NCBI RefSeq assembly: GCF_024696245.1
Contig: NZ_JAILGZ010000006.1
Coordinates: 51,282-115,281 of the forward strand
Direction of reading: 5' to 3'
Length of the DNA: 64,000 nt
Source: Treponema sp.
GTDB lineage: Bacteria > Spirochaetota > Spirochaetia > Treponematales > Treponemataceae
Position 1 is the stretch's first letter, and every line of letters starts with the position of its first letter. The translations under genes and the position numbers were made by a program. Below are positions 1 through 64,000 of the stretch, piece after piece. Under the pieces are notes generated by a model. That model was not told the DNA's origin, searched no databases, and saw only the letters and a program-made list of their open reading frames with translations.

Positions 1-133
1 CGCTTCCTTTTGTAATGGGAACACCTTCAGTATCAGTAATTATGGAAGCAATTCCAGTAAAACGTGAAAATCCTTCCTGTATTTTCTGCAGAGTACTTTT
101 GTCTATCAAGTCAGTAAGTTTTATACCAGGCAT
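1..133 (-). CDS. PocR-type ligand-binding domain protein, N-terminal fragment (runs off left edge)
   Basis: Reverse strand from ATG at 133 reads MPGIKLTDLIDKSTLQKIQEGFSRFTGIASIITDTEGVPITKGS, typical of PocR sensory domain N-termini; not in the ORF track because truncated. Confidence 0.65.
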   Translation of the reverse strand, partial: MPGIKLTDLIDKSTLQKIQEGFSRFTGIASIITDTEGVPITKGS

Positions 134-275
134 AATACTTTTTACTATCCTTTAAATTATATAGTAGAAAAAGACAAAATAAAAGTAAAAAAAGGAATCT
201 TTAAAAAAATACATGCTTTTCTATATTTTAAAATAAGTTTAAAGTATTCGTGAAAAATAAAGGAAAGAGGTTTTT

Positions 276-1115
276 ATGACTATTGATTTAAAAGATGCTG
301 CATGTTTTGGAGTAGCAGGAAATTTTACAGGACATCTTGAGCAGGCTGGAGAAGCTGCAGATTTTAAAAATGTAAAGACAGCAGAAGCGTCAGCTCCAAA
401 GGCTCTTTTTCCAACATATATACCACAGGCTAAAGATAATGTGCCTTTGTTTTTAGGAAAGTTTCCTTTTGACAGTAAAACAATTATATTCCCTGAGGGA
501 GAAGAAAAAATCCAGATTGAACCTGAATGCGGAATAGTTTTTAATGCACAATGGAAGGACGGGCTTCTTCTTTCTTTAAAGCCTCTTGCCTTTGGTGCAT
601 CCAATGACTGTTCCATAAGAAAGGCTGGTGCTAAAAAAATATCTGAGAAAAAAAACTGGGGTCAGTGTTCAAAAGGTTTTTCCGATTCCCTTATTGAATT
701 AAAGGATTTTTCATCAGAGTCTATAATTGATTCCTACAGAATTGCCAGCTTTCTTGTAAGGGATGGAAAAGTTTATGACTATGGTGAAGATTCCGCTGTA
801 AGGGATTATTCCTATGTTTATGAAAAACTTATTTCCTGGATTATAGACAGACTTAATAATCAGAAGAATGAAGGCCCTGCAGAAGACATTAATTCCTATG
901 CAGCTTCTGCCTTATGGCCTGAGAAAATTTTTGTTTCCATAGGAGCAACCCGCTACACTGAATTTGGTGAAAAGAATTTTTTACAGAACGGAGACACAGC
1001 AGCTGTAGTTTTATATCCTGAAGATAAATATTCCCACCAGGATATTGTAAAGGCTGTAGAAAATAATTCTTTTGGTCAGGGAATAAGTGCCCTTTGTCAG
1101 AAGGTGGTTGTCTGA
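276..1115 (+). CDS. DUF5718-like conserved protein
   Basis: 279 aa ORF; N-terminal FGVAGNFTGHLEQAGEAADF motif; stop directly abuts the next ATG. Confidence 0.7.
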   Translation: MTIDLKDAACFGVAGNFTGHLEQAGEAADFKNVKTAEASAPKALFPTYIPQAKDNVPLFLGKFPFDSKTIIFPEGEEKIQIEPECGIVFNAQWKDGLLLSLKPLAFGASNDCSIRKAGAKKISEKKNWGQCSKGFSDSLIELKDFSSESIIDSYRIASFLVRDGKVYDYGEDSAVRDYSYVYEKLISWIIDRLNNQKNEGPAEDINSYAASALWPEKIFVSIGATRYTEFGEKNFLQNGDTAAVVLYPEDKYSHQDIVKAVENNSFGQGISALCQKVVV

Positions 1116-1958
1116 ATGTACAGCGATACACATTTTCATTTTCACTATCAGGCAGAAAAAGAAGGACTTGAGACTGCTGCAAATGTTCTTGCTGAAATGG
1201 CAGATAATAATGTTTTTTTTGGAATGGACATTGGAACTGACTGCAGGGACCTTATTAAACGCAGGGATATAGTTTTACAAACTCTTGAATATCTTGATGA
1301 AGACAGAAGAAAAAAAGCACAGGCCTTTATGCATTTTTCTGCCGGAATCTGGCCTGATGAAGAATCCATTGCAGACAGATATAAGTGCATGGAAGAACTT
1401 CAAAATCAGATTAAGGCCTTTAAAGAAGATGGTGGTATTTTTTCTGACAGACTTGCAGCCATAGGTGAAGGGGGACTGGATCATCACTGGGATGCCCATC
1501 CTTATGAAGGTGAACTTTTTGAAATGCAGCTGGCCCTTGCAAAAAAAATGGACCTGCCTTTTGTAGTTCACTCAAGGGATGCTTACCAGGATACTTATGC
1601 CTGTATAAAAAATGCCGGCTGGAATAAGGGAATCATTCACTGTTATTCCTATGGACTTGAAGAAGCAAAGGCTTTTCTTAATCTTGGCTGGTATATCAGT
1701 TTAAGTGGAAGCGTAACCTATACTAAAAAAAGCAAAATGGAAGATATGAAAAAACTTCTTGCATATATTCCTGATGACAGGATTCTTTTAGAAACAGATT
1801 CACCCTATCTTGCACCTGTTCCAATGAGGGGAAATCCAAACAATCCTAATTTTGTAAAATACACTTACGCCTTTGTTGCAGACAGCCGTAATGTAAGTCC
1901 TGAAGAACTTTCAGATCTGGTTGACTGCAACATAAAGAAACTCTTTAACCTTAAATAA
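1116..1958 (+). CDS. TatD-family metal-dependent hydrolase
   Basis: SDTHFHFH, GEGGLDHHW, HSRDAY, IHCYSYG and ETDSPYLAPVPMRGNPNNP motifs of TatD DNases. Confidence 0.9.
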   Translation: MYSDTHFHFHYQAEKEGLETAANVLAEMADNNVFFGMDIGTDCRDLIKRRDIVLQTLEYLDEDRRKKAQAFMHFSAGIWPDEESIADRYKCMEELQNQIKAFKEDGGIFSDRLAAIGEGGLDHHWDAHPYEGELFEMQLALAKKMDLPFVVHSRDAYQDTYACIKNAGWNKGIIHCYSYGLEEAKAFLNLGWYISLSGSVTYTKKSKMEDMKKLLAYIPDDRILLETDSPYLAPVPMRGNPNNPNFVKYTYAFVADSRNVSPEELSDLVDCNIKKLFNLK

Positions 1959-1973
1959 GTCCTTGCTGATATT

Positions 1974-4121
1974 TTAATCTGCGGAACGGATTTCAAGAAT
2001 TTTAAGATTCTCTTCTGTTCCGCAGATTTCTATTTTTAATTCTTTATCACTTCCGGCATTCTGCTTAACTTCAAGATAAATATCCTTAAGGCGGCTTTCG
2101 TTTACTCTCGGATGATTTATTTCTGTAAGAAGCTGTCCATTACATTTAACAATTGCAGACAGGGAATCTTTTTCAAAAACAGTAATGATAATTTTTTTAC
2201 CGGCCTTTATTTTATAAGAGAAGTGTGATAAAGGTCCCCTGCATTTTCTAAAGCTTTTGTCTGCTTCTCCAATGTAGCCGCTTTCCGTATCTTCTGATTC
2301 AAAACCGTGTTCGATTTCGCTTTGCTGTCTTCCGCATTCAATATAGTCCAGGCTGATTTCTTCCAGCTCTTTAAGTCTTTTGTCTCCTGGTGTCATGCCG
2401 TTATTAAAGTAAACAGAGTACCAGCGGTGGTGAAGGTTAAAGAAAGGTATCAGCCTTATGTCTTTTTTATCACTTGAGTCCTTACCTGGAAGAGTAAAAA
2501 TAAGATTACTGCTGTCAGTACTTTTTATATCCTTAAGCAGCACTTCTTTTTTTACACTTATGTAAGGAGTTTCCATTGCCCTTGTATTCATGTAGACCAG
2601 CTGGCTGTCAGTAATATCCTGAGGAAGATTTTTATTACCCCAGTCTGCTGCAAGAAGAAGAGGACCGTAAAAAATACTGAAGTTTGTAGAGCCGTCTTTT
2701 GTATCACGGAGACTGAGCTTCATGGACAGGTCAACTATATATTCATTTTGATCAGGATTTATTTTTACATAGCCCTGGCTGTCTGAGTCAGGATTTTTAT
2801 TCCACCAGGGACTTCTAACTTTTAAAGAAAGAGCTTTTTCTCCCCTGGAAAGAATTTTTATTACCGCCTGCTGTCCGTAAGGAAAGTCCGTTTCTATTTT
2901 TATTTTCCATCCGTCTTTTTCCCAGCATGAAGGAATAAAAAGATTTATGTAAAGGCTGTCATTTATTTCTTCATAAATAAAGCGGTTATATCTGGCGGGG
3001 TTTTCCATACCTGTTCCCGTACAGCACCAGAAGGAATTTTCTTTTGAGCAGTATACTTTAAAGAAACCGCTGAGCATTGAAACAAAATAGGTTTTTGCAC
3101 CGCTGGCAGGATCCTGAGAAGCCAGTATGTGGTTGTAAAGTGCCCTTTCATAAAAGTCTGCAACTTTAGAAGAAGGATTCCACTTAAAAATATAGCAGGC
3201 AAGTTCCAGCATGTTGTAGGTGTTGCAGGTTTCTGTGGTATCTCTCGCAAGCCTTTCATCATATTCCCTGCCAAAGTGTTCACTTACAGAGTTTCCTCCG
3301 TTTGCATAACTTCTTTTTTCCGTAACGGTTTTAAAGAAAAATTCTGCAGCCCTTTTATATTCTTCTTTTTTTGTAAGGTCATAAAGTTTTGCAAGACCTA
3401 TGATTTTAGGAATCTGGGTATTTGCATGATATCCCTGAAGCTGGTCTTTTTCTTCTGACAGGGGAATAAATATTTCTTTGTGAATAAAACGTTCTGCTTC
3501 ATCAAGATATTTTTTTTCTCCTGTAATTTCATACATGTCTGCAAATACCTTGCACATACCTCCATGTTCACAGGTAAGCATTTTCTGAAACTCATCTTCT
3601 GTCATTGCTGAAGTGCCCTTAATGGTCCAGTCGCACATGGCTTTTACGATTGCAAGTGCATCTTCATTAGCAGCCAGCCTGTATGCATCAATAAGCCCTG
3701 CAAAAATTTTATGTACTGAATACCAGGGAACCCACCAGTCTCCAAGATTAAAGCGTTCTACCTTAAAGTTTCCCTTTCCGTAAAAAACTTTTTCAAAAGG
3801 TTCAGAGGGAATGCCTCCAAAATAGCCGTCTTTTCTCTGAAGGGATTTTATTATTGAAACCGTGTAATCCAGATTTTTTTTAGCTTCATCACTGTTTGTT
3901 GAATCAATGAAGGCAGACAGGGCGCTTAAATAATGACCAAGGGAGTGTCCCTGAATCTCCATACTTTCCCATCCGCCATAAGAAGGAGCAGGAGCTGTTT
4001 TCCCTAAAGCCGTATAGCAGGGAGAAAGAAGTCTGTCAGGATTATAGTCCAGTACATACTTAAGACCCAGCTGCCGGGATTTTTCAAAGAGACTGTCTTT
4101 TGTAAGTTTTGCTCCATTCAT
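1974..4121 (-). CDS. Glycoside hydrolase family 127-like protein (beta-L-arabinofuranosidase fold)
   Basis: 715 aa; GHSLGHYLSALSAF, DWWVPWYSVHKIFAGLIDAY, ETCNTYNMLELA and CCTGTGMENPARY motifs. Confidence 0.85.
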   Translation of the reverse strand: MNGAKLTKDSLFEKSRQLGLKYVLDYNPDRLLSPCYTALGKTAPAPSYGGWESMEIQGHSLGHYLSALSAFIDSTNSDEAKKNLDYTVSIIKSLQRKDGYFGGIPSEPFEKVFYGKGNFKVERFNLGDWWVPWYSVHKIFAGLIDAYRLAANEDALAIVKAMCDWTIKGTSAMTEDEFQKMLTCEHGGMCKVFADMYEITGEKKYLDEAERFIHKEIFIPLSEEKDQLQGYHANTQIPKIIGLAKLYDLTKKEEYKRAAEFFFKTVTEKRSYANGGNSVSEHFGREYDERLARDTTETCNTYNMLELACYIFKWNPSSKVADFYERALYNHILASQDPASGAKTYFVSMLSGFFKVYCSKENSFWCCTGTGMENPARYNRFIYEEINDSLYINLFIPSCWEKDGWKIKIETDFPYGQQAVIKILSRGEKALSLKVRSPWWNKNPDSDSQGYVKINPDQNEYIVDLSMKLSLRDTKDGSTNFSIFYGPLLLAADWGNKNLPQDITDSQLVYMNTRAMETPYISVKKEVLLKDIKSTDSSNLIFTLPGKDSSDKKDIRLIPFFNLHHRWYSVYFNNGMTPGDKRLKELEEISLDYIECGRQQSEIEHGFESEDTESGYIGEADKSFRKCRGPLSHFSYKIKAGKKIIITVFEKDSLSAIVKCNGQLLTEINHPRVNESRLKDIYLEVKQNAGSDKELKIEICGTEENLKILEIRSAD

Positions 4122-4126
4122 TTTTT

Positions 4127-6148
4127 TTACTCCTTTTGTGAACTGTTATCTTCTGCTGCCATAAGCTGGCCGGAAGCCATTTGTGCCAGAAGCTGATTTC
4201 TTTTGGATCTTGCTGCCTTTTCTTTTGTAGTTCCAGGCAGGTCTAAAGAAAGCATTTCCTTTTCCTTAACTTCTTTTTGTTTTTCATAAAGATTCTTTGC
4301 TGAAGTAAGAATCATGGAGGCCTTGCCTGCATCTACATTAAGAAGCATTGCAATTTCGCTTTCACTGGCGGCACACATTTTTTCAAGGCTGCCGTATTTT
4401 TTCATCAGCAGCTTGTCCCTTTCTTTTCCGATTCCATTTATTTTTATAAACGGAGTAACTGTGTTTTCCTTTGTTCTCAGTTCCTGGTTACGGCTGGTGG
4501 CAAAACGGTGGGTTTCATCCCTGACCCTTTGTAAAAGCCGTAAGGCATCGCTTCTTTTAGGAAGACATACTGGAGAAGAAGTGTGGGGTCTCCATATTTC
4601 TTCATCCCTTTTTGCAAGACCTGCAATAGGAATATCCAGTCCTATGCTTTTTAAAACCCCGTCAACTGCATTAACCTGACCTATACCACCGTCAATAAGA
4701 ATAAGGTCCGGCAGTTCCTTTTTTTCATTTAAAAGTCTGGTGTAGCGTCTTGTTGTAGCTTCCCTCATGGACTGAAAGTCATCAATAAGTCCGTCTGTAG
4801 TTTTAAGCCTGAAGTATCTGTAGTTTTTTTTGTCAGGATTACCCCGGTAAAAACTGATAAGGGAGGCCACAGGAAATTTTCCACCGATATGGGCAATATC
4901 AAAGCCTTCAATTCTTTCCGGCAGTTTAGGCAGACCAAGAACTTTCTGCAGTTCTTCCATGGCAGGGTAGTCACCCCTTTCCCTCATACGCCTGATAATA
5001 TCTTCGTGGGCATTCTGTCTTGCCATATCAAGGGAGGCCCTGTGTATTCCGGGAACAGATTTTGCACTGCCATAGTTTATAATGGAAGTAATTTTTCCAA
5101 AGCTGTCATCAAGAAAATGCTGAATGTTTTTAATTTCTTCTATAAATAAGGCTGTTTTTTCTTCATCTGCAAAAACTGAATCAATATAGATTGCAGGAGG
5201 AATGGATTCTTTTTCTGTGTAAAAGGCACTCATAAATTCAGGAAAAATTTCAGTGTCTTCGTTTAAGGATATGGTCCTGTAATTGTCCCTTCCTAAAAGC
5301 TTTCCTTCCCTGATTTTAAGAACGGTAAAGCTTATAAGTTCTCCCTCCCTCCAGCTGGAAATATAATCCCTGTCATCACCGGCAAAGGATTCTACGGAAT
5401 TCTGATTCTGGAGTATGCTTAAGGCCCTTATTCCGTCCCTGAGTCTGGCAGCTTTTTCAAAGTTAAGGTTTTTAGCAGCTTCCTTCATCTGTAACTGGAG
5501 TTTTTTGAGAGTTTCTTCCCCTTTGTTCTCAAGTAGGGAAGTTATTTCTTCGATAAATTCAGTATAGGTGGATTGTTTTACTTCTCTTGAACAGGGGGCA
5601 AGACATCTGCCTATGTGATAATACATGCAGGGTGAGGATTTTTCCTTAAAGCTTTTGCAGTGACGCAGGGGATAGATTTCATAGAGGGTTTCTATAAAGG
5701 TATCCAGGGCACTTGCATCAGGGAAAGGTCCAAAGTAAACGGATCCGTCATGAATAACCTGCCTGGTTTTAAAAATCCTGGGGTATTTTTCCTTAGTGAT
5801 TCTTAATACAGGGTAAGATTTACCGTCTTTAAGGTTGATATTGTAACGGGGCGTATACTTTTTTATGAGGTTGTTTTCCAGAAGAAAAGCTTCATATTCA
5901 TTATTTGTTGTTATGTATTCTATGCTGCGGGCATTGCTTATGAGGAGCCTGGTTTTTATATCCTTGTTTCCGCTGAAATAAGAAGAGAGTCTGTTTTTCA
6001 GATTTTTTGCTTTGCCTACATAAATGACAGTTTCTGCTTTATTGCGCCACATATAGACACCGCTTTGTTTTGGTGCCTTAAGTGCCGTCTGATGAAGTAT
6101 TTCTCTGGGTGAGAGGTTTTTTTGTGATGAGGACAAAAGGTCATTCAT
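4127..6148 (-). CDS. uvrC: Excinuclease ABC subunit C
   Basis: GIY-YIG start (GVYMWRNKAETVIYVGKAKNLKNRLSSYF), UVR motif, RNase H-like domain, HhH C-terminus. Confidence 0.95.
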   Translation of the reverse strand: MNDLLSSSQKNLSPREILHQTALKAPKQSGVYMWRNKAETVIYVGKAKNLKNRLSSYFSGNKDIKTRLLISNARSIEYITTNNEYEAFLLENNLIKKYTPRYNINLKDGKSYPVLRITKEKYPRIFKTRQVIHDGSVYFGPFPDASALDTFIETLYEIYPLRHCKSFKEKSSPCMYYHIGRCLAPCSREVKQSTYTEFIEEITSLLENKGEETLKKLQLQMKEAAKNLNFEKAARLRDGIRALSILQNQNSVESFAGDDRDYISSWREGELISFTVLKIREGKLLGRDNYRTISLNEDTEIFPEFMSAFYTEKESIPPAIYIDSVFADEEKTALFIEEIKNIQHFLDDSFGKITSIINYGSAKSVPGIHRASLDMARQNAHEDIIRRMRERGDYPAMEELQKVLGLPKLPERIEGFDIAHIGGKFPVASLISFYRGNPDKKNYRYFRLKTTDGLIDDFQSMREATTRRYTRLLNEKKELPDLILIDGGIGQVNAVDGVLKSIGLDIPIAGLAKRDEEIWRPHTSSPVCLPKRSDALRLLQRVRDETHRFATSRNQELRTKENTVTPFIKINGIGKERDKLLMKKYGSLEKMCAASESEIAMLLNVDAGKASMILTSAKNLYEKQKEVKEKEMLSLDLPGTTKEKAARSKRNQLLAQMASGQLMAAEDNSSQKE

Positions 6149-7632
6149 TTATAGTAATTGTATCATTTCTGACTATGGCTTTCATAGTGCCTGCTCTTTT
6201 TGCTGAAGAAAAAATTATGACTTTAGGCGGAAAAGAAGGCTGGCCTGTGCTTTCCAGAAAGGACGGGGTTGTAATAGATAAAGGCCGTTTTGGTTATGAT
6301 GCCGTAAAGCTTGATACCAACAGCCGCAAGGTTTCCCTTATGTCAGACCTGCTTCTGGATTTTGAAGAAGACAGTCCGGAAGATTTATGCGGTAACTATG
6401 AGGTAATCCTTAATGAAGTAACACCTGCTTCCCGCTGTAAGATGGGTAAAAGGGGAGGCCTTATAAGGGAAAACAATGGTCTCCGCCTCAGGGGAAAAAA
6501 AGGCTCTCTTTTTGGAAGTGAAAATGCAACAGGTTCCTTTGAACTTGAATTCTGGCTCTATCCTTTTGTAGCAGAAAATGGAGAAATTGTTTTTTCATGG
6601 CGTTCATCCCGTACAGTTGCCGGCTATCCTCTCTATCAGATTATCCGTGCCAGTTTTTACGGCAACAGGCTGCAGTGGGTATTTACCAATGTATTTGACG
6701 GCTATGTAGACAATTCCGGAGAAATCAGTATTTCCAGTTACAGGACAATTATTCCAAATACCTGGGCTCATCATTCAATCAGCTACAATCAGGATACTGG
6801 CCTTCTTGAATACAGAATCAATGGTGAACTTGAATCCCTTAAGTACCTTACTTCTACAGGTAAGGAAAGCGGCGGTTCCGTTTATATGTTCCAGACTGGT
6901 GTTACTGCAGATATAGATATCTGCCCCCAGTTTTCTGGAGTAATTGACGACTTTCATATTTCCCGTCAGGCAGCTTCAGAAATCGACCCTGAATTAAATT
7001 ATGATACTTACAGAAAGGAAGGGGGACGTTTTGAAACTCAGCCTATCCTTATTTCTTCCTGTGCCAGACTTACAAAAATAAGTGTTCTTGCAGATATTCC
7101 GGAGCAGACAGATGTAGTTTACTTTGTAAGAAGCGGTGATAATATTTTCAGCTGGGACGAAAACTACCCTGAATGGATTCCTGTAAAAAATAATGAAGAA
7201 ATATCAAATGTAAGCGGTCTTTATTTTCAGCTTGCTGCAGATCTTTACAGTGACGGTGGGGGACAGCATTCTCCTGTAGTTACCCAGATGGACCTTTATT
7301 ACACGGAAACTCCTCCTCCTCTTCCACCTTTTAGTGTAAAAGCCCAGCCTTCTGACGAAAGTGTTACTTTAACCTGGAGCTATTCAATTGATAACAACGC
7401 CGGGGGCTATTATGTTTATTATGGAGAGCGTCCTGGAGAATATCTGGGAAGGGAAGCTGCAGAAGGTCCTTCACCTGTAAATGCCGGAAATCAGAATTCC
7501 ATAACAATTACGGGGCTTAAAAACGGCAAGATTTATTATTTTGCTGTGGCAGCTTATTCAAAGATGGATTCAAGAATTATGGGTGATCTTTCTAAAGAAG
7601 TTTATGCGAGACCCCTTAAATATAAGAAATAA
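6127..7632 (+). CDS. Exported LamG-like / fibronectin type III protein
   Basis: Signal peptide MRTKGHSFIVIVSFLTMAFIVPALFA; LamG-like body; C-terminal FN3 (PSDESVTLTWSYSIDNNAGGYYVYYG). Start set at ATG 6127 (track opens at 6082); GTG at 6124 also possible. Confidence 0.7.
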   Translation: MRTKGHSFIVIVSFLTMAFIVPALFAEEKIMTLGGKEGWPVLSRKDGVVIDKGRFGYDAVKLDTNSRKVSLMSDLLLDFEEDSPEDLCGNYEVILNEVTPASRCKMGKRGGLIRENNGLRLRGKKGSLFGSENATGSFELEFWLYPFVAENGEIVFSWRSSRTVAGYPLYQIIRASFYGNRLQWVFTNVFDGYVDNSGEISISSYRTIIPNTWAHHSISYNQDTGLLEYRINGELESLKYLTSTGKESGGSVYMFQTGVTADIDICPQFSGVIDDFHISRQAASEIDPELNYDTYRKEGGRFETQPILISSCARLTKISVLADIPEQTDVVYFVRSGDNIFSWDENYPEWIPVKNNEEISNVSGLYFQLAADLYSDGGGQHSPVVTQMDLYYTETPPPLPPFSVKAQPSDESVTLTWSYSIDNNAGGYYVYYGERPGEYLGREAAEGPSPVNAGNQNSITITGLKNGKIYYFAVAAYSKMDSRIMGDLSKEVYARPLKYKK

Positions 7633-7674
7633 GGTTTTCTGTAAAGGATAATCCTGATTATTTGGAGATAAAAT

Positions 7675-10600
7675 ATGGTGAATTCTAATTCAGTAATGAT
7701 AGATAGAGCTAAATCCGCTGTTCTTGCCCGAGACTACAATACAGCATCAAGAATTTATACCACTATGCTTAAGGATGATCCTGAAAACGTAGGCCTGCTT
7801 AAAAACCTGGCAGAAATGTATGTTAAAAGTGGTCAGGATGCCCAGGCTCTTGAAGTTTTTAACCGGATAATCATTCTTCGTCCTGATAATGTAAATGCCC
7901 TTAACAATATGGGTGCCATTTACAGAAGAATGAAGCGTTATGAAGAATCAATTGCCGTTCTTGAAAAAGCAATTATCGTAGACGAAAACAATACACAGAT
8001 TTTTTACAACATGGGCTTTACCTACAAGCTTATGGGAATGAACGAAGAAGCCATTTCATGTTTTAAAAAAGTTGTAAATGAAAACCCTCAGGATGTTCTT
8101 GCCCTTAATCATATAGGTGCTGTTTATGCTGCAGAAAATAAAAATGAAGAAGCAATTTCCTGGTACCTTAAGGGATTAAAGATAGATCCTAATCATCCTG
8201 TCCTTCACCTTAATCTTGCAGACAGCTACAGTAAGATTGGTAAATATAATCTTGCAGAAACCCAGTATGAAATGGCCCTTAAAACAAAGCCGGGCTGGAT
8301 AGATGCAGTTGATTCCTATGCAGACATGCTTCTTACAAAAAACAGAACAAAAGAAGCAGGCCAGATGGTAAAAAATGCCATAGACCTTAATCCTAAAAAT
8401 GTAGACATGCATACTAAAATGGGAAAGGTTTTATATAAGCAGAATGAATATGATGGGGCAGAAAAGGAATTTAAAACCGCCCTTAATTATGACCCTGACA
8501 ATGTAAAGGCTCTTTCTGCCCTTGCTGATAATTATGAAGTCACAGGAAAAAATGAAGAAGCCATTCACACAATGGAACATCTTGAACGCCTTGAACCTGA
8601 AAATTCAAATGTTCAGCATCAGTACGCATCAATTCTTTTAAGTGCAAACAAAATTGATGATGCCAGTAAAAAAATCCAGAAACTGTGGAATGAAAATCCT
8701 GAAGATGCAAAGACCCTTAATCTTCTGAGCCAGTATTACATCTGTAAGGATGAAGAAGAAAAAGCCCTTCAGTGCCTTAAGAAAATAAGCGAAAAGGAAC
8801 CTGAGTACAGTGACTTTTATAAAGACTGTGCAAAGAGATTTTCTCAGGTAGGTAATCTTGATAAGGCAGAAAAATACTACAAAAAGTTTAATGAAAAAAA
8901 TCCGGAAGATACTCAGGTATTAAAGAATCTGGCAGAAACTTCAGAAAAGCTTGGTAATCTTGCAGATTCCTATGAGTATTACAGGCAGATTGGAGAACTT
9001 GATAAAGACAGTAAGACTGCAAAAAAAGGCATTGAGCATATAAATGACAAAATGCTTTTAGAAAAGAAAAATGAACAGCAGGAAGAAAAGTCAGAAGACT
9101 TTATTAATTCAGAAATTGCTTCTGTAGAGCCTTCCCCAGAAAAAGAAGAAATAGGTGCAGAATTTGTAAAGGAAGACTCTTCTAAAGAAGAAAGGAAACT
9201 TACGCCGGAAGAAGAATTCAGAAACCGTCAGCCCTATGATTTTGAAAAACTTACCGACGATACTTCTTCTGCAGAAGATATATTTGATTCAGGTAAACTT
9301 GATCAGGAAATCCTTGCTGACAATACGGATAAATACGAAGACCGTCTTGATGCTCTTGAAGATGAGGATGATGAAGATTTCTTTGCCAATAATTCCTTTG
9401 GTTCAGATTCAATAAAGGGACCATCTGAAGACAATATGGATAACATGTTTTCTCCGGAAGACATTACTCCTCATAAAAAGAATGATTCTCCATTTGAATT
9501 AAGTGACGGCATGGATGACTTTCAGAATGATTATCCTCCAAAGAGGGACAATGAACAAAATCCTTATGCCAGTCAGCGTCCTCAGCGTCCTCAGCCTCAG
9601 AATGATCCTTACAGGGAAGATCCATATAGAGATAATCCTTACCAGCAGCCAAAGGAAGATGCCTATGCTCCTCCACCTCCACAGCCACAGCCACAGCCTC
9701 CTCAGCCACAGCCACAGGAGCCTTCTTATTCTCCTCAGGATGAACTTTTTAACCAGAAAAGAAACGAAGAACTCCAGAAACTTCAGGACCTTGCAAAGGA
9801 ACTTCAGGATGCCAGGGACCAGCTTGCTCGTCAGCAGAAAGAGAACAAGGATCAGGAAATGGAACGTCTTCAAAAATATGAAGATGAACAGAATGCAAAG
9901 CGTAATGAAGAATTAAAAAAACTTCAGGATCTTGCAAAAGAACTTCAGGATGCCCGCCAGCAGCTTAAGGATGCAGCAGAAAAGAAAAACGAAGATGCTC
10001 TTCAGAGTCAGCAGCCATCAAAAGCTGAGCAAGTAATGCCGGAAGCTGATGAAGAAAAATATAATCCTCAATCAGACATGGAGAGTCAGCCGGAAGAAGA
10101 CTATAATCCTCAGCCTGATAATAAAAACCTTCCTCCTTACATGAGGGATGATAGTGAAGATGAAGATACCATCCGGAACATGGATGATGATTTAATGCCT
10201 GCAGATGATGAAGATTCTGCAGATAAGGGACCTGTCTTTACTGCAGATGACAGTCCTGCTCATGAAGATGCAGCTGATTTAAGTCAGGAAGTTGAACCTT
10301 TGTTCAGCGAAGACGAACTTGAAGATGCAGCAGATGAGTTTGATTACAACCAGTCCCAGCCTCATGATAAAGGACCGGATTATGATTCTGCAGATGACCT
10401 TATTGATGATGAAGATCTTTTAAAGCAAAGCGGTTCTCCTGATTCAATCATGTCTGACAATGACATGGAGGATGCTCCTTATGAAGAACCTATGTTTGAC
10501 AGTGAAGATCAGATGAAGGATGCCTATGACATGATGCAGGAAGATCCTGATGAAAAGTCACTGGAAGAAGTTCCTCCTGCAGAAGATGCTGCTGATTTTA

Positions 10601-11337
10601 TGGATGAAGATATAGCAGGAGATTCTCTTCCTGAATCTGAAACTGCAGCAGATGTAAATGCCGATGATACAGACGTAAATGCAGAAAACGCAGATGTAAA
10701 CGCAGAAGATTCTGCCGGTCAGACTGCAGGTGGAGAAGGTGAATCAGAAACTTCTGCTGATATAAATCCTGAAGATTCCCCTGCTGATGATATTGATTCC
10801 ATGGCTCATCAGATTGCATCAGAAGCGTCAGAGGATAATGACGATGAAGAACTGGACTGGCCTGCAATTACTCCTGAAGAACTTGCCTTTGCAGAAAGTC
10901 AGCCTGCTGTCCGTCCGGAAGAAGATCCTTATGAAATGGCAGCAGATACTATCCGTAAAGTTGTAGATGAACTTACAGAGTACGAAACTTCACAAAAGTT
11001 CAGCCTTACAAGCAAGCTCTTCCAGAACCTTAAGGCTTTCTCACAGTTTTTGCCTGATGGTAAATCAGATGCCTTCTTAAGAAGCCGTACAAACCTTCAG
11101 CTTGAATTTATTATTGCCCGCCGTAGTGGAAAGCGTGGTCTTCTTGCTCAGGCAAGTGCCATTCGTGATCAGCTTGGTGATGATGATATTTCCGGCGTTA
11201 ACTTTGATAAGAAAAAGCTTGCGCTCACCCTCCTTAATTCCATGCTTCCTCTGGTCTATGAACTTCCTGACAAGGAAAAGGCCGGAAAGCTGGAAAAAGA
11301 AGTTGAGCGCATGTTTGAAAAGATTACAAATACATGA
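7675..11337 (+). CDS. TPR protein with long acidic low-complexity region
   Basis: 1220 aa; serial TPR units, then D/E-rich and P/Q-rich disordered segments and a folded C-terminus. Confidence 0.85.
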   Translation: MVNSNSVMIDRAKSAVLARDYNTASRIYTTMLKDDPENVGLLKNLAEMYVKSGQDAQALEVFNRIIILRPDNVNALNNMGAIYRRMKRYEESIAVLEKAIIVDENNTQIFYNMGFTYKLMGMNEEAISCFKKVVNENPQDVLALNHIGAVYAAENKNEEAISWYLKGLKIDPNHPVLHLNLADSYSKIGKYNLAETQYEMALKTKPGWIDAVDSYADMLLTKNRTKEAGQMVKNAIDLNPKNVDMHTKMGKVLYKQNEYDGAEKEFKTALNYDPDNVKALSALADNYEVTGKNEEAIHTMEHLERLEPENSNVQHQYASILLSANKIDDASKKIQKLWNENPEDAKTLNLLSQYYICKDEEEKALQCLKKISEKEPEYSDFYKDCAKRFSQVGNLDKAEKYYKKFNEKNPEDTQVLKNLAETSEKLGNLADSYEYYRQIGELDKDSKTAKKGIEHINDKMLLEKKNEQQEEKSEDFINSEIASVEPSPEKEEIGAEFVKEDSSKEERKLTPEEEFRNRQPYDFEKLTDDTSSAEDIFDSGKLDQEILADNTDKYEDRLDALEDEDDEDFFANNSFGSDSIKGPSEDNMDNMFSPEDITPHKKNDSPFELSDGMDDFQNDYPPKRDNEQNPYASQRPQRPQPQNDPYREDPYRDNPYQQPKEDAYAPPPPQPQPQPPQPQPQEPSYSPQDELFNQKRNEELQKLQDLAKELQDARDQLARQQKENKDQEMERLQKYEDEQNAKRNEELKKLQDLAKELQDARQQLKDAAEKKNEDALQSQQPSKAEQVMPEADEEKYNPQSDMESQPEEDYNPQPDNKNLPPYMRDDSEDEDTIRNMDDDLMPADDEDSADKGPVFTADDSPAHEDAADLSQEVEPLFSEDELEDAADEFDYNQSQPHDKGPDYDSADDLIDDEDLLKQSGSPDSIMSDNDMEDAPYEEPMFDSEDQMKDAYDMMQEDPDEKSLEEVPPAEDAADFMDEDIAGDSLPESETAADVNADDTDVNAENADVNAEDSAGQTAGGEGESETSADINPEDSPADDIDSMAHQIASEASEDNDDEELDWPAITPEELAFAESQPAVRPEEDPYEMAADTIRKVVDELTEYETSQKFSLTSKLFQNLKAFSQFLPDGKSDAFLRSRTNLQLEFIIARRSGKRGLLAQASAIRDQLGDDDISGVNFDKKKLALTLLNSMLPLVYELPDKEKAGKLEKEVERMFEKITNT
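9760..9957 (+). repeat. Two copies of RNEELxKLQDLAKELQDAR at a 141-nt (47 aa) offset
   Basis: Copies at 9760-9816 and 9901-9957 in the TPR/acidic gene. Confidence 0.8.
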
Positions 11338-12469
11338 TTCTTGAACGGGTAAGGAGCTCGTTTGAAGTGGCAGTTATAAGTACGTCATTTTCAAGACGGG
11401 TTCCCCCAAGTTCAGGATCGTAAAGACCAGGTTCCAGAGTAATGATATTGCCTGGTACAAATACCTTGTCTTCTGCAGCCCTCATGCTGATAAATGGAGC
11501 TTCATGAATTTCAAGACCTGTCCCGTGGCCAAGACCATGGGGCATTTTTTTGCCTGCAGCTGCAAAAATCTCATCTGCCTTACGGGCAGCATCTATGATT
11601 TTTTTACCAGGCATGTAAAGCTTGCGGCATTCATCAGCAGCAGTCTGTACAAGTTCAAGAAGTTTTTCCTGTTCTTTTTCAAGAGGACCCCTTGCTACAG
11701 TTATAGTACAGTCAGAAGCGTAACCTTCATAGCAGACACCATAATCAAGAATACTTAAACCTTTGCTTCCCCAGCTTCCACCTGTATATCCAGGGAAGGC
11801 ATGAATTGCAAAGGAGCGGGATGGACCTGCTGATAAAGTATCAAAGCTAGTTCTTTCTGCTCCTTCCTGTCTAAGGTAGCCTTCTGCAAAAAGTGCCACA
11901 TCTGCTTCTGTAAGGGCTTTACCGCTTTTAAGCATTTTTTCTATTTCGTCAGTCATGGCATCTGTAATAGAGCAGGCTTTACGGGTACACTGAATCTCGT
12001 ATTCATCTTTAACGGCCCTGCATTCTTCTACAAAGTCATGTACGGAATTTTCACTGCAGAAAACATCCCAGTCTTTAATTTCATTTTTGAATTTAAGGAA
12101 TTCTACATGAGTTGTTACATCTGGAAGAGCCAGCCTTTTTTCTGAAGAAGCCCCTGTAAAGTCTCCGTCAAACTGAGCCAGAATTGCCTTTACACTGGTA
12201 AGGTAATCCCTTTCAAAATCTGTGTATGGAATAACCCTGTCTGCGTGGGCTTTCTGAGAAGCAAGGTTTACATCCCATGGAATAAGAACAGCTTGGCCCT
12301 TTGAATGAAGTACAAGTACTGCATCATTAGGGTGACCGGTAAGATATCTTACGGAAACATCCCTGCCGTCTTCACTGTCATGAAAAACAGCAGCTGCAAT
12401 GTCATGTTCTTTCATCCAGGCATAAACCTTCTGCCTGCGTGCCTTAAAAATTGAATCTAAATCTGTCAT
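11324..12469 (-). CDS. M24-family Xaa-Pro aminopeptidase
   Basis: LDYGVCYEGYASDCTITVARG, HGLGHGTGLEIHEAPFI and TLEPGLYDPELGGTRLEND metal-site motifs. Confidence 0.85.
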   Translation of the reverse strand: MTDLDSIFKARRQKVYAWMKEHDIAAAVFHDSEDGRDVSVRYLTGHPNDAVLVLHSKGQAVLIPWDVNLASQKAHADRVIPYTDFERDYLTSVKAILAQFDGDFTGASSEKRLALPDVTTHVEFLKFKNEIKDWDVFCSENSVHDFVEECRAVKDEYEIQCTRKACSITDAMTDEIEKMLKSGKALTEADVALFAEGYLRQEGAERTSFDTLSAGPSRSFAIHAFPGYTGGSWGSKGLSILDYGVCYEGYASDCTITVARGPLEKEQEKLLELVQTAADECRKLYMPGKKIIDAARKADEIFAAAGKKMPHGLGHGTGLEIHEAPFISMRAAEDKVFVPGNIITLEPGLYDPELGGTRLENDVLITATSNELLTRSRIMYL

Positions 12470-12493
12470 ATAAAAACCTCTTTATAATTATTT

Positions 12494-14113
12494 TTATCTT
12501 CGTCTTATTTTTGAAAGGGCTGCCTTTAATATTGAATCCTTTGTAATTACAAGAAGGAAAATTCCACAGAAGGCAAATACTGCTACGCTGATTGCTACAG
12601 GAAAACCTGCAGAAATAAAACGTCCGTGTCCTGCAAAAATATCCAGAAGTTTATTCTTAAAAAGAATAAGTGGAATTATTGAAAGACCGGAGAAAAGAGC
12701 AATCTTAACTGCATAAAGAATACTGCCGCCTATTATTTTTTTAGTTTCGATAAAAGCATTTTTCCTGAAGAAAATAAAAAGCATAACTGTGTTTACAAAA
12801 CTTGCAGCCGTAAGGGCAAAGGCAATTCCCTTTCCTTCATATTTATTCACCAGAAGTGAAGCAAGAAGAATGTTTACTCCAAAATTAATAAGCCCTGCCA
12901 GGGTAGGACTTTTTGTATCGGACTGGGCATAAAAAGCTGGTCCTAAAATTCTGTTAAGGGCAATAAATAAAAGTCCTGCTATATGAAAATGAAATACTGC
13001 TGTGGTTTGTTTAATGGAAGAGGCATCAAATTTTCCGGAAGCATAAACTAAAGTAATAAGGGAATCTCCCATAACTATTCCGTAAAAAGTAATTGGAATG
13101 GAAATAAGGGTCATTATTTTGATTGCAGCAGCCAGCATTGAATTAAAATCTGCCCACAGCTGTTTTTTTACAAAGCCGGTAAGGTCAGGAAGAATAACTG
13201 TACCAATGGTTACGGCACAAATACCCAGAATAAGTTCCTGAAGCCTGAGGGAATACTGCAGGGAAGATACAACACCGGTCCCTGCTCTTGTTGCCAGGGC
13301 AGAAGAAACCAGGTCATTTACCTGATAACCTGCCATTCCGATAATTGTAGGTCCTATTAATAAAAGAACTTTTTTTGTTCCAGGATTAGTAAAGGCATTT
13401 TTAAGTGAAGTAAAGCTGATCTTCCAGCCGTTTTTTAATACAAAAGGCAGCTGAAAAAGACACTGTACGCTTCCTCCGCTTATTACACCAATTGCCATGG
13501 CCCTTGCAGGATTTTTTGTAAGGGGAGCAAGCAGGTAGGTGGCAGTAATTACAATTGAATTAAAGAGAATAGGTGTAAAGCCTGAAGGAGAAAAAATCTT
13601 AAGGCCGTTAAGTATTCCCTGAAAAAATGCAGCTATTGAAATTACCACCAGGTAAGGAAACATTATACGGGTAAGGACAGCAGCTTCACTTATAGCTGAC
13701 TGGTTTTTGTAAAATATACGGAGAATCCATGGTGTAAAAATCATTCCCAGGGTTACAAAAAGCACTGTAGAGAAAGTTACCAGTGTAAAGGTTGAATTAA
13801 TGAACTGCTGGGTTCTTTTTTTACCGTCTTCCCCTGATTCTTCTTCAAGATAGCCCTTAAAGGTTGGAATAAAGGCTACGGAAACAGAGTTTTCTGCAAA
13901 AAGACGCCTGAAAAGGTTAGGTATCATAAAGGCATTTGTAAATGCGTCAGAAAGACTGCTTGTTCCTAAAAAGCGGGATTTTGTCATTTCCCTTATAAGT
14001 CCCAGGACTCTGGAAATTAATGTAAGAAGTGAAAGGGATAAGCCCTTTGAAAGAAGTGACCGGGATTTTTTCTTTTCTGTCTGAACAGAAGCTTTGTCAT
14101 CATTATTGCTCAT
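12494..14113 (-). CDS. murJ: Lipid II flippase MurJ (MviN)
   Basis: Polytopic MOP-family protein; SLLTLISRVLGLIREMTKSRFLG...NLFRRLFAENSVSVAFIP. Confidence 0.92.
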   Translation of the reverse strand: MSNNDDKASVQTEKKKSRSLLSKGLSLSLLTLISRVLGLIREMTKSRFLGTSSLSDAFTNAFMIPNLFRRLFAENSVSVAFIPTFKGYLEEESGEDGKKRTQQFINSTFTLVTFSTVLFVTLGMIFTPWILRIFYKNQSAISEAAVLTRIMFPYLVVISIAAFFQGILNGLKIFSPSGFTPILFNSIVITATYLLAPLTKNPARAMAIGVISGGSVQCLFQLPFVLKNGWKISFTSLKNAFTNPGTKKVLLLIGPTIIGMAGYQVNDLVSSALATRAGTGVVSSLQYSLRLQELILGICAVTIGTVILPDLTGFVKKQLWADFNSMLAAAIKIMTLISIPITFYGIVMGDSLITLVYASGKFDASSIKQTTAVFHFHIAGLLFIALNRILGPAFYAQSDTKSPTLAGLINFGVNILLASLLVNKYEGKGIAFALTAASFVNTVMLFIFFRKNAFIETKKIIGGSILYAVKIALFSGLSIIPLILFKNKLLDIFAGHGRFISAGFPVAISVAVFAFCGIFLLVITKDSILKAALSKIRRR

Positions 14114-14301
14114 GGAATGAGTATAAAACTTTGATAATATTTTATAAAGTGGACAGCTTTTTATCTTCTATATTATAAGCCGTGAACTGCCTGTTTCCTG
14201 TAAAGAGCCTTAAAATCTGCTTAAAAAGCTAAACTTTAAGACAAAATTTCATTCTCATTAAAACCCTTGAGTTTTAATCAGATTCTTTATAAACTTGTAC
14301 A

Positions 14302-14329
14302 TTGACTATGTTGTGGCTGTTTAAATAAT
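14302..14329 (+). promoter_or_regulatory. Candidate sigma70-type promoter
   Basis: TTGACT at 14302-14307, 16-nt spacer, AATAAT at 14324-14329, 67 nt upstream of ATG 14397. Confidence 0.4.
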
Positions 14330-14396
14330 GGCAGCACTTTCATTTGTTGAAGATTAGTTTATTCTATAAATATGCCTTTTTGTGGAGATTTTTTGT

Positions 14397-17300
14397 ATGG
14401 AGAATTCACAGCTTAACGTTTCGTCCATGACACCTGTAGTAAAACCAGTACGCATGGGTATTGACGTTGGTTCAACAACCGTAAAAGTAGTAATTTTAGG
14501 AGATAATGACGAGCTCTTGTACGGGGCTTATGAAAGACACCGTGCTGATATCAGAAACACAATCATTCAGGTTGTAAACAATGCCTTTGATACTGTTATA
14601 AGTAAATTCCCTGCCGGAGAAAAGCAGACTGTTAGTGTAAAGGTAACAGGTTCCGGAGGATTTTCAGTATCCCAGTGGCTTAACATTCCTTTTATTCAGG
14701 AAGTAGTAGCTGCTACAACTGCAGTAAAAAAGATTATTCCTCAGACAGATGTTGTAATTGAACTTGGTGGTGAAGACGCCAAAATTACATATTTTAAGGG
14801 TGGTGTAGAGCAGCGCATGAATGGTACCTGTGCCGGTGGTACAGGAGCCTTTATTGACCAGATGGCAGCCCTTCTTGAAACAGATGCTTCCGGCCTTAAT
14901 GAACTTGCCCGTGGAGCAACTACAATTTATCCTATTGCAGCCCGCTGTGGTGTATTTGCCAAGACAGACGTACAGCCTCTTATTAACGAGGGTGCCCGCC
15001 GTGAAGATATTGCAGCTTCCATTTTTCAGGCTGTAGTATCCCAGACTATTTCAGGACTTGCCTGCGGTAAGCCTATCCGCGGTCACGTTGCCTTCCTTGG
15101 TGGACCTCTTCACTTTCTTGATCAGCTCCGCCAGCGCTTTATCGTAACCCTTAAGCTTACAGAAGAAGAAACTATTGTTCCTGATAACAGCCAGCTTTTT
15201 GTTGCCAGCGGTGCAGCATATTCAGCAGAAAGAACTGTAAGATGCCTTAATCCTCAGGAAAAACAGAGGACTTTCCCTACAATTGCAGAATTCCGTGATA
15301 GCCTTTCAAACCTTGTAGGGGCAGAAATGCAGGAAGTTCAGCGTCTTGAACCTCTTTTTAATACTCAGGAAGAAATTGACGAGTTCAACAAGCGTCACTC
15401 TACAGAAAAAGCCCTTACCGGCAAGCTTGAAGAGACAAAAGGTCCTGTATTCCTTGGCCTTGATGCCGGTTCTACTACAACAAAGGCCGTTCTTACAGAT
15501 ACAAAGGGACGTATTCTCTGGAGATTCTATGACGTTAATGCCGGAAACCCTGTAGACCTTGCAGTCCGCGTACTTAAAGACCTTTATAAGATTCTTCCAA
15601 AGGATGTATATATTGCCCGTGCAGTTTCTACCGGTTATGGAGAAGCTCTTTTCCAGGCCGCTTTAGGTGTAGATGCAGGCGAAGTAGAAACAATTACCCA
15701 TTACCGTGCAGCTGATTTCTTTGTTCCTGGTGTTGAATTCCTCCTTGATATTGGTGGACAGGACATGAAGTGTCTTCGTATGAAGGACGGTGCCATTGTT
15801 TCAATTCAGCTTAATGAAGCCTGTTCCGCAGGTTGTGGTTCCTTCCTTGATAACTTTGCCCATACAATGGGTATGAATGTAAGGGACTTCAGTAAAATAG
15901 CCCTTCTTGCCAAAAAGCCTGTAGACCTTGGTACCCGCTGTACTGTATTTATGAACAGCCGTGTAAAGCAGGCCCAGAAGGAAGGTGCAGAAGTTGCTGA
16001 TATTTCTGCCGGACTTTCTTATTCCGTTATTAAAAATGCCCTCTTTAAGGTAATTAAGCTTAGAAAGGCTTCAGATATTGGTTCCAAGGTAGTTGTTCAG
16101 GGTGGTACCTTTAATAACGATGCAGTTCTCCGTGCTTTTGAAAAGATTGCAGGAGTAAATGTATTTCGTCCTGATGTTGCCGGCCTTATGGGTGCCTATG
16201 GTTCTGCCCTTATAGCCCAGGACCAGTGGGAAGATCTCCGTCGTCCTAAGCCGGATGATCCTGACCAGACACCAAAATTCGTTAAGTCAAATATTGCAAA
16301 TCTTGAACAGCTTGAAAGCTTTAAGGTAGACCTGGAACTCCGCCGCTGCGGTAAGTGTTCAAATAACTGTCTCCTTACTATTAATACCTTCTCTACAGAC
16401 GGAGATGAAGGTTCTTCTACCCGTGCAGTACGCAAGTTCATTACAGGAAACCGTTGTGAACGTGGTGCTGAACTTGATGAAGACAAGTCAAAGGTTGTAG
16501 ATGCCAGCAACAAGGCAAATACCCTTACTTCTGACGATGATGACAACAAGAATCTTCCAAACCTCTTTGAATGGAAGTACAAGAGACTCTTCCACTATGT
16601 TCCTCTTCGTCCTGAAGAAGCAACAATGGGTGATGTAGGTATTCCACGTGTACTTAATATGTACGAAAATTACCCTCTCTGGTTTACTTTCTTTACAAAA
16701 CTTGGATTCAGGGTTCGTCTTTCTCCACGTTCCAGCCGTGCAGTTTACGAAAAGGGTCTTGAAACAATTCCATCTGAATCTGTATGTTACCCTGGAAAGA
16801 TTTCCCATGGTCATGTAGAAAGTCTCCTTAAATCAGGAGTTAAATTTATATTCTATCCTTGTGCTCCTTACGAAACCAAGGAAGATTCCGGGGCAGGCAA
16901 CCACTATAACTGTCCTATCGTTACAAGTTATCCTGAAGTTCTCCGCAACAATATTGATGCCCTCCGTCAGGATTCCAGCATAACCTTCCTTAATCCTTTC
17001 CTCCCTATCTATGACGAAAAGCGTCTTGGTGAGCGTCTTTACGAAGTACTTAAGCCTCACTTTAAGAACCTTACTTATGATCAGGTAAAGGATGCGGTAC
17101 ATGCCGGCTGGCTTGAACAGGAAAAATTCCGCCATGATGTACAGGAAAAAGGTGAAGAAACTCTTGAAGAAATCATCCGCCGTGGTGCAAATGGTGTAGT
17201 TCTTGCAGGACGTCCATATCACCTTGATCCGGAAATCAACCATGGTATTCCGGAAATGATTAACGGTCTTGGCCTTGCAGTATTTACAGAAGATTCTGTA

Positions 17301-18986
17301 GCTCACTTTGGAAAAATCGAACGTCCTCTCCGTATTGTAGACCAGTGGACTTACCATAACCGACTTTACCGTGCAGCATCCTTTGTTAACGGAATGCCTA
17401 ACCTGGAACTTGTACAGCTTACTTCTTTTGGTTGTGGTCTTGATGCCGTAACAGCAGATCAGGTTGACGAAATCATGAAGGCAAAGAGCCGCATGTATAC
17501 CCTTATTAAGATCGACGAAGGAAGCAACCTTGGTGCAGTCCGTATCCGTATCCGTTCCCTTATTGCAGCCGTTAAAGCCCGTGAACGTAACAGAATTAAG
17601 CCTGTAGTTAAGAGTGCTGCATATCAGCGTCAGATCTTTACTAAAGAAATGAAGTACAAGCATACAATTCTTGCACCTCAGATGAGTCCTATTCACTTCC
17701 GCCTTTTACAGAGGGCAATGCAGTATTCAGGTTACAACTTTGTTGTTCTTGATGCCGTTGATCCGGGAGCTGTAGAAACAGGACTTAAGTATGTAAACAA
17801 TGATGCCTGCTATCCTTCAATCCTGGTTGCAGGTCAGATGATTCATGCCCTTCAGAGCGGTAAATATGACCTTAACAACGTCAGCCTTCTTATTACCCAG
17901 ACAGGTGGTGGCTGCCGTGCTACAAACTATATCGGATTTATCCGCCGTGCCCTTGCAGATGCAGGTCTTGCCCATATTCCTGTAATTTCCATGAGCACTC
18001 AGGGACTTGAAACAAACCCTGGATGGACTTATTCACTGTCCATGATTAAGAGGTGTTTCCGTTCTGTAATGCTTGGTGACCTTCTTATGAGGGTACTTTA
18101 CAGAACAAGACCTTACGAAGCAGTTCCAGGCAGTGCCAATGCCCTTTATGAAAAATGGAACGGCATTTGTGAAGAAAAGCTCAGGAATATGAATACCTTT
18201 ACCTATCATAAGGTAATCAGGGGAATTATCCGTGACTTTGACAGACTTCCTCTTCTTCCAATTAAAAAGCCTCGTGTAGGTGTTGTAGGAGAAATCCTTG
18301 TTAAGTTCCATCCTACAGCCAACAACGATATCGTTAATACAATTGAGCGTGAAGGTGCTGAATGTGTAATGCCTGATCTTGCAGACTTTGTATTCTATTG
18401 TCTTGCAGAAGGTCCATTCCGCCACAGGGAACTTGCTTTCCCTAAGAAAGAAGAACGTAACTCAAAGCTTCTTGTATGGCTTCTTGAACTTTTCAGAAAG
18501 TACATGAAGAAACAGCTTAGAAAGAGTCACCGTTTTGATCCTCCAGCCCTCATCTGGGATATGCAGAAGGGTGTAGATGATATCGTACAGCTTGGTAACA
18601 TTACCGGAGAAGGATGGTTCCTTACTGCAGAAATGGTAGAACTTATTCATACCGGTGCTCCAAGTATTGCCTGTGTTCAGCCTTTTGCCTGTCTTCCTAA
18701 CCATGTAACAGGTAAGGGTATGATTAAGGAACTCCGCCGCCGTTATCCTGATGCAAATATTTCTGCCATCGATTACGACCCGGGTTCTTCAGAAGTAAAC
18801 CAGCTTAACCGACTTAAGCTTCTTCTCAGTAACTCTCCTGCAGGAAAGCACCCTGACGAAGAAAAGGACGGAATGATTCATACACCGGATCACAAAGTTC
18901 TTAAGCCGGAAATAAGGCTTCCTGAAGGTGCAGCATTCATTGATCCGGAACCGGTTGCAATGCAGGATGCGCCCCTTTCGGTATAA
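14397..18986 (+). CDS. Acyl-CoA dehydratase activase (fused BadF/BadG/HgdC-type ATPase, DUF2229, HgdB-like)
   Basis: Two actin-like ATPase modules (MGIDVGSTTVKVVIL; LGLDAGSTTTKAVL), RRCGKCSNNC cysteine cluster, C-terminal dehydratase-like region; GGAG upstream of ATG 14397. Confidence 0.85.
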   Translation: MENSQLNVSSMTPVVKPVRMGIDVGSTTVKVVILGDNDELLYGAYERHRADIRNTIIQVVNNAFDTVISKFPAGEKQTVSVKVTGSGGFSVSQWLNIPFIQEVVAATTAVKKIIPQTDVVIELGGEDAKITYFKGGVEQRMNGTCAGGTGAFIDQMAALLETDASGLNELARGATTIYPIAARCGVFAKTDVQPLINEGARREDIAASIFQAVVSQTISGLACGKPIRGHVAFLGGPLHFLDQLRQRFIVTLKLTEEETIVPDNSQLFVASGAAYSAERTVRCLNPQEKQRTFPTIAEFRDSLSNLVGAEMQEVQRLEPLFNTQEEIDEFNKRHSTEKALTGKLEETKGPVFLGLDAGSTTTKAVLTDTKGRILWRFYDVNAGNPVDLAVRVLKDLYKILPKDVYIARAVSTGYGEALFQAALGVDAGEVETITHYRAADFFVPGVEFLLDIGGQDMKCLRMKDGAIVSIQLNEACSAGCGSFLDNFAHTMGMNVRDFSKIALLAKKPVDLGTRCTVFMNSRVKQAQKEGAEVADISAGLSYSVIKNALFKVIKLRKASDIGSKVVVQGGTFNNDAVLRAFEKIAGVNVFRPDVAGLMGAYGSALIAQDQWEDLRRPKPDDPDQTPKFVKSNIANLEQLESFKVDLELRRCGKCSNNCLLTINTFSTDGDEGSSTRAVRKFITGNRCERGAELDEDKSKVVDASNKANTLTSDDDDNKNLPNLFEWKYKRLFHYVPLRPEEATMGDVGIPRVLNMYENYPLWFTFFTKLGFRVRLSPRSSRAVYEKGLETIPSESVCYPGKISHGHVESLLKSGVKFIFYPCAPYETKEDSGAGNHYNCPIVTSYPEVLRNNIDALRQDSSITFLNPFLPIYDEKRLGERLYEVLKPHFKNLTYDQVKDAVHAGWLEQEKFRHDVQEKGEETLEEIIRRGANGVVLAGRPYHLDPEINHGIPEMINGLGLAVFTEDSVAHFGKIERPLRIVDQWTYHNRLYRAASFVNGMPNLELVQLTSFGCGLDAVTADQVDEIMKAKSRMYTLIKIDEGSNLGAVRIRIRSLIAAVKARERNRIKPVVKSAAYQRQIFTKEMKYKHTILAPQMSPIHFRLLQRAMQYSGYNFVVLDAVDPGAVETGLKYVNNDACYPSILVAGQMIHALQSGKYDLNNVSLLITQTGGGCRATNYIGFIRRALADAGLAHIPVISMSTQGLETNPGWTYSLSMIKRCFRSVMLGDLLMRVLYRTRPYEAVPGSANALYEKWNGICEEKLRNMNTFTYHKVIRGIIRDFDRLPLLPIKKPRVGVVGEILVKFHPTANNDIVNTIEREGAECVMPDLADFVFYCLAEGPFRHRELAFPKKEERNSKLLVWLLELFRKYMKKQLRKSHRFDPPALIWDMQKGVDDIVQLGNITGEGWFLTAEMVELIHTGAPSIACVQPFACLPNHVTGKGMIKELRRRYPDANISAIDYDPGSSEVNQLNRLKLLLSNSPAGKHPDEEKDGMIHTPDHKVLKPEIRLPEGAAFIDPEPVAMQDAPLSV

Positions 18987-19002
18987 AATATCAGGACGAA
19001 TA

Positions 19003-20394
19003 ATGAAAGTGATGAAAAAAGTTTTCTGTATTATTTCTTTTGCCTTGCTGAATGTTATTCCGGTATTTGCTGACTATCTTTTAGGCAGCCTGCCGGATTC
19101 ATCTGAAATAAGAAGCAGGATTATTGACAGCTGGTTTACAGCCCCTGTCAGTGAACTTCAGAAAAAAAATCCTGAACTGTATGAAGACGCTACTGGAAAC
19201 GTTTTTCAGGTTCGTGCAGAAGAAGGTTTTGACAGTATTTTCATCATAGTTTCACCAAGAGGCTATCAGGAAGTTACCTTTGTTCATGAAGACGGTGAGC
19301 AGACAATGCAGGTTGCCGCCTATGAACGGGGTGCTCCCGGCAGCTGGGTTTTAACCCGTAACAAGGCTACAGGTAAAGCAGAAAACATTCAGTGGTATTT
19401 TAATAAGGATGCTTCCGTTTACATTCAGTTTAAACCTGTTGGCAGCAAGACTTACGGAGATATGATTATTCTTGGTATGTATGCGGCCAGATCCGTAGCA
19501 ATTGGTGTACCTTTTAACAGACTTTACACAGCTTCTTTCCTTGACATTCACCGCTGGACAGAAAAATCCCTTCCATGGAAAAACGTAGAAGTTATTCCGG
19601 GACAGTACAGGGATATTCTTACCATGATTCAGATTATCCGTGAAAAGATTCCTTCAATAGATTATGCTCCTGACCTTTGTTACAACGAAGAAGGAAAACT
19701 TTATTCCATTCTTAAAAACAAGCCCTTTACCCTTATAAATGAAGAAGACGGAAGTGAATATATTCCGGAAGACAACGGTCGTCTTTCTTTAAGCGGAGCC
19801 GGCTTTATAAAATGGATTGTAGACGGAATCATAGAACCTGTAACAGGAAAAAACACAGCCATAGCAGAACTTGAGCAGCCTACAGTTTACTTTGATTCAA
19901 CAAGTAAAAACGGAGTTATCTCCCAGGAAGCCAGCATAACTTTTGCCCTGGACTGGGTAAGGAATCTTGCAGCAAAGGCAGTTTCCGTAAGAACAGGCCG
20001 CAGCTTTACTTTTGAAAACGGCGGTGTAGATGTAAACGTAAAGATTTTTTCTTCTGACATTCAGAATGGAAAAGTCGTAGATAACACCGGATATATTCCA
20101 GATACAGGATATGAATTTAAAAATCTTAAGGCCATGCTTTACGTCCTTGCTGTCCGTGAACCGGGCTGGTTTTATATAGCAGCGGTAAAACAGCATTCTG
20201 CCATTAAGCATGACGAATTTGTCTTCAGTGATACTGCAGTTTTCTTTCCTTACTTTGATGACTCAGGAAAGTTTGACTGTGCTGTTTTTATGAACGGTAA
20301 GGAAGTATCTTTTGAAGATTATCTTTCCCTCTATAAAAATGCCTACATTCATCTTAACAGGGTTAAGTCGTCGGAATATTTTTATCCACGCTGA
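19003..20394 (+). CDS. Exported hypothetical protein
   Basis: ATG 19003 gives MKVMKKVFCIISFALLNVIPVFADY, a signal peptide. Confidence 0.7.
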   Translation: MKVMKKVFCIISFALLNVIPVFADYLLGSLPDSSEIRSRIIDSWFTAPVSELQKKNPELYEDATGNVFQVRAEEGFDSIFIIVSPRGYQEVTFVHEDGEQTMQVAAYERGAPGSWVLTRNKATGKAENIQWYFNKDASVYIQFKPVGSKTYGDMIILGMYAARSVAIGVPFNRLYTASFLDIHRWTEKSLPWKNVEVIPGQYRDILTMIQIIREKIPSIDYAPDLCYNEEGKLYSILKNKPFTLINEEDGSEYIPEDNGRLSLSGAGFIKWIVDGIIEPVTGKNTAIAELEQPTVYFDSTSKNGVISQEASITFALDWVRNLAAKAVSVRTGRSFTFENGGVDVNVKIFSSDIQNGKVVDNTGYIPDTGYEFKNLKAMLYVLAVREPGWFYIAAVKQHSAIKHDEFVFSDTAVFFPYFDDSGKFDCAVFMNGKEVSFEDYLSLYKNAYIHLNRVKSSEYFYPR

Positions 20395-20429
20395 CCTGAA
20401 TAAACACGTAATTAAATAAGGAGATTTCT

Positions 20430-23321
20430 TTGATATCTGTTTTTAAAAAGACCGGATTTACTGTAAAACTTCTTCTTGCTTCCGGACTTCTGCTTGCCGG
20501 CGGAAGAATTTTTGCAAACGATGCCAGGGTATACAGTGACATTAAGTCTGCCTATTACAGCGGAGCTTTTCCTGCTGCAATTGAGTATGCCATTACTATG
20601 GAAGAGGAATATCCCCGTTCCCTGCTTTTAGGCAAGGCTCTTTCCTTTAAGGGCAGAAGCTACTTCAGGCTGGGCCGTTATGAAGATGCCTGCCTTTCCC
20701 TTACAAAAGCCTGCCAGCTTGCTTCCGGAGATGAAGACCTTCTTTGTCCTTCCCTCTACTGGCTTGGAAGAGCTTATGCAGCCCGTCAGGAAGACACTTA
20801 TGCATTAAATGCCTTTTATGAATCCTGCAGGATTTTCAGAAACAGGCGGCCTGATTCCCTGGAAGAGTATTACTATCTTTCCCTTATGAATGCAGCCGGA
20901 GTTTTTTACAGTCAGAATAAGTTTGGACAGGCTGTTGAACTTCTGGAAACCTGTCTTTCTGGTGGAGATAAATTTTCTTCGGATGATTTTAATTCCGTAG
21001 TACTTATGCTTTTTGATTCTTACCTTAATGATGGTAAAAATCAAAGGCTTCTTGATGTATACCAGCGCATTGATACAAAAAAACTGGATGAAATAACAGC
21101 TGCCAGCCTTTCCCTTGATGCAGGTTCAGCTTACGAAAATCTAGGCCAGTATAAAAAAGCTTACGGTCAGTATGTTAAGGTTCTCTCCGGTTCTGATTCT
21201 GTAATGGCATCCCTTGCTTTACAGAAAGCTTATAATGTTGCTTCCCTTCACAGAAAGGAAGTTGGAGAAGATCCGGGAACTGTTCTTGAAAAAGCCAGGG
21301 GCAACTTAAGGGAGTATGATTCCCTTCTTGCAGAATTCTGGACCCGTTTTGCAGCAGATGCTTATGAAGAAAAAAATTATGCCAAATGCAAAACTTACCT
21401 TGATAATGCAGAAAGTGCAGATTCCAGCGGAACTTATACAGCCCTTATCGGACTTTACAGGGCAAGACTGGATTCAGCAAATACAGTAAAGATTCTTGAT
21501 GACTATGTTGTAAAATCTTCTCTGTCTGAAGATGATGAATACTATCCTGCCTACCGCCTTTTATATGCAAGAAGCTATGCATTTGAAGGTAAGTGGGACG
21601 AAGCTTTGTTTAATGCAGGTGAAGCTTATTCTAAAAGCGTAAGTCAGGCTTCCCTTTATTTATATGCCCTCAGTCTTTATAAAAAGGGTGATTATAAAAA
21701 GGCAGAAGAAATTCTTCAGGGCAGAAAACTTGAAAGTCATGAACTTAATCTTCTTTATGCCCAGATTCTTGCAAGAAACGGAAAGACAGAAAAATCAGCA
21801 GCCCTTTATCGTGCCCACAGGGATTATCTTAACGGAGAACAGATGGCAGATTTTTCAAAGGTTCTTTTCCTGGAAGGAGCCCTTACTTCCAGCTTTGATG
21901 CAGCCCTTGATTCTACAGTTCCTGATGCAAATTATATGGCAGCCCTTTCTGCCTTTAACCGCCGGGACTGGAAAACTGCGGAAAAATATTTTTCAAAGTA
22001 TCTTTCCGTAAAGAACAGACCTATGGAAGCTTATGCCATGTTCTACAATGGCTATGTTCAGTATAAAACCGGACAGTCTCTTTCTGCCTGTACATCGCTG
22101 AATACTTTTGTACAGAAATATTCATCTCATTCCCTTGCATGGAATGCCTGTGTTGTCGGAGCAAGAGCAGCCCTTCAGAATTCTGATTTGCAGACAGCAG
22201 AAAAATTTGCAAAAAAGGCAGTTGATGCTTCAAGGACAAAAGACCAGAAGGAAAATGCAGTTTTACTTTATGCTTCCATTTATTCAGATGCAGGAGAAAG
22301 TGAAAAGGCTGTAGCTGTTCTTAATCCTTATCTTAAAGAAAAAAGTGATTTTGGCGTAAGGTGCCGTTTTGAAACAGCCCGTCTTTATGCAAAGCTTAAT
22401 AAAATAGAAGACAGTGACAGTCTTTATCGTGACATTCAGAATAATTTTACTTCTTCCAGTCTTGCAGATGAAGCTTCCTTCAGGAGAGGTGAACTTTACT
22501 ATACCAAGGGAGAATATCCTCAGGCAGTAAGCCGCTTTACTGAATATCAGAAAAAATTCCCATCAGGAAATTTTCTTGATGCCTCATATTTTTTTATTGC
22601 AGACAGTTATGCAAAGAACAATCAGACAAACCGTGCTGTAAATCAGTATAAGATTCTTAAGGAAGCTTTTCCTGATTCATCTTATATTTACAGTGCCCAG
22701 AAAAATCTTGCTGAACTTTACCGTGCCCAGGCTTCCTATGATCTGGCTCTGGCAGAAGCAAGAAGTATAGTTCAGAACTTTCCTGTAGAAGCTAAGGCTG
22801 ATGGAATTACAGAAGAACTTGATGAACTTAAAAAACTTCTTGCAGGAGAAAGCGAGAAGGGTGTAAGGCTTCAGAAAGATTATGAAGATGCAGGAAAATC
22901 TTCTACAGAAAAAGGCCGTGCTATTGGAACAGAACTTTGTGAACTTTTATGGGAAGATGCTTCTACTCAGAAAGATGCAGCAATTCTTGCAGAAGAACTT
23001 TTTGCAATTCAGAGTAAAAAGTCTAACGAAAACAGGGAAGCTGCTTTTGCCGCAAGAACTGCCCTTATAGCTGCCCAGTACAACAGGGCTTCCGGTGATG
23101 CAAAAAGTGCAGCTGACTATTACCTTAAGGCTGCCAATTATGCAGTAGGTACTTCCAACCATAAGCTTGCCCAGAGGGTACTTTATGGTGCAGTAGAAGC
23201 CTTTGATTTTGCAGGTTACCAGGGAGATGCCAGGTCAACAGCTGCAAAACTTCACGAACTGTATGCTGATTCAGAATATGACAAGCGCAGTCAGAAACTC
23301 ATAGCAAATTACGGAGAATAA
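20430..23321 (+). CDS. Exported TPR protein
   Basis: 963 aa; TTG start preceded by AAGGAG; signal peptide MISVFKKTGFTVKLLLASGLLLAGGRIFA; many TPR/YbgF-like units. Confidence 0.85.
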   Translation: MISVFKKTGFTVKLLLASGLLLAGGRIFANDARVYSDIKSAYYSGAFPAAIEYAITMEEEYPRSLLLGKALSFKGRSYFRLGRYEDACLSLTKACQLASGDEDLLCPSLYWLGRAYAARQEDTYALNAFYESCRIFRNRRPDSLEEYYYLSLMNAAGVFYSQNKFGQAVELLETCLSGGDKFSSDDFNSVVLMLFDSYLNDGKNQRLLDVYQRIDTKKLDEITAASLSLDAGSAYENLGQYKKAYGQYVKVLSGSDSVMASLALQKAYNVASLHRKEVGEDPGTVLEKARGNLREYDSLLAEFWTRFAADAYEEKNYAKCKTYLDNAESADSSGTYTALIGLYRARLDSANTVKILDDYVVKSSLSEDDEYYPAYRLLYARSYAFEGKWDEALFNAGEAYSKSVSQASLYLYALSLYKKGDYKKAEEILQGRKLESHELNLLYAQILARNGKTEKSAALYRAHRDYLNGEQMADFSKVLFLEGALTSSFDAALDSTVPDANYMAALSAFNRRDWKTAEKYFSKYLSVKNRPMEAYAMFYNGYVQYKTGQSLSACTSLNTFVQKYSSHSLAWNACVVGARAALQNSDLQTAEKFAKKAVDASRTKDQKENAVLLYASIYSDAGESEKAVAVLNPYLKEKSDFGVRCRFETARLYAKLNKIEDSDSLYRDIQNNFTSSSLADEASFRRGELYYTKGEYPQAVSRFTEYQKKFPSGNFLDASYFFIADSYAKNNQTNRAVNQYKILKEAFPDSSYIYSAQKNLAELYRAQASYDLALAEARSIVQNFPVEAKADGITEELDELKKLLAGESEKGVRLQKDYEDAGKSSTEKGRAIGTELCELLWEDASTQKDAAILAEELFAIQSKKSNENREAAFAARTALIAAQYNRASGDAKSAADYYLKAANYAVGTSNHKLAQRVLYGAVEAFDFAGYQGDARSTAAKLHELYADSEYDKRSQKLIANYGE

Positions 23322-23326
23322 TATAT

Positions 23327-24976
23327 ATGAAAAAAATTGCCTTATTAACAGCGACCCTTATTTGCACTGCAGGCCTTTTTGCCCAGACAGCAGATGAAGA
23401 AGAAAAGATTATCCTTCCGGAACTTACAACTACAGTAACAGGTGATTCCCTTACTGCCGGAAAAGATGCTGTGCCTGATTTTTCAGATGTACTTCCATCT
23501 GAATCAGAAGACCTTCCTATGCCTAAGCTCCCTGGAATTCAGACAGGTAATGTTTATGATGAACCGGAAGCAGATTTTTCTTCTGCCTCAGACAAGCAGA
23601 TTTTTGCAAATGGTCTTATAGGTGCAGGTATTCCGGGATATTTTACCGGAGATTTTTCTATCTATAAGAGCAGTGGTGATAATCCTTTCTCCCTTAAGTT
23701 TTCTCATGAAAACCAGAATGGTTACGGAAAACATGATGTTACAGAAGGATACTTTGACCGCAGGACCCTTCTTAGTGGAGAAAAAACAATTACTACTAAA
23801 AACTTTGTATTTGATTTTTCTGCAGCCTATGACAACAGTGCTTACGGTCTTCAGGAAAAGAGTGAAGCTTTTTATGACATTAACTATCAGACAGTTTCTA
23901 CTAAGGACAATATTAAATGGAAGCTTCCTTATGGTTTTGCCTTTAATCTTGGGGGCCAGGCTGAATGGTACAACCGCTATGAAGGTAAAAACAAGGATTC
24001 AGTAAGTTCCCTTTTAAGCCAGCAGGAAGACGGAGATGTTTTCTTCTTAAATCCTGTATTTAAAGCCCAGTGGGAAAACTACGGCTTTAACATTGCCTTT
24101 CTTTCTGACTATCAGTGTGAATTCTTTTATAACAGTGAATCAACAGCTGGCAGTGAAGACACTTCCCTTATCAGCAGGGGAGAGTTTACCCTTGCCTTTG
24201 GCTGGAAAAATGATTTCCTTAAAATTGCTGCTGACGGTGGTGTAGTTGTTGGTAATGAAATCGGAGGCAACACAGCCCTTCCTGTATTCTCCCTTGACTT
24301 TACAGGAACCTTCAAAGCCGGAAGCCGTGACCTTGTTATAGAAGCTACCGGAGGTCTTCTTTCTGAACTTACAAAATACTCTGATGCAGAAAAGGCTTAT
24401 CTTTTTACAGCTTCTTCAATTCTCCCATCAGAAAGTACTGACTGGTTTGGTTCTTTAAAACTCAGTCTTCCTATTGGTTCAAAGCTTACTCTTGATGCAG
24501 GTACAACTTTTAAAAAGACAGCCTTTGGAAACGGAAGCTGGGAAGCTGATTATTCACAGACAATCGGTACGGAAAACCTTTACGGACTTACAGAAAAGGA
24601 ACGTACTATTCTTATATCTCAGGCAGCCCTTTCTTTCTCATGGAAAATATTCACTGTAGAACTTGAGTGGAAGAATAACGCCCTTCATGTTCCTTCAAAT
24701 GAATATTCAAATGTAATCGGCGGTAATCTTGACTTTCAGTCTTCCCTTGCAAACTGGGGCTTTAATGCCGGACTTTACGAAACTATTGGTGAAGATGTAG
24801 ATCTCTGCCCTGTAATTAAGGGAGGTGCTTTTTACAAGCTCAGGGATTCCATCAGTCTTGAACTGGCAGTTGACGATGTTGTAAAATTAATATTCAGAAA
24901 AGACCGTGACTATGGTGAATCAATTTACCTTAAGAGGGCAGGAAGTGCTAAGATTCTTGTACACTTCTTCTTCTAG
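23327..24976 (+). CDS. Predicted outer-membrane beta-barrel protein
   Basis: Signal peptide MKKIALLTATLICTAGLFAQ; alternating beta-strand pattern; C-terminal aromatic ending ILVHFFF. Confidence 0.65.
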   Translation: MKKIALLTATLICTAGLFAQTADEEEKIILPELTTTVTGDSLTAGKDAVPDFSDVLPSESEDLPMPKLPGIQTGNVYDEPEADFSSASDKQIFANGLIGAGIPGYFTGDFSIYKSSGDNPFSLKFSHENQNGYGKHDVTEGYFDRRTLLSGEKTITTKNFVFDFSAAYDNSAYGLQEKSEAFYDINYQTVSTKDNIKWKLPYGFAFNLGGQAEWYNRYEGKNKDSVSSLLSQQEDGDVFFLNPVFKAQWENYGFNIAFLSDYQCEFFYNSESTAGSEDTSLISRGEFTLAFGWKNDFLKIAADGGVVVGNEIGGNTALPVFSLDFTGTFKAGSRDLVIEATGGLLSELTKYSDAEKAYLFTASSILPSESTDWFGSLKLSLPIGSKLTLDAGTTFKKTAFGNGSWEADYSQTIGTENLYGLTEKERTILISQAALSFSWKIFTVELEWKNNALHVPSNEYSNVIGGNLDFQSSLANWGFNAGLYETIGEDVDLCPVIKGGAFYKLRDSISLELAVDDVVKLIFRKDRDYGESIYLKRAGSAKILVHFFF

Positions 24977-25032
24977 GTTAAGTCAGGATTTTAACGGCAG
25001 TCACATAAAAATATAAACTAAGGATGTAAATT

Positions 25033-25644
25033 ATGTTAGAAACATTAAAAAGCGGTGGACCACTTATTATTCCTATTGTACTTTGCGGAGTAATTGCTCT
25101 TTTTATCATTATTGAAAGACTTCATTATTTTATTACCCTTAAAAAAAGGGATGAAAAACTTATGAAGTCGATTCTTGATGATCTTGAAGGCCATGATTAT
25201 TCAACAGCAGAAGCTGATTGTATTCAGGCTGACACACCATGTGCAGAAGTAATCAGAATGGCAATTAACAGCCGCCGTCTTGATGAAGTAAACCTTAAGG
25301 AAGCAGTACAGACTAAAATGGACAGTGTAGTTCAGCAGTTTGAACATTTCCTTTCGGCTCTTGGAACAATTTCAAATATTTCTACACTTCTGGGACTTCT
25401 TGGAACCGTAACAGGTAACATTAAGGCCTTTGGTGTTCTTGGAAACGGCGGCTCTATGGGTGATCCTGCAGTTTTGGCAGGTGCCATAGCAGAAGCTCTT
25501 GTAACTACAGTTGCCGGACTTGTTGTAGCTATTCCTGCAATTGTATTCCACAATTATTTTAACAGCCAGGTTAACCACAGAATCCGTGACATGGAATCAA
25601 ATGTAACCCAGGTTATGTTCCGTATTTTAGGAAAGGATATCTGA
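25033..25644 (+). CDS. MotA/TolQ/ExbB proton channel family protein
   Basis: Three TM segments; TISNISTLLGLLGTVTGNIKAFG...ALVTTVAGLVVAIPAIVFHNYF. Confidence 0.9.
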   Translation: MLETLKSGGPLIIPIVLCGVIALFIIIERLHYFITLKKRDEKLMKSILDDLEGHDYSTAEADCIQADTPCAEVIRMAINSRRLDEVNLKEAVQTKMDSVVQQFEHFLSALGTISNISTLLGLLGTVTGNIKAFGVLGNGGSMGDPAVLAGAIAEALVTTVAGLVVAIPAIVFHNYFNSQVNHRIRDMESNVTQVMFRILGKDI

Positions 25645-25645
25645 C

Positions 25646-26056
25646 ATGCGCATAACTAAAAGACCAAAACCATCGTCAGGAGTAGATTTGTCTCCTATGC
25701 TGGATGTTATCTTTCAGTTAATCCTCTTTTTCCTTGTATCTACAACTTTTGCCAACCTTCCGGGAATTACCCTTAATCTTCCGGAAAGTAAAACTTCTCA
25801 GGGAACTGATATAAGCGGTGTAAATATTACTGTAGAAGAAGATGGAAAAATCTGGTTTAACGAAAGTGAATCTTCCATGGAACTTTTACAGACCCAGCTT
25901 GGACAGGTTGAACTTGGAAACTTTACAAAGGAGACATATCCTGTTTCCATTCAGGCTGATGAAAAGGTAACTAACGGTACAATCGTAAAGATTTTTGACG
26001 CCATAAGAATTAACGGTTTTACTTCCGTTAGTTTAAGGACAACAGACGTAAGATAA
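25646..26056 (+). CDS. ExbD/TolR family biopolymer transport protein
   Basis: VDLSPMLDVIFQLILFFLVSTTFA TM segment with conserved Asp. Confidence 0.9.
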   Translation: MRITKRPKPSSGVDLSPMLDVIFQLILFFLVSTTFANLPGITLNLPESKTSQGTDISGVNITVEEDGKIWFNESESSMELLQTQLGQVELGNFTKETYPVSIQADEKVTNGTIVKIFDAIRINGFTSVSLRTTDVR

Positions 26057-27145
26057 ATGACAGCAATAGAAAACAGGGGGAACATCTTTAGTACTGTAAT
26101 GACTGCTGCAATTTGTGCAGTCCTTATAATACTTGGACTGATGATTCAGGCACCCCAGAAGAGAGAAATCTTTAAGACAATAAAAGTATCTCTGGCTCCA
26201 CTGGAAAAGACTTTAAATGATAAGCCTCAGACTGCGGACGAATCAGATGCAGCCTCTGCTTCTTCATCTAATGCCAGTGCACCATCCTCTGCACAGGAAG
26301 TTGTTGAGGAAGCAGTTACAGAGAAGGCTCCTCCAGCCCCGGCACAGGCTCCGGCTAAAGCAAAGACTCAGAGCCAGACTAAAAAGGCTCAGGCTTCTTC
26401 ACCTTCAAAAGCTTCTTCAAAAGCCTCTTCTTCTACCTCAGCCAAAGCTTCTACAAAAGCTCCTGTAACCCAAACTCCTGCTCCAACTGTAACAAGGAAG
26501 TATAAAAAAAGTGTAGAAGAACTTGCTCAGGAACAGATGAATGCTCCAAAAAAATCCTCTTCATATAGTGATGATGATTTTGAATACACGGAATCAACTT
26601 CTTCTGCTTCTTCTTCAAAAACGGCAACAGCTTCCAGTTCCCTTTCAGGAAGTGCAGCTAAGGCTTCTAACAGTAAGTCAAATACACCTTCAACATCCAG
26701 GTCCAGTGACGGAAAGACTGTAAATAAAAGTACATCTTCTTCTACTTCCAGCGCTTTAAGCGGAATGAATATGAATAAATATTCAACTACTGTTGCAGAT
26801 GGTATTTCCAGCCGTACAAACATTAAGACCGGCTCAGAAGGCGGAAAGGTTACTATTCTTGTAGGAGGAGTAGCAAGACAGCTGCTTCAGCCTTCAAAGC
26901 CTGTAATCTATCTTGATGAAGATGTGGCAAAGTTAATTGATAATACCCGTGTAGTAACAATTACCTTTAAGGTTTTAGGGAACGGACGTGTTCCTTCTTC
27001 TGATATAGCAATCAGGCCTTCTTCCCTCCTGCCTGCTGCCGTACAGGATGCCATAAGGGCAGAGCTTTCTACCTGGCTTTTTAGTGCTGATCCATCAGGA
27101 GAATCAGGTACAGCATCTTTTGACTATACTATAGAAGTAAAATAA
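26057..27145 (+). CDS. TonB-like energy transducer
   Basis: N-terminal TM anchor, long Ala/Ser/Pro/Lys-rich linker, small C-terminal domain; directly after ExbB/ExbD. Confidence 0.7.
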   Translation: MTAIENRGNIFSTVMTAAICAVLIILGLMIQAPQKREIFKTIKVSLAPLEKTLNDKPQTADESDAASASSSNASAPSSAQEVVEEAVTEKAPPAPAQAPAKAKTQSQTKKAQASSPSKASSKASSSTSAKASTKAPVTQTPAPTVTRKYKKSVEELAQEQMNAPKKSSSYSDDDFEYTESTSSASSSKTATASSSLSGSAAKASNSKSNTPSTSRSSDGKTVNKSTSSSTSSALSGMNMNKYSTTVADGISSRTNIKTGSEGGKVTILVGGVARQLLQPSKPVIYLDEDVAKLIDNTRVVTITFKVLGNGRVPSSDIAIRPSSLLPAAVQDAIRAELSTWLFSADPSGESGTASFDYTIEVK

Positions 27146-27178
27146 AATATTAATATAAAAATAAATATAAGGAAGACA

Positions 27179-27850
27179 ATGATAGAAGGAATTAAAGCTG
27201 TTGCATTTGATATAGACGGAACTCTTTATCCAACCTGGAAACTTTTTATCCGGATGCCGTTCTATTTTTTTAGCCATTTTTCTTTTTACTATAAATTCAA
27301 TAAGGTAAGACATAAGATGCATCATACAGCCCCTCTGGGAGACTTTTTTGAGTACCAGGCCAGGCTTTATGCTGCCATAGCAGGACTTTCTCCTGCAGAT
27401 GCTAAAAAAGAAATAAAGAAAATCAGCTATGACGGACTTACTCCCTTTTTTAGAAAAATTAAGCCTTACCCTCATGTTTACGAATCCATAAAGGCAATGA
27501 AGGATGCAGGCCTTAAAATAGGAATACTTTCTGATTTTCCTCCTGAACAGAAGGAAGATATCTGGGGAATCAGGGATTTATGTGACGTTTGCATAGGTTC
27601 AGAAGAAAGCGGTGCCCTTAAGCCTTCAAAATATCCTTTTGGAATCCTTGCCCAAAAACTCAATCTAAAGCCCCAGGAGATTCTGTATGTAGGAAACAGC
27701 CGTAAATATGACATTGAAGGTGCAAAAAATGCCGGAATGAAAAGTGCCTACATTTTATCCGGTATCAGGCGTCTTTTTAACCTTAAACTTAAAGAAGCCG
27801 ATTTTTCGTTTAAAAGCTATCGCCAATTGAAAAACATTGTGTTAAACTAG
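27179..27850 (+). CDS. HAD-family hydrolase
   Basis: AFDIDGTLYPTW, GILSDFPPEQ and YVGNSRKYDIEGAKNAGMKSAYI motifs. Confidence 0.88.
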   Translation: MIEGIKAVAFDIDGTLYPTWKLFIRMPFYFFSHFSFYYKFNKVRHKMHHTAPLGDFFEYQARLYAAIAGLSPADAKKEIKKISYDGLTPFFRKIKPYPHVYESIKAMKDAGLKIGILSDFPPEQKEDIWGIRDLCDVCIGSEESGALKPSKYPFGILAQKLNLKPQEILYVGNSRKYDIEGAKNAGMKSAYILSGIRRLFNLKLKEADFSFKSYRQLKNIVLN

Positions 27851-27875
27851 ACAAAAGTATTATTCGGGTGGGAAT

Positions 27876-30800
27876 ATGACTATTATCGCTATTATTGTAT
27901 CAGTTGCGATTTCTGCTGGTATTGCGCTTGCTTTGCATCAGAAAGATAAGAATCAGAACTCAATGGAAAAGGTAAAGCGCTATACTGACCGCCGTCTTGC
28001 GGAACTTGAAGAAATCCTTAAAGAAAAAGAAAAAGAAATAAACGGATACGCCCTTCAGCTGGATACAAAAAATATTGAATCTAAGGCTGTTGTAAAAAAA
28101 CTTCAGCAGCAGTTTGACGAATGTATCAGTGCAACTAGGGATCTTAAAAAACCGGTTACGGAAGTAGAAAAGATTTACGAAAAAATTAATTCCTATGAAA
28201 TGGTAATTAAGAACCTTATGGAAATGACTGCAGCTGTTGAGCAGAACCTGCAGAGGGTAAAGAAAGAAGCCGGTATTGTTGATAAACTTAACGAAAGGCT
28301 TAACCTGCAGCAGAAAACTGTAGAAACAATAGAAAAAAAGATTCCTTCAATTACAAAGGAATTTGCTGCAAAAAACTCAGAGCAGCTTAAGGTTATCGGT
28401 TCCAACCTTCTTGATCAGTACGATACTATTGCAGACAACATTAATGCCTCTACATCAAAGGCCCTTGCAGAAAGTAAGGAACTTATGGCAAAGATTCAGA
28501 CAGATATAAAAAATGCTTACAATGGTGCTGCAGAAAAAGCCCGCAGCCTGGAAGATGAAGCATTTAAAAAGCTTAGTGCAGATTCCCAGAAGCGCTTTGA
28601 TGAATGCCGCCATGAAGTAGACGTACAGACTAAACAGGTAACTGCAATTATTGATTCTAAAATCCAGAATACCCAGAAAGACATTCAGGACGTTACCAAA
28701 AAGTTTGAAGATTCCATGGAAGAACAGTCAGCTGCTTTTGAACAGGAATTTAAGGATAAGATTGCTTACCTTACTTCAAGCCTGGAAAGCCGCAGCAGTG
28801 AACTTACAGAAAAACTTGAAGCAAAGGTTTCTTCTGTTGAAGACAAGATTTATGAACAGACTTCTACACTGGATTCCCTTTATAAGGATCACACAAAGAA
28901 TATAGAAGATAATTTTTCTTCTAAAGCAGATGCCCTTAACGAGATGTTTGAAGAACGTCTTACTAATCTTGAAAACATGCTCCATGACAAAACTTCCGGA
29001 TTTGAAACAAGCCTTATAGAACGTACCCAGTCTCTTGAAGATGACCTTGTTTCAAAGACAGCTGCCCTTGAAGAAGCAATTACTACAAGAACGGATAAGA
29101 TCGAAAATGAATTTAACGATAAGTCCGGCAAGTTTGAAAGTGAAGTATCTTCTAAGACAACAGCCCTGGAAAACTTTATAACGGAAAAAACTCAAAGCCT
29201 TCAGGCTGATTTTGAAGCCAGGGTTCAGGCTCTTGAAGATTCAGTTAATGAAAAAACATCAGGTATTGAACTCTCCGTAAATGAAAGAACTTCCGGTCTT
29301 GAAGCTTCTGTAGAAGAAAAGACCCGTGCTCTTGAAGAAAACCTTACTTCCAGAACTACAGCCCTTGAAAGTGCCCTTAACCAGAAGGCTGCAGAACTTG
29401 AAAATTCCGTTCTTTCCAAAACAGAATCCATGGACAGGGAAGTGGAAGACAAGACTACCCTTATTAAATCCAGCGTAAGTGAAGTTGTTAAAAAGCTTAA
29501 TGCTTCCTTTGATGAGAAAATCAAGGAATTTGAAAATGAATACCAGCAGAAACTTAAGGAAGCTGCAGAAAGCGTAAAGGAAACAACAGCCGGTGCAGAT
29601 GCAAGTGTTAAACAGAAGACTCAGGCACTTGTGGCTGCCTTTAACGAAAAGATTGCTTCCGTTACTGAAGCCCTTAAAACAAGGACAACAGCCCTTCACA
29701 AGGAAATCAATCAGAATGCTGCAGATTCAGAAGCAGGATTTAAAGAAAAGATTGCTGACCTTACAAATCATCTTAACAACATGGAAGCTCAGGTTAAGGA
29801 ACGCACGGAAGCTGTTATTACCAGTGCCAATAAAAACCTTGATTCCCTTCAGGAAGAAATTACCAAGTCTTATGACGAAACCCGTAAGACAGCAGACCGT
29901 CTTGGTGCAGAAACCAAGGGTAATACAGAAAAGCTTCATGCAGTTCAGGCTGCAATCCTTTCTCAGGCAGAGCAGCTTAAGGAACGTTATGACAATGTAT
30001 TTGAAACAGCTGTGGCAAAGGTTGTCAGTGACGAAAATGCCGCTTATGAAAAGTACAATGCCATAAGTTCAGCTAATCTTGATAAATATAAGGGCAGCGT
30101 ACAGAAGCTTGTAGACGAAATGCAGGCTTCTATTACTGCAAGACTTTCTGAACTTGAAGAAAAATCTGAAAGTGTCAGGACAGAAGTTGAATCTACAATC
30201 ACTGCCATGCAGACTTCTTTTGAAGATGCAAGAAACAGATCAGAAGAAACAGCCCTTCGTATTGCCAGGGAAACAGAAGAAGGTACTGAACGCCTTAACA
30301 ACTTTAATGATGCAGTAAAGAAGCAGCTTTCTGATTTTGACGGTGAGCTTAGCGATGCAATGAAAAAGATTGCAGCTGACTACGATATTAAACAGACAAA
30401 GTTTCTTTCCGGTCTTGATAAGCAGCTTGATATGTATAAGAGGGAAATGGAATACCGCTTTAAGCAGCTTAATGCTACAGGTGCCGATGCAGATAAACTG
30501 GAAGGCGCCCTCCGCAAGCTTATGGATTCAGCTCAGAAAAAAGTTGTTACAGACCTGGATAAATATGCAGCCTCTGTTAACAGACAGCAGGCCGATTTTG
30601 AATCAGCTGTAAAGAACAGAATTGAAAACCTTAAGGGTGAACTTAGTGGTGTTGAACAGGCAATAGATGAACTTAAGAAAAAATCTTATTCCAATGTCAG
30701 TGCCCGTCTTAAGCTCTTTGAAGATGACTTTATTGTTAACATTAAAAAGAGGGAAGACGAAGTTCAGGACCAGCTTGCTTCATGGAAAAATAATTTTGAC

Positions 30801-32474
30801 GGACAGCTTGCAGTATTTACAGATGAATATGAAAAGCACCGCCGTGACCTTGAAGTTAAATATACTGACAGCTTAAAGAAAAAGCTTGCAGAAATTCAGG
30901 CAAAGACTTCTGAACAGGAACAGAAATTCCAGACTTCCATTATGTCAGGACAGTCAGTAATTCAGGAACAGATTAATACTGTAAACCAGAAGCTTCACGA
31001 ATTTATAGAAAGTTACAGAAATGAACTTAAGGATACAACTCAGAAGGCTGATGAATACCTTAAGGCAGAAACTGAATCCTACAACAGTAAGGTTCAGGCT
31101 CAGCTTGAAAAGAACGAAAAGGAACTTACAGAAAAACTTGTACAGTTCCAGCGTGATGCAGAAAGCCGTCAGGAAAATCAGAATGCTGCCATAGATGCTG
31201 CAATGCAGGAATTTAATGTATGGAAGCAGCGTATTCAGGCTCAGTTTGATGATGCAGACGGACAGTTTGCTTCTGACCTTAAGGAACTTGAGGATAAGTC
31301 CCGCAGGGAAAACGAAAAGATTTTTGCTGATGTAGAAAAAGTTCAGAATGACACCAGGGAAATCATGGCTCAGCTTAAGGATGACTTTGACAGTCTTGTT
31401 ACTTCTTCCCGCAAGTTTGTTTCTGATCAGAATGCAGACAATGAAAAGCAGATGAAGGAAATCCGTGGCGAAGTTAAGGCTACTTCTGATGAATACAAGA
31501 AGGCTTACCGTGCAATTATTGAAAAGCTTAACCAGGATACAAATAACCTTCAGCTTAAGATTGACGGCATTAACCAGGGAATTGCCAAGTTTACTGCAGA
31601 AACCGGCGTATTTGATAAGGCTGATGTTCTTAAAAAGCAGCTGGATGAGGCAATTACAGACCTTAAGTCCCAGCTTTCAGAAGTAAAGGATTATGACGAA
31701 AAGATTAATGACCTTAATGTTCGTGTTACAGAACTTAATAAGCTCAGCTCTGACGTTAACTCAAGAATCAATTCATTTGCCGGTGACAGAGCCCGTATAA
31801 ATGACCTTGATTCCAAGTTCTCCAAGCTTATGGCTATTAGTGATGCCATGGACAGCAAGATTCTTGACCTTAACTCAACCAGTGACAACCTTACCAATAT
31901 GCAGGCAGAAGTCAGAAAGTTCCAGGAGACTCTTGCAGGCATCCAGACTAAGTATGACCGCCTTGAAAAGAAGGGTACTGCCATTGACCGTGTTGCAGAA
32001 GAAGTTGACCAGTCCTTTGAAAATATCAAGGAACTTGAACAGCGTCTTCAGGAATGCAGTCACAGAACGGACCAGCTCCCTATTGCCATTGAAAAGGTAC
32101 AGGGTGATATAGAAAAGATTATGAAGAGCAGCGGTAAGATTAATGATGCCATTGGAAAGGTTGCAAGCCTGGATAATGTCCTTAACGAAATCGATGAACG
32201 CTACAGCAAGCTTACTTCAGAAAAGGGTGCAATTGCTGCTTCAGAAGAAAAGATTCTTCGTGCTGCTTCTAATACTCAGAAAGAAATTAAGATACTTCAG
32301 GAAATGGCTAAGCGTGAAGTTCAGAAGGGTGGTGGTGATACAGATTCCGTTACTCCGGAAACCCGTAACACTGTTAAGTCCCTTAAAGCTTCCGGATGGA
32401 CAGAACTTCAGATTGCAAAGAAACTTAATCTTACTAAATCAGAAGTTTCCCTTATCCTTCAGCTTGAAGACTAG
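27876..32474 (+). CDS. SpiroCoCo-type giant coiled-coil protein with N-terminal TM and C-terminal HTH-like tail
   Basis: 1532 aa; MTIIAIIVSVAISAGIALAL anchor; about 1400 aa coiled coil; tail VKSLKASGWTELQIAKKLNLTKSEVSLILQLED. Confidence 0.8.
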   Translation: MTIIAIIVSVAISAGIALALHQKDKNQNSMEKVKRYTDRRLAELEEILKEKEKEINGYALQLDTKNIESKAVVKKLQQQFDECISATRDLKKPVTEVEKIYEKINSYEMVIKNLMEMTAAVEQNLQRVKKEAGIVDKLNERLNLQQKTVETIEKKIPSITKEFAAKNSEQLKVIGSNLLDQYDTIADNINASTSKALAESKELMAKIQTDIKNAYNGAAEKARSLEDEAFKKLSADSQKRFDECRHEVDVQTKQVTAIIDSKIQNTQKDIQDVTKKFEDSMEEQSAAFEQEFKDKIAYLTSSLESRSSELTEKLEAKVSSVEDKIYEQTSTLDSLYKDHTKNIEDNFSSKADALNEMFEERLTNLENMLHDKTSGFETSLIERTQSLEDDLVSKTAALEEAITTRTDKIENEFNDKSGKFESEVSSKTTALENFITEKTQSLQADFEARVQALEDSVNEKTSGIELSVNERTSGLEASVEEKTRALEENLTSRTTALESALNQKAAELENSVLSKTESMDREVEDKTTLIKSSVSEVVKKLNASFDEKIKEFENEYQQKLKEAAESVKETTAGADASVKQKTQALVAAFNEKIASVTEALKTRTTALHKEINQNAADSEAGFKEKIADLTNHLNNMEAQVKERTEAVITSANKNLDSLQEEITKSYDETRKTADRLGAETKGNTEKLHAVQAAILSQAEQLKERYDNVFETAVAKVVSDENAAYEKYNAISSANLDKYKGSVQKLVDEMQASITARLSELEEKSESVRTEVESTITAMQTSFEDARNRSEETALRIARETEEGTERLNNFNDAVKKQLSDFDGELSDAMKKIAADYDIKQTKFLSGLDKQLDMYKREMEYRFKQLNATGADADKLEGALRKLMDSAQKKVVTDLDKYAASVNRQQADFESAVKNRIENLKGELSGVEQAIDELKKKSYSNVSARLKLFEDDFIVNIKKREDEVQDQLASWKNNFDGQLAVFTDEYEKHRRDLEVKYTDSLKKKLAEIQAKTSEQEQKFQTSIMSGQSVIQEQINTVNQKLHEFIESYRNELKDTTQKADEYLKAETESYNSKVQAQLEKNEKELTEKLVQFQRDAESRQENQNAAIDAAMQEFNVWKQRIQAQFDDADGQFASDLKELEDKSRRENEKIFADVEKVQNDTREIMAQLKDDFDSLVTSSRKFVSDQNADNEKQMKEIRGEVKATSDEYKKAYRAIIEKLNQDTNNLQLKIDGINQGIAKFTAETGVFDKADVLKKQLDEAITDLKSQLSEVKDYDEKINDLNVRVTELNKLSSDVNSRINSFAGDRARINDLDSKFSKLMAISDAMDSKILDLNSTSDNLTNMQAEVRKFQETLAGIQTKYDRLEKKGTAIDRVAEEVDQSFENIKELEQRLQECSHRTDQLPIAIEKVQGDIEKIMKSSGKINDAIGKVASLDNVLNEIDERYSKLTSEKGAIAASEEKILRAASNTQKEIKILQEMAKREVQKGGGDTDSVTPETRNTVKSLKASGWTELQIAKKLNLTKSEVSLILQLED
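28587..29774 (+). repeat. 36 contiguous 33-nt / 11-residue (hendecad) repeats
   Basis: Protein splits without gaps into 11-mers from QKRFDECRHEV to KEKIADLTNHL, e.g. NEKTSGIELSV NERTSGLEASV EEKTRALEENL TSRTTALESAL. Confidence 0.93.
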
Positions 32475-32480
32475 ATTTAT

Positions 32481-32525
32481 AAATAAGCTTTGTTAATGAA
32501 TGATAATTATTAACAAAGCTTATTT
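32481..32525. terminator. Bidirectional rho-independent terminator
   Basis: Perfect 17-bp stem AAATAAGCTTTGTTAAT (32481-32497) / ATTAACAAAGCTTATTT (32509-32525) between convergent genes, overlapping the ispDF stop codon. Confidence 0.85.
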
Positions 32526-33725
32526 TTCTAAAAGACAGGTGCAGTAAGCCTTTACTGCATCTCCTTTTCCAACGCTGTCGAGTTTTTCGTTGGTTTTAGC
32601 CTTAACGAATACCCGGCAGCTTTCTGTTTTTAAAATACCTGCTATGCTTTCTATTACCTTACTTCTCCAGGGAAGGAATTTAGGGCTTTCCAGTTCTATT
32701 ACACAGTCAAGGTTTCCTAAAGACCAGCCGGCCTTTTGTATGTCATCCCAGACTTTTTTTAAGAGAAGGGCAGAGTCAGCGTCCTTCCACTTTGCTTCTT
32801 CCGGTGGAAAGTATGAACCTATATCACCCATTCCTGCTGCACCAAGAAGGGCATCTGTTACTGCATGAAGGAGTACGTCACCATCAGAATGTCCAAGTTC
32901 TCCTTTTGTAGAAGGAATCTCTATTCCTCCAATCATCAGTCTGCGGCCTTCTACAAGTTTATGAAGGTCTGTTCCAAGTCCAACCCTTATCATTTTCTTT
33001 TCCTTAAGGTCCTGGGGATAAGTTATTTTTATATTGCAGGGGTTTCCCTTAACAAGATGAACATGGCTGCCTCCTGTTAATTCAGGAAAAGCATCCCATA
33101 TTTCCGTGTCGTCTGTATATTCCTTATTAATTTGTGAGGCCTTTTTATGACATTTAATAAGGGAATTAAGTAAAAAGCCCTGTGGTGTCTGAATTGCTGT
33201 AAGGCAGCTTCTTACAAGGTGCCTTGTTATGGTCATGTCAGGGGCTACTTCTTTCTGGGTATCAGAAGGGGTAATGCCTGGAGCTGCAGCCTTGTATTCT
33301 TTAACTGCGGCAATAGTGTCCTGTATGATTTCTTTTGTTACAAATGGTCTTGCACCGTCATGAATAAGTACCAGAGGGTTTAAGGAAAGTTCTTCCTCTG
33401 TAAGGTTTTCCCTGGCAGCGATAAGGGCTTTAAATACTGACTTTTGTCTTGTATCAGAGCCCTGGCATAAAAGTAGTCTGGAAGAAGACGCTTTAAGGAG
33501 GTCTTCTACCTGTGGATCACAGAAAAGGGCCTGCTTTGCTTCTTCTTCTTTATTTTCTGGTACTGTAATGATAATCAGATTAAAAGGGGCAGCTTTAAGG
33601 AAGGTTTTTAATCCTTCTGCCAGAACTGTGGAACTGCCTAAAGGAAGGTATTCTTTTTTTTTGCCGGTCCCCATTCTTGTAGAGGAACCGGCTGCCGTTA
33701 AGACAAGTACTAAAGGAGATGACAA
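32520..33725 (-). CDS. ispDF: Bifunctional IspD/IspF (MEP cytidylyltransferase / MECDP synthase)
   Basis: IspD N-half (AAGSSTRMGTGKKKEYLPLG) and IspF C-half (MIRVGLGTDLHKL...GELGHSDGDVLLHAVTDALLGAAGMGDIGSYFP). Starts at TTG immediately after the CarD stop. Confidence 0.93.
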   Translation of the reverse strand: MSSPLVLVLTAAGSSTRMGTGKKKEYLPLGSSTVLAEGLKTFLKAAPFNLIIITVPENKEEEAKQALFCDPQVEDLLKASSSRLLLCQGSDTRQKSVFKALIAARENLTEEELSLNPLVLIHDGARPFVTKEIIQDTIAAVKEYKAAAPGITPSDTQKEVAPDMTITRHLVRSCLTAIQTPQGFLLNSLIKCHKKASQINKEYTDDTEIWDAFPELTGGSHVHLVKGNPCNIKITYPQDLKEKKMIRVGLGTDLHKLVEGRRLMIGGIEIPSTKGELGHSDGDVLLHAVTDALLGAAGMGDIGSYFPPEEAKWKDADSALLLKKVWDDIQKAGWSLGNLDCVIELESPKFLPWRSKVIESIAGILKTESCRVFVKAKTNEKLDSVGKGDAVKAYCTCLLEK

Positions 33726-34355
33726 TTAATCATCCTCGTCATCATCATCGTCGTCTGAATCTCTTGAGTTGTTGTTTTCTTCTGCAAATTCATCTTCGTC
33801 GTCTTCGTCGTCATCTGAATATACAGGTTTCTTTTCAATTTTTGCACCAAGAGGTTCAAGCTTTGCATGAAGCATATCTTCTACTTCTTTAACGGAAATC
33901 TTCATTGCATCAGAAATCTCGTCTTCAAGAAGTTTTTTTGCATTGTCATAAAGCTTGCGTTCAAGAATTGGGAGTTCCTTAACCTTAGAACGGTGATAAA
34001 GGCATCTTACAATAGAAGCAATGTCCTTTACTGTTCCCTTTTTAAGAAGGTCAAGGTTCATCTGATAGCGCAGCTTCCAGTCAGAAGTTGGTGTTTCAAA
34101 TTCTTCGCTGATAAGGTCCAGTGCTTCCTGAGCTTCTTTTGCAGAAACGATGGCACGGATACCTAAAGAGGCAGCTTTTTCTGCCGGTACCATAACAATC
34201 ATGTCAGAAACTTCAAGGTATATCTTGTAAAAATAAACCTGTTCACCTTTAAAGTCTCTTTTGAAAATTTCAGTGATTTTTCCTACACCCTGACTAGGGT
34301 AAACTACTTTTTGATTTAATGCGAACTCTGTCTTTGGTTTAGCCATAGGATACAA
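33726..34355 (-). CDS. CarD-family transcriptional regulator with acidic tail
   Basis: NQKVVYPSQGVGKITEIFKRDFKGEQVYFYKIYLE RID fold; C-terminus SDDDDDDEDD. Confidence 0.88.
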   Translation of the reverse strand: MYPMAKPKTEFALNQKVVYPSQGVGKITEIFKRDFKGEQVYFYKIYLEVSDMIVMVPAEKAASLGIRAIVSAKEAQEALDLISEEFETPTSDWKLRYQMNLDLLKKGTVKDIASIVRCLYHRSKVKELPILERKLYDNAKKLLEDEISDAMKISVKEVEDMLHAKLEPLGAKIEKKPVYSDDDEDDEDEFAEENNNSRDSDDDDDDEDD

Positions 34356-34369
34356 TATAACACTTTTGG

Positions 34370-34405
34370 CAAAAAAAATCCACGCTTTACAAAAATAAAG
34401 CGTGG
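34370..34405 (-). terminator. Rho-independent terminator downstream of adk
   Basis: CCACGCTTTA (34380-34389) / TAAAGCGTGG (34396-34405), followed on the minus strand by a T8 tract. Confidence 0.8.
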
Positions 34406-34433
34406 AATATTTATTTAGAAAATCTATTATTTT

Positions 34434-35066
34434 TTATTTTGCAGGGAAAAGTTTCTTAAAATCAACAAGAACTTCCTGAGAATCCCTTGCACTGTCAATG
34501 TCAGTCATCTTGTTCAGTTTGCGGTAGAAGTCGATGAGGGGTTCTGTTTCCTTGCGGTATACTTCAAGACGGTTAGTAATAGATTCAAGTTTATCGTCTT
34601 CACGGGTAAAGAGGTCTCCGCCACATTTGTCGCATTTACCTTCTACCTTTGGAGGCATAAATTTAACGTTGTAGTTAGCCTTGCAGTTTTTACATACACG
34701 GCGGTTTGAAAGACGGGCAATGATAAGGTCATTGTTTACTTCAAAATTTACTACCTTTACGTCAATTCCAAGTTTTTCAAAAGCTTCTGCCTGTGGAATT
34801 GTGCGTGGGAAACCATCAAGAATAAAGCCATTTTTGCAGTCATCTTTCTTAAGGCGGTCTTCTACGATTTCAAGTACAACTTCATCGCTAACCAGTCCTC
34901 CGGCATCCATAATAGCCTTAACTTTTTTACCAAGTTCTGTCTGGTTCTTGATGTTTTCACGGAAAATATCACCTGTTGAAATCTGTGGAATGCCGTATTC
35001 TTCTGCAACCTGTGCTGCAAGAGTACCCTTTCCGGCACCCGGTGGTCCTAAAAAGATGAAGTTCAT
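34434..35066 (-). CDS. adk: Adenylate kinase (Cys4 lid type)
   Basis: GPPGAGKGTLAAQV P-loop; GFPRTIPQAEAF; CKNC...CDKC lid. Confidence 0.95.
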   Translation of the reverse strand: MNFIFLGPPGAGKGTLAAQVAEEYGIPQISTGDIFRENIKNQTELGKKVKAIMDAGGLVSDEVVLEIVEDRLKKDDCKNGFILDGFPRTIPQAEAFEKLGIDVKVVNFEVNNDLIIARLSNRRVCKNCKANYNVKFMPPKVEGKCDKCGGDLFTREDDKLESITNRLEVYRKETEPLIDFYRKLNKMTDIDSARDSQEVLVDFKKLFPAK

Positions 35067-35344
35067 TTATTAAATCTCCTCTAAAGTAAAAATCCGCTTA
35101 TGCGGTAATGGTTATATTTTACTCTTATTTTCTATGGTATGCAATAAAAGTAAGAAAAGATGTTGGATTGTAAAAAAATTAAACTTTTCAAGAAATTTTC
35201 CAACTTTTATACCTTAAAAAATCCCATCCGGCTAAAAAATAAAATAAAAGTCAAAATAAAATCCAAAAAAAATACATTCAAAAAGCCCTGATGTGGACTT
35301 ACTATAATTACATTAAAAGATCGTCGGAAAAAGGAGGATTTTCC

Positions 35345-36298
35345 ATGAAAAAGTTAATTGCTGTTGCTATGGCATTACTTTGTGCCGTAAGTTTTATGGG
35401 TTGTAACAAGGGCAAGAAGGCCGGTGGTGCCATTAAGATTGGTATCATTAATAACCCGCCTGCTGAATCTGGTTATCGTGCAGCTAACGTTGCTGACTTC
35501 CAGAATGTTTTCACCAAAGAAAAAGGCTATGATGTTAAAACATTCTATAGCATTAAGAACGATGAACAGATCAATGCTGCTTCACAGTTTATTACTGATG
35601 GTGTTGACTATCTTCTTATTGCTGCTGCCGCAACAGACGGATGGGATTCAGTTCTTAAACAGGCTGAACGTGCAGGAATTAAGGTATTCCTTTTTGACCG
35701 TATGCTTAACGTAAGTGCAAAGCTTTATGAAGCTGCTGTTGTTTCTGATATGGCTAATGAAGGTGAAACAGCCGTTGCATGGCTTAAAGCTCAGAAACTT
35801 CCTGAATATCGTGTAATCCACATCCAGGGTGCTATGGGTTCAGATGCTCAGATCGGACGTACAGGTGCTCTTGAAGCTGAATTTACAAAGGGAACAATGA
35901 AGAAAGTTGTTCAGCAGACAGCTACATGGGACGAAGCAGAAGCAAAGAAAATTGTTGAATCTGTAATTAACTCAGGTGAAAAATTCAACGTAATCTATGC
36001 AGAAAACGACGGTATGGCTAAGGGTGCTGTTGCAGCTCTTGATGAAGCAGGTATCACTCACGGTGTTAAGGGTGACGTAATCATCATGGGATTTGACTGC
36101 AATAAGTGGGCTCTTCGTGAACTTCTTAAGGGTAACTGGAACTATGATGGACAGTGTTCACCATTCCAGGCTGCTGCTATTGAAGAAATGATTAAGAGCG
36201 GAAACGTTCCTTCAAAGAAAATCATCAATCCTGAAAAAGGATTTGATGCAAAAACAATTACACAGGCTGACATCGATACATATGGTCTTGGAGACTAA
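35345..36298 (+). CDS. Sugar ABC transporter substrate-binding lipoprotein
   Basis: Lipobox SFMGC; periplasmic-binding fold; AAGGAGG 8 nt upstream of ATG 35345; TATAAT at 35303-35308. Confidence 0.88.
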   Translation: MKKLIAVAMALLCAVSFMGCNKGKKAGGAIKIGIINNPPAESGYRAANVADFQNVFTKEKGYDVKTFYSIKNDEQINAASQFITDGVDYLLIAAAATDGWDSVLKQAERAGIKVFLFDRMLNVSAKLYEAAVVSDMANEGETAVAWLKAQKLPEYRVIHIQGAMGSDAQIGRTGALEAEFTKGTMKKVVQQTATWDEAEAKKIVESVINSGEKFNVIYAENDGMAKGAVAALDEAGITHGVKGDVIIMGFDCNKWALRELLKGNWNYDGQCSPFQAAAIEEMIKSGNVPSKKIINPEKGFDAKTITQADIDTYGLGD

Positions 36299-36311
36299 TT
36301 CCGGACTATAT

Positions 36312-36382
36312 GCAAACCTGATGTAATGAAAAGGTTTGCGGCGTAAGGTGTGCACTTGCATATTTTACGCCGCTTTTTTTTT
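36312..36382 (+). terminator. Tandem hairpin / attenuator between binding-protein and ATPase genes
   Basis: Hairpin 1 GCAAACCT (36312-36319)/AGGTTTGC (36332-36339); hairpin 2 GCGGCGTAA (36338-36346)/TTACGCCGC (36365-36373) plus T-tract. Confidence 0.8.
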
Positions 36383-36411
36383 AGAAGAGATAAAAAGGTG
36401 GAAAGTGAGTG

Positions 36412-37926
36412 ATGGAAGATAATGTTGTTCTGGCAATGAGGGGAATCTGCAAGGAGTTTCCTGGAGTGCGTGCACTTCATAATGTAGATTTTACCCTCCG
36501 CAAAGGCGAAATACATGCTCTCATGGGGGAAAACGGAGCAGGTAAATCAACTCTGGTAAAAGTTCTTACCGGTGTTCATATTAAGGATTCAGGCTGCATT
36601 TATTTAGATGGTATGGAAAACGAAGTTCAGATTCGTTCTCCTCAGGATGCACAGAATCTTGGCATAAGTACTGTTTATCAGGAAATTACCCTCTGTCCAA
36701 ATCTTACTGTGGCTGAAAATATTTTTATCGGCCGTGGAAACTATCATTTCATCAACTGGAAACAGCAGGAAAAAAAGGCAGACGAAATTCTTGAAAAGCT
36801 TAATATTCCGGCCCGTGCAAATCAGCAGCTGGGTACCTGTTCCATTGCAGTTCAGCAGATGGTAGCAATAGCCCGTGCAGTTGATATGGACTGTAAGGTT
36901 CTTATTCTTGATGAACCAACTTCTTCTCTTGATGAAAGGGAAGTAGAACTTCTTTTTGCCCTTATGAGGGAATTAAAGTGCAGGGGAGTAGGTATTATTT
37001 TTATTACCCACTTCCTTGAACAGGTTTACGAAGTATGTGATAGAATAACTGTTCTTAGAAATGGTGAACTTGTTGGTGAGTATGCCATTAAGGATATGCC
37101 TGCAGTAGATTTGATTTCTGCAATGCTGGGTAAAAGCCTTGATGATATTTCCAAATTAAAGGATGAAAAGAAAAATCTTACTGCAGAAAACGATTACGTA
37201 TATGAAGCAGAAGGATTGTCCAGTGCTGAAGGTGTAAGGCCTTATGACTTTAAGATTGCCAGGGGAGAAGTAAATGGATTTACAGGACTTCTGGGATCCG
37301 GCCGTAGTGAAAGTGTAAGGGCAATATTTGCAGCTGATCAGGTAACTGGCGGAAAAGTAAAAATAAATGGTAAGGATGTAAAAATAACCAGACCTATTGA
37401 TGCGATGAAGAACGGTATAGGTTATCTTCCGGAAGACAGAAAGGGCGACGGTATTATTCAGGATCTTTCTGTAAGGGATAACATCATTCTTGCTCTCCAG
37501 GTTCTTAGAGGTTTCTTTAAACCTTTCTCTAAAGCTGAAGCAGAAAAAATGGCAGATGAATATATTAAACTTCTTGAGATTAAAACAGCATCCCAGGAGA
37601 CTCCTATAAAAGCACTTTCAGGTGGTAATCAGCAGAAGGCAATTCTTGCCAGATGGCTTCTTACAAATCCTAAGTATCTTATTCTTGATGAACCAACCCG
37701 CGGTATTGATGTTGGAACCAAAATCGAAATCCAAAAACAGGTTCTTAAACTTGCCCAGCAGGGTGTAAGCGTTACATTTATTTCTTCTGAGATTCAGGAA
37801 ATGCTTACTGTTTGTTCAAGACTTATAGTTATGAGGGACAGAAAGATTGTAGGTCAGCTTACAGGTGATGACCTTAATCAGGAAACTATAATGCGCACAA
37901 TCGCGGGAGGCAGTGATAAAAGATGA
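36412..37926 (+). CDS. Sugar ABC transporter ATP-binding protein (YtfR/MglA-like, two ABC domains)
   Basis: Walker A GENGAGKSTLVK; VLILDEPTSSLDE; second domain LSGGNQQKAILARWL. GTG 36409 is an alternative start. Confidence 0.92.
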   Translation: MEDNVVLAMRGICKEFPGVRALHNVDFTLRKGEIHALMGENGAGKSTLVKVLTGVHIKDSGCIYLDGMENEVQIRSPQDAQNLGISTVYQEITLCPNLTVAENIFIGRGNYHFINWKQQEKKADEILEKLNIPARANQQLGTCSIAVQQMVAIARAVDMDCKVLILDEPTSSLDEREVELLFALMRELKCRGVGIIFITHFLEQVYEVCDRITVLRNGELVGEYAIKDMPAVDLISAMLGKSLDDISKLKDEKKNLTAENDYVYEAEGLSSAEGVRPYDFKIARGEVNGFTGLLGSGRSESVRAIFAADQVTGGKVKINGKDVKITRPIDAMKNGIGYLPEDRKGDGIIQDLSVRDNIILALQVLRGFFKPFSKAEAEKMADEYIKLLEIKTASQETPIKALSGGNQQKAILARWLLTNPKYLILDEPTRGIDVGTKIEIQKQVLKLAQQGVSVTFISSEIQEMLTVCSRLIVMRDRKIVGQLTGDDLNQETIMRTIAGGSDKR

Positions 37927-39008
37927 TTTCAAAAAATAAATGTCTAAGTCTGTTTAAAAAGTTTACTCAGTCCCAGCTGGCAATCCCAATGTTTGCCCTG
38001 CTGCTTCTGGTAGTTTTTAATCTTATTCGTGATCCGGAATTTTTTTCAATTTCCATTAAGCATAATAACCTGGGTAATTCTGTTTTTACAGGTAACCTGG
38101 TAAGTATTCTTAACGGAGCTTCTGAACTTGTTATTCTTTCTATAGGAATGACTCTGGTTACAGCAGCTACAAGGGGACAGGATATTTCCATCGGTGCTGT
38201 TGCAGCTATTGCCGGAAGTGTTTTTGTTAAGGTCCTTCGTGCCGGAACAATAACACCGGGTGTAATTGCAGGTGGTCTTTTACTTGCCTGTATTGTAACA
38301 ATTGTATTCTGTCTTTTTAACGGACTTCTTATTGCCCGCTTTGGAATTCAGCCTATGATTGCTTCCCTTATTCTTTTTACAGCAGGTCGTCCTATAGCTT
38401 ACTGGATTAATGGTGGTGCTACTCCTAACGTAGAAAGCAATTACCTCAGTTACCTTGGAAGTTTTATTCCCGGGATTCCTGTTCCAAGTCCTATTCTTAT
38501 TGTAATACTTTTTATTGTACTTATTATGCTCATTATGAAGTTTACAAACTTAAGGCTTTATATTCAGGCTGTAGGTATTAACGAAAAGGCTTCCAAACTT
38601 AATGGTATTGATCCTGTTATCATGAAGCTTGTGGTTTTTGTAATTCTTGGTATTTGTGTAACTATGGCAGGTTCCATGAATGTATGCCGTATCGGTCTTA
38701 TCAATCACGAGACAATTCTTATTGATATAGAAATGGATGCCATTCTTGCAGTTGCTATTGGTGGTAACTCCCTTGGCGGCGGTAAGTTCAGGCTTGCAGG
38801 TTCCATAATCGGTGCCTACATTATTCAGACCCTTACAATTACCCTTTATGCAATGAAGGTTTCTTCTACAGCTGTTAAGGCTTACAAGGCAATCGTAATC
38901 ATTGCAATAGTTGTAATCGGTTCACCAGTAGTAAAAGATGCATTAAAAAAATTAAAGAATCGTATTGCCAGTGCAAGAGGTTCTGCAGTTAAAGCGGAGG
39001 TAAAGTAA
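37923..39008 (+). CDS. Sugar ABC transporter permease (YtfT-like)
   Basis: BPD_transp_2 family; GMTLVTAATRGQDISIGAVAAIAGSV; 4-nt overlap with ATPase gene. Confidence 0.85.
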   Translation: MISKNKCLSLFKKFTQSQLAIPMFALLLLVVFNLIRDPEFFSISIKHNNLGNSVFTGNLVSILNGASELVILSIGMTLVTAATRGQDISIGAVAAIAGSVFVKVLRAGTITPGVIAGGLLLACIVTIVFCLFNGLLIARFGIQPMIASLILFTAGRPIAYWINGGATPNVESNYLSYLGSFIPGIPVPSPILIVILFIVLIMLIMKFTNLRLYIQAVGINEKASKLNGIDPVIMKLVVFVILGICVTMAGSMNVCRIGLINHETILIDIEMDAILAVAIGGNSLGGGKFRLAGSIIGAYIIQTLTITLYAMKVSSTAVKAYKAIVIIAIVVIGSPVVKDALKKLKNRIASARGSAVKAEVK

Positions 39009-39009
39009 T

Positions 39010-40077
39010 ATGGCATTTACTGATAATATTAAAAATCTGTTTGCAAAAAATGGAAAAAGGCATCCGCTTTCCAATACAGCACTTCTTCTTACAATTACTA
39101 TCTGTACATTTTTTGCAATGTATATTTTAGCAATGATTGTCTGGGGTGGCGGCTTTCTTAATCCTCAGCAGTTCTTTAATCTTTTTAACAACAATGCTTA
39201 CCTGATTATTATTTCCTGTGGTCTTACTATTGTTATGATTACCGGGGGAATTGATATTTCTGTTGGTGGAAGTGTTGCCCTTATTACCATGGCTTCTGTT
39301 GTGTTTATGGAAGATCATGCAGGAGGCCCACTTTCTTCTCTCCTTATCGCCCTGGCCATTGGTCTTGCTATTGGTGCAGTTCAGGGCTTCCTTGTTGCCT
39401 ATCTGAAGATTCAGCCTTTTATTGTAACACTTGCAGGTATGTTCTTTACAAGAGGTATGACTACAATTGTCAGCAAGGTTCCACGTACAGCTACAAATGA
39501 AGTTTTTATAAAGCTTAAGGATTTTTATGTGGATATTCCATTCCTGGGATCCTATGCAAATAACGGAAACTTTATTCCAGCCTATCTTGAACTTGGTGTA
39601 CTTATTACTATCGCTGTTGTAATTGTCTGCTGGTTCCTCCTTAAGTATACACGTTTTGGACGTAATCTTTATGCAGTTGGCGGTAACAGCGAAAGTGCCC
39701 TTATGCTGGGTATTAATGTAAAACGTACACAGTTCTTTGCCTATCTTCTTTGCGGCCTTCTTGCAGGAATTGCCGGATTTGTTTATCTCCTTCATACAGG
39801 AGCTGGAAATGCTTCCAACGCTACTCAGGCAGAAATGCAGGCTATTGCATCTTCAATTATTGGAGGTACCCTTCTTTCTGGTGGAGTAGGCAGTATCATA
39901 GGAACTCTCTTTGGTGTAATGTCCCTTAAAACTATCAGCAGTATTGTAGTTGCTTCCGGTTTAAAGGAACCTTACTGGCAGAGCATAACTACAGGACTTA
40001 TGCTTTGTTTCTTTATTCTGCTTCAGAGCATTATCCTTTCTTACAGAAAGAAGAAGCTTGGTTCAATGGCAGCTTAA
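39010..40077 (+). CDS. Sugar ABC transporter permease (YjfF-like)
   Basis: CGLTIVMITGGIDISVGGSVAL; FGRNLYAVGGNSESALMLGI; ASSIIGGTLLSGGVGSIIGTLFGV. Confidence 0.87.
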   Translation: MAFTDNIKNLFAKNGKRHPLSNTALLLTITICTFFAMYILAMIVWGGGFLNPQQFFNLFNNNAYLIIISCGLTIVMITGGIDISVGGSVALITMASVVFMEDHAGGPLSSLLIALAIGLAIGAVQGFLVAYLKIQPFIVTLAGMFFTRGMTTIVSKVPRTATNEVFIKLKDFYVDIPFLGSYANNGNFIPAYLELGVLITIAVVIVCWFLLKYTRFGRNLYAVGGNSESALMLGINVKRTQFFAYLLCGLLAGIAGFVYLLHTGAGNASNATQAEMQAIASSIIGGTLLSGGVGSIIGTLFGVMSLKTISSIVVASGLKEPYWQSITTGLMLCFFILLQSIILSYRKKKLGSMAA

Positions 40078-40085
40078 ATAAAGAA

Positions 40086-41672
40086 TCAGCTGACTGATGT
40101 CTTGTATTCACGGGGTGAAAGCCCCGTGTTTTTTTTGAATATATAACTGAAATAGTGGGGATCACTAAAGCCGCATTCGTATGCTATGTCATATCCCTTC
40201 ATGTCTGTTTCCCTCATAAGTTTTTTTGCATTTTCAATTCTTACATCAGTAAGGTATTCGATAAATGTTGTCTTACACTCCTGAGAAAAAATTGTGCTGA
40301 AGTGATTTGGACTCATTGCCACTTCCTGAGCCACAGTGGTTAGTGTAGTATTCTGATCAGCATAGTTTTCTTCAATGTATTTTTTTGCCTTAAAAATTAC
40401 TGATGCATATTTTCCTGTTACTTTTGAATCCCTGTATTCAAGGGCAAAGTAAAGGAGAGCCTGCATATGGGAACTAAGCTTTTCTTCGTTTTCTACAGCT
40501 TCGTCAATAAAGTTGCGGGAAATGATTTCCGGTCTTAATTGCTTTATGTCTCCCCCCAGTCTTTCTATAAGCTTTGATACTTCAAATATAAGGTCAACCA
40601 GAATGTAGGAAGCAAAGACTTTAAACTGTCCTGAGTTTTTTCTTACCAGAGTCATTGATTCATCAATAATGGCTGCAATTTCATTTTTTCCTGCATACTT
40701 AAGCCTGTCAATAAAAGGATCATTTTCGTTTAATTCAAGAATCTGGCTGTTATCAGACTGCAGGTCATCTGAACTGATGATTCTGTTTTTTGACTGAACG
40801 TTTTCTGAAGAAAGAATCTGCTTTGCATCTTCATAGGATTTTTTCAGGTCAAAAAGATGTTCTACTGTAAGACCGATTGCCGTAAGACACACGCAGTCAG
40901 AGTTTTTTCCTGTTATATGACTTATGCTTTCTGCTGCCTTAAAAACATTATCTTCAAGTTCTTCCTGACTGCTTCCTTTAAAAATACATACAAGAAGATT
41001 GGTATGGTGAAAAAAACATTCAGCCTGATCCCAGCTGGAAGAATAGGAGTTAATAAGGGAACAGGTTTCCTGCTGGTTCTGCTGGTTACCGGTAAGACTG
41101 TCTATCCTGCTGATAAGAACCTTGTAGTAGCGGGAGAGCAGGTTTATTTTTAAGTCATCACATTTTTGAACGATATTATTTAAATCAGCAGAGCCGTGAA
41201 CAAGATTATTAAGGAATTCTTTTTTAATAAGTTTTTCTTTTGATTTAAGTTCTTCCTTCATGCGGCTGATATCTGAATACTGCTTTTTTTCCCTGTCAAT
41301 TTCTGAGGCTGCCTTGTTAAGACTGTTAAGAATTTCTTCCGGAGTAAAAGGTTTAAGTACATAATCCTGAATGCCAATGGAAATTGCTTTTTTTGCATAA
41401 TCAAATTCATCATGACCTGAAAGAATAATTATTTTAATCCAGGGCTGGCTTTTTTTAACTTCTTCTGCCAGCTGCAGTCCGTCCATAAAAGGCATCTTTA
41501 TGTCTGTAATAAGAATGTCAGGTTTAATTTCATGTATCATGGAGAGGGCAATTTCTCCGTCACCGGCTTCTCCTGCAAATGTAAAGCCATTGGATTCCCA
41601 GTCAATTCTGGATCTTATTCCGTCAAGAACGATTGGTTCATCATCAACTATAAATACACTATACATTTTCAT
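40086..41672 (-). CDS. Response regulator, REC plus AraC-type HTH (YesN-like)
   Basis: VDDEPIVLDGIRSRIDWES REC start; C-terminal AraC HTH YDIAYECGFSDPHYFSYIFKKNTGLSPREYK. Confidence 0.92.
   Translation of the reverse strand: MKMYSVFIVDDEPIVLDGIRSRIDWESNGFTFAGEAGDGEIALSMIHEIKPDILITDIKMPFMDGLQLAEEVKKSQPWIKIIILSGHDEFDYAKKAISIGIQDYVLKPFTPEEILNSLNKAASEIDREKKQYSDISRMKEELKSKEKLIKKEFLNNLVHGSADLNNIVQKCDDLKINLLSRYYKVLISRIDSLTGNQQNQQETCSLINSYSSSWDQAECFFHHTNLLVCIFKGSSQEELEDNVFKAAESISHITGKNSDCVCLTAIGLTVEHLFDLKKSYEDAKQILSSENVQSKNRIISSDDLQSDNSQILELNENDPFIDRLKYAGKNEIAAIIDESMTLVRKNSGQFKVFASYILVDLIFEVSKLIERLGGDIKQLRPEIISRNFIDEAVENEEKLSSHMQALLYFALEYRDSKVTGKYASVIFKAKKYIEENYADQNTTLTTVAQEVAMSPNHFSTIFSQECKTTFIEYLTDVRIENAKKLMRETDMKGYDIAYECGFSDPHYFSYIFKKNTGLSPREYKTSVS
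40109..40136 (+). terminator. Rho-independent terminator of the sugar transporter operon
   Basis: CACGGGGTGAAAGCCCCGTG followed by T8, inside the 3' coding end of the convergent response regulator. Confidence 0.85.
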
Positions 41673-43110
41673 CTCCGCTGATACATGGGATTATAAAAGA
41701 AATCTTTGACCCTTTGTTTTTTTCTGATTCTATCATAAGTCCGCGATTTTTTCTTCCATAATAGAGCCTTAGTTTTTTATTTACGTTATACATTCCGTAT
41801 ACAGAAGAAAGTTTTTCTGAATCACTTTCTGCTTCATTAAGTTCCCTGCTTACTTCTTCCAGTCTTTCCGGAGAAAAACCTGCACCGTTATCCGCAACTT
41901 CAAAAAGAATAAATTTTTTTTCTTCATCAAGCCAGCGGGCATTTACAGTAAGTTCACCTCTTCCCCGTTTGTTTTTTATTCCGTGATAGATGGCATTTTC
42001 TACAAGAGGCTGCAATACTAATTTTATGATTTTAAAATTATAAAGTTCCGGGTCAGCATTAATAGAATAGTTAAGGATATCAGTGTACCGGATTTTTTGA
42101 ATTGTAAGGTAGTTTTTAATATGATCCAGTTCCTGCTGAATTGTAATCCATTCATGACCCCGGCTTAAAGATATGCGAAGGAATTCGGAAAAGGCTTTTG
42201 TAAGTTTAACAACCTTTTCTGTTTTTTCTTCTTCTGCCAGCCATACAATTGTGTCAAAGGTGTTGTAGAGAAAGTGAGGGGTAATCTGAGCCTGAAGGGC
42301 CTTCATCTCTGCCTTCTGAAAATTCTTTTGTTCTTCAAGATTTTTTTTCATCAGGATATCTATCTGTTCAGTCATGGTGTTAAGGTTTAATGCAAGCTTG
42401 TCCAGTTCCTCTACATCTGGAATATCTACTCTGGCTGTAAGTTCTCCTTCTGCTACCTGAGTGGAAAATTTTTCCATGTTGGCAATAGGCCTTTGAATTG
42501 CATCAGACATGGAGATGTAACTCTTAATTGAAATAAAGATTGCAGATATGGTAATAAGAATTTGAATGATAGTAAGAATAATTGATGAGTTGCGGAAAGA
42601 AATATTTGTTTTGTTTCCTGATTCAATTTCAATAACAATGTATTCCTGCATGATGTCAGAAAAAAGATTAGTAATTGTTCTTATTTCATCAAGGGCCCTT
42701 TCGTTATCTTCTACGCTGCTTCCTGACTTCATTTTTTCGCTCAGGTTATTTATGTTTTTAAGAAGTGTTGCTTCTGCCCTTTGAGCTACGTTTAGTTTTT
42801 CCCGGCTTTCTTTACTCTGACTCTGGGGAATCATATCCTGCAGTCCTCTGGAAATCTCATCCATCATAAAGTACTGCATGCCGTATTCAAACTTTTTTTT
42901 ACCGCAGATGATTTCCCAAAGTTCATCCGGAAGCTGGTTAGCTGCTGTATTAATAATTGTATTAGCCTGACTTACATTGGAAATAATTTTATTGTAACTA
43001 TGGGTATGAATCTGAGAAACAATAATGGAATATACAGATGGAATAACTGTAATCAGCAGGAGGATAAGGTATGACTGCTGAAGGATTTTTTTTAGATTTC
43101 TTTTTTTCAA
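41659..43110 (-). CDS. Sensor histidine kinase (YesM/LytS-type)
   Basis: HAMP-like region then ALQAQITPHFLYNTFDTIVWLAEEE and LVQPLVEN-like motif; 14-nt overlap with response regulator. Confidence 0.92.
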   Translation of the reverse strand: MKKRNLKKILQQSYLILLLITVIPSVYSIIVSQIHTHSYNKIISNVSQANTIINTAANQLPDELWEIICGKKKFEYGMQYFMMDEISRGLQDMIPQSQSKESREKLNVAQRAEATLLKNINNLSEKMKSGSSVEDNERALDEIRTITNLFSDIMQEYIVIEIESGNKTNISFRNSSIILTIIQILITISAIFISIKSYISMSDAIQRPIANMEKFSTQVAEGELTARVDIPDVEELDKLALNLNTMTEQIDILMKKNLEEQKNFQKAEMKALQAQITPHFLYNTFDTIVWLAEEEKTEKVVKLTKAFSEFLRISLSRGHEWITIQQELDHIKNYLTIQKIRYTDILNYSINADPELYNFKIIKLVLQPLVENAIYHGIKNKRGRGELTVNARWLDEEKKFILFEVADNGAGFSPERLEEVSRELNEAESDSEKLSSVYGMYNVNKKLRLYYGRKNRGLMIESEKNKGSKISFIIPCISGDENV

Positions 43111-44196
43111 TTAGTAGCCTCTTGGAGTATATAAAGAAAAGTCATCGTTTTCTGTAAAAATGCTTTCTTCAATATAAGAATTTTTTTGTATGGCTTCATT
43201 GACAGATATTTTTTTTACAAGTTCCATAAGCATGGGACCAAGGTTTGGATTGCATTCTACAACGCAGTTAAGTTTTCCTTCCTTAAGGGCGTCAATGCAA
43301 AGCTGTTCCCCATCAATACTTACAATTACTGTTGATTCAAGATTAATGCCATAGTTTTTAATAGTATCCAGCAGGCCTAAAGTCATGGAGTCATTGTGGG
43401 AATAAACTGCATCTATTTTTATTCCATTCCAGTATAAGCCGTCGGTTTTAAAGGCCTTGTCATTTAAAGAAGACTTAATAAGGTTTTCAGTGATTTCTTT
43501 TCCTCTGGACCGTAAAAAATCTCCGTCCTGACTGCAAAGAATATTAAAGCCTTTGTTGTCTTTAAGTACCTGCCTGAAGCCTCCGGCCCTTTCTTTCGTT
43601 ACGGATGAATTACTGGTACCGGAAATTTCCAGAATGTTAATTTCTTTTTTATCTGATATTTTTGAACCGGTTTTTCCTGGTGTATATTGTCCCGGCTTTT
43701 TAAATTTACTGCATATAAATTCAGCGGCTTTTTTTCCTTCTTCAATTCCATTTTCACCTATGTAAGCTGTGTAAAGGGAGGGATCAGCATTAATATGCCT
43801 GTCTACAAGAATTACAGGTATTCCTGCATCTTTTGCATCTTCCAGTACATTGTCCCATCCGTCTTCTACAATTGGTACAAAGGCAATTACATCTACCTGG
43901 TAAACTATAAAGGATCTTATAGCCTTAAGCTGATTTTCCTGTTTCTGCTGGGCATCCTTAAAAAGGATCTGTATATCATTTTCTTCTGCAGCTTCAAAGA
44001 TAGACTGAGTATTTCTGCTTCTCCAGGCACTTTCTGAACCTATCTGGGAAAAGCCCAGAATAATTCTGTTTTCTTTTTTTTCTGTATCCTTATTTGTAAA
44101 TGAAAAATTCTTTCTTACCATAAGAAGATTAATGGTGCTGATACAAATTGCTGCAATAATAATGGCGGTGATAACTTTTCTTGATATAGCTTTCAT
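43111..44196 (-). CDS. Membrane-anchored YtfQ-like periplasmic sugar-binding protein
   Basis: TM anchor VITAIIIAAICISTINLLMV; GFSQIGSESAWRSRNTQSIFEAAEENDIQILFKDAQQKQENQLKAIRSF. Abuts the kinase gene. Confidence 0.85.
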   Translation of the reverse strand: MKAISRKVITAIIIAAICISTINLLMVRKNFSFTNKDTEKKENRIILGFSQIGSESAWRSRNTQSIFEAAEENDIQILFKDAQQKQENQLKAIRSFIVYQVDVIAFVPIVEDGWDNVLEDAKDAGIPVILVDRHINADPSLYTAYIGENGIEEGKKAAEFICSKFKKPGQYTPGKTGSKISDKKEINILEISGTSNSSVTKERAGGFRQVLKDNKGFNILCSQDGDFLRSRGKEITENLIKSSLNDKAFKTDGLYWNGIKIDAVYSHNDSMTLGLLDTIKNYGINLESTVIVSIDGEQLCIDALKEGKLNCVVECNPNLGPMLMELVKKISVNEAIQKNSYIEESIFTENDDFSLYTPRGY

Positions 44197-44249
44197 ATTT
44201 TACATCTATTTTAAATTCAAGAAGGAAATTTTTCAATAAAAATATAGGG

Positions 44250-44291
44250 CATAAAAAAAGGACTGCATTTTATAATTAATGCAGTCCTTAT
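44250..44291 (-). terminator. Rho-independent terminator of the rnf operon
   Basis: AAGGACTGCAT...ATGCAGTCCTT hairpin followed by a T-tract on the minus strand. Confidence 0.85.
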
Positions 44292-44295
44292 TTAT

Positions 44296-44363
44296 TGAGG
44301 GTTTATTACAAAACCCTCAAAACGGCGAAGTCAAGGCTTTAAGCGTGAGCGTGCCTTGACTCG
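44296..44363 (-). other. Two further stem-loops in the rnf 3' region
   Basis: TGAGGGTTT/AAACCCTCA (44296-44304/44311-44319) and GTCAAGGC/GCCTTGAC (44330-44337/44353-44360), extended by CGA/TCG with one bulge. Confidence 0.6.
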
Positions 44364-44385
44364 ACGTATTGTTAAATATTAATTA

Positions 44386-45192
44386 TTAAAGTTCCTGAAA
44401 AAGGTGAAGAACCTTATCCGGACATGCTTTAATACATTCACCGCAGCTTGTACATTTGCTGTAATCAATTACAGGAATGCCTGAAGATAAATCAATACAG
44501 CCTTCAGGACATTTTCTTGCACACATTCCGCATTTGAAGCAGCCATTGCTGCAGTCTTTTCTTATCTGTGGTTTGTTGTCTGACTTACAGGAACATAAGG
44601 CAACGCTTCCTTTTGTATCTGCATTCATAAGAATAAAGAGATGTTTAGGACAGGTTTTTACACACATTCCGCATCCAGTACATTTAGCTCTGTTTACGTG
44701 TGGAAGACCGTCTTCTCCCATAGTAAGGGCTCCAAACTGACATACAGAAACACAGTCTCCTAAACCTATACAGCCGAAAGCACATTTTTTTGTTCCGTGG
44801 GCAGAAAGTTCTGCGGCCTTACAGGTCTGAACACCTTCGTAAGTACATTTGTCAGCTGCACATTCCTTAGTACCATGACAGGCAAGAAGGGCAACTTTAG
44901 GAGTCATGGAAGAAGTTTCAACTCCCATGATTCTGGCCAGCCCTGCAGCACAGGAAGCTCCACCTGCAACACATCCTGTTACGGGAGCCTGACCTGCTGC
45001 TACAGCTGCAGCAAAAGAATCACATCCTGCATAACCGCAGCCACCGCAGTTTGCACCAGGAAGACAGTTTCTTATCTCTTCGATCTTAGGATCAGTTTTT
45101 ACTGCAAATATTTTCTTAAAAAGCCCAAGGAGAAGTCCCAGAAGAAATCCGATGGACAAAGCAACAATGATTGTATAAATAACTGTATTCAT
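44386..45192 (-). CDS. rnfB: Rnf electron transport complex subunit B
   Basis: CLPGANCGGCGYAGCDSFA and multiple CxxCxxCxxxCP ferredoxin motifs. Confidence 0.92.
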   Translation of the reverse strand: MNTVIYTIIVALSIGFLLGLLLGLFKKIFAVKTDPKIEEIRNCLPGANCGGCGYAGCDSFAAAVAAGQAPVTGCVAGGASCAAGLARIMGVETSSMTPKVALLACHGTKECAADKCTYEGVQTCKAAELSAHGTKKCAFGCIGLGDCVSVCQFGALTMGEDGLPHVNRAKCTGCGMCVKTCPKHLFILMNADTKGSVALCSCKSDNKPQIRKDCSNGCFKCGMCARKCPEGCIDLSSGIPVIDYSKCTSCGECIKACPDKVLHLFQEL

Positions 45193-45215
45193 TTTAACCT
45201 CGAATATTCCCTGAA

Positions 45216-45794
45216 CTATTTAATCAGTCCCTTAAAGCCAAGGAAGGCAAGGGAAAGAAGACCTGCGGCAACATAAAGGATTGGAGTTCCTTTAAAGCTT
45301 GCCGGAATTTTTGCAATTTTAATACGGCTTCTTACACCGCTCATTATTACCATACTTAAAAGGAAGCCTGCAGCTGCACCAAGGGCATATACAATGCTTT
45401 CTCCGTAAGTGTAGTTTTTTCCAATACAGTTGATTGTTACACCAAGAACTGCACAGTTTGTTGTAATAAGGGCAAGGTAAACACCCATGGAACTGTAAAG
45501 ACCAGGTGCAGATTTTTTAAGGTAGAATTCTACCAGCTGTACCAGGGATGCAATTACAAGAATAAAGAAGAGAGTCTGAAGAAATTCCAGTCCCAGAGGA
45601 ATCATTACAAATTTATACAGAGGCCAGGTTACTGCTGTTGCCAGCATAATTACAAATGTTGTTGCCAGACCCATACCTGTTGCTTTTCCTGTTTCAGAAG
45701 TCATACCGATAAAAGGACAAATTGCCAGATACTGAATAAAAACAACATTATCAACTATTGCTGATTTTATAAAAAGCTGAATCATGTCACTCAT
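45216..45794 (-). CDS. rnfA: Rnf complex subunit A
   Basis: NVVFIQYLAICPFIG; ITTNCAVLGV; 4-nt overlap with rnfE. Confidence 0.92.
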   Translation of the reverse strand: MSDMIQLFIKSAIVDNVVFIQYLAICPFIGMTSETGKATGMGLATTFVIMLATAVTWPLYKFVMIPLGLEFLQTLFFILVIASLVQLVEFYLKKSAPGLYSSMGVYLALITTNCAVLGVTINCIGKNYTYGESIVYALGAAAGFLLSMVIMSGVRSRIKIAKIPASFKGTPILYVAAGLLSLAFLGFKGLIK

Positions 45795-46417
45795 TTACCT
45801 GCCTCCTTTGCTGCCTTACGATTCTTAAAATACTGAACAAGGGCCCCAAGAAAACCAAAAGCTAAAAAGCCTCCCGGAGCACTGTTAAAGATTCCAAAAC
45901 GATATTCTTCCGGAAGAATGGTAACCATAAAGGATGTTCCTGAGAGAAGGGTTCCCCCTCCTAAAAGTTCCCTGGCAAAAGAAATAATAAGAAGAACTGC
46001 TGTATAGCCCAGCCCCATACCCAGGGCATCAAGAATGGAATCTCCTGTGTTGTTTTTTGAAGCAAAGGATTCAACACGACCCATGATGATACAGTTTACA
46101 ACTATAAGTGGAAGAAAAACTCCCAGGGCATCATAAAGACTTTCCATATAGGCATTAAGTACAAGCTGTACAATAGTTGTAAAGGCTGCAATTATGATGA
46201 TAAAAACAGGAAGCCTTATGGAAGATGGAATGCTTTTTCTTAAAAGACTGATTACTATTTCACTCATCATAAGAACAAAGAGCATACCCATGCCCATTCC
46301 CAGTCCGTTAAAAATACTTGTTGTTACACCAAGGGAAGAGCACAAACCTATGTTAAGTACAAGAAGTGGATTTTCCTTTACGAATCCATTTGTAAGTATC
46401 TGTAATTTTCTGTTCAT
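45791..46417 (-). CDS. rnfE: Rnf complex subunit E
   Basis: NGFVKENPLLVLNIGLCSSLGVT; LGVFLPLIVVNCIIMGR. Confidence 0.92.
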   Translation of the reverse strand: MNRKLQILTNGFVKENPLLVLNIGLCSSLGVTTSIFNGLGMGMGMLFVLMMSEIVISLLRKSIPSSIRLPVFIIIIAAFTTIVQLVLNAYMESLYDALGVFLPLIVVNCIIMGRVESFASKNNTGDSILDALGMGLGYTAVLLIISFARELLGGGTLLSGTSFMVTILPEEYRFGIFNSAPGGFLAFGFLGALVQYFKNRKAAKEAGK

Positions 46418-47010
46418 TTTGCAAACTCCTTAAGGAGACAGTTACATCCTTCTTCCAGTAAGGCACCGATACCTGCACTGGTAATTGTAGCACCGCTGAT
46501 GGCTTCAAAAGTTTTGTTTACGGTAAAACCATCAGAAGCATTCATTCCTTCAAACTGTCCGTAAAAAGTTTTTTTGCTTTTACTCAGAGTGTAGGATGAA
46601 TCATTTGCCTTAAGTCCAAATCCAGGTGAATCTGTAAGCTTAAGGAATTTTATTCCCTGTATGCTTCCGTCTTTTTTTACACCTGCAAAAATTGTAGCTG
46701 TATCATAAGTAGGACCGCTTACCTGAACGGCACCTCCTTCTACAATTCCATTTTTCTTTGCAAGGTAAAGGCTTTCGATTTTTATTGTTCCTTTAGAAGC
46801 CGGACTAAAATCCTTTACTTCTTCAAAAGTATATCCCTCTCCAGGAAAAAATTCCCTCATGGCAGAATTGATTTTTTCAATCTGATTCTGTTTTATTTTA
46901 GGAGCTGTTACATTGTTAACCAGGGCAAGTACCAGACATGATACAGATGCAAAGACTGCAAGTATAAGCCCCAGCTTTATCATGGAAAGGATTCCGTCTT
47001 TTTCTTTCAT
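46414..47010 (-). CDS. rnfG: Rnf complex subunit G (FMN-binding)
   Basis: FMN-attachment-type motif SGATITSAGI; N-terminal TM. Confidence 0.92.
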   Translation of the reverse strand: MKEKDGILSMIKLGLILAVFASVSCLVLALVNNVTAPKIKQNQIEKINSAMREFFPGEGYTFEEVKDFSPASKGTIKIESLYLAKKNGIVEGGAVQVSGPTYDTATIFAGVKKDGSIQGIKFLKLTDSPGFGLKANDSSYTLSKSKKTFYGQFEGMNASDGFTVNKTFEAISGATITSAGIGALLEEGCNCLLKEFAK

Positions 47011-48044
47011 TTTACTTCTTCCTCCCTGGCACTTGTAAGATCAAAGGTTTGTACGATTTTTTTAACTTCAGGCTTGCGGTTACCTTTTTTTCCGTAGCCG
47101 TACATTCTTACTGTAAGATTGTTAAGGAAAGGTGCCACTGCATTCATTATAAGGATGCTGAACATAACTCCTTCAGGATAACCGCCGAAGTTTCTTATAA
47201 GGAAAGTAATAAGACCGCATCCTGCACCAAATACAAGACGTCCTGGTTTTGTAACAGGAGTAGTTGCGTAATCAGTTACCATAAATACTGCACCAAAAGC
47301 CAGACCTCCTGTAAGAAGGGCTGTAAGAACATCCCTTCCTCCGGCAATAAGGCTGGATGCAGAAATTGAAGAATGAATGAAGGTTGCAGCTGCTGCCGTA
47401 AAGATCATGGCAAAAGGTGCCCTCCAGTCAATTATTTTTGTTACCAGAAGAAATACAAAAGAAATAAGTATAAGAAGAACAGAAGTTTCTCCAATACAGC
47501 CGGCTTTTGTTCCAATAAAGAAATCAAGCCAGTCACTTGTCTGAGCTTCAAGGGCACCTGATTTTATCTGGGCAAGAACTGTAGCAGAAGAGACTGCATC
47601 AAGTCCCTGTGGCATTGTCCAGCTTGAACCCATTGCAGCAGGAAAGCTTATAAAAAGAAAAGCTCTTCCTGTAAGGGCAGGGTTAAATACGTTGCTTCCG
47701 ATTCCACCAAAAAGCCCCTTTGCAATTACAACAGCTACCAGGTCTCCGCAGAGAACCATCCATAATGGTGCTGATGGAGGCAGAACCAGGGCAAGAAGAA
47801 CTCCTGACACTGCAGCGGAAAGGTTGGAAATTACCAGCTTCTGTTTTGTAAGCAGCTGAAAAAGTCCTTCAAAAATTACACAGCCTGCAGCAGAAACAAG
47901 AACTACAGCAAGGGCATGAAATCCAAAAATATATGTTCCGTAAATAACTTCCGGTAACATGGCAATCAGGACAGCCAGCATTATTTTCTGAGTAGAAGAC
48001 CCCAGGGTAAAATGAGGGCTGGATGAAATATGAATCTGATTCAT
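47007..48044 (-). CDS. rnfD: Rnf complex subunit D
   Basis: Start at ATG 48044 (MNQIHISSSPHF; track opens at 48158); AVSSATVLAQ and TDYATTPVTKPGRLVFGAGCGL motifs. Confidence 0.92.
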   Translation of the reverse strand: MNQIHISSSPHFTLGSSTQKIMLAVLIAMLPEVIYGTYIFGFHALAVVLVSAAGCVIFEGLFQLLTKQKLVISNLSAAVSGVLLALVLPPSAPLWMVLCGDLVAVVIAKGLFGGIGSNVFNPALTGRAFLFISFPAAMGSSWTMPQGLDAVSSATVLAQIKSGALEAQTSDWLDFFIGTKAGCIGETSVLLILISFVFLLVTKIIDWRAPFAMIFTAAAATFIHSSISASSLIAGGRDVLTALLTGGLAFGAVFMVTDYATTPVTKPGRLVFGAGCGLITFLIRNFGGYPEGVMFSILIMNAVAPFLNNLTVRMYGYGKKGNRKPEVKKIVQTFDLTSAREEEVK

Positions 48045-48058
48045 TACAATACTCCCTT

Positions 48059-49375
48059 TTATTTTCTTACCATCTGAGAACGGACAATGGCTTTTCCAAG
48101 CCTTACTCTCTGTACAAGACGGATATTTGCAGGACATACAAAGGCACAGCATCCGCATTCAATACAATCCATAAGTCCAAATCTCTTTGCCTTATCAATA
48201 TTACCTGCATCAAGTTCCCTGAGAATAAGTACAGGACTTAAATGCATTGCACAGGTAGCAACACATCTTCCGCATCCTATGCACTGGTTTTCGTTTGTAA
48301 GGTAGGTTTCTTTTTCTGTAAGGAAGGTAACGCCACTGGTTCCTTTTGCAACAGGAAATTCAGTGCTGCTCATGGCAAAGCCCATCATAGGTCCGCCGGA
48401 AATTATTTTTGCACAGTCGTCCTTAACATTATCCTTTACTATGTCACTTACAAGAGTTCCAAGAGGTACCCTGACATTGCATGGACTTTTTACAGCTCCT
48501 CCGGAAATTGTAAGGGAACGTTCAATAAGAGGCATTCCCAGTCTGAAGGCATCACTTATGGCACATACTGTTCCAACGTTAGAAATTATACAGCCGGCAT
48601 CTGCTGGAAGTTTTCCTGAGGGAATCTCTACTCCCACACAGGCAGATACTATAAACTTTTCTGCCCCCTGAGGATATTTGGTTTTTACAAGGCATACACT
48701 CATGTCATCACCATATCCCTTAGCTTCAATTTCTTTTTCCAGAAGAGGTTTTATATAGGCCTTGTTGTCTTCAAGGGCAATAACTCCCTGAGCGCCGGTG
48801 TGTTTTAAAACAATTGCAAGACCGTCAATTACTTTTTCAGGACTTTCCTGCATGGTTCTTTCATCACAGGTAAGGTAGGGTTCACATTCTGCAGCATTTA
48901 CAAGAACGTAAAGAATTTCTTTATCTGCAGGAGGGTTAAGTTTTATATGAACAGGGAAGCTGGCACCACCCATACCGGTAATTCCTGCATCCCTTATGCG
49001 TTTAAGGGCAGTTTCTGTTTCGCATGTAAAAGGATCAAGAGGATCCATAAAGGTACAGCGGTTTTCATCATCTGCTTCTATTATAATACATGGAACCTGA
49101 AGGTTTCCTGTTACAAGACAGTTCTGTATTTTTTTTACTTTCCCGGAAACAGATGAATGTACGGGACAGTTCATTGGCTTGTCTCCGTCTGCAATTATTT
49201 GTCCTCTGCTGACTAAATCTCCTGCCTTAACAAGAGGTGTATTTGGTGCACCGCCCATAGTGACAGGTATGGTTACTGTTTTACTGGAAGGAAAATACGG
49301 TGTGATTGCACATCGATTTGAAAGCTCCTTCATTTCCCGCGGATGTATTCCGCCTTTAAATGTGTGAATTTTCAT
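48059..49375 (-). CDS. rnfC: Rnf complex subunit C
   Basis: TFKGGIHPREMKELS start; GMGGASFPVHIKL; two CxxCGxCxxxC ferredoxin motifs. Confidence 0.93.
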   Translation of the reverse strand: MKIHTFKGGIHPREMKELSNRCAITPYFPSSKTVTIPVTMGGAPNTPLVKAGDLVSRGQIIADGDKPMNCPVHSSVSGKVKKIQNCLVTGNLQVPCIIIEADDENRCTFMDPLDPFTCETETALKRIRDAGITGMGGASFPVHIKLNPPADKEILYVLVNAAECEPYLTCDERTMQESPEKVIDGLAIVLKHTGAQGVIALEDNKAYIKPLLEKEIEAKGYGDDMSVCLVKTKYPQGAEKFIVSACVGVEIPSGKLPADAGCIISNVGTVCAISDAFRLGMPLIERSLTISGGAVKSPCNVRVPLGTLVSDIVKDNVKDDCAKIISGGPMMGFAMSSTEFPVAKGTSGVTFLTEKETYLTNENQCIGCGRCVATCAMHLSPVLILRELDAGNIDKAKRFGLMDCIECGCCAFVCPANIRLVQRVRLGKAIVRSQMVRK

Positions 49376-49429
49376 AACTGAAATTATATAACCTTATTAA
49401 AACTTTTTCACCTAATTCCTTATTTTATT

Positions 49430-49448
49430 TAGAGTTAGCCTAACCTAA
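49430..49448. promoter_or_regulatory. Candidate DtxR/IdeR-family metalloregulator operator
   Basis: TAGAGTTAGCCTAACCTAA matches the consensus TTAGGTTAGCCTAACCTAA at 16/19 positions, 15 of them contiguous. Confidence 0.6.
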
Positions 49449-49529
49449 CCTTTATTTTAAAGAGAAATATTTTTTATCTTTAGTCCTCTTCTGTTTGCAA
49501 AAAGAGCTTTTTAGTTATAAGGTTTAAAT

Positions 49530-50312
49530 ATGAAAGTAGAAGTTAAGGAATTAAAGGTATTACTTGATTATGTAGAGAATAAGATTTCCAGACTGGAGAC
49601 CTCCGGAATAGCATCATCAGCTGAACTTTTTGATCTTAATATTGTTGATTCAAATTTGACCTTGCTTTTGTCAACTATTGGTGATGCAAAGGAATATGAT
49701 CTTACCGACAGGCATCCCCACATAAAAAAAGCTCTTGCAGAATACAGGGAAAATTTTTCCATTAAAAACGATGAAACAAGTCTTCTTGAACAGATTTCTT
49801 CATCCTGCAGAAGTGCCATTAACGGACTTAAAAAAATTAAAAAAGCTGCGGCAGAAACATCCAATCCTTATCTTGAACGTAACGTAGGTATCAGGCTGGA
49901 TTTTGCAGAAGTTCTTATAAACGAAATAGCCTCCATTAATGAACTCTCCCATAAAGAAATGAAAAAGTGGCTGCTTCAGAATATTGATGTAGACGGAAAA
50001 ATCGGAGCCAGAATTTTAGGAAGTAAAACCAGCCCCCTTAAGGCAGAAACCGCCAGACAGAACGGAAAAAAGGGCGGCCGTCCTTCTTCTAAGGAAAAGG
50101 CAGAAGATAAAAAGTCAGCTGCAAAAAAAAGCACTGCTTCTTCTAAAAAAACAGCAGTTAAAGCAAAAGCTGATGCAAAAACAAAGACAGCTTCTGCTAA
50201 ATCAAAGACAGCTGCCGCAAAAACAAAGACAGCTTCTGCTAAATCAAAGGCAGCTGCAAAAACAAAATCCACTGCAAAAGCAAAAGCAAAAACAAAAACT
50301 TCAAAAAAATAA
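49530..50312 (+). CDS. Conserved protein with Lys/Ala-rich histone H1-like tail
   Basis: Folded N-terminus; ARQNGKKGGRPSSK motif; tail of KTASAKSK-type repeats. Confidence 0.75.
   Translation: MKVEVKELKVLLDYVENKISRLETSGIASSAELFDLNIVDSNLTLLLSTIGDAKEYDLTDRHPHIKKALAEYRENFSIKNDETSLLEQISSSCRSAINGLKKIKKAAAETSNPYLERNVGIRLDFAEVLINEIASINELSHKEMKKWLLQNIDVDGKIGARILGSKTSPLKAETARQNGKKGGRPSSKEKAEDKKSAAKKSTASSKKTAVKAKADAKTKTASAKSKTAAAKTKTASAKSKAAAKTKSTAKAKAKTKTSKK
50175..50258 (+). repeat. Two tandem 42-nt (14 aa) near-identical repeats
   Basis: GCAAAAACAAAGACAGCTTCTGCTAAATCAAAGRCAGCTGC at 50175 and 50217. Confidence 0.85.
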
Positions 50313-50313
50313 A

Positions 50314-50364
50314 AAAAAAGACTTTCAGGTAAAGCCATACAATAGCTTCCTGAAAGTCTTTTTT
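50314..50364. terminator. Bidirectional rho-independent terminator
   Basis: 16-bp perfect stem AAAAAAGACTTTCAGG (50314-50329) / CCTGAAAGTCTTTTTT (50349-50364) between convergent genes. Confidence 0.88.
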
Positions 50365-50380
50365 AATCTGCAGTATCTTT

Positions 50381-50827
50381 TTAGTACCAGAGTGCAGCCT
50401 GATCTTCCCAGTCGATAAGTTCTTCCGGTTTGAAGAAAAGGTTGATTTCGCGGTTTGCACTTTCATCACTATCACTGGCATGAATAACATTGTTAGAAGT
50501 ATGAACGCAGAAGTCTCCGCGGATTGTTCCCGGCTGAGCGTCAGACGGTTTTGTAGAACCTGCAAGTTTTCTTACCAGGGTAACACAATCATCTCCCTGC
50601 CATACCATTGCAACAACAGGACCACTTGTAATGTAGTCAACAAGAGGATCATAGAAAGGCTTGCCCTTGTGTTCTGCATAATGTTCCTCTGCAAGTTCTG
50701 TGCTGATATTCATCAGCTTAAGGCCAACAAGTTTAAGGCCTTTTTTTTCAAGGCGACTGATAACTTCGCCTACAAGCCTGCGGTTTAAGATACCAGGCTT
50801 TAACATTGTAAAACATCTTGTACTCAT
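50381..50827 (-). CDS. ndk: Nucleoside diphosphate kinase
   Basis: RCFTMLKPGILNRRLVGEVISRLE; RGDFCVHTSNNVIHASDSDESANREI active-site region. Confidence 0.93.
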   Translation of the reverse strand: MSTRCFTMLKPGILNRRLVGEVISRLEKKGLKLVGLKLMNISTELAEEHYAEHKGKPFYDPLVDYITSGPVVAMVWQGDDCVTLVRKLAGSTKPSDAQPGTIRGDFCVHTSNNVIHASDSDESANREINLFFKPEELIDWEDQAALWY

Positions 50828-50885
50828 AGTGGCAAAAATTATGCCAAAAAACAGCTTTCTCGTCTATAAGGCCGTATTTTGAAGT

Positions 50886-52007
50886 TTATTTTAAGTAAGG
50901 ACTGGAGGAGTTTTTATAGCCCGGAGTCACTCCCGTAACTTTCTTTTTTCCTGAACCGCTGTCTGCAGTTATCATCCATACATCCTTCTTATTATCACAG
51001 CTTCCTTTTTGAATTATTTCATCAAGGTTCTGTCTTGAAAAACTTCTTTTACAGGCTCCCGTACTTATGTTATCAGAAGAAAGAGCTTCTCCCTTCCATA
51101 TTCCTTCAGAAAGAATTTTATCCGCAAGAATTTTTTTGTCACCTTCAAATCCTTCAAAAGTACTTTTGCTGTAGTAAAGGCAGTCATATATTTTATTTGA
51201 GTCCCTTATCATGATTATGTCAGAATCTGCAAAAACAGCCTTTGTATTGTCAAACCATAAATCCCTTGCTCCTGAATTGCTGTCTATTCTTGTAGCCAGG
51301 GTCAGGTCTTCTTTAAGTTCATCCAGGGCACCTTCTTCGTCAAAGGGACAGGAAGTAGATTTCTCTGGCTTTCTCATGTGAACTGTTATGTATTCACCTT
51401 TTTTTACATCTATTGGTGGAAATGAATATTTTTTTTCTTCTCCGTCACAAAGACTGTAAAGTTCAAGGCCGCTAAGGTTTCCTTCCTTTAATACATAGAC
51501 TTCTGCAAATTCCGTTTTATGAATTGAAGAGCCATCCTGCTTTACACTGCCATAGGCATTTCTTACTTCACTTAAGGCAAGAAGGGCAGGGCTGTCGTTC
51601 CATCCTGTAAAGGGAATGCTGAAATTAACGGAGTTTCCTCCCTTGTCTTTAGCAATTCCTTCAATAATATAGCTGCAGCCTGTTAAGGTTTTCTGGTTAA
51701 AGTTTAAAAGGGCTGTATTTGTAGCTGAATCAAAAAAGGTAGATGCCCTAAAGGATTCTTCCGGATTATTTTTAGAAAATATTTCTGTTTCCAGGGAAAC
51801 TACTTCTTTTGTAAAGGCAATTTCTGCACTGGCAGAACCTGTAAGTAAAAAGGCCTGAATCTTGGGAAGGGTAAAATCACCTTCTATAAAATTAAGTCCT
51901 TCAGATACAGAATGACATCCTGCCGGGGTTATAACTGCAAGAACAAGGGTAATCATGGCAACAGCCGGCAGTAAAGTTTTAAGGGTAAATGTTTTTAATG
52001 ATTTCAT
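50886..52007 (-). CDS. Putative lipoprotein with lamin-tail-like region
   Basis: Start at ATG 52007 gives signal MKSLKTFTLKTLLPAVAMITLVLAVITPAGC; LTD-like segment ALSEVRNAYGS...EFAEVYVLKEGNLSGLELYS. Confidence 0.6.
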   Translation of the reverse strand: MKSLKTFTLKTLLPAVAMITLVLAVITPAGCHSVSEGLNFIEGDFTLPKIQAFLLTGSASAEIAFTKEVVSLETEIFSKNNPEESFRASTFFDSATNTALLNFNQKTLTGCSYIIEGIAKDKGGNSVNFSIPFTGWNDSPALLALSEVRNAYGSVKQDGSSIHKTEFAEVYVLKEGNLSGLELYSLCDGEEKKYSFPPIDVKKGEYITVHMRKPEKSTSCPFDEEGALDELKEDLTLATRIDSNSGARDLWFDNTKAVFADSDIIMIRDSNKIYDCLYYSKSTFEGFEGDKKILADKILSEGIWKGEALSSDNISTGACKRSFSRQNLDEIIQKGSCDNKKDVWMITADSGSGKKKVTGVTPGYKNSSSPYLK

Positions 52008-52089
52008 TTTTATTGTCTCCTGTATATATATTTTCATCGCCATGCAAAAAAGAACAAAAAAATGAAGAAAAAAAATAAAAAAATTTAAA

Positions 52090-52131
52090 ATAAAAAAAAC
52101 AGCCTCACTGAAAGTTATTTCAATGAAGCTG
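52090..52131 (-). terminator. Rho-independent terminator of the 52172-52864 gene
   Basis: 14-bp stem with two GU pairs (52100-52113/52118-52131), T8 on the minus strand. Confidence 0.7.
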
Positions 52132-52171
52132 CTTTCCGGCATAAGTTCTGAATTTTTTATTCAGACATATT

Positions 52172-52864
52172 CTAGAACTTCAGGGTCTCTACCATGTAAC
52201 GGATTGATGTGCCTTTGTCGTCTTCCAGAGTCTTCTGAACAACAATAACAAGACTCTTTTTGTCTTTGCTGGTAAAGATCCTGTCTATAAGGTAAGAAGT
52301 GATTCCTTTTCTTTTAAGGTCCGGGGTTCCCACCTTCCACTGATTAAGAGTATTTCCGTCCTTGTCTGTCATTGTAACATTGATGTAATACTTGGAGCGG
52401 ACATTTTTACCCTTTCCCTCATATTCCGGAATCAGTTTAATTTTGTAAATTACTTCAACACCACTGTCAAAATTTCTGAATACAATTTCATCAGTAGGTC
52501 CTTTGTTTTCTGCTTCCCTCAGGTATAAGAGTTCTGCAGCATTTGCAGGTTTTGCATTGTATTTGCATCTCTTCCACAGGGTTTTATTCATAAGGGAATT
52601 AAAGGCCTGTTTACCGGATGCATCTTTTGAAAGATCCTTTGGATTTGTTTTGTATACTTCATTTTTAACATAGTTGTTTTTTTCTACATCAACAGTGTAA
52701 ATTTCTGCCCAACCCTGAAAGTCTTTATCTGTTTTTCCGTACTGTGCAAAAATATAGGTTTTTCCGTCTTCAGAAAATCCAAGGTCTTCATAAACAGCTG
52801 CATCTCCGGCATATACCGTTAAAGAAATCATGGCAGCTGCTGCAATCATCAAAAATCTTTTCAT
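52172..52864 (-). CDS. Exported DUF2259-like protein
   Basis: Signal MKRFLMIAAAAMISLTVYAGDA; AVYEDLGFSEDGKTYIFAQYG; GGAGG Shine-Dalgarno. Confidence 0.7.
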   Translation of the reverse strand: MKRFLMIAAAAMISLTVYAGDAAVYEDLGFSEDGKTYIFAQYGKTDKDFQGWAEIYTVDVEKNNYVKNEVYKTNPKDLSKDASGKQAFNSLMNKTLWKRCKYNAKPANAAELLYLREAENKGPTDEIVFRNFDSGVEVIYKIKLIPEYEGKGKNVRSKYYINVTMTDKDGNTLNQWKVGTPDLKRKGITSYLIDRIFTSKDKKSLVIVVQKTLEDDKGTSIRYMVETLKF

Positions 52865-52896
52865 GTCCTCTGCCTCCCGAAAAGGTCTCTATTTAC

Positions 52897-52923
52897 TTAT
52901 CGGAATATAAAAAAATGACTTTA
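52897..52923 (-). promoter_or_regulatory. Sigma28 (FliA)-type promoter
   Basis: Minus strand TAAAGTCA-N11-TCCGATAA versus consensus TAAAGTTT-N11-GCCGATAA; 33 nt upstream of ATG. Confidence 0.7.
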
Positions 52924-53001
52924 TACTTTTATTTGCAGGGATTAAGGCTTTATTTAAGGCATTTTTTAAGCATTGCTTTAAGTCTTTACTAAAAGGTTTT
53001 C

Positions 53002-53850
53002 ATGTTTTATCTTTATATTATGACCCTTAATTCAAGAAACCGAATATTAATTTTTATAAATGTTATTACAATCTTATTCTTTTTATCCAATGTTTTATTT
53101 TATATTTTTTATGCCGCCAGGAATCTTATAACTTTTCCTGAAGGTGATATAGTAAGAAATGTCTATATTTTCAGCTTTGACAGATTTACAAGTCCGGATA
53201 TTACACCAACATGCCTTTCCATTCTTGTCTTTTCCTTTTCTGCCGCTATAGAAAGTTTTCTTCTTTTAAGGATTTTTGAAAAGACTCAGGCTCTTGAAGT
53301 AGTTTTCTTTATTGTATTTATTATTGCTATTTTTATGGAACAGCAGAGGCTTTATCTTGCTTCCATGCCTGATATTCAGGGAAACCGTTTTTCCCTTGAA
53401 GTTATAACAAGACTTACAGTTTCCAGCAGAATCCTTGCTCCTTTAAGCCTTCTTTTTTCTACTGTCTTTAATGAATGGGACCAGAGGCAGAATATCCTCA
53501 GGAATGTTTTGATTCTTGTCCTTATTTCTACAATCATGGGAGTTTTTTATCCCCTTAATACAGAAATCCGTACTTCCATACTTACTTTAGGCTGGGGATT
53601 TTCTCCAATTCTTTCTGCAGTAAGGGTAATACTTGTTCTTGCTTCCCTTACAGTTCCTGCCTGGAATGCCTTCAGTAAGGGCTCTTCTGATTATATCAGG
53701 GTAATGATTGGACTTTTAATTTTAAGCACCGGTTATTTTATTCTCTGCGGAAGTGACAACTATATTTCCTTTATTTCCGGTTCAGCATTTTTTGCTTTTG
53801 GAAATGTCTTTTACATGAGCGCTCTTCACAATCTTTATAAGTGGAGATAA
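53002..53850 (+). CDS. Polytopic membrane protein, unknown function
   Basis: 282 aa, about eight hydrophobic segments; second ATG (MTLNSRNR) is an alternative start. Confidence 0.7.
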   Translation: MFYLYIMTLNSRNRILIFINVITILFFLSNVLFYIFYAARNLITFPEGDIVRNVYIFSFDRFTSPDITPTCLSILVFSFSAAIESFLLLRIFEKTQALEVVFFIVFIIAIFMEQQRLYLASMPDIQGNRFSLEVITRLTVSSRILAPLSLLFSTVFNEWDQRQNILRNVLILVLISTIMGVFYPLNTEIRTSILTLGWGFSPILSAVRVILVLASLTVPAWNAFSKGSSDYIRVMIGLLILSTGYFILCGSDNYISFISGSAFFAFGNVFYMSALHNLYKWR

Positions 53851-53856
53851 AAAGAA

Positions 53857-54486
53857 TTATAAAACAGAAAAGAGTCCTGCCAGAAGAATTGGAATAAGTA
53901 TGTTGTCCATGTCTTTTATAGGCATAACTTCTATAAGCATTCCTGCACCTGCAATTACAAGGGCTCTTCCTGCTCCAGCAATTCCGTAAATCTGACATAC
54001 AGCAGCACAGCTTATATATATGGCAGTAAAGCAGGAAAGGCTGCCTGCAACAGTTTTTCCTTCTGTAAATGGAATTGTTACCCTTCCAAAAAGCTTACCG
54101 CAAAGACTTGCAAGTCCGTCTCCAAAAGAAAGGGCCAGTATTCCTACAGCGGCACTTACAGGATCAAAGAGCAGGGCAGTAATAATAATTCCCGTACACA
54201 GGGTAACAGGTCCCTTTACAAATTTGTTTTCATCCCTTTTTCTTGCAGCTGCATTTGTTATTTCCGTAATAAGTGGAACGGTGTGTCCTTTAAGCCTCAG
54301 GAATTCACAAACACTGTAAAAGATTACTGCGGAACACAGAAGAATTAAGACAGGCCAGTAAGCTGCCTTAAGGAGAAAAGGAATCGTTGCACTGCACAGA
54401 TGAATTGACTTGCGGAATATTTCCTTGGTAATAAGATTTATTCTTTGTCTGGAAACAATACCGTCAAGCCGTCTTCTGAAAATCAT
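53857..54486 (-). CDS. Diacylglycerol/polyprenol kinase or phosphatidate cytidylyltransferase family protein
   Basis: EIFRKSIHLCSATIPFL; LSFGDGLASLCGKLFG; 4-nt overlap with upstream gene. Confidence 0.75.
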   Translation of the reverse strand: MIFRRRLDGIVSRQRINLITKEIFRKSIHLCSATIPFLLKAAYWPVLILLCSAVIFYSVCEFLRLKGHTVPLITEITNAAARKRDENKFVKGPVTLCTGIIITALLFDPVSAAVGILALSFGDGLASLCGKLFGRVTIPFTEGKTVAGSLSCFTAIYISCAAVCQIYGIAGAGRALVIAGAGMLIEVMPIKDMDNILIPILLAGLFSVL

Positions 54487-57400
54487 TTAATCTCCGTTTC
54501 TGTTGTAAGGGTACGTGGTATTTCTGTATAGATTTCAGGTTCGTAAACTGCATAATCATTAATAAGATACTTAATGTTCTGTTCAGCAAGGTTTGAACCT
54601 TCCATCCTTATCATAGTCTTCTGATTTCTTGTAAGGGAATCCCATGCCCTGAGACTTTCCTGGAAGTTAACGATAGCCTGACCGTTAAGTTCAGAGTCTC
54701 CGGTTTGAGATGCAGTTCTTGAAAGTATTACACCAAGATTGTTGGTAGCCTTCATATAAGTATCTGCAATATCATTCTGGTCATCTCTTGTCTGAGGGAA
54801 AAGTTCTCCCCACTTCATTCTCTGGGCATTCAAAAGCTTAATAAGTCTTTCGTAATATCCCTTTGCAACATAGTAGTCTGAATTCTGTGCAAGAGTATTT
54901 GCAAGGGCAAGAAGAAGATGAGTATCATCAGCATTTGTTTCGTGACTCTTTATAAATGAACCTAAAGCTTCCGGATACTTCTGTTTTGAGTAATTGATAT
55001 AACCAATCTTGTACCTTACTTCTGAATTGTCATATTTATTATCTACTGCAGAAACATAATTTGTAAGGGCAGTGTCATAATCCTGGGCAATAAAGTAATT
55101 AAGGTCTGCATAGTCAGCGTAAAGGTGTCCTATGTTTTCCGTGCTTTCAAAATTGCTGGAGCGATGTTCATTTTCATAAATATCGATTCCCTTTGCATAT
55201 TTTTCTTCTGCAATCTGGAAGTCACGCTGAAGGACGTACTGTTCACCAAGAAGACGGTAATTGTCTATGTATTTATATGTATCCCTCTTATTGCGCCTCT
55301 TCTGTTTTTCAAAAGCCTTTTCTGCATGAGTAAGTATACCTGTAGCTGCTGTTTCGTTTTTAGTAGCAACAAAGTAACGGCCGTAATTGTAAAGGGCAAT
55401 CGGGTTGCTTTCATCTGCATCAACAGCCTTTTCAAGAAGACCGCGGAGATTATCGATATAGCCCCTGAGGCTTTCTTCTGCAGGCTTAAGCTTTCCGTAT
55501 CTTTTATCAAGAAGGTAGCCGCTGAGTTCAGTAAGGTCTCTGGAACCTAAAGCCTTGTCGTGATGCTTATTTGAGAAGTGTTCCTTATATTCCAGTACTG
55601 TATGAAGGTCATCAGTTCGGATGTAATAGCGCATCTTTCTTTTTTCACAGTCGTCTGTAGCACCGTGGAAGTATTCGTAGCGGTTATACTGTTCAAGGGC
55701 ATTATCATACTGGGCAGGGTCTTTTTCTGTTGCCCAGTCAAGATAGGTATCTCCCAAAAGAAGAATTGCATCCTTGTCATTTATATTGTAAACAAGTACA
55801 TCTTTTTTAAGGATACGTTCTGCTTCTTCATAGTTGTACAGGTCTTCCAGTTCCATTTCTGCCCACTGAATGCCGGCGTTTTTGTCATGGTCGTAGCGCT
55901 GGAGGATTGCATTGTACATCATTCTGGCCCTGTCATACTGCCTGTGCTTTCTGTAAGCCTGAGCATAGGTAAAGAACCAGTCCTTGTCCGGATTATATAC
56001 AAGAGCCTGATTGAATCTGTCTTCAGAAAGCGGATACTGTTCTTCATTAATAAGTGCCAGACCCTGTCTGTAAAGGGTCCATGCCTTTACAGGTTTATAA
56101 ATAAAGGTATTTGTAAGTACAAAGATACAGAAGATAAGTATGGCAGCTGCTGTACTTATAATTGCCCCAGGAATGATTCTGTTTTTAAGCTGATATTCCA
56201 GGGACTGCTTGTAGGCTGCATATTCTGCTGCACTGCGGTGTTCAAAATCTCTTGGTACATCAAGATGAATGTCCATCATCTTTTCAAGTTCAGCAGCAAG
56301 GGTTCTTGCAGGAACTTTGCGAAGTACCTTTTCAAGTATTTCAAATACTGCGTCATCAGTAAATTCGTTTTTAACAACCAGGTCTTCCAGGGCAATCCTT
56401 ACGTTAAGAGGATAGCTGGCAAGATTCTTCTGGAATTTCTGATATTCAGCATCTGTAAATGAGTTTTTAGGTTTACCGGATTCATCTTCTTCCGGAGTAG
56501 CAGGATGGATTTCCCTTGGTTTCTTTGACAGGTCAGCAGTTACTGTGTCAGAAAAGCCCGGAATGTTAAAGATGTCATCATCGCTTTCTGTTGTAGTTAC
56601 ATTGCCCAGTTCAAAGTCAGAAGGCATTCCTGTGTTTTCTTCGTTGGAAAAGTCCAGGCCTTCCATTGCAGAAGTATCAAAGGTTTCTGCAGGTGAATCA
56701 TCTTCATCTGGAACTGTGTCTGTTTCATCAGGAGGGGCAACAGGTCTTCCGTCAAAGCCACCTTCATAGTTTGTTACAGTAAAATCATCACCACTGCCGG
56801 AAGAGAACATGTCTCCTATATCAGGCGGTGTAGTACTGTCATCAGCAAGTTTATTTGGTGTAAGGTCTTCTCCCTGACTGTCCCCTGCAGGCATATCAAA
56901 GTCAGGAAGGGAAGTGCCGGAATCTGATATGTCGTTAAAGTCTGGAAGTGAAAAATCATCAGCTGCCATTCCACCGGTCTGATCTGAAGGAGTATCAGAA
57001 GCTGCATCAGAAGTTTCTTTTTCTGAACTTCCTTCTTCAAAAGCTGCTGAATCCTGGGACATATCCGGTAAGTCTGACATATCAGGAAGATCACTCATAT
57101 CCGGTAAGTCAGATGTGTCAGGGGTACTTGTATTTACAGGGCTTTCAGGAATTTCTGCATATTCACTTGGAAGTCCTTCATTCATGTTTATGGCATCAGA
57201 AAGATCTGCCTGTGGTTTTTCTTCAAGGTCGAATTCAGAAAAAGGATTGTTTTCGTCTGCAGCAAAATCCTGGTTTTCTTCTGCTTTATTTTCTCCGGTT
57301 TCAGGGCTTTCACTTATGTCCGTAATATCAGGTATGTCAGAAAGGCCTGTTGTGTCTGTAGTGTCAGGGATATCTGAGAAATCAGGAAGGTCTCCCATAT

Positions 57401-58529
57401 CAGGAATATCCGGGCTTGCTGCTGTATCTGAAGCTTCCGGAATATTTGCAGAAGCATCACTTTCTGAAAAATCAGGAATATCTCCCATGTCAGGAATATC
57501 ACCAGAGTCAGAAGGGGCTTCACTGTCAGAAAGAGGAGCTGAATTTTCTGCTTCCAGATCAAAGTTTTCAAAAAGGGCAGCAGTTTCTGCATTTGAAACA
57601 GCATTTGAATCTGCTCCCGTATCATCAAGGTCAAAGCTTTCAAAAGCTGAAGTGTCAAAGTCACTGGCTGGGGATGGAATACTGTCATCTGCCTGTTCAG
57701 GGGCTGCTGTTTCTCTGGTATTTTCTTCTGCAGGAATTGCTTCTGCTTCTGGAATTGCTTCTGGAATTGCTTCTGGAATTGCTTCTGCTTCAGGAATTTC
57801 TTCTGCAAGTCCCAGATCTTCCAGTTCAGGAAGTTCTTCCATTGCTCCCAGCTCATCATCTGCAGCCGTATTATTCGCTGAGTTCCCAAGGATTGAATCC
57901 AGGAGGGCATCTGTTTCTTCATCGCTGTCAGGAACACTGGCAGGAGCAGATGTAGGTCTTAAAGGTTTAGCCGGTCTGGCAGGCTTTTTTGCCTTAGGAA
58001 GAGGGGCTGGCTCTGGTTCCGGTTTTGCTCTTGGTGCAAGAAGGGCATCCAGGTCTAAGTCTTCGATTGGTATTTCTTTAGGCGGTTCCGGTTCCTTTGG
58101 AGGTTCCGGCTCTTCAAATTCACTTAAGTCCAGGTCTCCAAAATCAAGATCTGCAGAAGGCCCGATAATGTCAGACATATCAGGAGCAGAGGGTTCACTG
58201 GATTTTGTTTCTGCAGGTGAATCGGATTCTTCTTTTTCGTCCCCTAAAAAGTCAGAAAAGTCATTTGCTTCTTTTTCCAGTTCTGCAGCTGCGGCATCTG
58301 CCTGAGCCTGGTCTTCTTCAGAAAGTACAGGAAGACCAAATTTAAAGTCTTCTGAGTCATCGGTATCTTCGATTGTACGTGGAATAGGTACAGTTACAGC
58401 TTTTTCACTGCGGGCTGCACGAATTTTGACTTCGTCTCCGAGATTTAATAAGTCTGAGTTTAACTTCTGAAGCTGGCTTAATCCTGGCATTTCTTTATGA
58501 TTATACTCCGCAAAAGGGCTTTTTTTCAA
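54483..58529 (-). CDS. Large acidic single-TM TPR protein
   Basis: Acidic Pro/Asp-rich N-half, TM IIPGAIISTAAAILIFCIFVLTNTFIY, then TPRs. Track start is TTG 58529; ATG 58490 is an alternative. Confidence 0.8.
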   Translation of the reverse strand: MKKSPFAEYNHKEMPGLSQLQKLNSDLLNLGDEVKIRAARSEKAVTVPIPRTIEDTDDSEDFKFGLPVLSEEDQAQADAAAAELEKEANDFSDFLGDEKEESDSPAETKSSEPSAPDMSDIIGPSADLDFGDLDLSEFEEPEPPKEPEPPKEIPIEDLDLDALLAPRAKPEPEPAPLPKAKKPARPAKPLRPTSAPASVPDSDEETDALLDSILGNSANNTAADDELGAMEELPELEDLGLAEEIPEAEAIPEAIPEAIPEAEAIPAEENTRETAAPEQADDSIPSPASDFDTSAFESFDLDDTGADSNAVSNAETAALFENFDLEAENSAPLSDSEAPSDSGDIPDMGDIPDFSESDASANIPEASDTAASPDIPDMGDLPDFSDIPDTTDTTGLSDIPDITDISESPETGENKAEENQDFAADENNPFSEFDLEEKPQADLSDAINMNEGLPSEYAEIPESPVNTSTPDTSDLPDMSDLPDMSDLPDMSQDSAAFEEGSSEKETSDAASDTPSDQTGGMAADDFSLPDFNDISDSGTSLPDFDMPAGDSQGEDLTPNKLADDSTTPPDIGDMFSSGSGDDFTVTNYEGGFDGRPVAPPDETDTVPDEDDSPAETFDTSAMEGLDFSNEENTGMPSDFELGNVTTTESDDDIFNIPGFSDTVTADLSKKPREIHPATPEEDESGKPKNSFTDAEYQKFQKNLASYPLNVRIALEDLVVKNEFTDDAVFEILEKVLRKVPARTLAAELEKMMDIHLDVPRDFEHRSAAEYAAYKQSLEYQLKNRIIPGAIISTAAAILIFCIFVLTNTFIYKPVKAWTLYRQGLALINEEQYPLSEDRFNQALVYNPDKDWFFTYAQAYRKHRQYDRARMMYNAILQRYDHDKNAGIQWAEMELEDLYNYEEAERILKKDVLVYNINDKDAILLLGDTYLDWATEKDPAQYDNALEQYNRYEYFHGATDDCEKRKMRYYIRTDDLHTVLEYKEHFSNKHHDKALGSRDLTELSGYLLDKRYGKLKPAEESLRGYIDNLRGLLEKAVDADESNPIALYNYGRYFVATKNETAATGILTHAEKAFEKQKRRNKRDTYKYIDNYRLLGEQYVLQRDFQIAEEKYAKGIDIYENEHRSSNFESTENIGHLYADYADLNYFIAQDYDTALTNYVSAVDNKYDNSEVRYKIGYINYSKQKYPEALGSFIKSHETNADDTHLLLALANTLAQNSDYYVAKGYYERLIKLLNAQRMKWGELFPQTRDDQNDIADTYMKATNNLGVILSRTASQTGDSELNGQAIVNFQESLRAWDSLTRNQKTMIRMEGSNLAEQNIKYLINDYAVYEPEIYTEIPRTLTTETEIK
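57733..57799 (-). repeat. Short tandem coding repeat encoding (A)IPEA(EA)
   Basis: GGAATTGCTTCT 12-nt units at 57751-57786 flanked by 18-nt variants. Confidence 0.8.
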
Positions 58530-58549
58530 TGTGCATAAAGCCCGTTATA

Positions 58550-58563
58550 TTACTTATCGGAAT
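58550..58563 (-). promoter_or_regulatory. Second copy of the TTACTTATCGGAAT sigma28-like core
   Basis: Identical to 52893-52906; upstream of the 54483-58529 gene; -35 match is weak. Confidence 0.4.
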
Positions 58564-58610
58564 GCTATTTTTTTTTTAAATACTTATGTTCAGTTTCCGA
58601 CAATAAAAGT

Positions 58611-59321
58611 ATGAGAAAGCATATTGCAGTTTTAACTATGTTTTTTGCACTGGCAGCTGTCTCTTTTGCCAGTTCAGATGAAGAAAAGTGGAATTATTCA
58701 ATACTTGTGTCTCAGATTGACAGTGTTCAGGAACCCTATCTGTCAGGAAACAGCGTAATTTTTACAGCCAGGGAAGATGCCCGCCATGTAGGAATTGCCC
58801 TGGATTACGAAAACTTTTCCCAGATTCATTCATTTTCCAAAAAAGTAATGAAGGATGAGTTTAATAACGTAACCAGCAGCTTTTACTTTTACGTTCTGGA
58901 ACTGCCAAAAAATGTTCAGGAATTTAAATACCGCCTTGTAATTGACGGTTTATGGACTATGGACCCCCTTAATTCAAATTCAGTCTTTGATCCGGACTCA
59001 AACCTTATGCTTTCTGTGTTTGATGCAGGCAGGGAAATACCTGAAATTACGGAAGAAAAGGCTTCCGGTACCGTCAGGTTTGTTTATAAGGGTGAATCCG
59101 GCCGTCATATACGTCTTGGGGGCAGTTTTACCAACTGGGACAGCTGGATTTATGAGCTTAAGGAAGTAAGTCCCGGTCTTTATCAGCTGGATCTGGCTCT
59201 TCCCCCTGGAACCTACCAGTACTGCTACTATTCAGGAATTAAATCTTTTGTAGATAAAACCAATCCTGAACGCTGCTACAGTAATGAGGGTAAGGAAGCA
59301 TCCCTTCTTGTGGTAAAATAG
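58611..59321 (+). CDS. Exported protein with glycogen-binding (CBM48/AMPK1-type) domain
   Basis: Signal MRKHIAVLTMFFALAAVSFAS; RFVYKGESGRHIRLGGSFTNWDSWIYELKEVSPGLYQLDLALPPGTYQYCY. Confidence 0.82.
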   Translation: MRKHIAVLTMFFALAAVSFASSDEEKWNYSILVSQIDSVQEPYLSGNSVIFTAREDARHVGIALDYENFSQIHSFSKKVMKDEFNNVTSSFYFYVLELPKNVQEFKYRLVIDGLWTMDPLNSNSVFDPDSNLMLSVFDAGREIPEITEEKASGTVRFVYKGESGRHIRLGGSFTNWDSWIYELKEVSPGLYQLDLALPPGTYQYCYYSGIKSFVDKTNPERCYSNEGKEASLLVVK

Positions 59322-59378
59322 TCCGATAAAGGAATTTTTACTTTAGATTTATAAAAATGATGCACCGGTAAATATAAA

Positions 59379-59426
59379 AAGGGCAGGAATGAAGACTTTT
59401 TCAGGATAAGCTTCATTTCTGCCCTT
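59379..59426. terminator. Bidirectional rho-independent terminator
   Basis: AAGGGCAGGAATGAAG (59379-59394) / CTTCATTTCTGCCCTT (59411-59426) between convergent genes. Confidence 0.8.
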
Positions 59427-59457
59427 ATTTTTTACAGGCTTTTATTTTACGCCTTTA

Positions 59458-60837
59458 TTAGAAGTGAAAGCCCTTTGGAAGCTGCATGTTTCCAAGCTGG
59501 CTTAAATCCATACCGCTCATCTGCTGCATCATTTTTGCCTGCATTCCACGGTTTCTTGTAAGCTTTTTCATTGTAAGCTTTGTTTTTTCAAACTGCTTGA
59601 TAAGCTTGTTTACTTCCTGAACAGAAGTACCGCTTCCTTTTGCAATACGTTTTCTTCTTGAAGGTCCGATAATCAGGTGATTAAGGCGTTCCTTATAAGT
59701 CATACTCTGAATAATGGCTTTCTGGTGCTTTATTCCTGCCTTATCAATCATGCTTTCATCAAAATTGCTCATTCCAGGAAGCATCTGTACGATTTTAGAT
59801 ACGCTTCCCATTTTTTCTACTGATTCAAACTGTTCAAGCATGTCCTGCAGGGTAAATTCATTGCGGGCCATCTTTTTCTGCATTTTAATTGCAGCTTCCT
59901 GGTCCACTGTTTCCTGTGCCTTTTCAACAAGGGAAACGATATCACCCATGCCAAGGATTCTGCTGGCGATACGGTCCGGATGGAACTGTTCAAAGTCGTC
60001 AGTTTTTTCACCTGTACCAATAAAGAGGATAGGCTTTCCGGTAATTGTTTTAAGTGAAAGGGCAGCACCACCTCTTGCGTCAGAGTCAAATTTGGTAAGA
60101 ATAACACCTGTAATACCCAGCTGTTCATCAAAGCTCTTTGCAATATCTACAGCATTCTGACCAGTCATTGAATCAGCAACAAGAATTGTTTCAGAAGGAG
60201 AAGTCTTTTTCTTGATTTCTACAAGTTCCTTCATCATGTCTTCATCAATCTGAAGACGACCGGCTGTATCTACAATTACTGTATCGAGACCGTTCTTTTT
60301 TGCATAATCAATGGCATTTTTTGCAACTTTTACGGCATCCTTAGCTCCGTCTTCCTTATAAACAGGAACATCGATCTTCTGTCCGAGAACGCAAAGCTGT
60401 TCAATAGCTGCCGGACGAACAAGGTCACATGCTGCAAGGAGTGGTTTTCTTCCTTCTTTCTTAAGACGGGCTGCAAGTTTATGAGCTGCTGTAGTTTTAC
60501 CGGCACCCTGAAGACCAAGGAAAAGTATAACGCTCTGGGTATCCGGTCCCTTTAAGTTAAGGTCAGTTTTTGTATCTCCCAGCATGGAAACAATCCTGTC
60601 ATGGATTATTTTTACAAACTGCTGGCCTGGATCTACGGCTTTAAGTACTTTTTCACCTTTGGCTTCTTCTATTGTTGCATTAACAAAGCGACGTACAACA
60701 CGAAGGTTTACGTCTGCCTCAAGAAGGGCCATTTTAATCTGTTCTACGGTATCCTCAATGTTTTTCTCAGTAATCTTTGAGTTTCCGCTCAGTGTTTTTA
60801 CTATAGAACTGAATGTTCCGGTGATTTTTTCAAGCAT
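59458..60837 (-). CDS. ffh: Signal recognition particle protein
   Basis: GLQGAGKTTAAHKLA; DTAGRLQIDEDMMKEL; M-domain GSGTSVQEVNKLIKQFE. Confidence 0.95.
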   Translation of the reverse strand: MLEKITGTFSSIVKTLSGNSKITEKNIEDTVEQIKMALLEADVNLRVVRRFVNATIEEAKGEKVLKAVDPGQQFVKIIHDRIVSMLGDTKTDLNLKGPDTQSVILFLGLQGAGKTTAAHKLAARLKKEGRKPLLAACDLVRPAAIEQLCVLGQKIDVPVYKEDGAKDAVKVAKNAIDYAKKNGLDTVIVDTAGRLQIDEDMMKELVEIKKKTSPSETILVADSMTGQNAVDIAKSFDEQLGITGVILTKFDSDARGGAALSLKTITGKPILFIGTGEKTDDFEQFHPDRIASRILGMGDIVSLVEKAQETVDQEAAIKMQKKMARNEFTLQDMLEQFESVEKMGSVSKIVQMLPGMSNFDESMIDKAGIKHQKAIIQSMTYKERLNHLIIGPSRRKRIAKGSGTSVQEVNKLIKQFEKTKLTMKKLTRNRGMQAKMMQQMSGMDLSQLGNMQLPKGFHF

Positions 60838-60870
60838 TTTGCGATTTCCTTAAGTCGTTATTTTTTACTG

Positions 60871-61932
60871 TTAGTATTTTTTACCGTTTACAAGGTCTTT
60901 AAGGCACTGTTCCGGTGTCTTTTCCTTGTTAAGTACTTCATAAAGGGCATTACAGATAGGAAGTTTAAGGTTCTTCTTTTCTGCAATCTGATGTACGTAC
61001 TTGCAGGCAATTGCACCTTCAGGAAGATATCCAACCTTTTTAATGTTGGCAATAAGATCGTCCAGATTAGAGAAACGTTCCATCATGTCGGTTTTAATAA
61101 GATCCTGTCCGAATTTTCTGTTACGGCCGAATTTAGACTTACAGGTAACGTCCAGGTCTCCTACACCGCTTATTGAAGTAAATGTAGCAGCATGAGTAGC
61201 ACCCATGGCAAAACCAATCTGCTGGATTTCGTTAAGGCCTGCTGCCATAAGGAGACTTTCTGTATTGTCTCCGAAGATTTCTGAAGTTTCTGCAAGGGCA
61301 TCCATACTTCCGTATACAACTGCAATTACGTTCTTTACGGCTGCACATACCTGAACACCGATTGTATCAAAAGAAGCGTAAGCCATAAGACCAGGAACTG
61401 CCCTGAGCATGTCGCGAACTTTAATTGCATTACGGTGATGGTTACTTGCTGCGATAAGGCCGGTAATCTTACCTAAAGCAACTTCTTCTGCGTGGCTTGG
61501 ACCTGCAATGTAAACAGTACAGTCCCTGTAACACTGTGGAAGGGCTGCTTCCATTGTTTCAAGTACAAAATGAGGAATGTCATCTGAAGGAACAAAACCT
61601 TTTGTAATTGAAGCGATAATTGTCTTACCGTCCTGAATGTTCTTAACGTCTGTAAAGCGGCTGATTGTAGAAGCAAGGTAAAGTGAAGGTGTTGCAAGAA
61701 TAAGTACATCTTTATCTTCTGCAACTTTTTTTATGTCCTGACAGCATGTAACACTGTCATTCAGTTTATATCCTGCAAGATAGCGCTTGTTTTCGTGTTC
61801 TTTGTTAATCGATTCTACTACATCATCTTCCATTGCCCACAACTGAACTTTGTGTCCGCCTTCTGCAAGGGCTGTTCCTAATGCCGTTCCCCATGCTCCG
61901 GCTCCAATGATTCCGACTGAAAGAGTATCCAT
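60871..61932 (-). CDS. gpsA: Glycerol-3-phosphate dehydrogenase (NAD(P)+)
   Basis: GIIGAGAWGTALGTALAEGGH; AGPSHAEEVALG; GVGDLDVTCKSKFGRNRKFG. Confidence 0.95.
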   Translation of the reverse strand: MDTLSVGIIGAGAWGTALGTALAEGGHKVQLWAMEDDVVESINKEHENKRYLAGYKLNDSVTCCQDIKKVAEDKDVLILATPSLYLASTISRFTDVKNIQDGKTIIASITKGFVPSDDIPHFVLETMEAALPQCYRDCTVYIAGPSHAEEVALGKITGLIAASNHHRNAIKVRDMLRAVPGLMAYASFDTIGVQVCAAVKNVIAVVYGSMDALAETSEIFGDNTESLLMAAGLNEIQQIGFAMGATHAATFTSISGVGDLDVTCKSKFGRNRKFGQDLIKTDMMERFSNLDDLIANIKKVGYLPEGAIACKYVHQIAEKKNLKLPICNALYEVLNKEKTPEQCLKDLVNGKKY

Positions 61933-62009
61933 CTTTTACCTCGAATATAAGTTATAAATTCTATGATACTTTACTGATGAAGAAGTTTCAATATTGAACT
62001 TGAACTTAG

Positions 62010-62699
62010 CTATTCCTTAAGAAAATCAGGAATTTCCTTCTTTTTTGTGTAGTACATGTCATAGGCATGTGTTCCAGGGAGCCCTGATTCAATTCTTTCG
62101 TTTTCTTTTTCAAGCTGAAACTGAATCATTTTCTTAAAGACTGTAAGAAGGGGTTCAGGGTCTGCTTCTGCTGGTGCAAGCTGGTTTTCCTGAAGTTCCT
62201 TAATCAGGTAGTAGCAGGATTCTATGGTAGATATGCAGTATTCCGAAGGTTCATGCTTAAAGGTAAAAATGCTTTTGTATTTTCCGTAAAAAGAAAATTT
62301 TGGAAGGCTGCTTACATTGGTACTGTAACGTAACATTTTTTTTGAACAGAACCAGGTTGAATCTATAATGATTACAAGAAGTTTTTTATCAGTAAGGTTT
62401 TCCTTTAATGAAGGACTTGAAGCTGTATGGGCATCTTCTCCCGGATAAAGAAGAACAGGGTAGTAAGCCGGGTCTTTCAGGAGACTGCAGAGCCTTTCGT
62501 TTTTAGTAAAGTCAATTCCGGTAATAATTTCGCTGTCCGGCAGGCAGAGGGATGCAAGTCTTCCTGTTCCCGTTCTCTGGCGCCTGGCTTCTTTTGGATG
62601 CATGAGGAATACAAATTTTACATTGCAATTAACCGGGGCTGTGTACTTGCAGTAGCAGCTGGATTTAGGCCTGAAACATTTATAGCATATCTCTCTCAT
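62010..62699 (-). CDS. DTW-domain protein (tRNA-uridine aminocarboxypropyltransferase-like)
   Basis: CYKCFRPKSSCYC; LMHPKEARRQRTGTGRLASLCLP; IIDSTWFCSKKML. Start placed at ATG 62699 (track 62744). Confidence 0.75.
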   Translation of the reverse strand: MREICYKCFRPKSSCYCKYTAPVNCNVKFVFLMHPKEARRQRTGTGRLASLCLPDSEIITGIDFTKNERLCSLLKDPAYYPVLLYPGEDAHTASSPSLKENLTDKKLLVIIIDSTWFCSKKMLRYSTNVSSLPKFSFYGKYKSIFTFKHEPSEYCISTIESCYYLIKELQENQLAPAEADPEPLLTVFKKMIQFQLEKENERIESGLPGTHAYDMYYTKKKEIPDFLKE

Positions 62700-62874
62700 G
62701 GGGCAGAATATACCACATAAAGCCCCCTTTTTTGAAGTAGTCATGCAAAATCTTTCTATATATATGTGTTTCTCCAGGAATTTCTATGTGTACAATTTTT
62801 ATTATTTTTAGTATTTTATTAGGCGAAGACTGTCCTTTATGGACTCTCATATTGAATTATATAAGAGGCATTTT

Positions 62875-64000
62875 ATGGCAAAAAAATTAACACCAATTAC
62901 ACTTTTGTGCGGTTATCTTGGTGCCGGAAAAACAACTTTAATGAACAAGGTTCTTACAAACCAGCAGGGTTATAAGGTTGCTGTTATCGTAAACGATATC
63001 GGTGAAGTTAATGTTGATGCAAAACTTATTGCAGACGGAGCAAAAATTACTGATACAAGTTCAATTGTTCCTCTTACAAACGGCTGTATCTGCTGTACCC
63101 TTAAGAGTCAGCTTTCTCAGAATATAGAAAACATTATTAAAAGCGGTAAGTTTGATTACATTATGATTGAAGCTTCCGGTGTTTGTGAACCTATGCCAAT
63201 TGCTCAGGAACTCCAGACTATTAGAAATGGTGTTGTTGATAATGTTGTAGGTGTTGTTGATGCAGCCCGTCTTGTAGATGAATTTGCCGGTGGAGACAAG
63301 CTTCTTCATAAAGACGATATTGGAGAAGAAGATATTGAAAGTCTTCTTGTTCAGCAGATTGAATTCTGTTCAACCCTTATTATCAATAAGAAAGACCTTG
63401 TATCTGAAGATGAATTTAAAAAGGTACGCAAGGTTATTGAAGTCCTTCACCCTGGAGTAAAGGTTATTGAAACTTCTCATGGAGATGTTCCTGTAGCAGA
63501 AATCCTTTCAACAGGAAGCTTTGATTTTGATGAAGTATACTCTTCTGCCGGCTGGTGTAAAAAACTTTCAGAAGATGAAGACCATGATGAAGATGAACAT
63601 GAACATCATCATCACGAAGACCATGACGAAGATGAACATGAACATGAACATCACCACGATGATCATGACGAAGATCATGACCATGACCATAATCCGGCTC
63701 ATGGAGAAGAAGGTCACCATTGTGATGAACACTGTCACCACCACCATCATCATCATGAACACCGCCACGAAGGAGAAAGTGAAGATGAATACGGAATCGG
63801 TACTTTTATCTACATGCGCAGAAAGCCTTTTGACCGCGTAAAACTTGATGAATTTGCAAATAAATGGCCAAGAAACATTATCCGCTGTAAGGGACTTATG
63901 TGGTTTGGTGATGAACCTGAAATGGCATGGGTATTTGAAACTTCCGGCCGTCAGATTCAGGCTGGTTATTCAGGACAGTGGATTGCTGCCTGTCCTAAAG
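62875..64000 (+). CDS. CobW/P47K-family GTP-binding metallochaperone with His-rich insert (runs off right edge)
   Basis: Hand translation: MAKKLTPITLLCGYLGAGKTTLMNKVL...NGCICCTLKSQLSQ...; absent from track because no stop in window. Confidence 0.9.
   Translation, partial: MAKKLTPITLLCGYLGAGKTTLMNKVLTNQQGYKVAVIVNDIGEVNVDAKLIADGAKITDTSSIVPLTNGCICCTLKSQLSQNIENIIKSGKFDYIMIEASGVCEPMPIAQELQTIRNGVVDNVVGVVDAARLVDEFAGGDKLLHKDDIGEEDIESLLVQQIEFCSTLIINKKDLVSEDEFKKVRKVIEVLHPGVKVIETSHGDVPVAEILSTGSFDFDEVYSSAGWCKKLSEDEDHDEDEHEHHHHEDHDEDEHEHEHHHDDHDEDHDHDHNPAHGEEGHHCDEHCHHHHHHHEHRHEGESEDEYGIGTFIYMRRKPFDRVKLDEFANKWPRNIIRCKGLMWFGDEPEMAWVFETSGRQIQAGYSGQWIAACPK

Follow-up and report, generated by a model that had tools for sequence, protein, structure and literature searches.

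Tetrabrachion, an archaeal surface stalk, is a hendecad coiled coil. Among proteins that serve flagella, FipA of gamma-proteobacteria consists of a transmembrane segment, a coil and a DUF2802 domain and recruits FlhF; the DUF2802 domain, with the invariant residues G110, E126 and L129, has been reported to bind FlhF (PMC11620751). SwrB of B. subtilis is a single-pass transmembrane protein that acts on the flagellar export apparatus (PMC4526659). FlhF has further been reported to act in the flagellation of Borrelia and Leptospira (reviewed in PMC12826062), and thus a partner for a FipA-like adaptor exists in these bacteria.

The window, a 64,000-nucleotide stretch of DNA from Treponema sp., encodes a giant membrane-anchored coiled-coil protein with the following parts and immediate neighbours (window coordinates, strand).

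27179..27850, + strand: HAD-type phosphatase gene, directly upstream, named from sequence; beside 76 of 110 fetched loci
27876..32474, + strand: SpiroCoCo family protein, whole open reading frame, 1532 aa; NCBIfam SpiroCoCo_N NF047514 and SpiroCoCo_C NF047515
27876..27941, + strand: N-terminal transmembrane segment, aa 1-22, basic residues next; KD19 maximum 2.59 at aa 2
27894..28574, + strand: SpiroCoCo_N domain, aa 7-233, heptad then hendecad helix; NCBIfam match, heptad score 0.33-0.45 (window starts aa 23-89), AF2 helix
28587..29774, + strand: 36 consecutive hendecads, aa 238-633; translation split and periodicity
30582..31160, + strand: second hendecad block, about aa 903-1095, in the absolute register of the first array; absolute phase 2 (window starts 903-1057)
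31524..32459, + strand: SpiroCoCo_C domain, aa 1217-1528, heptad coil; NCBIfam match, heptad score 0.33-0.63, AF2 helices
32355..32462, + strand: putative C-terminal helix-turn-helix-like tip, about aa 1494-1529, DUF6115/DUF2802-like; AF2 three helices, DUF6115 in 26/30 and DUF2802 in 17/30 members, conserved G-x15-E-x2-L
32520..34355, - strand: IspDF and CarD-like genes, convergent, downstream, named from sequence and memory; IspDF beside 95 of 110 and CarD beside 74 of 110 loci

The two SpiroCoCo domains are found in order, one at each end of the protein, and both pass their curated cut-offs: SpiroCoCo_N matches aa 7-233 at 2.6e-69 (233 bits, cut-off 75) and SpiroCoCo_C matches aa 1217-1528 at 9.6e-88 (294 bits, cut-off 125). 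Judged by these matches, the window protein is a member of the SpiroCoCo family, and nothing sets it apart from the family. The NCBIfam model names carry no function, and a search of the open-access literature by family name and locus tags found no paper on SpiroCoCo function, repeat quantisation or tip relationship; we likewise know of no reported partner, localisation or phenotype. Matches of the C domain to Pfam coiled-coil families such as Nuf2 and COG3 were attributed to composition and discounted. In outline the protein is a mosaic of a membrane segment (aa 2-20), heptads (about aa 23-165), hendecads (from about aa 155) and again heptads (about aa 1190-1450). The membrane anchor proposed in the sequence-only reading is supported: hydropathy peaks at 2.59 over aa 2-20 and no other part of the protein comes near this value, giving one transmembrane helix. 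Because basic residues follow this segment, the coil is predicted by the positive-inside rule to be cytoplasmic. In a single-chain AF2 model, aa 32-329, including the first array units, form a single continuous helix (pLDDT mostly 80-90 beyond aa 110), while the C domain is modelled as helices of 183 and 84 aa, a flexible linker and three short terminal helices.

The sequence-only reading had described an unbroken array of 36 hendecads, and the translation indeed divides from codon 238 (position 28587) to position 29774 into 36 x 11 codons with no insertion. Positions 4, 7 and 11 are apolar or Thr in the array units, as had been stated, and xxKTxxLExxV is a fair summary of the unit, with Lys or Arg at position 3 in 28/36 units, Thr at position 4 in 19/36, Leu at position 7 in 18/36 and Glu at position 8 in 19/36. 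The 11-residue Fourier peak that was looked for is present, the hydrophobic period being 3.67 (11/3) with a power of 34.7, compared with a mean maximum of 6.4 and a largest value of 12.9 in 500 shuffles. Heptads, the alternative, fit the array poorly, scoring about 0.1 where the 3-4-4 hendecad pattern scores 0.55-0.71. Compared in register, the units share an identity of 0.20, against 0.06-0.10 out of register, and the best self-identity lags are 44, 33, 11 and 22 residues. The protein thus shows both the 11/3 periodicity and the 3-4-4 core spacing of a hendecad coiled coil.

The limits of the array needed adjustment. The 36 units stand, but the register already starts somewhat upstream, from about aa 177, and a running criterion counts about 38 units. 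Downstream, where the sequence-only reading had seen the periodicity fade, there is no simple fading: after aa 633 the register shifts while the period stays near 3.64, and the absolute register of the first array reappears at about aa 903-1095. Across the spirochaete phylum, the middle region has a period near 3.64, close to a straight helix bundle. If fully helical, the array is about 59 nm long (about 60 nm in the earlier estimate); the whole coil would measure roughly 215 nm.

Among 76 full-length orthologues from the same family and the window protein, fixed anchor points of the N and C domains are separated by 559 to 3025 residues. In a test that needs no repeat alignment, independent sister pairs of unequal length, separated by <0.6 substitutions per site, were taken from a tree of the two end domains; their length differences are a multiple of 11 in 10/16 pairs, with 1.5 expected (p = 1.8e-7). 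Among pair differences not divisible by 11, 8/10 fit whole turns of 3.64 residues (p = 8e-5), a weaker test since it was chosen after the 3.64 period had been seen. The window protein and its closest relative, L055 (78% identical, full length), are separated by a single internal indel, which measures exactly 11 aa and lies inside the array; further close pairs carry indels of 11, 55 or 77 residues, and 37 of the 40 internal indels in 39 overlapping pairs of >=70% identity are divisible by 11. By strict count, the first array spans from a few to about 144 units across Treponema orthologues, and L052 has 144 consecutive units by the running criterion.

The suggestion of an ancestral, phase-locked 33-bp expansion is supported and sharpened by these results, in that indels between close relatives are almost only whole units and 15/18 long exact DNA repeats in the orthologues are spaced at multiples of 33 nt. 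This spacing makes recombination between units a plausible source of length change. The accompanying idea of selection against indels holds only if restated as selection for, or mutational bias to, whole-unit indels, because indels do occur and distant Treponema orthologues show register breaks. At the DNA level, the 11-aa inserts share only 67-73% identity with units at a distance of 66 or 132 nt, and longer inserts 41-59%; the inserts are therefore not very recent copies, and an origin of the extra units as recent tandem copies was rejected. The rod, the repeat quantisation and the family identity are well supported.

Several further observations concern length. Long exact DNA repeats at lags other than multiples of 33 occur in L115, L098 and L084 (200, 59 and 63 nt). 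In one spirochaete family (L169-L183), gene lengths in 15 genomes cluster at 33-residue steps, or three hendecads, the pairs being non-independent. The SpiroCoCo of the Treponema zioleckii kT3 record (L135, on a contig shared with L073) has 3415 aa, and its gene contains an exact repeat of 89 nt at a 33n lag. The longest open frames found, about 2300-9127 aa, are in family f24 (G215, G184 and relatives; L190-L193), presumably Brachyspira. Length as a ruler of cell diameter was considered and found unsupported, T. zioleckii having 3415 aa (about 500 nm) versus 1260 aa in T. berlinense, a comparison judged without measured diameters.

At the other end of the protein, the last 40 residues of 30 diverse SpiroCoCo members were scanned alone, which removed the coiled-coil bias. 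DUF6115 was matched by 26/30 members, DUF2802 by 17/30 (at 0.01, best 2.4e-7) and the best generic HTH family by 13/30. The window protein itself scores 17.7-23.3 bits against DUF6115 (PF19610), below the Pfam gathering score of 27, which several orthologues exceed over their C-terminal 100 residues, and 14.0 bits against DUF2802 (PF10975), under the gathering score of 33.5. Both the window tip and the tip consensus contain a G-x15-E-x2-L motif with the spacing of FipA; in the consensus, W and E are invariant and G reaches at least 90%. The tip thus appears to be a helix-turn-helix-like domain closest to DUF6115/DUF2802, with the reservation that a 40-aa helix-turn-helix can resemble many others. 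The genome of the window also encodes a short DUF6115 protein (L209:8403-8999) of 199 aa with a hydrophobic N-terminus, above the cut-off and given no name by NCBIfam, whose gene ends the cluster flhA-flhF-flhG-x-fliA/whiG-FapA. A similar short protein in L210, beside similar genes, matches SpiroCoCo_C at 1.8e-10.

SpiroCoCo_C and FlhA matches were surveyed in 247 spirochaete genomes. FlhA is absent in 14/247, all belonging to family f12, which we take to be the non-spiral Sphaerochaetaceae, and the same 14 genomes have no SpiroCoCo_C match better than 1.7e-5. A SpiroCoCo_C match <=1.7e-6 is present in 232/233 FlhA-positive genomes, nearly all far better. The weakest positive, G209, lies near the coiled-coil background, and the weakest positives are uncertain because this background gives weak SpiroCoCo_C matches in unrelated control genomes. 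A good SpiroCoCo_C match is absent from the FlhA-positive Treponemataceae G065, G074, G011 and G058 (three of them <90% complete) and likewise from G257; assembly gaps are possible in these genomes. As all FlhA-less genomes fall in one clade, the co-absence amounts to one loss event; this clade may have lost helical shape as well. In the same material, two SpiroCoCo_C matches about 4 kb apart lie on one contig in separate frames at L204 and L200 (G145, G158), likely as tandem paralogues, and at G063:C1:321269-322202 the SpiroCoCo_C match is divided between open frames of 895 and 215 aa, through a frameshift or sequencing error.

We infer the oligomeric state, cytoplasmic topology, partner and function of SpiroCoCo as follows. 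The protein would be held in the membrane by its short N-terminal tail and single transmembrane helix. From there a parallel coiled coil of great length would extend into the cytoplasm, its middle forming a near-straight rod, with the small helix-turn-helix-like tip at the far end. Rod length follows the number of 33-bp units and changes mainly by whole-unit gain or loss, so that the apolar stripe stays in phase. Like that of FipA, the tip may hold a flagellar assembly factor a set distance away from the anchoring membrane helix, with FlhF as the prime candidate and FlhA or the basal body as alternatives, and SpiroCoCo would thereby help to place or organise the periplasmic flagella. By analogy, SpiroCoCo could be a giant FipA-like adaptor serving periplasmic flagella. 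This is the best of the readings considered, and we give it slightly less than an even chance, as its support comes from a small domain, a single loss event and analogy.

The closest rival is a cytoskeletal or cell-shape scaffold, in which the rods form bundled filaments beneath the membrane that give the helical cell stiffness or shape, with no direct flagellar partner. The presence of the protein in nearly all spirochaetes and its absence from one family, f12 (probably the non-spiral Sphaerochaetaceae), would suit such a role, as would the very long, near-straight coil, its period of about 3.64 across the phylum and its size, which reaches about 9100 aa in one family. However, a scaffold by itself does not explain why the DUF6115/DUF2802-like tip is conserved and why a short relative of it is encoded in the flhF-flhG cluster, and we regard this role as possible but rather unlikely.

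A tether between chromosome and membrane, with the C-terminal helix-turn-helix binding DNA, would instead draw on the shape of the tip. AF2 models it as a three-helix HTH, the nearest solved folds of the C domain in Foldseek are mostly DNA-binding HTH proteins (E about 0.04-0.5, none <0.001), and the generic HTH matches noted above point the same way. Yet the best sequence families, DUF6115 and DUF2802, are not DNA-binding ones, the DUF2802 domain of FipA is reported to bind FlhF (PMC11620751), and SpiroCoCo is absent where FlhA is absent; the tether is accordingly improbable in our estimate. It could also be speculated that SpiroCoCo is a genetically set molecular ruler, in which the repeat number fixes the distance from anchor to tip, the FipA-like tip holds FlhF or the flagellar motor, and array length tunes the position or spacing of the periplasmic flagella; we consider this doubtful, a little more so than the tether.

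Hendecads also occur in proteins of another kind, and SpiroCoCo could lie along the membrane as an amphipathic helix, in the manner of apolipoproteins, perilipins and synuclein. Pfam Apolipoprotein is matched above its cut-off (138 bits, 3.2e-40), apolipoprotein-type families are likewise built on 11-mers, and a PDB sequence search returned only ApoA-IV chains, a hendecad look-alike. Such a match is, however, to be expected for most hendecad helices. Class-A lipid-binding helices carry Lys and Arg on both flanks, whereas opposite charges form the pattern of interhelical salt bridges. Over 1334 units, one flank of SpiroCoCo has 48% Lys/Arg versus 5% Asp/Glu and the other 36% Asp/Glu versus 7% Lys/Arg, and the apolar face is narrow, at 3 of 11 positions. 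Despite the profile match, the basic flanks on both sides and the wide apolar face of Apolipoprotein A1/A4/E are therefore lacking. The oppositely charged flanks fit a coiled coil better than a lipid-binding helix, as do the core positions, which change less than others (0.21 versus 0.37) and in 21/23 changes stay apolar or Thr; the lipid-helix reading was rejected as highly improbable.

SpiroCoCo lies outside the flagellar operons, and its conserved neighbours over the 110 loci are the HAD, IspDF and CarD genes. In the window, ExbB, ExbD and TonB-like genes stand in a row at 25033-27145, preceded at 23327-24976 by a gene whose 549-aa product has a signal-like N-terminus; this cassette was seen ahead of the HAD gene in only some of the orthologous loci. 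The reading of SpiroCoCo as a ZorA-like motor tail or other defence part, to which this cassette and PADLOC ZorA models matching the coil (5.2e-19) might point, was rejected as the least credible of all, since the models match only the tail coil from profile position 209 or later, the one-helix protein has no MotA-like or other MotA/ExbB-type membrane domain, ExbB/ExbD stand beside only 26/110 loci (many fetched flanks being too short to show them), and SpiroCoCo is near-universal in the phylum.

The SpiroCoCo family itself was already named in NCBIfam; new here are its hendecad-wise length evolution, the flank charges, the likeness of the tip and the co-absence with FlhA. Under the flagellar-adaptor reading, flagellar placement, an open question for bacteria with periplasmic flagella, would become a testable role for a near-universal spirochaete protein of 1000-9000 aa for which we found no published function. 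SpiroCoCo is also a clean natural case in which the length of a protein evolves by whole structural units, and it lends itself to asking what determines the length of a rod and how a coiled coil stays in register.

Compared with known systems, SpiroCoCo shares with the tetrabrachion stalk (compared by description) the 11/3 periodicity and a near-straight or right-handed rod, whereas tetrabrachion is an archaeal surface stalk and SpiroCoCo a membrane-anchored rod of spirochaetes. SwrB (PMC4526659), also compared by description, is like SpiroCoCo a single-pass transmembrane protein, and its gene, like that of the short DUF6115 protein, is the last of a flagellar cluster; unlike SpiroCoCo, SwrB acts in swarming and hook assembly of an externally flagellated cell and has no giant rod. 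FipA (PMC11620751) differs in size, with 18.4 kDa and about 28 residues of coil as against 1000-9000 aa, and in locus, as fipA follows the flhF-flhG operon and SpiroCoCo lies elsewhere. In both, however, a short N-terminal tail and one transmembrane helix are followed by a cytoplasmic coil, predicted as such in SpiroCoCo, and by a small C-terminal domain with G-x15-E-x2-L.
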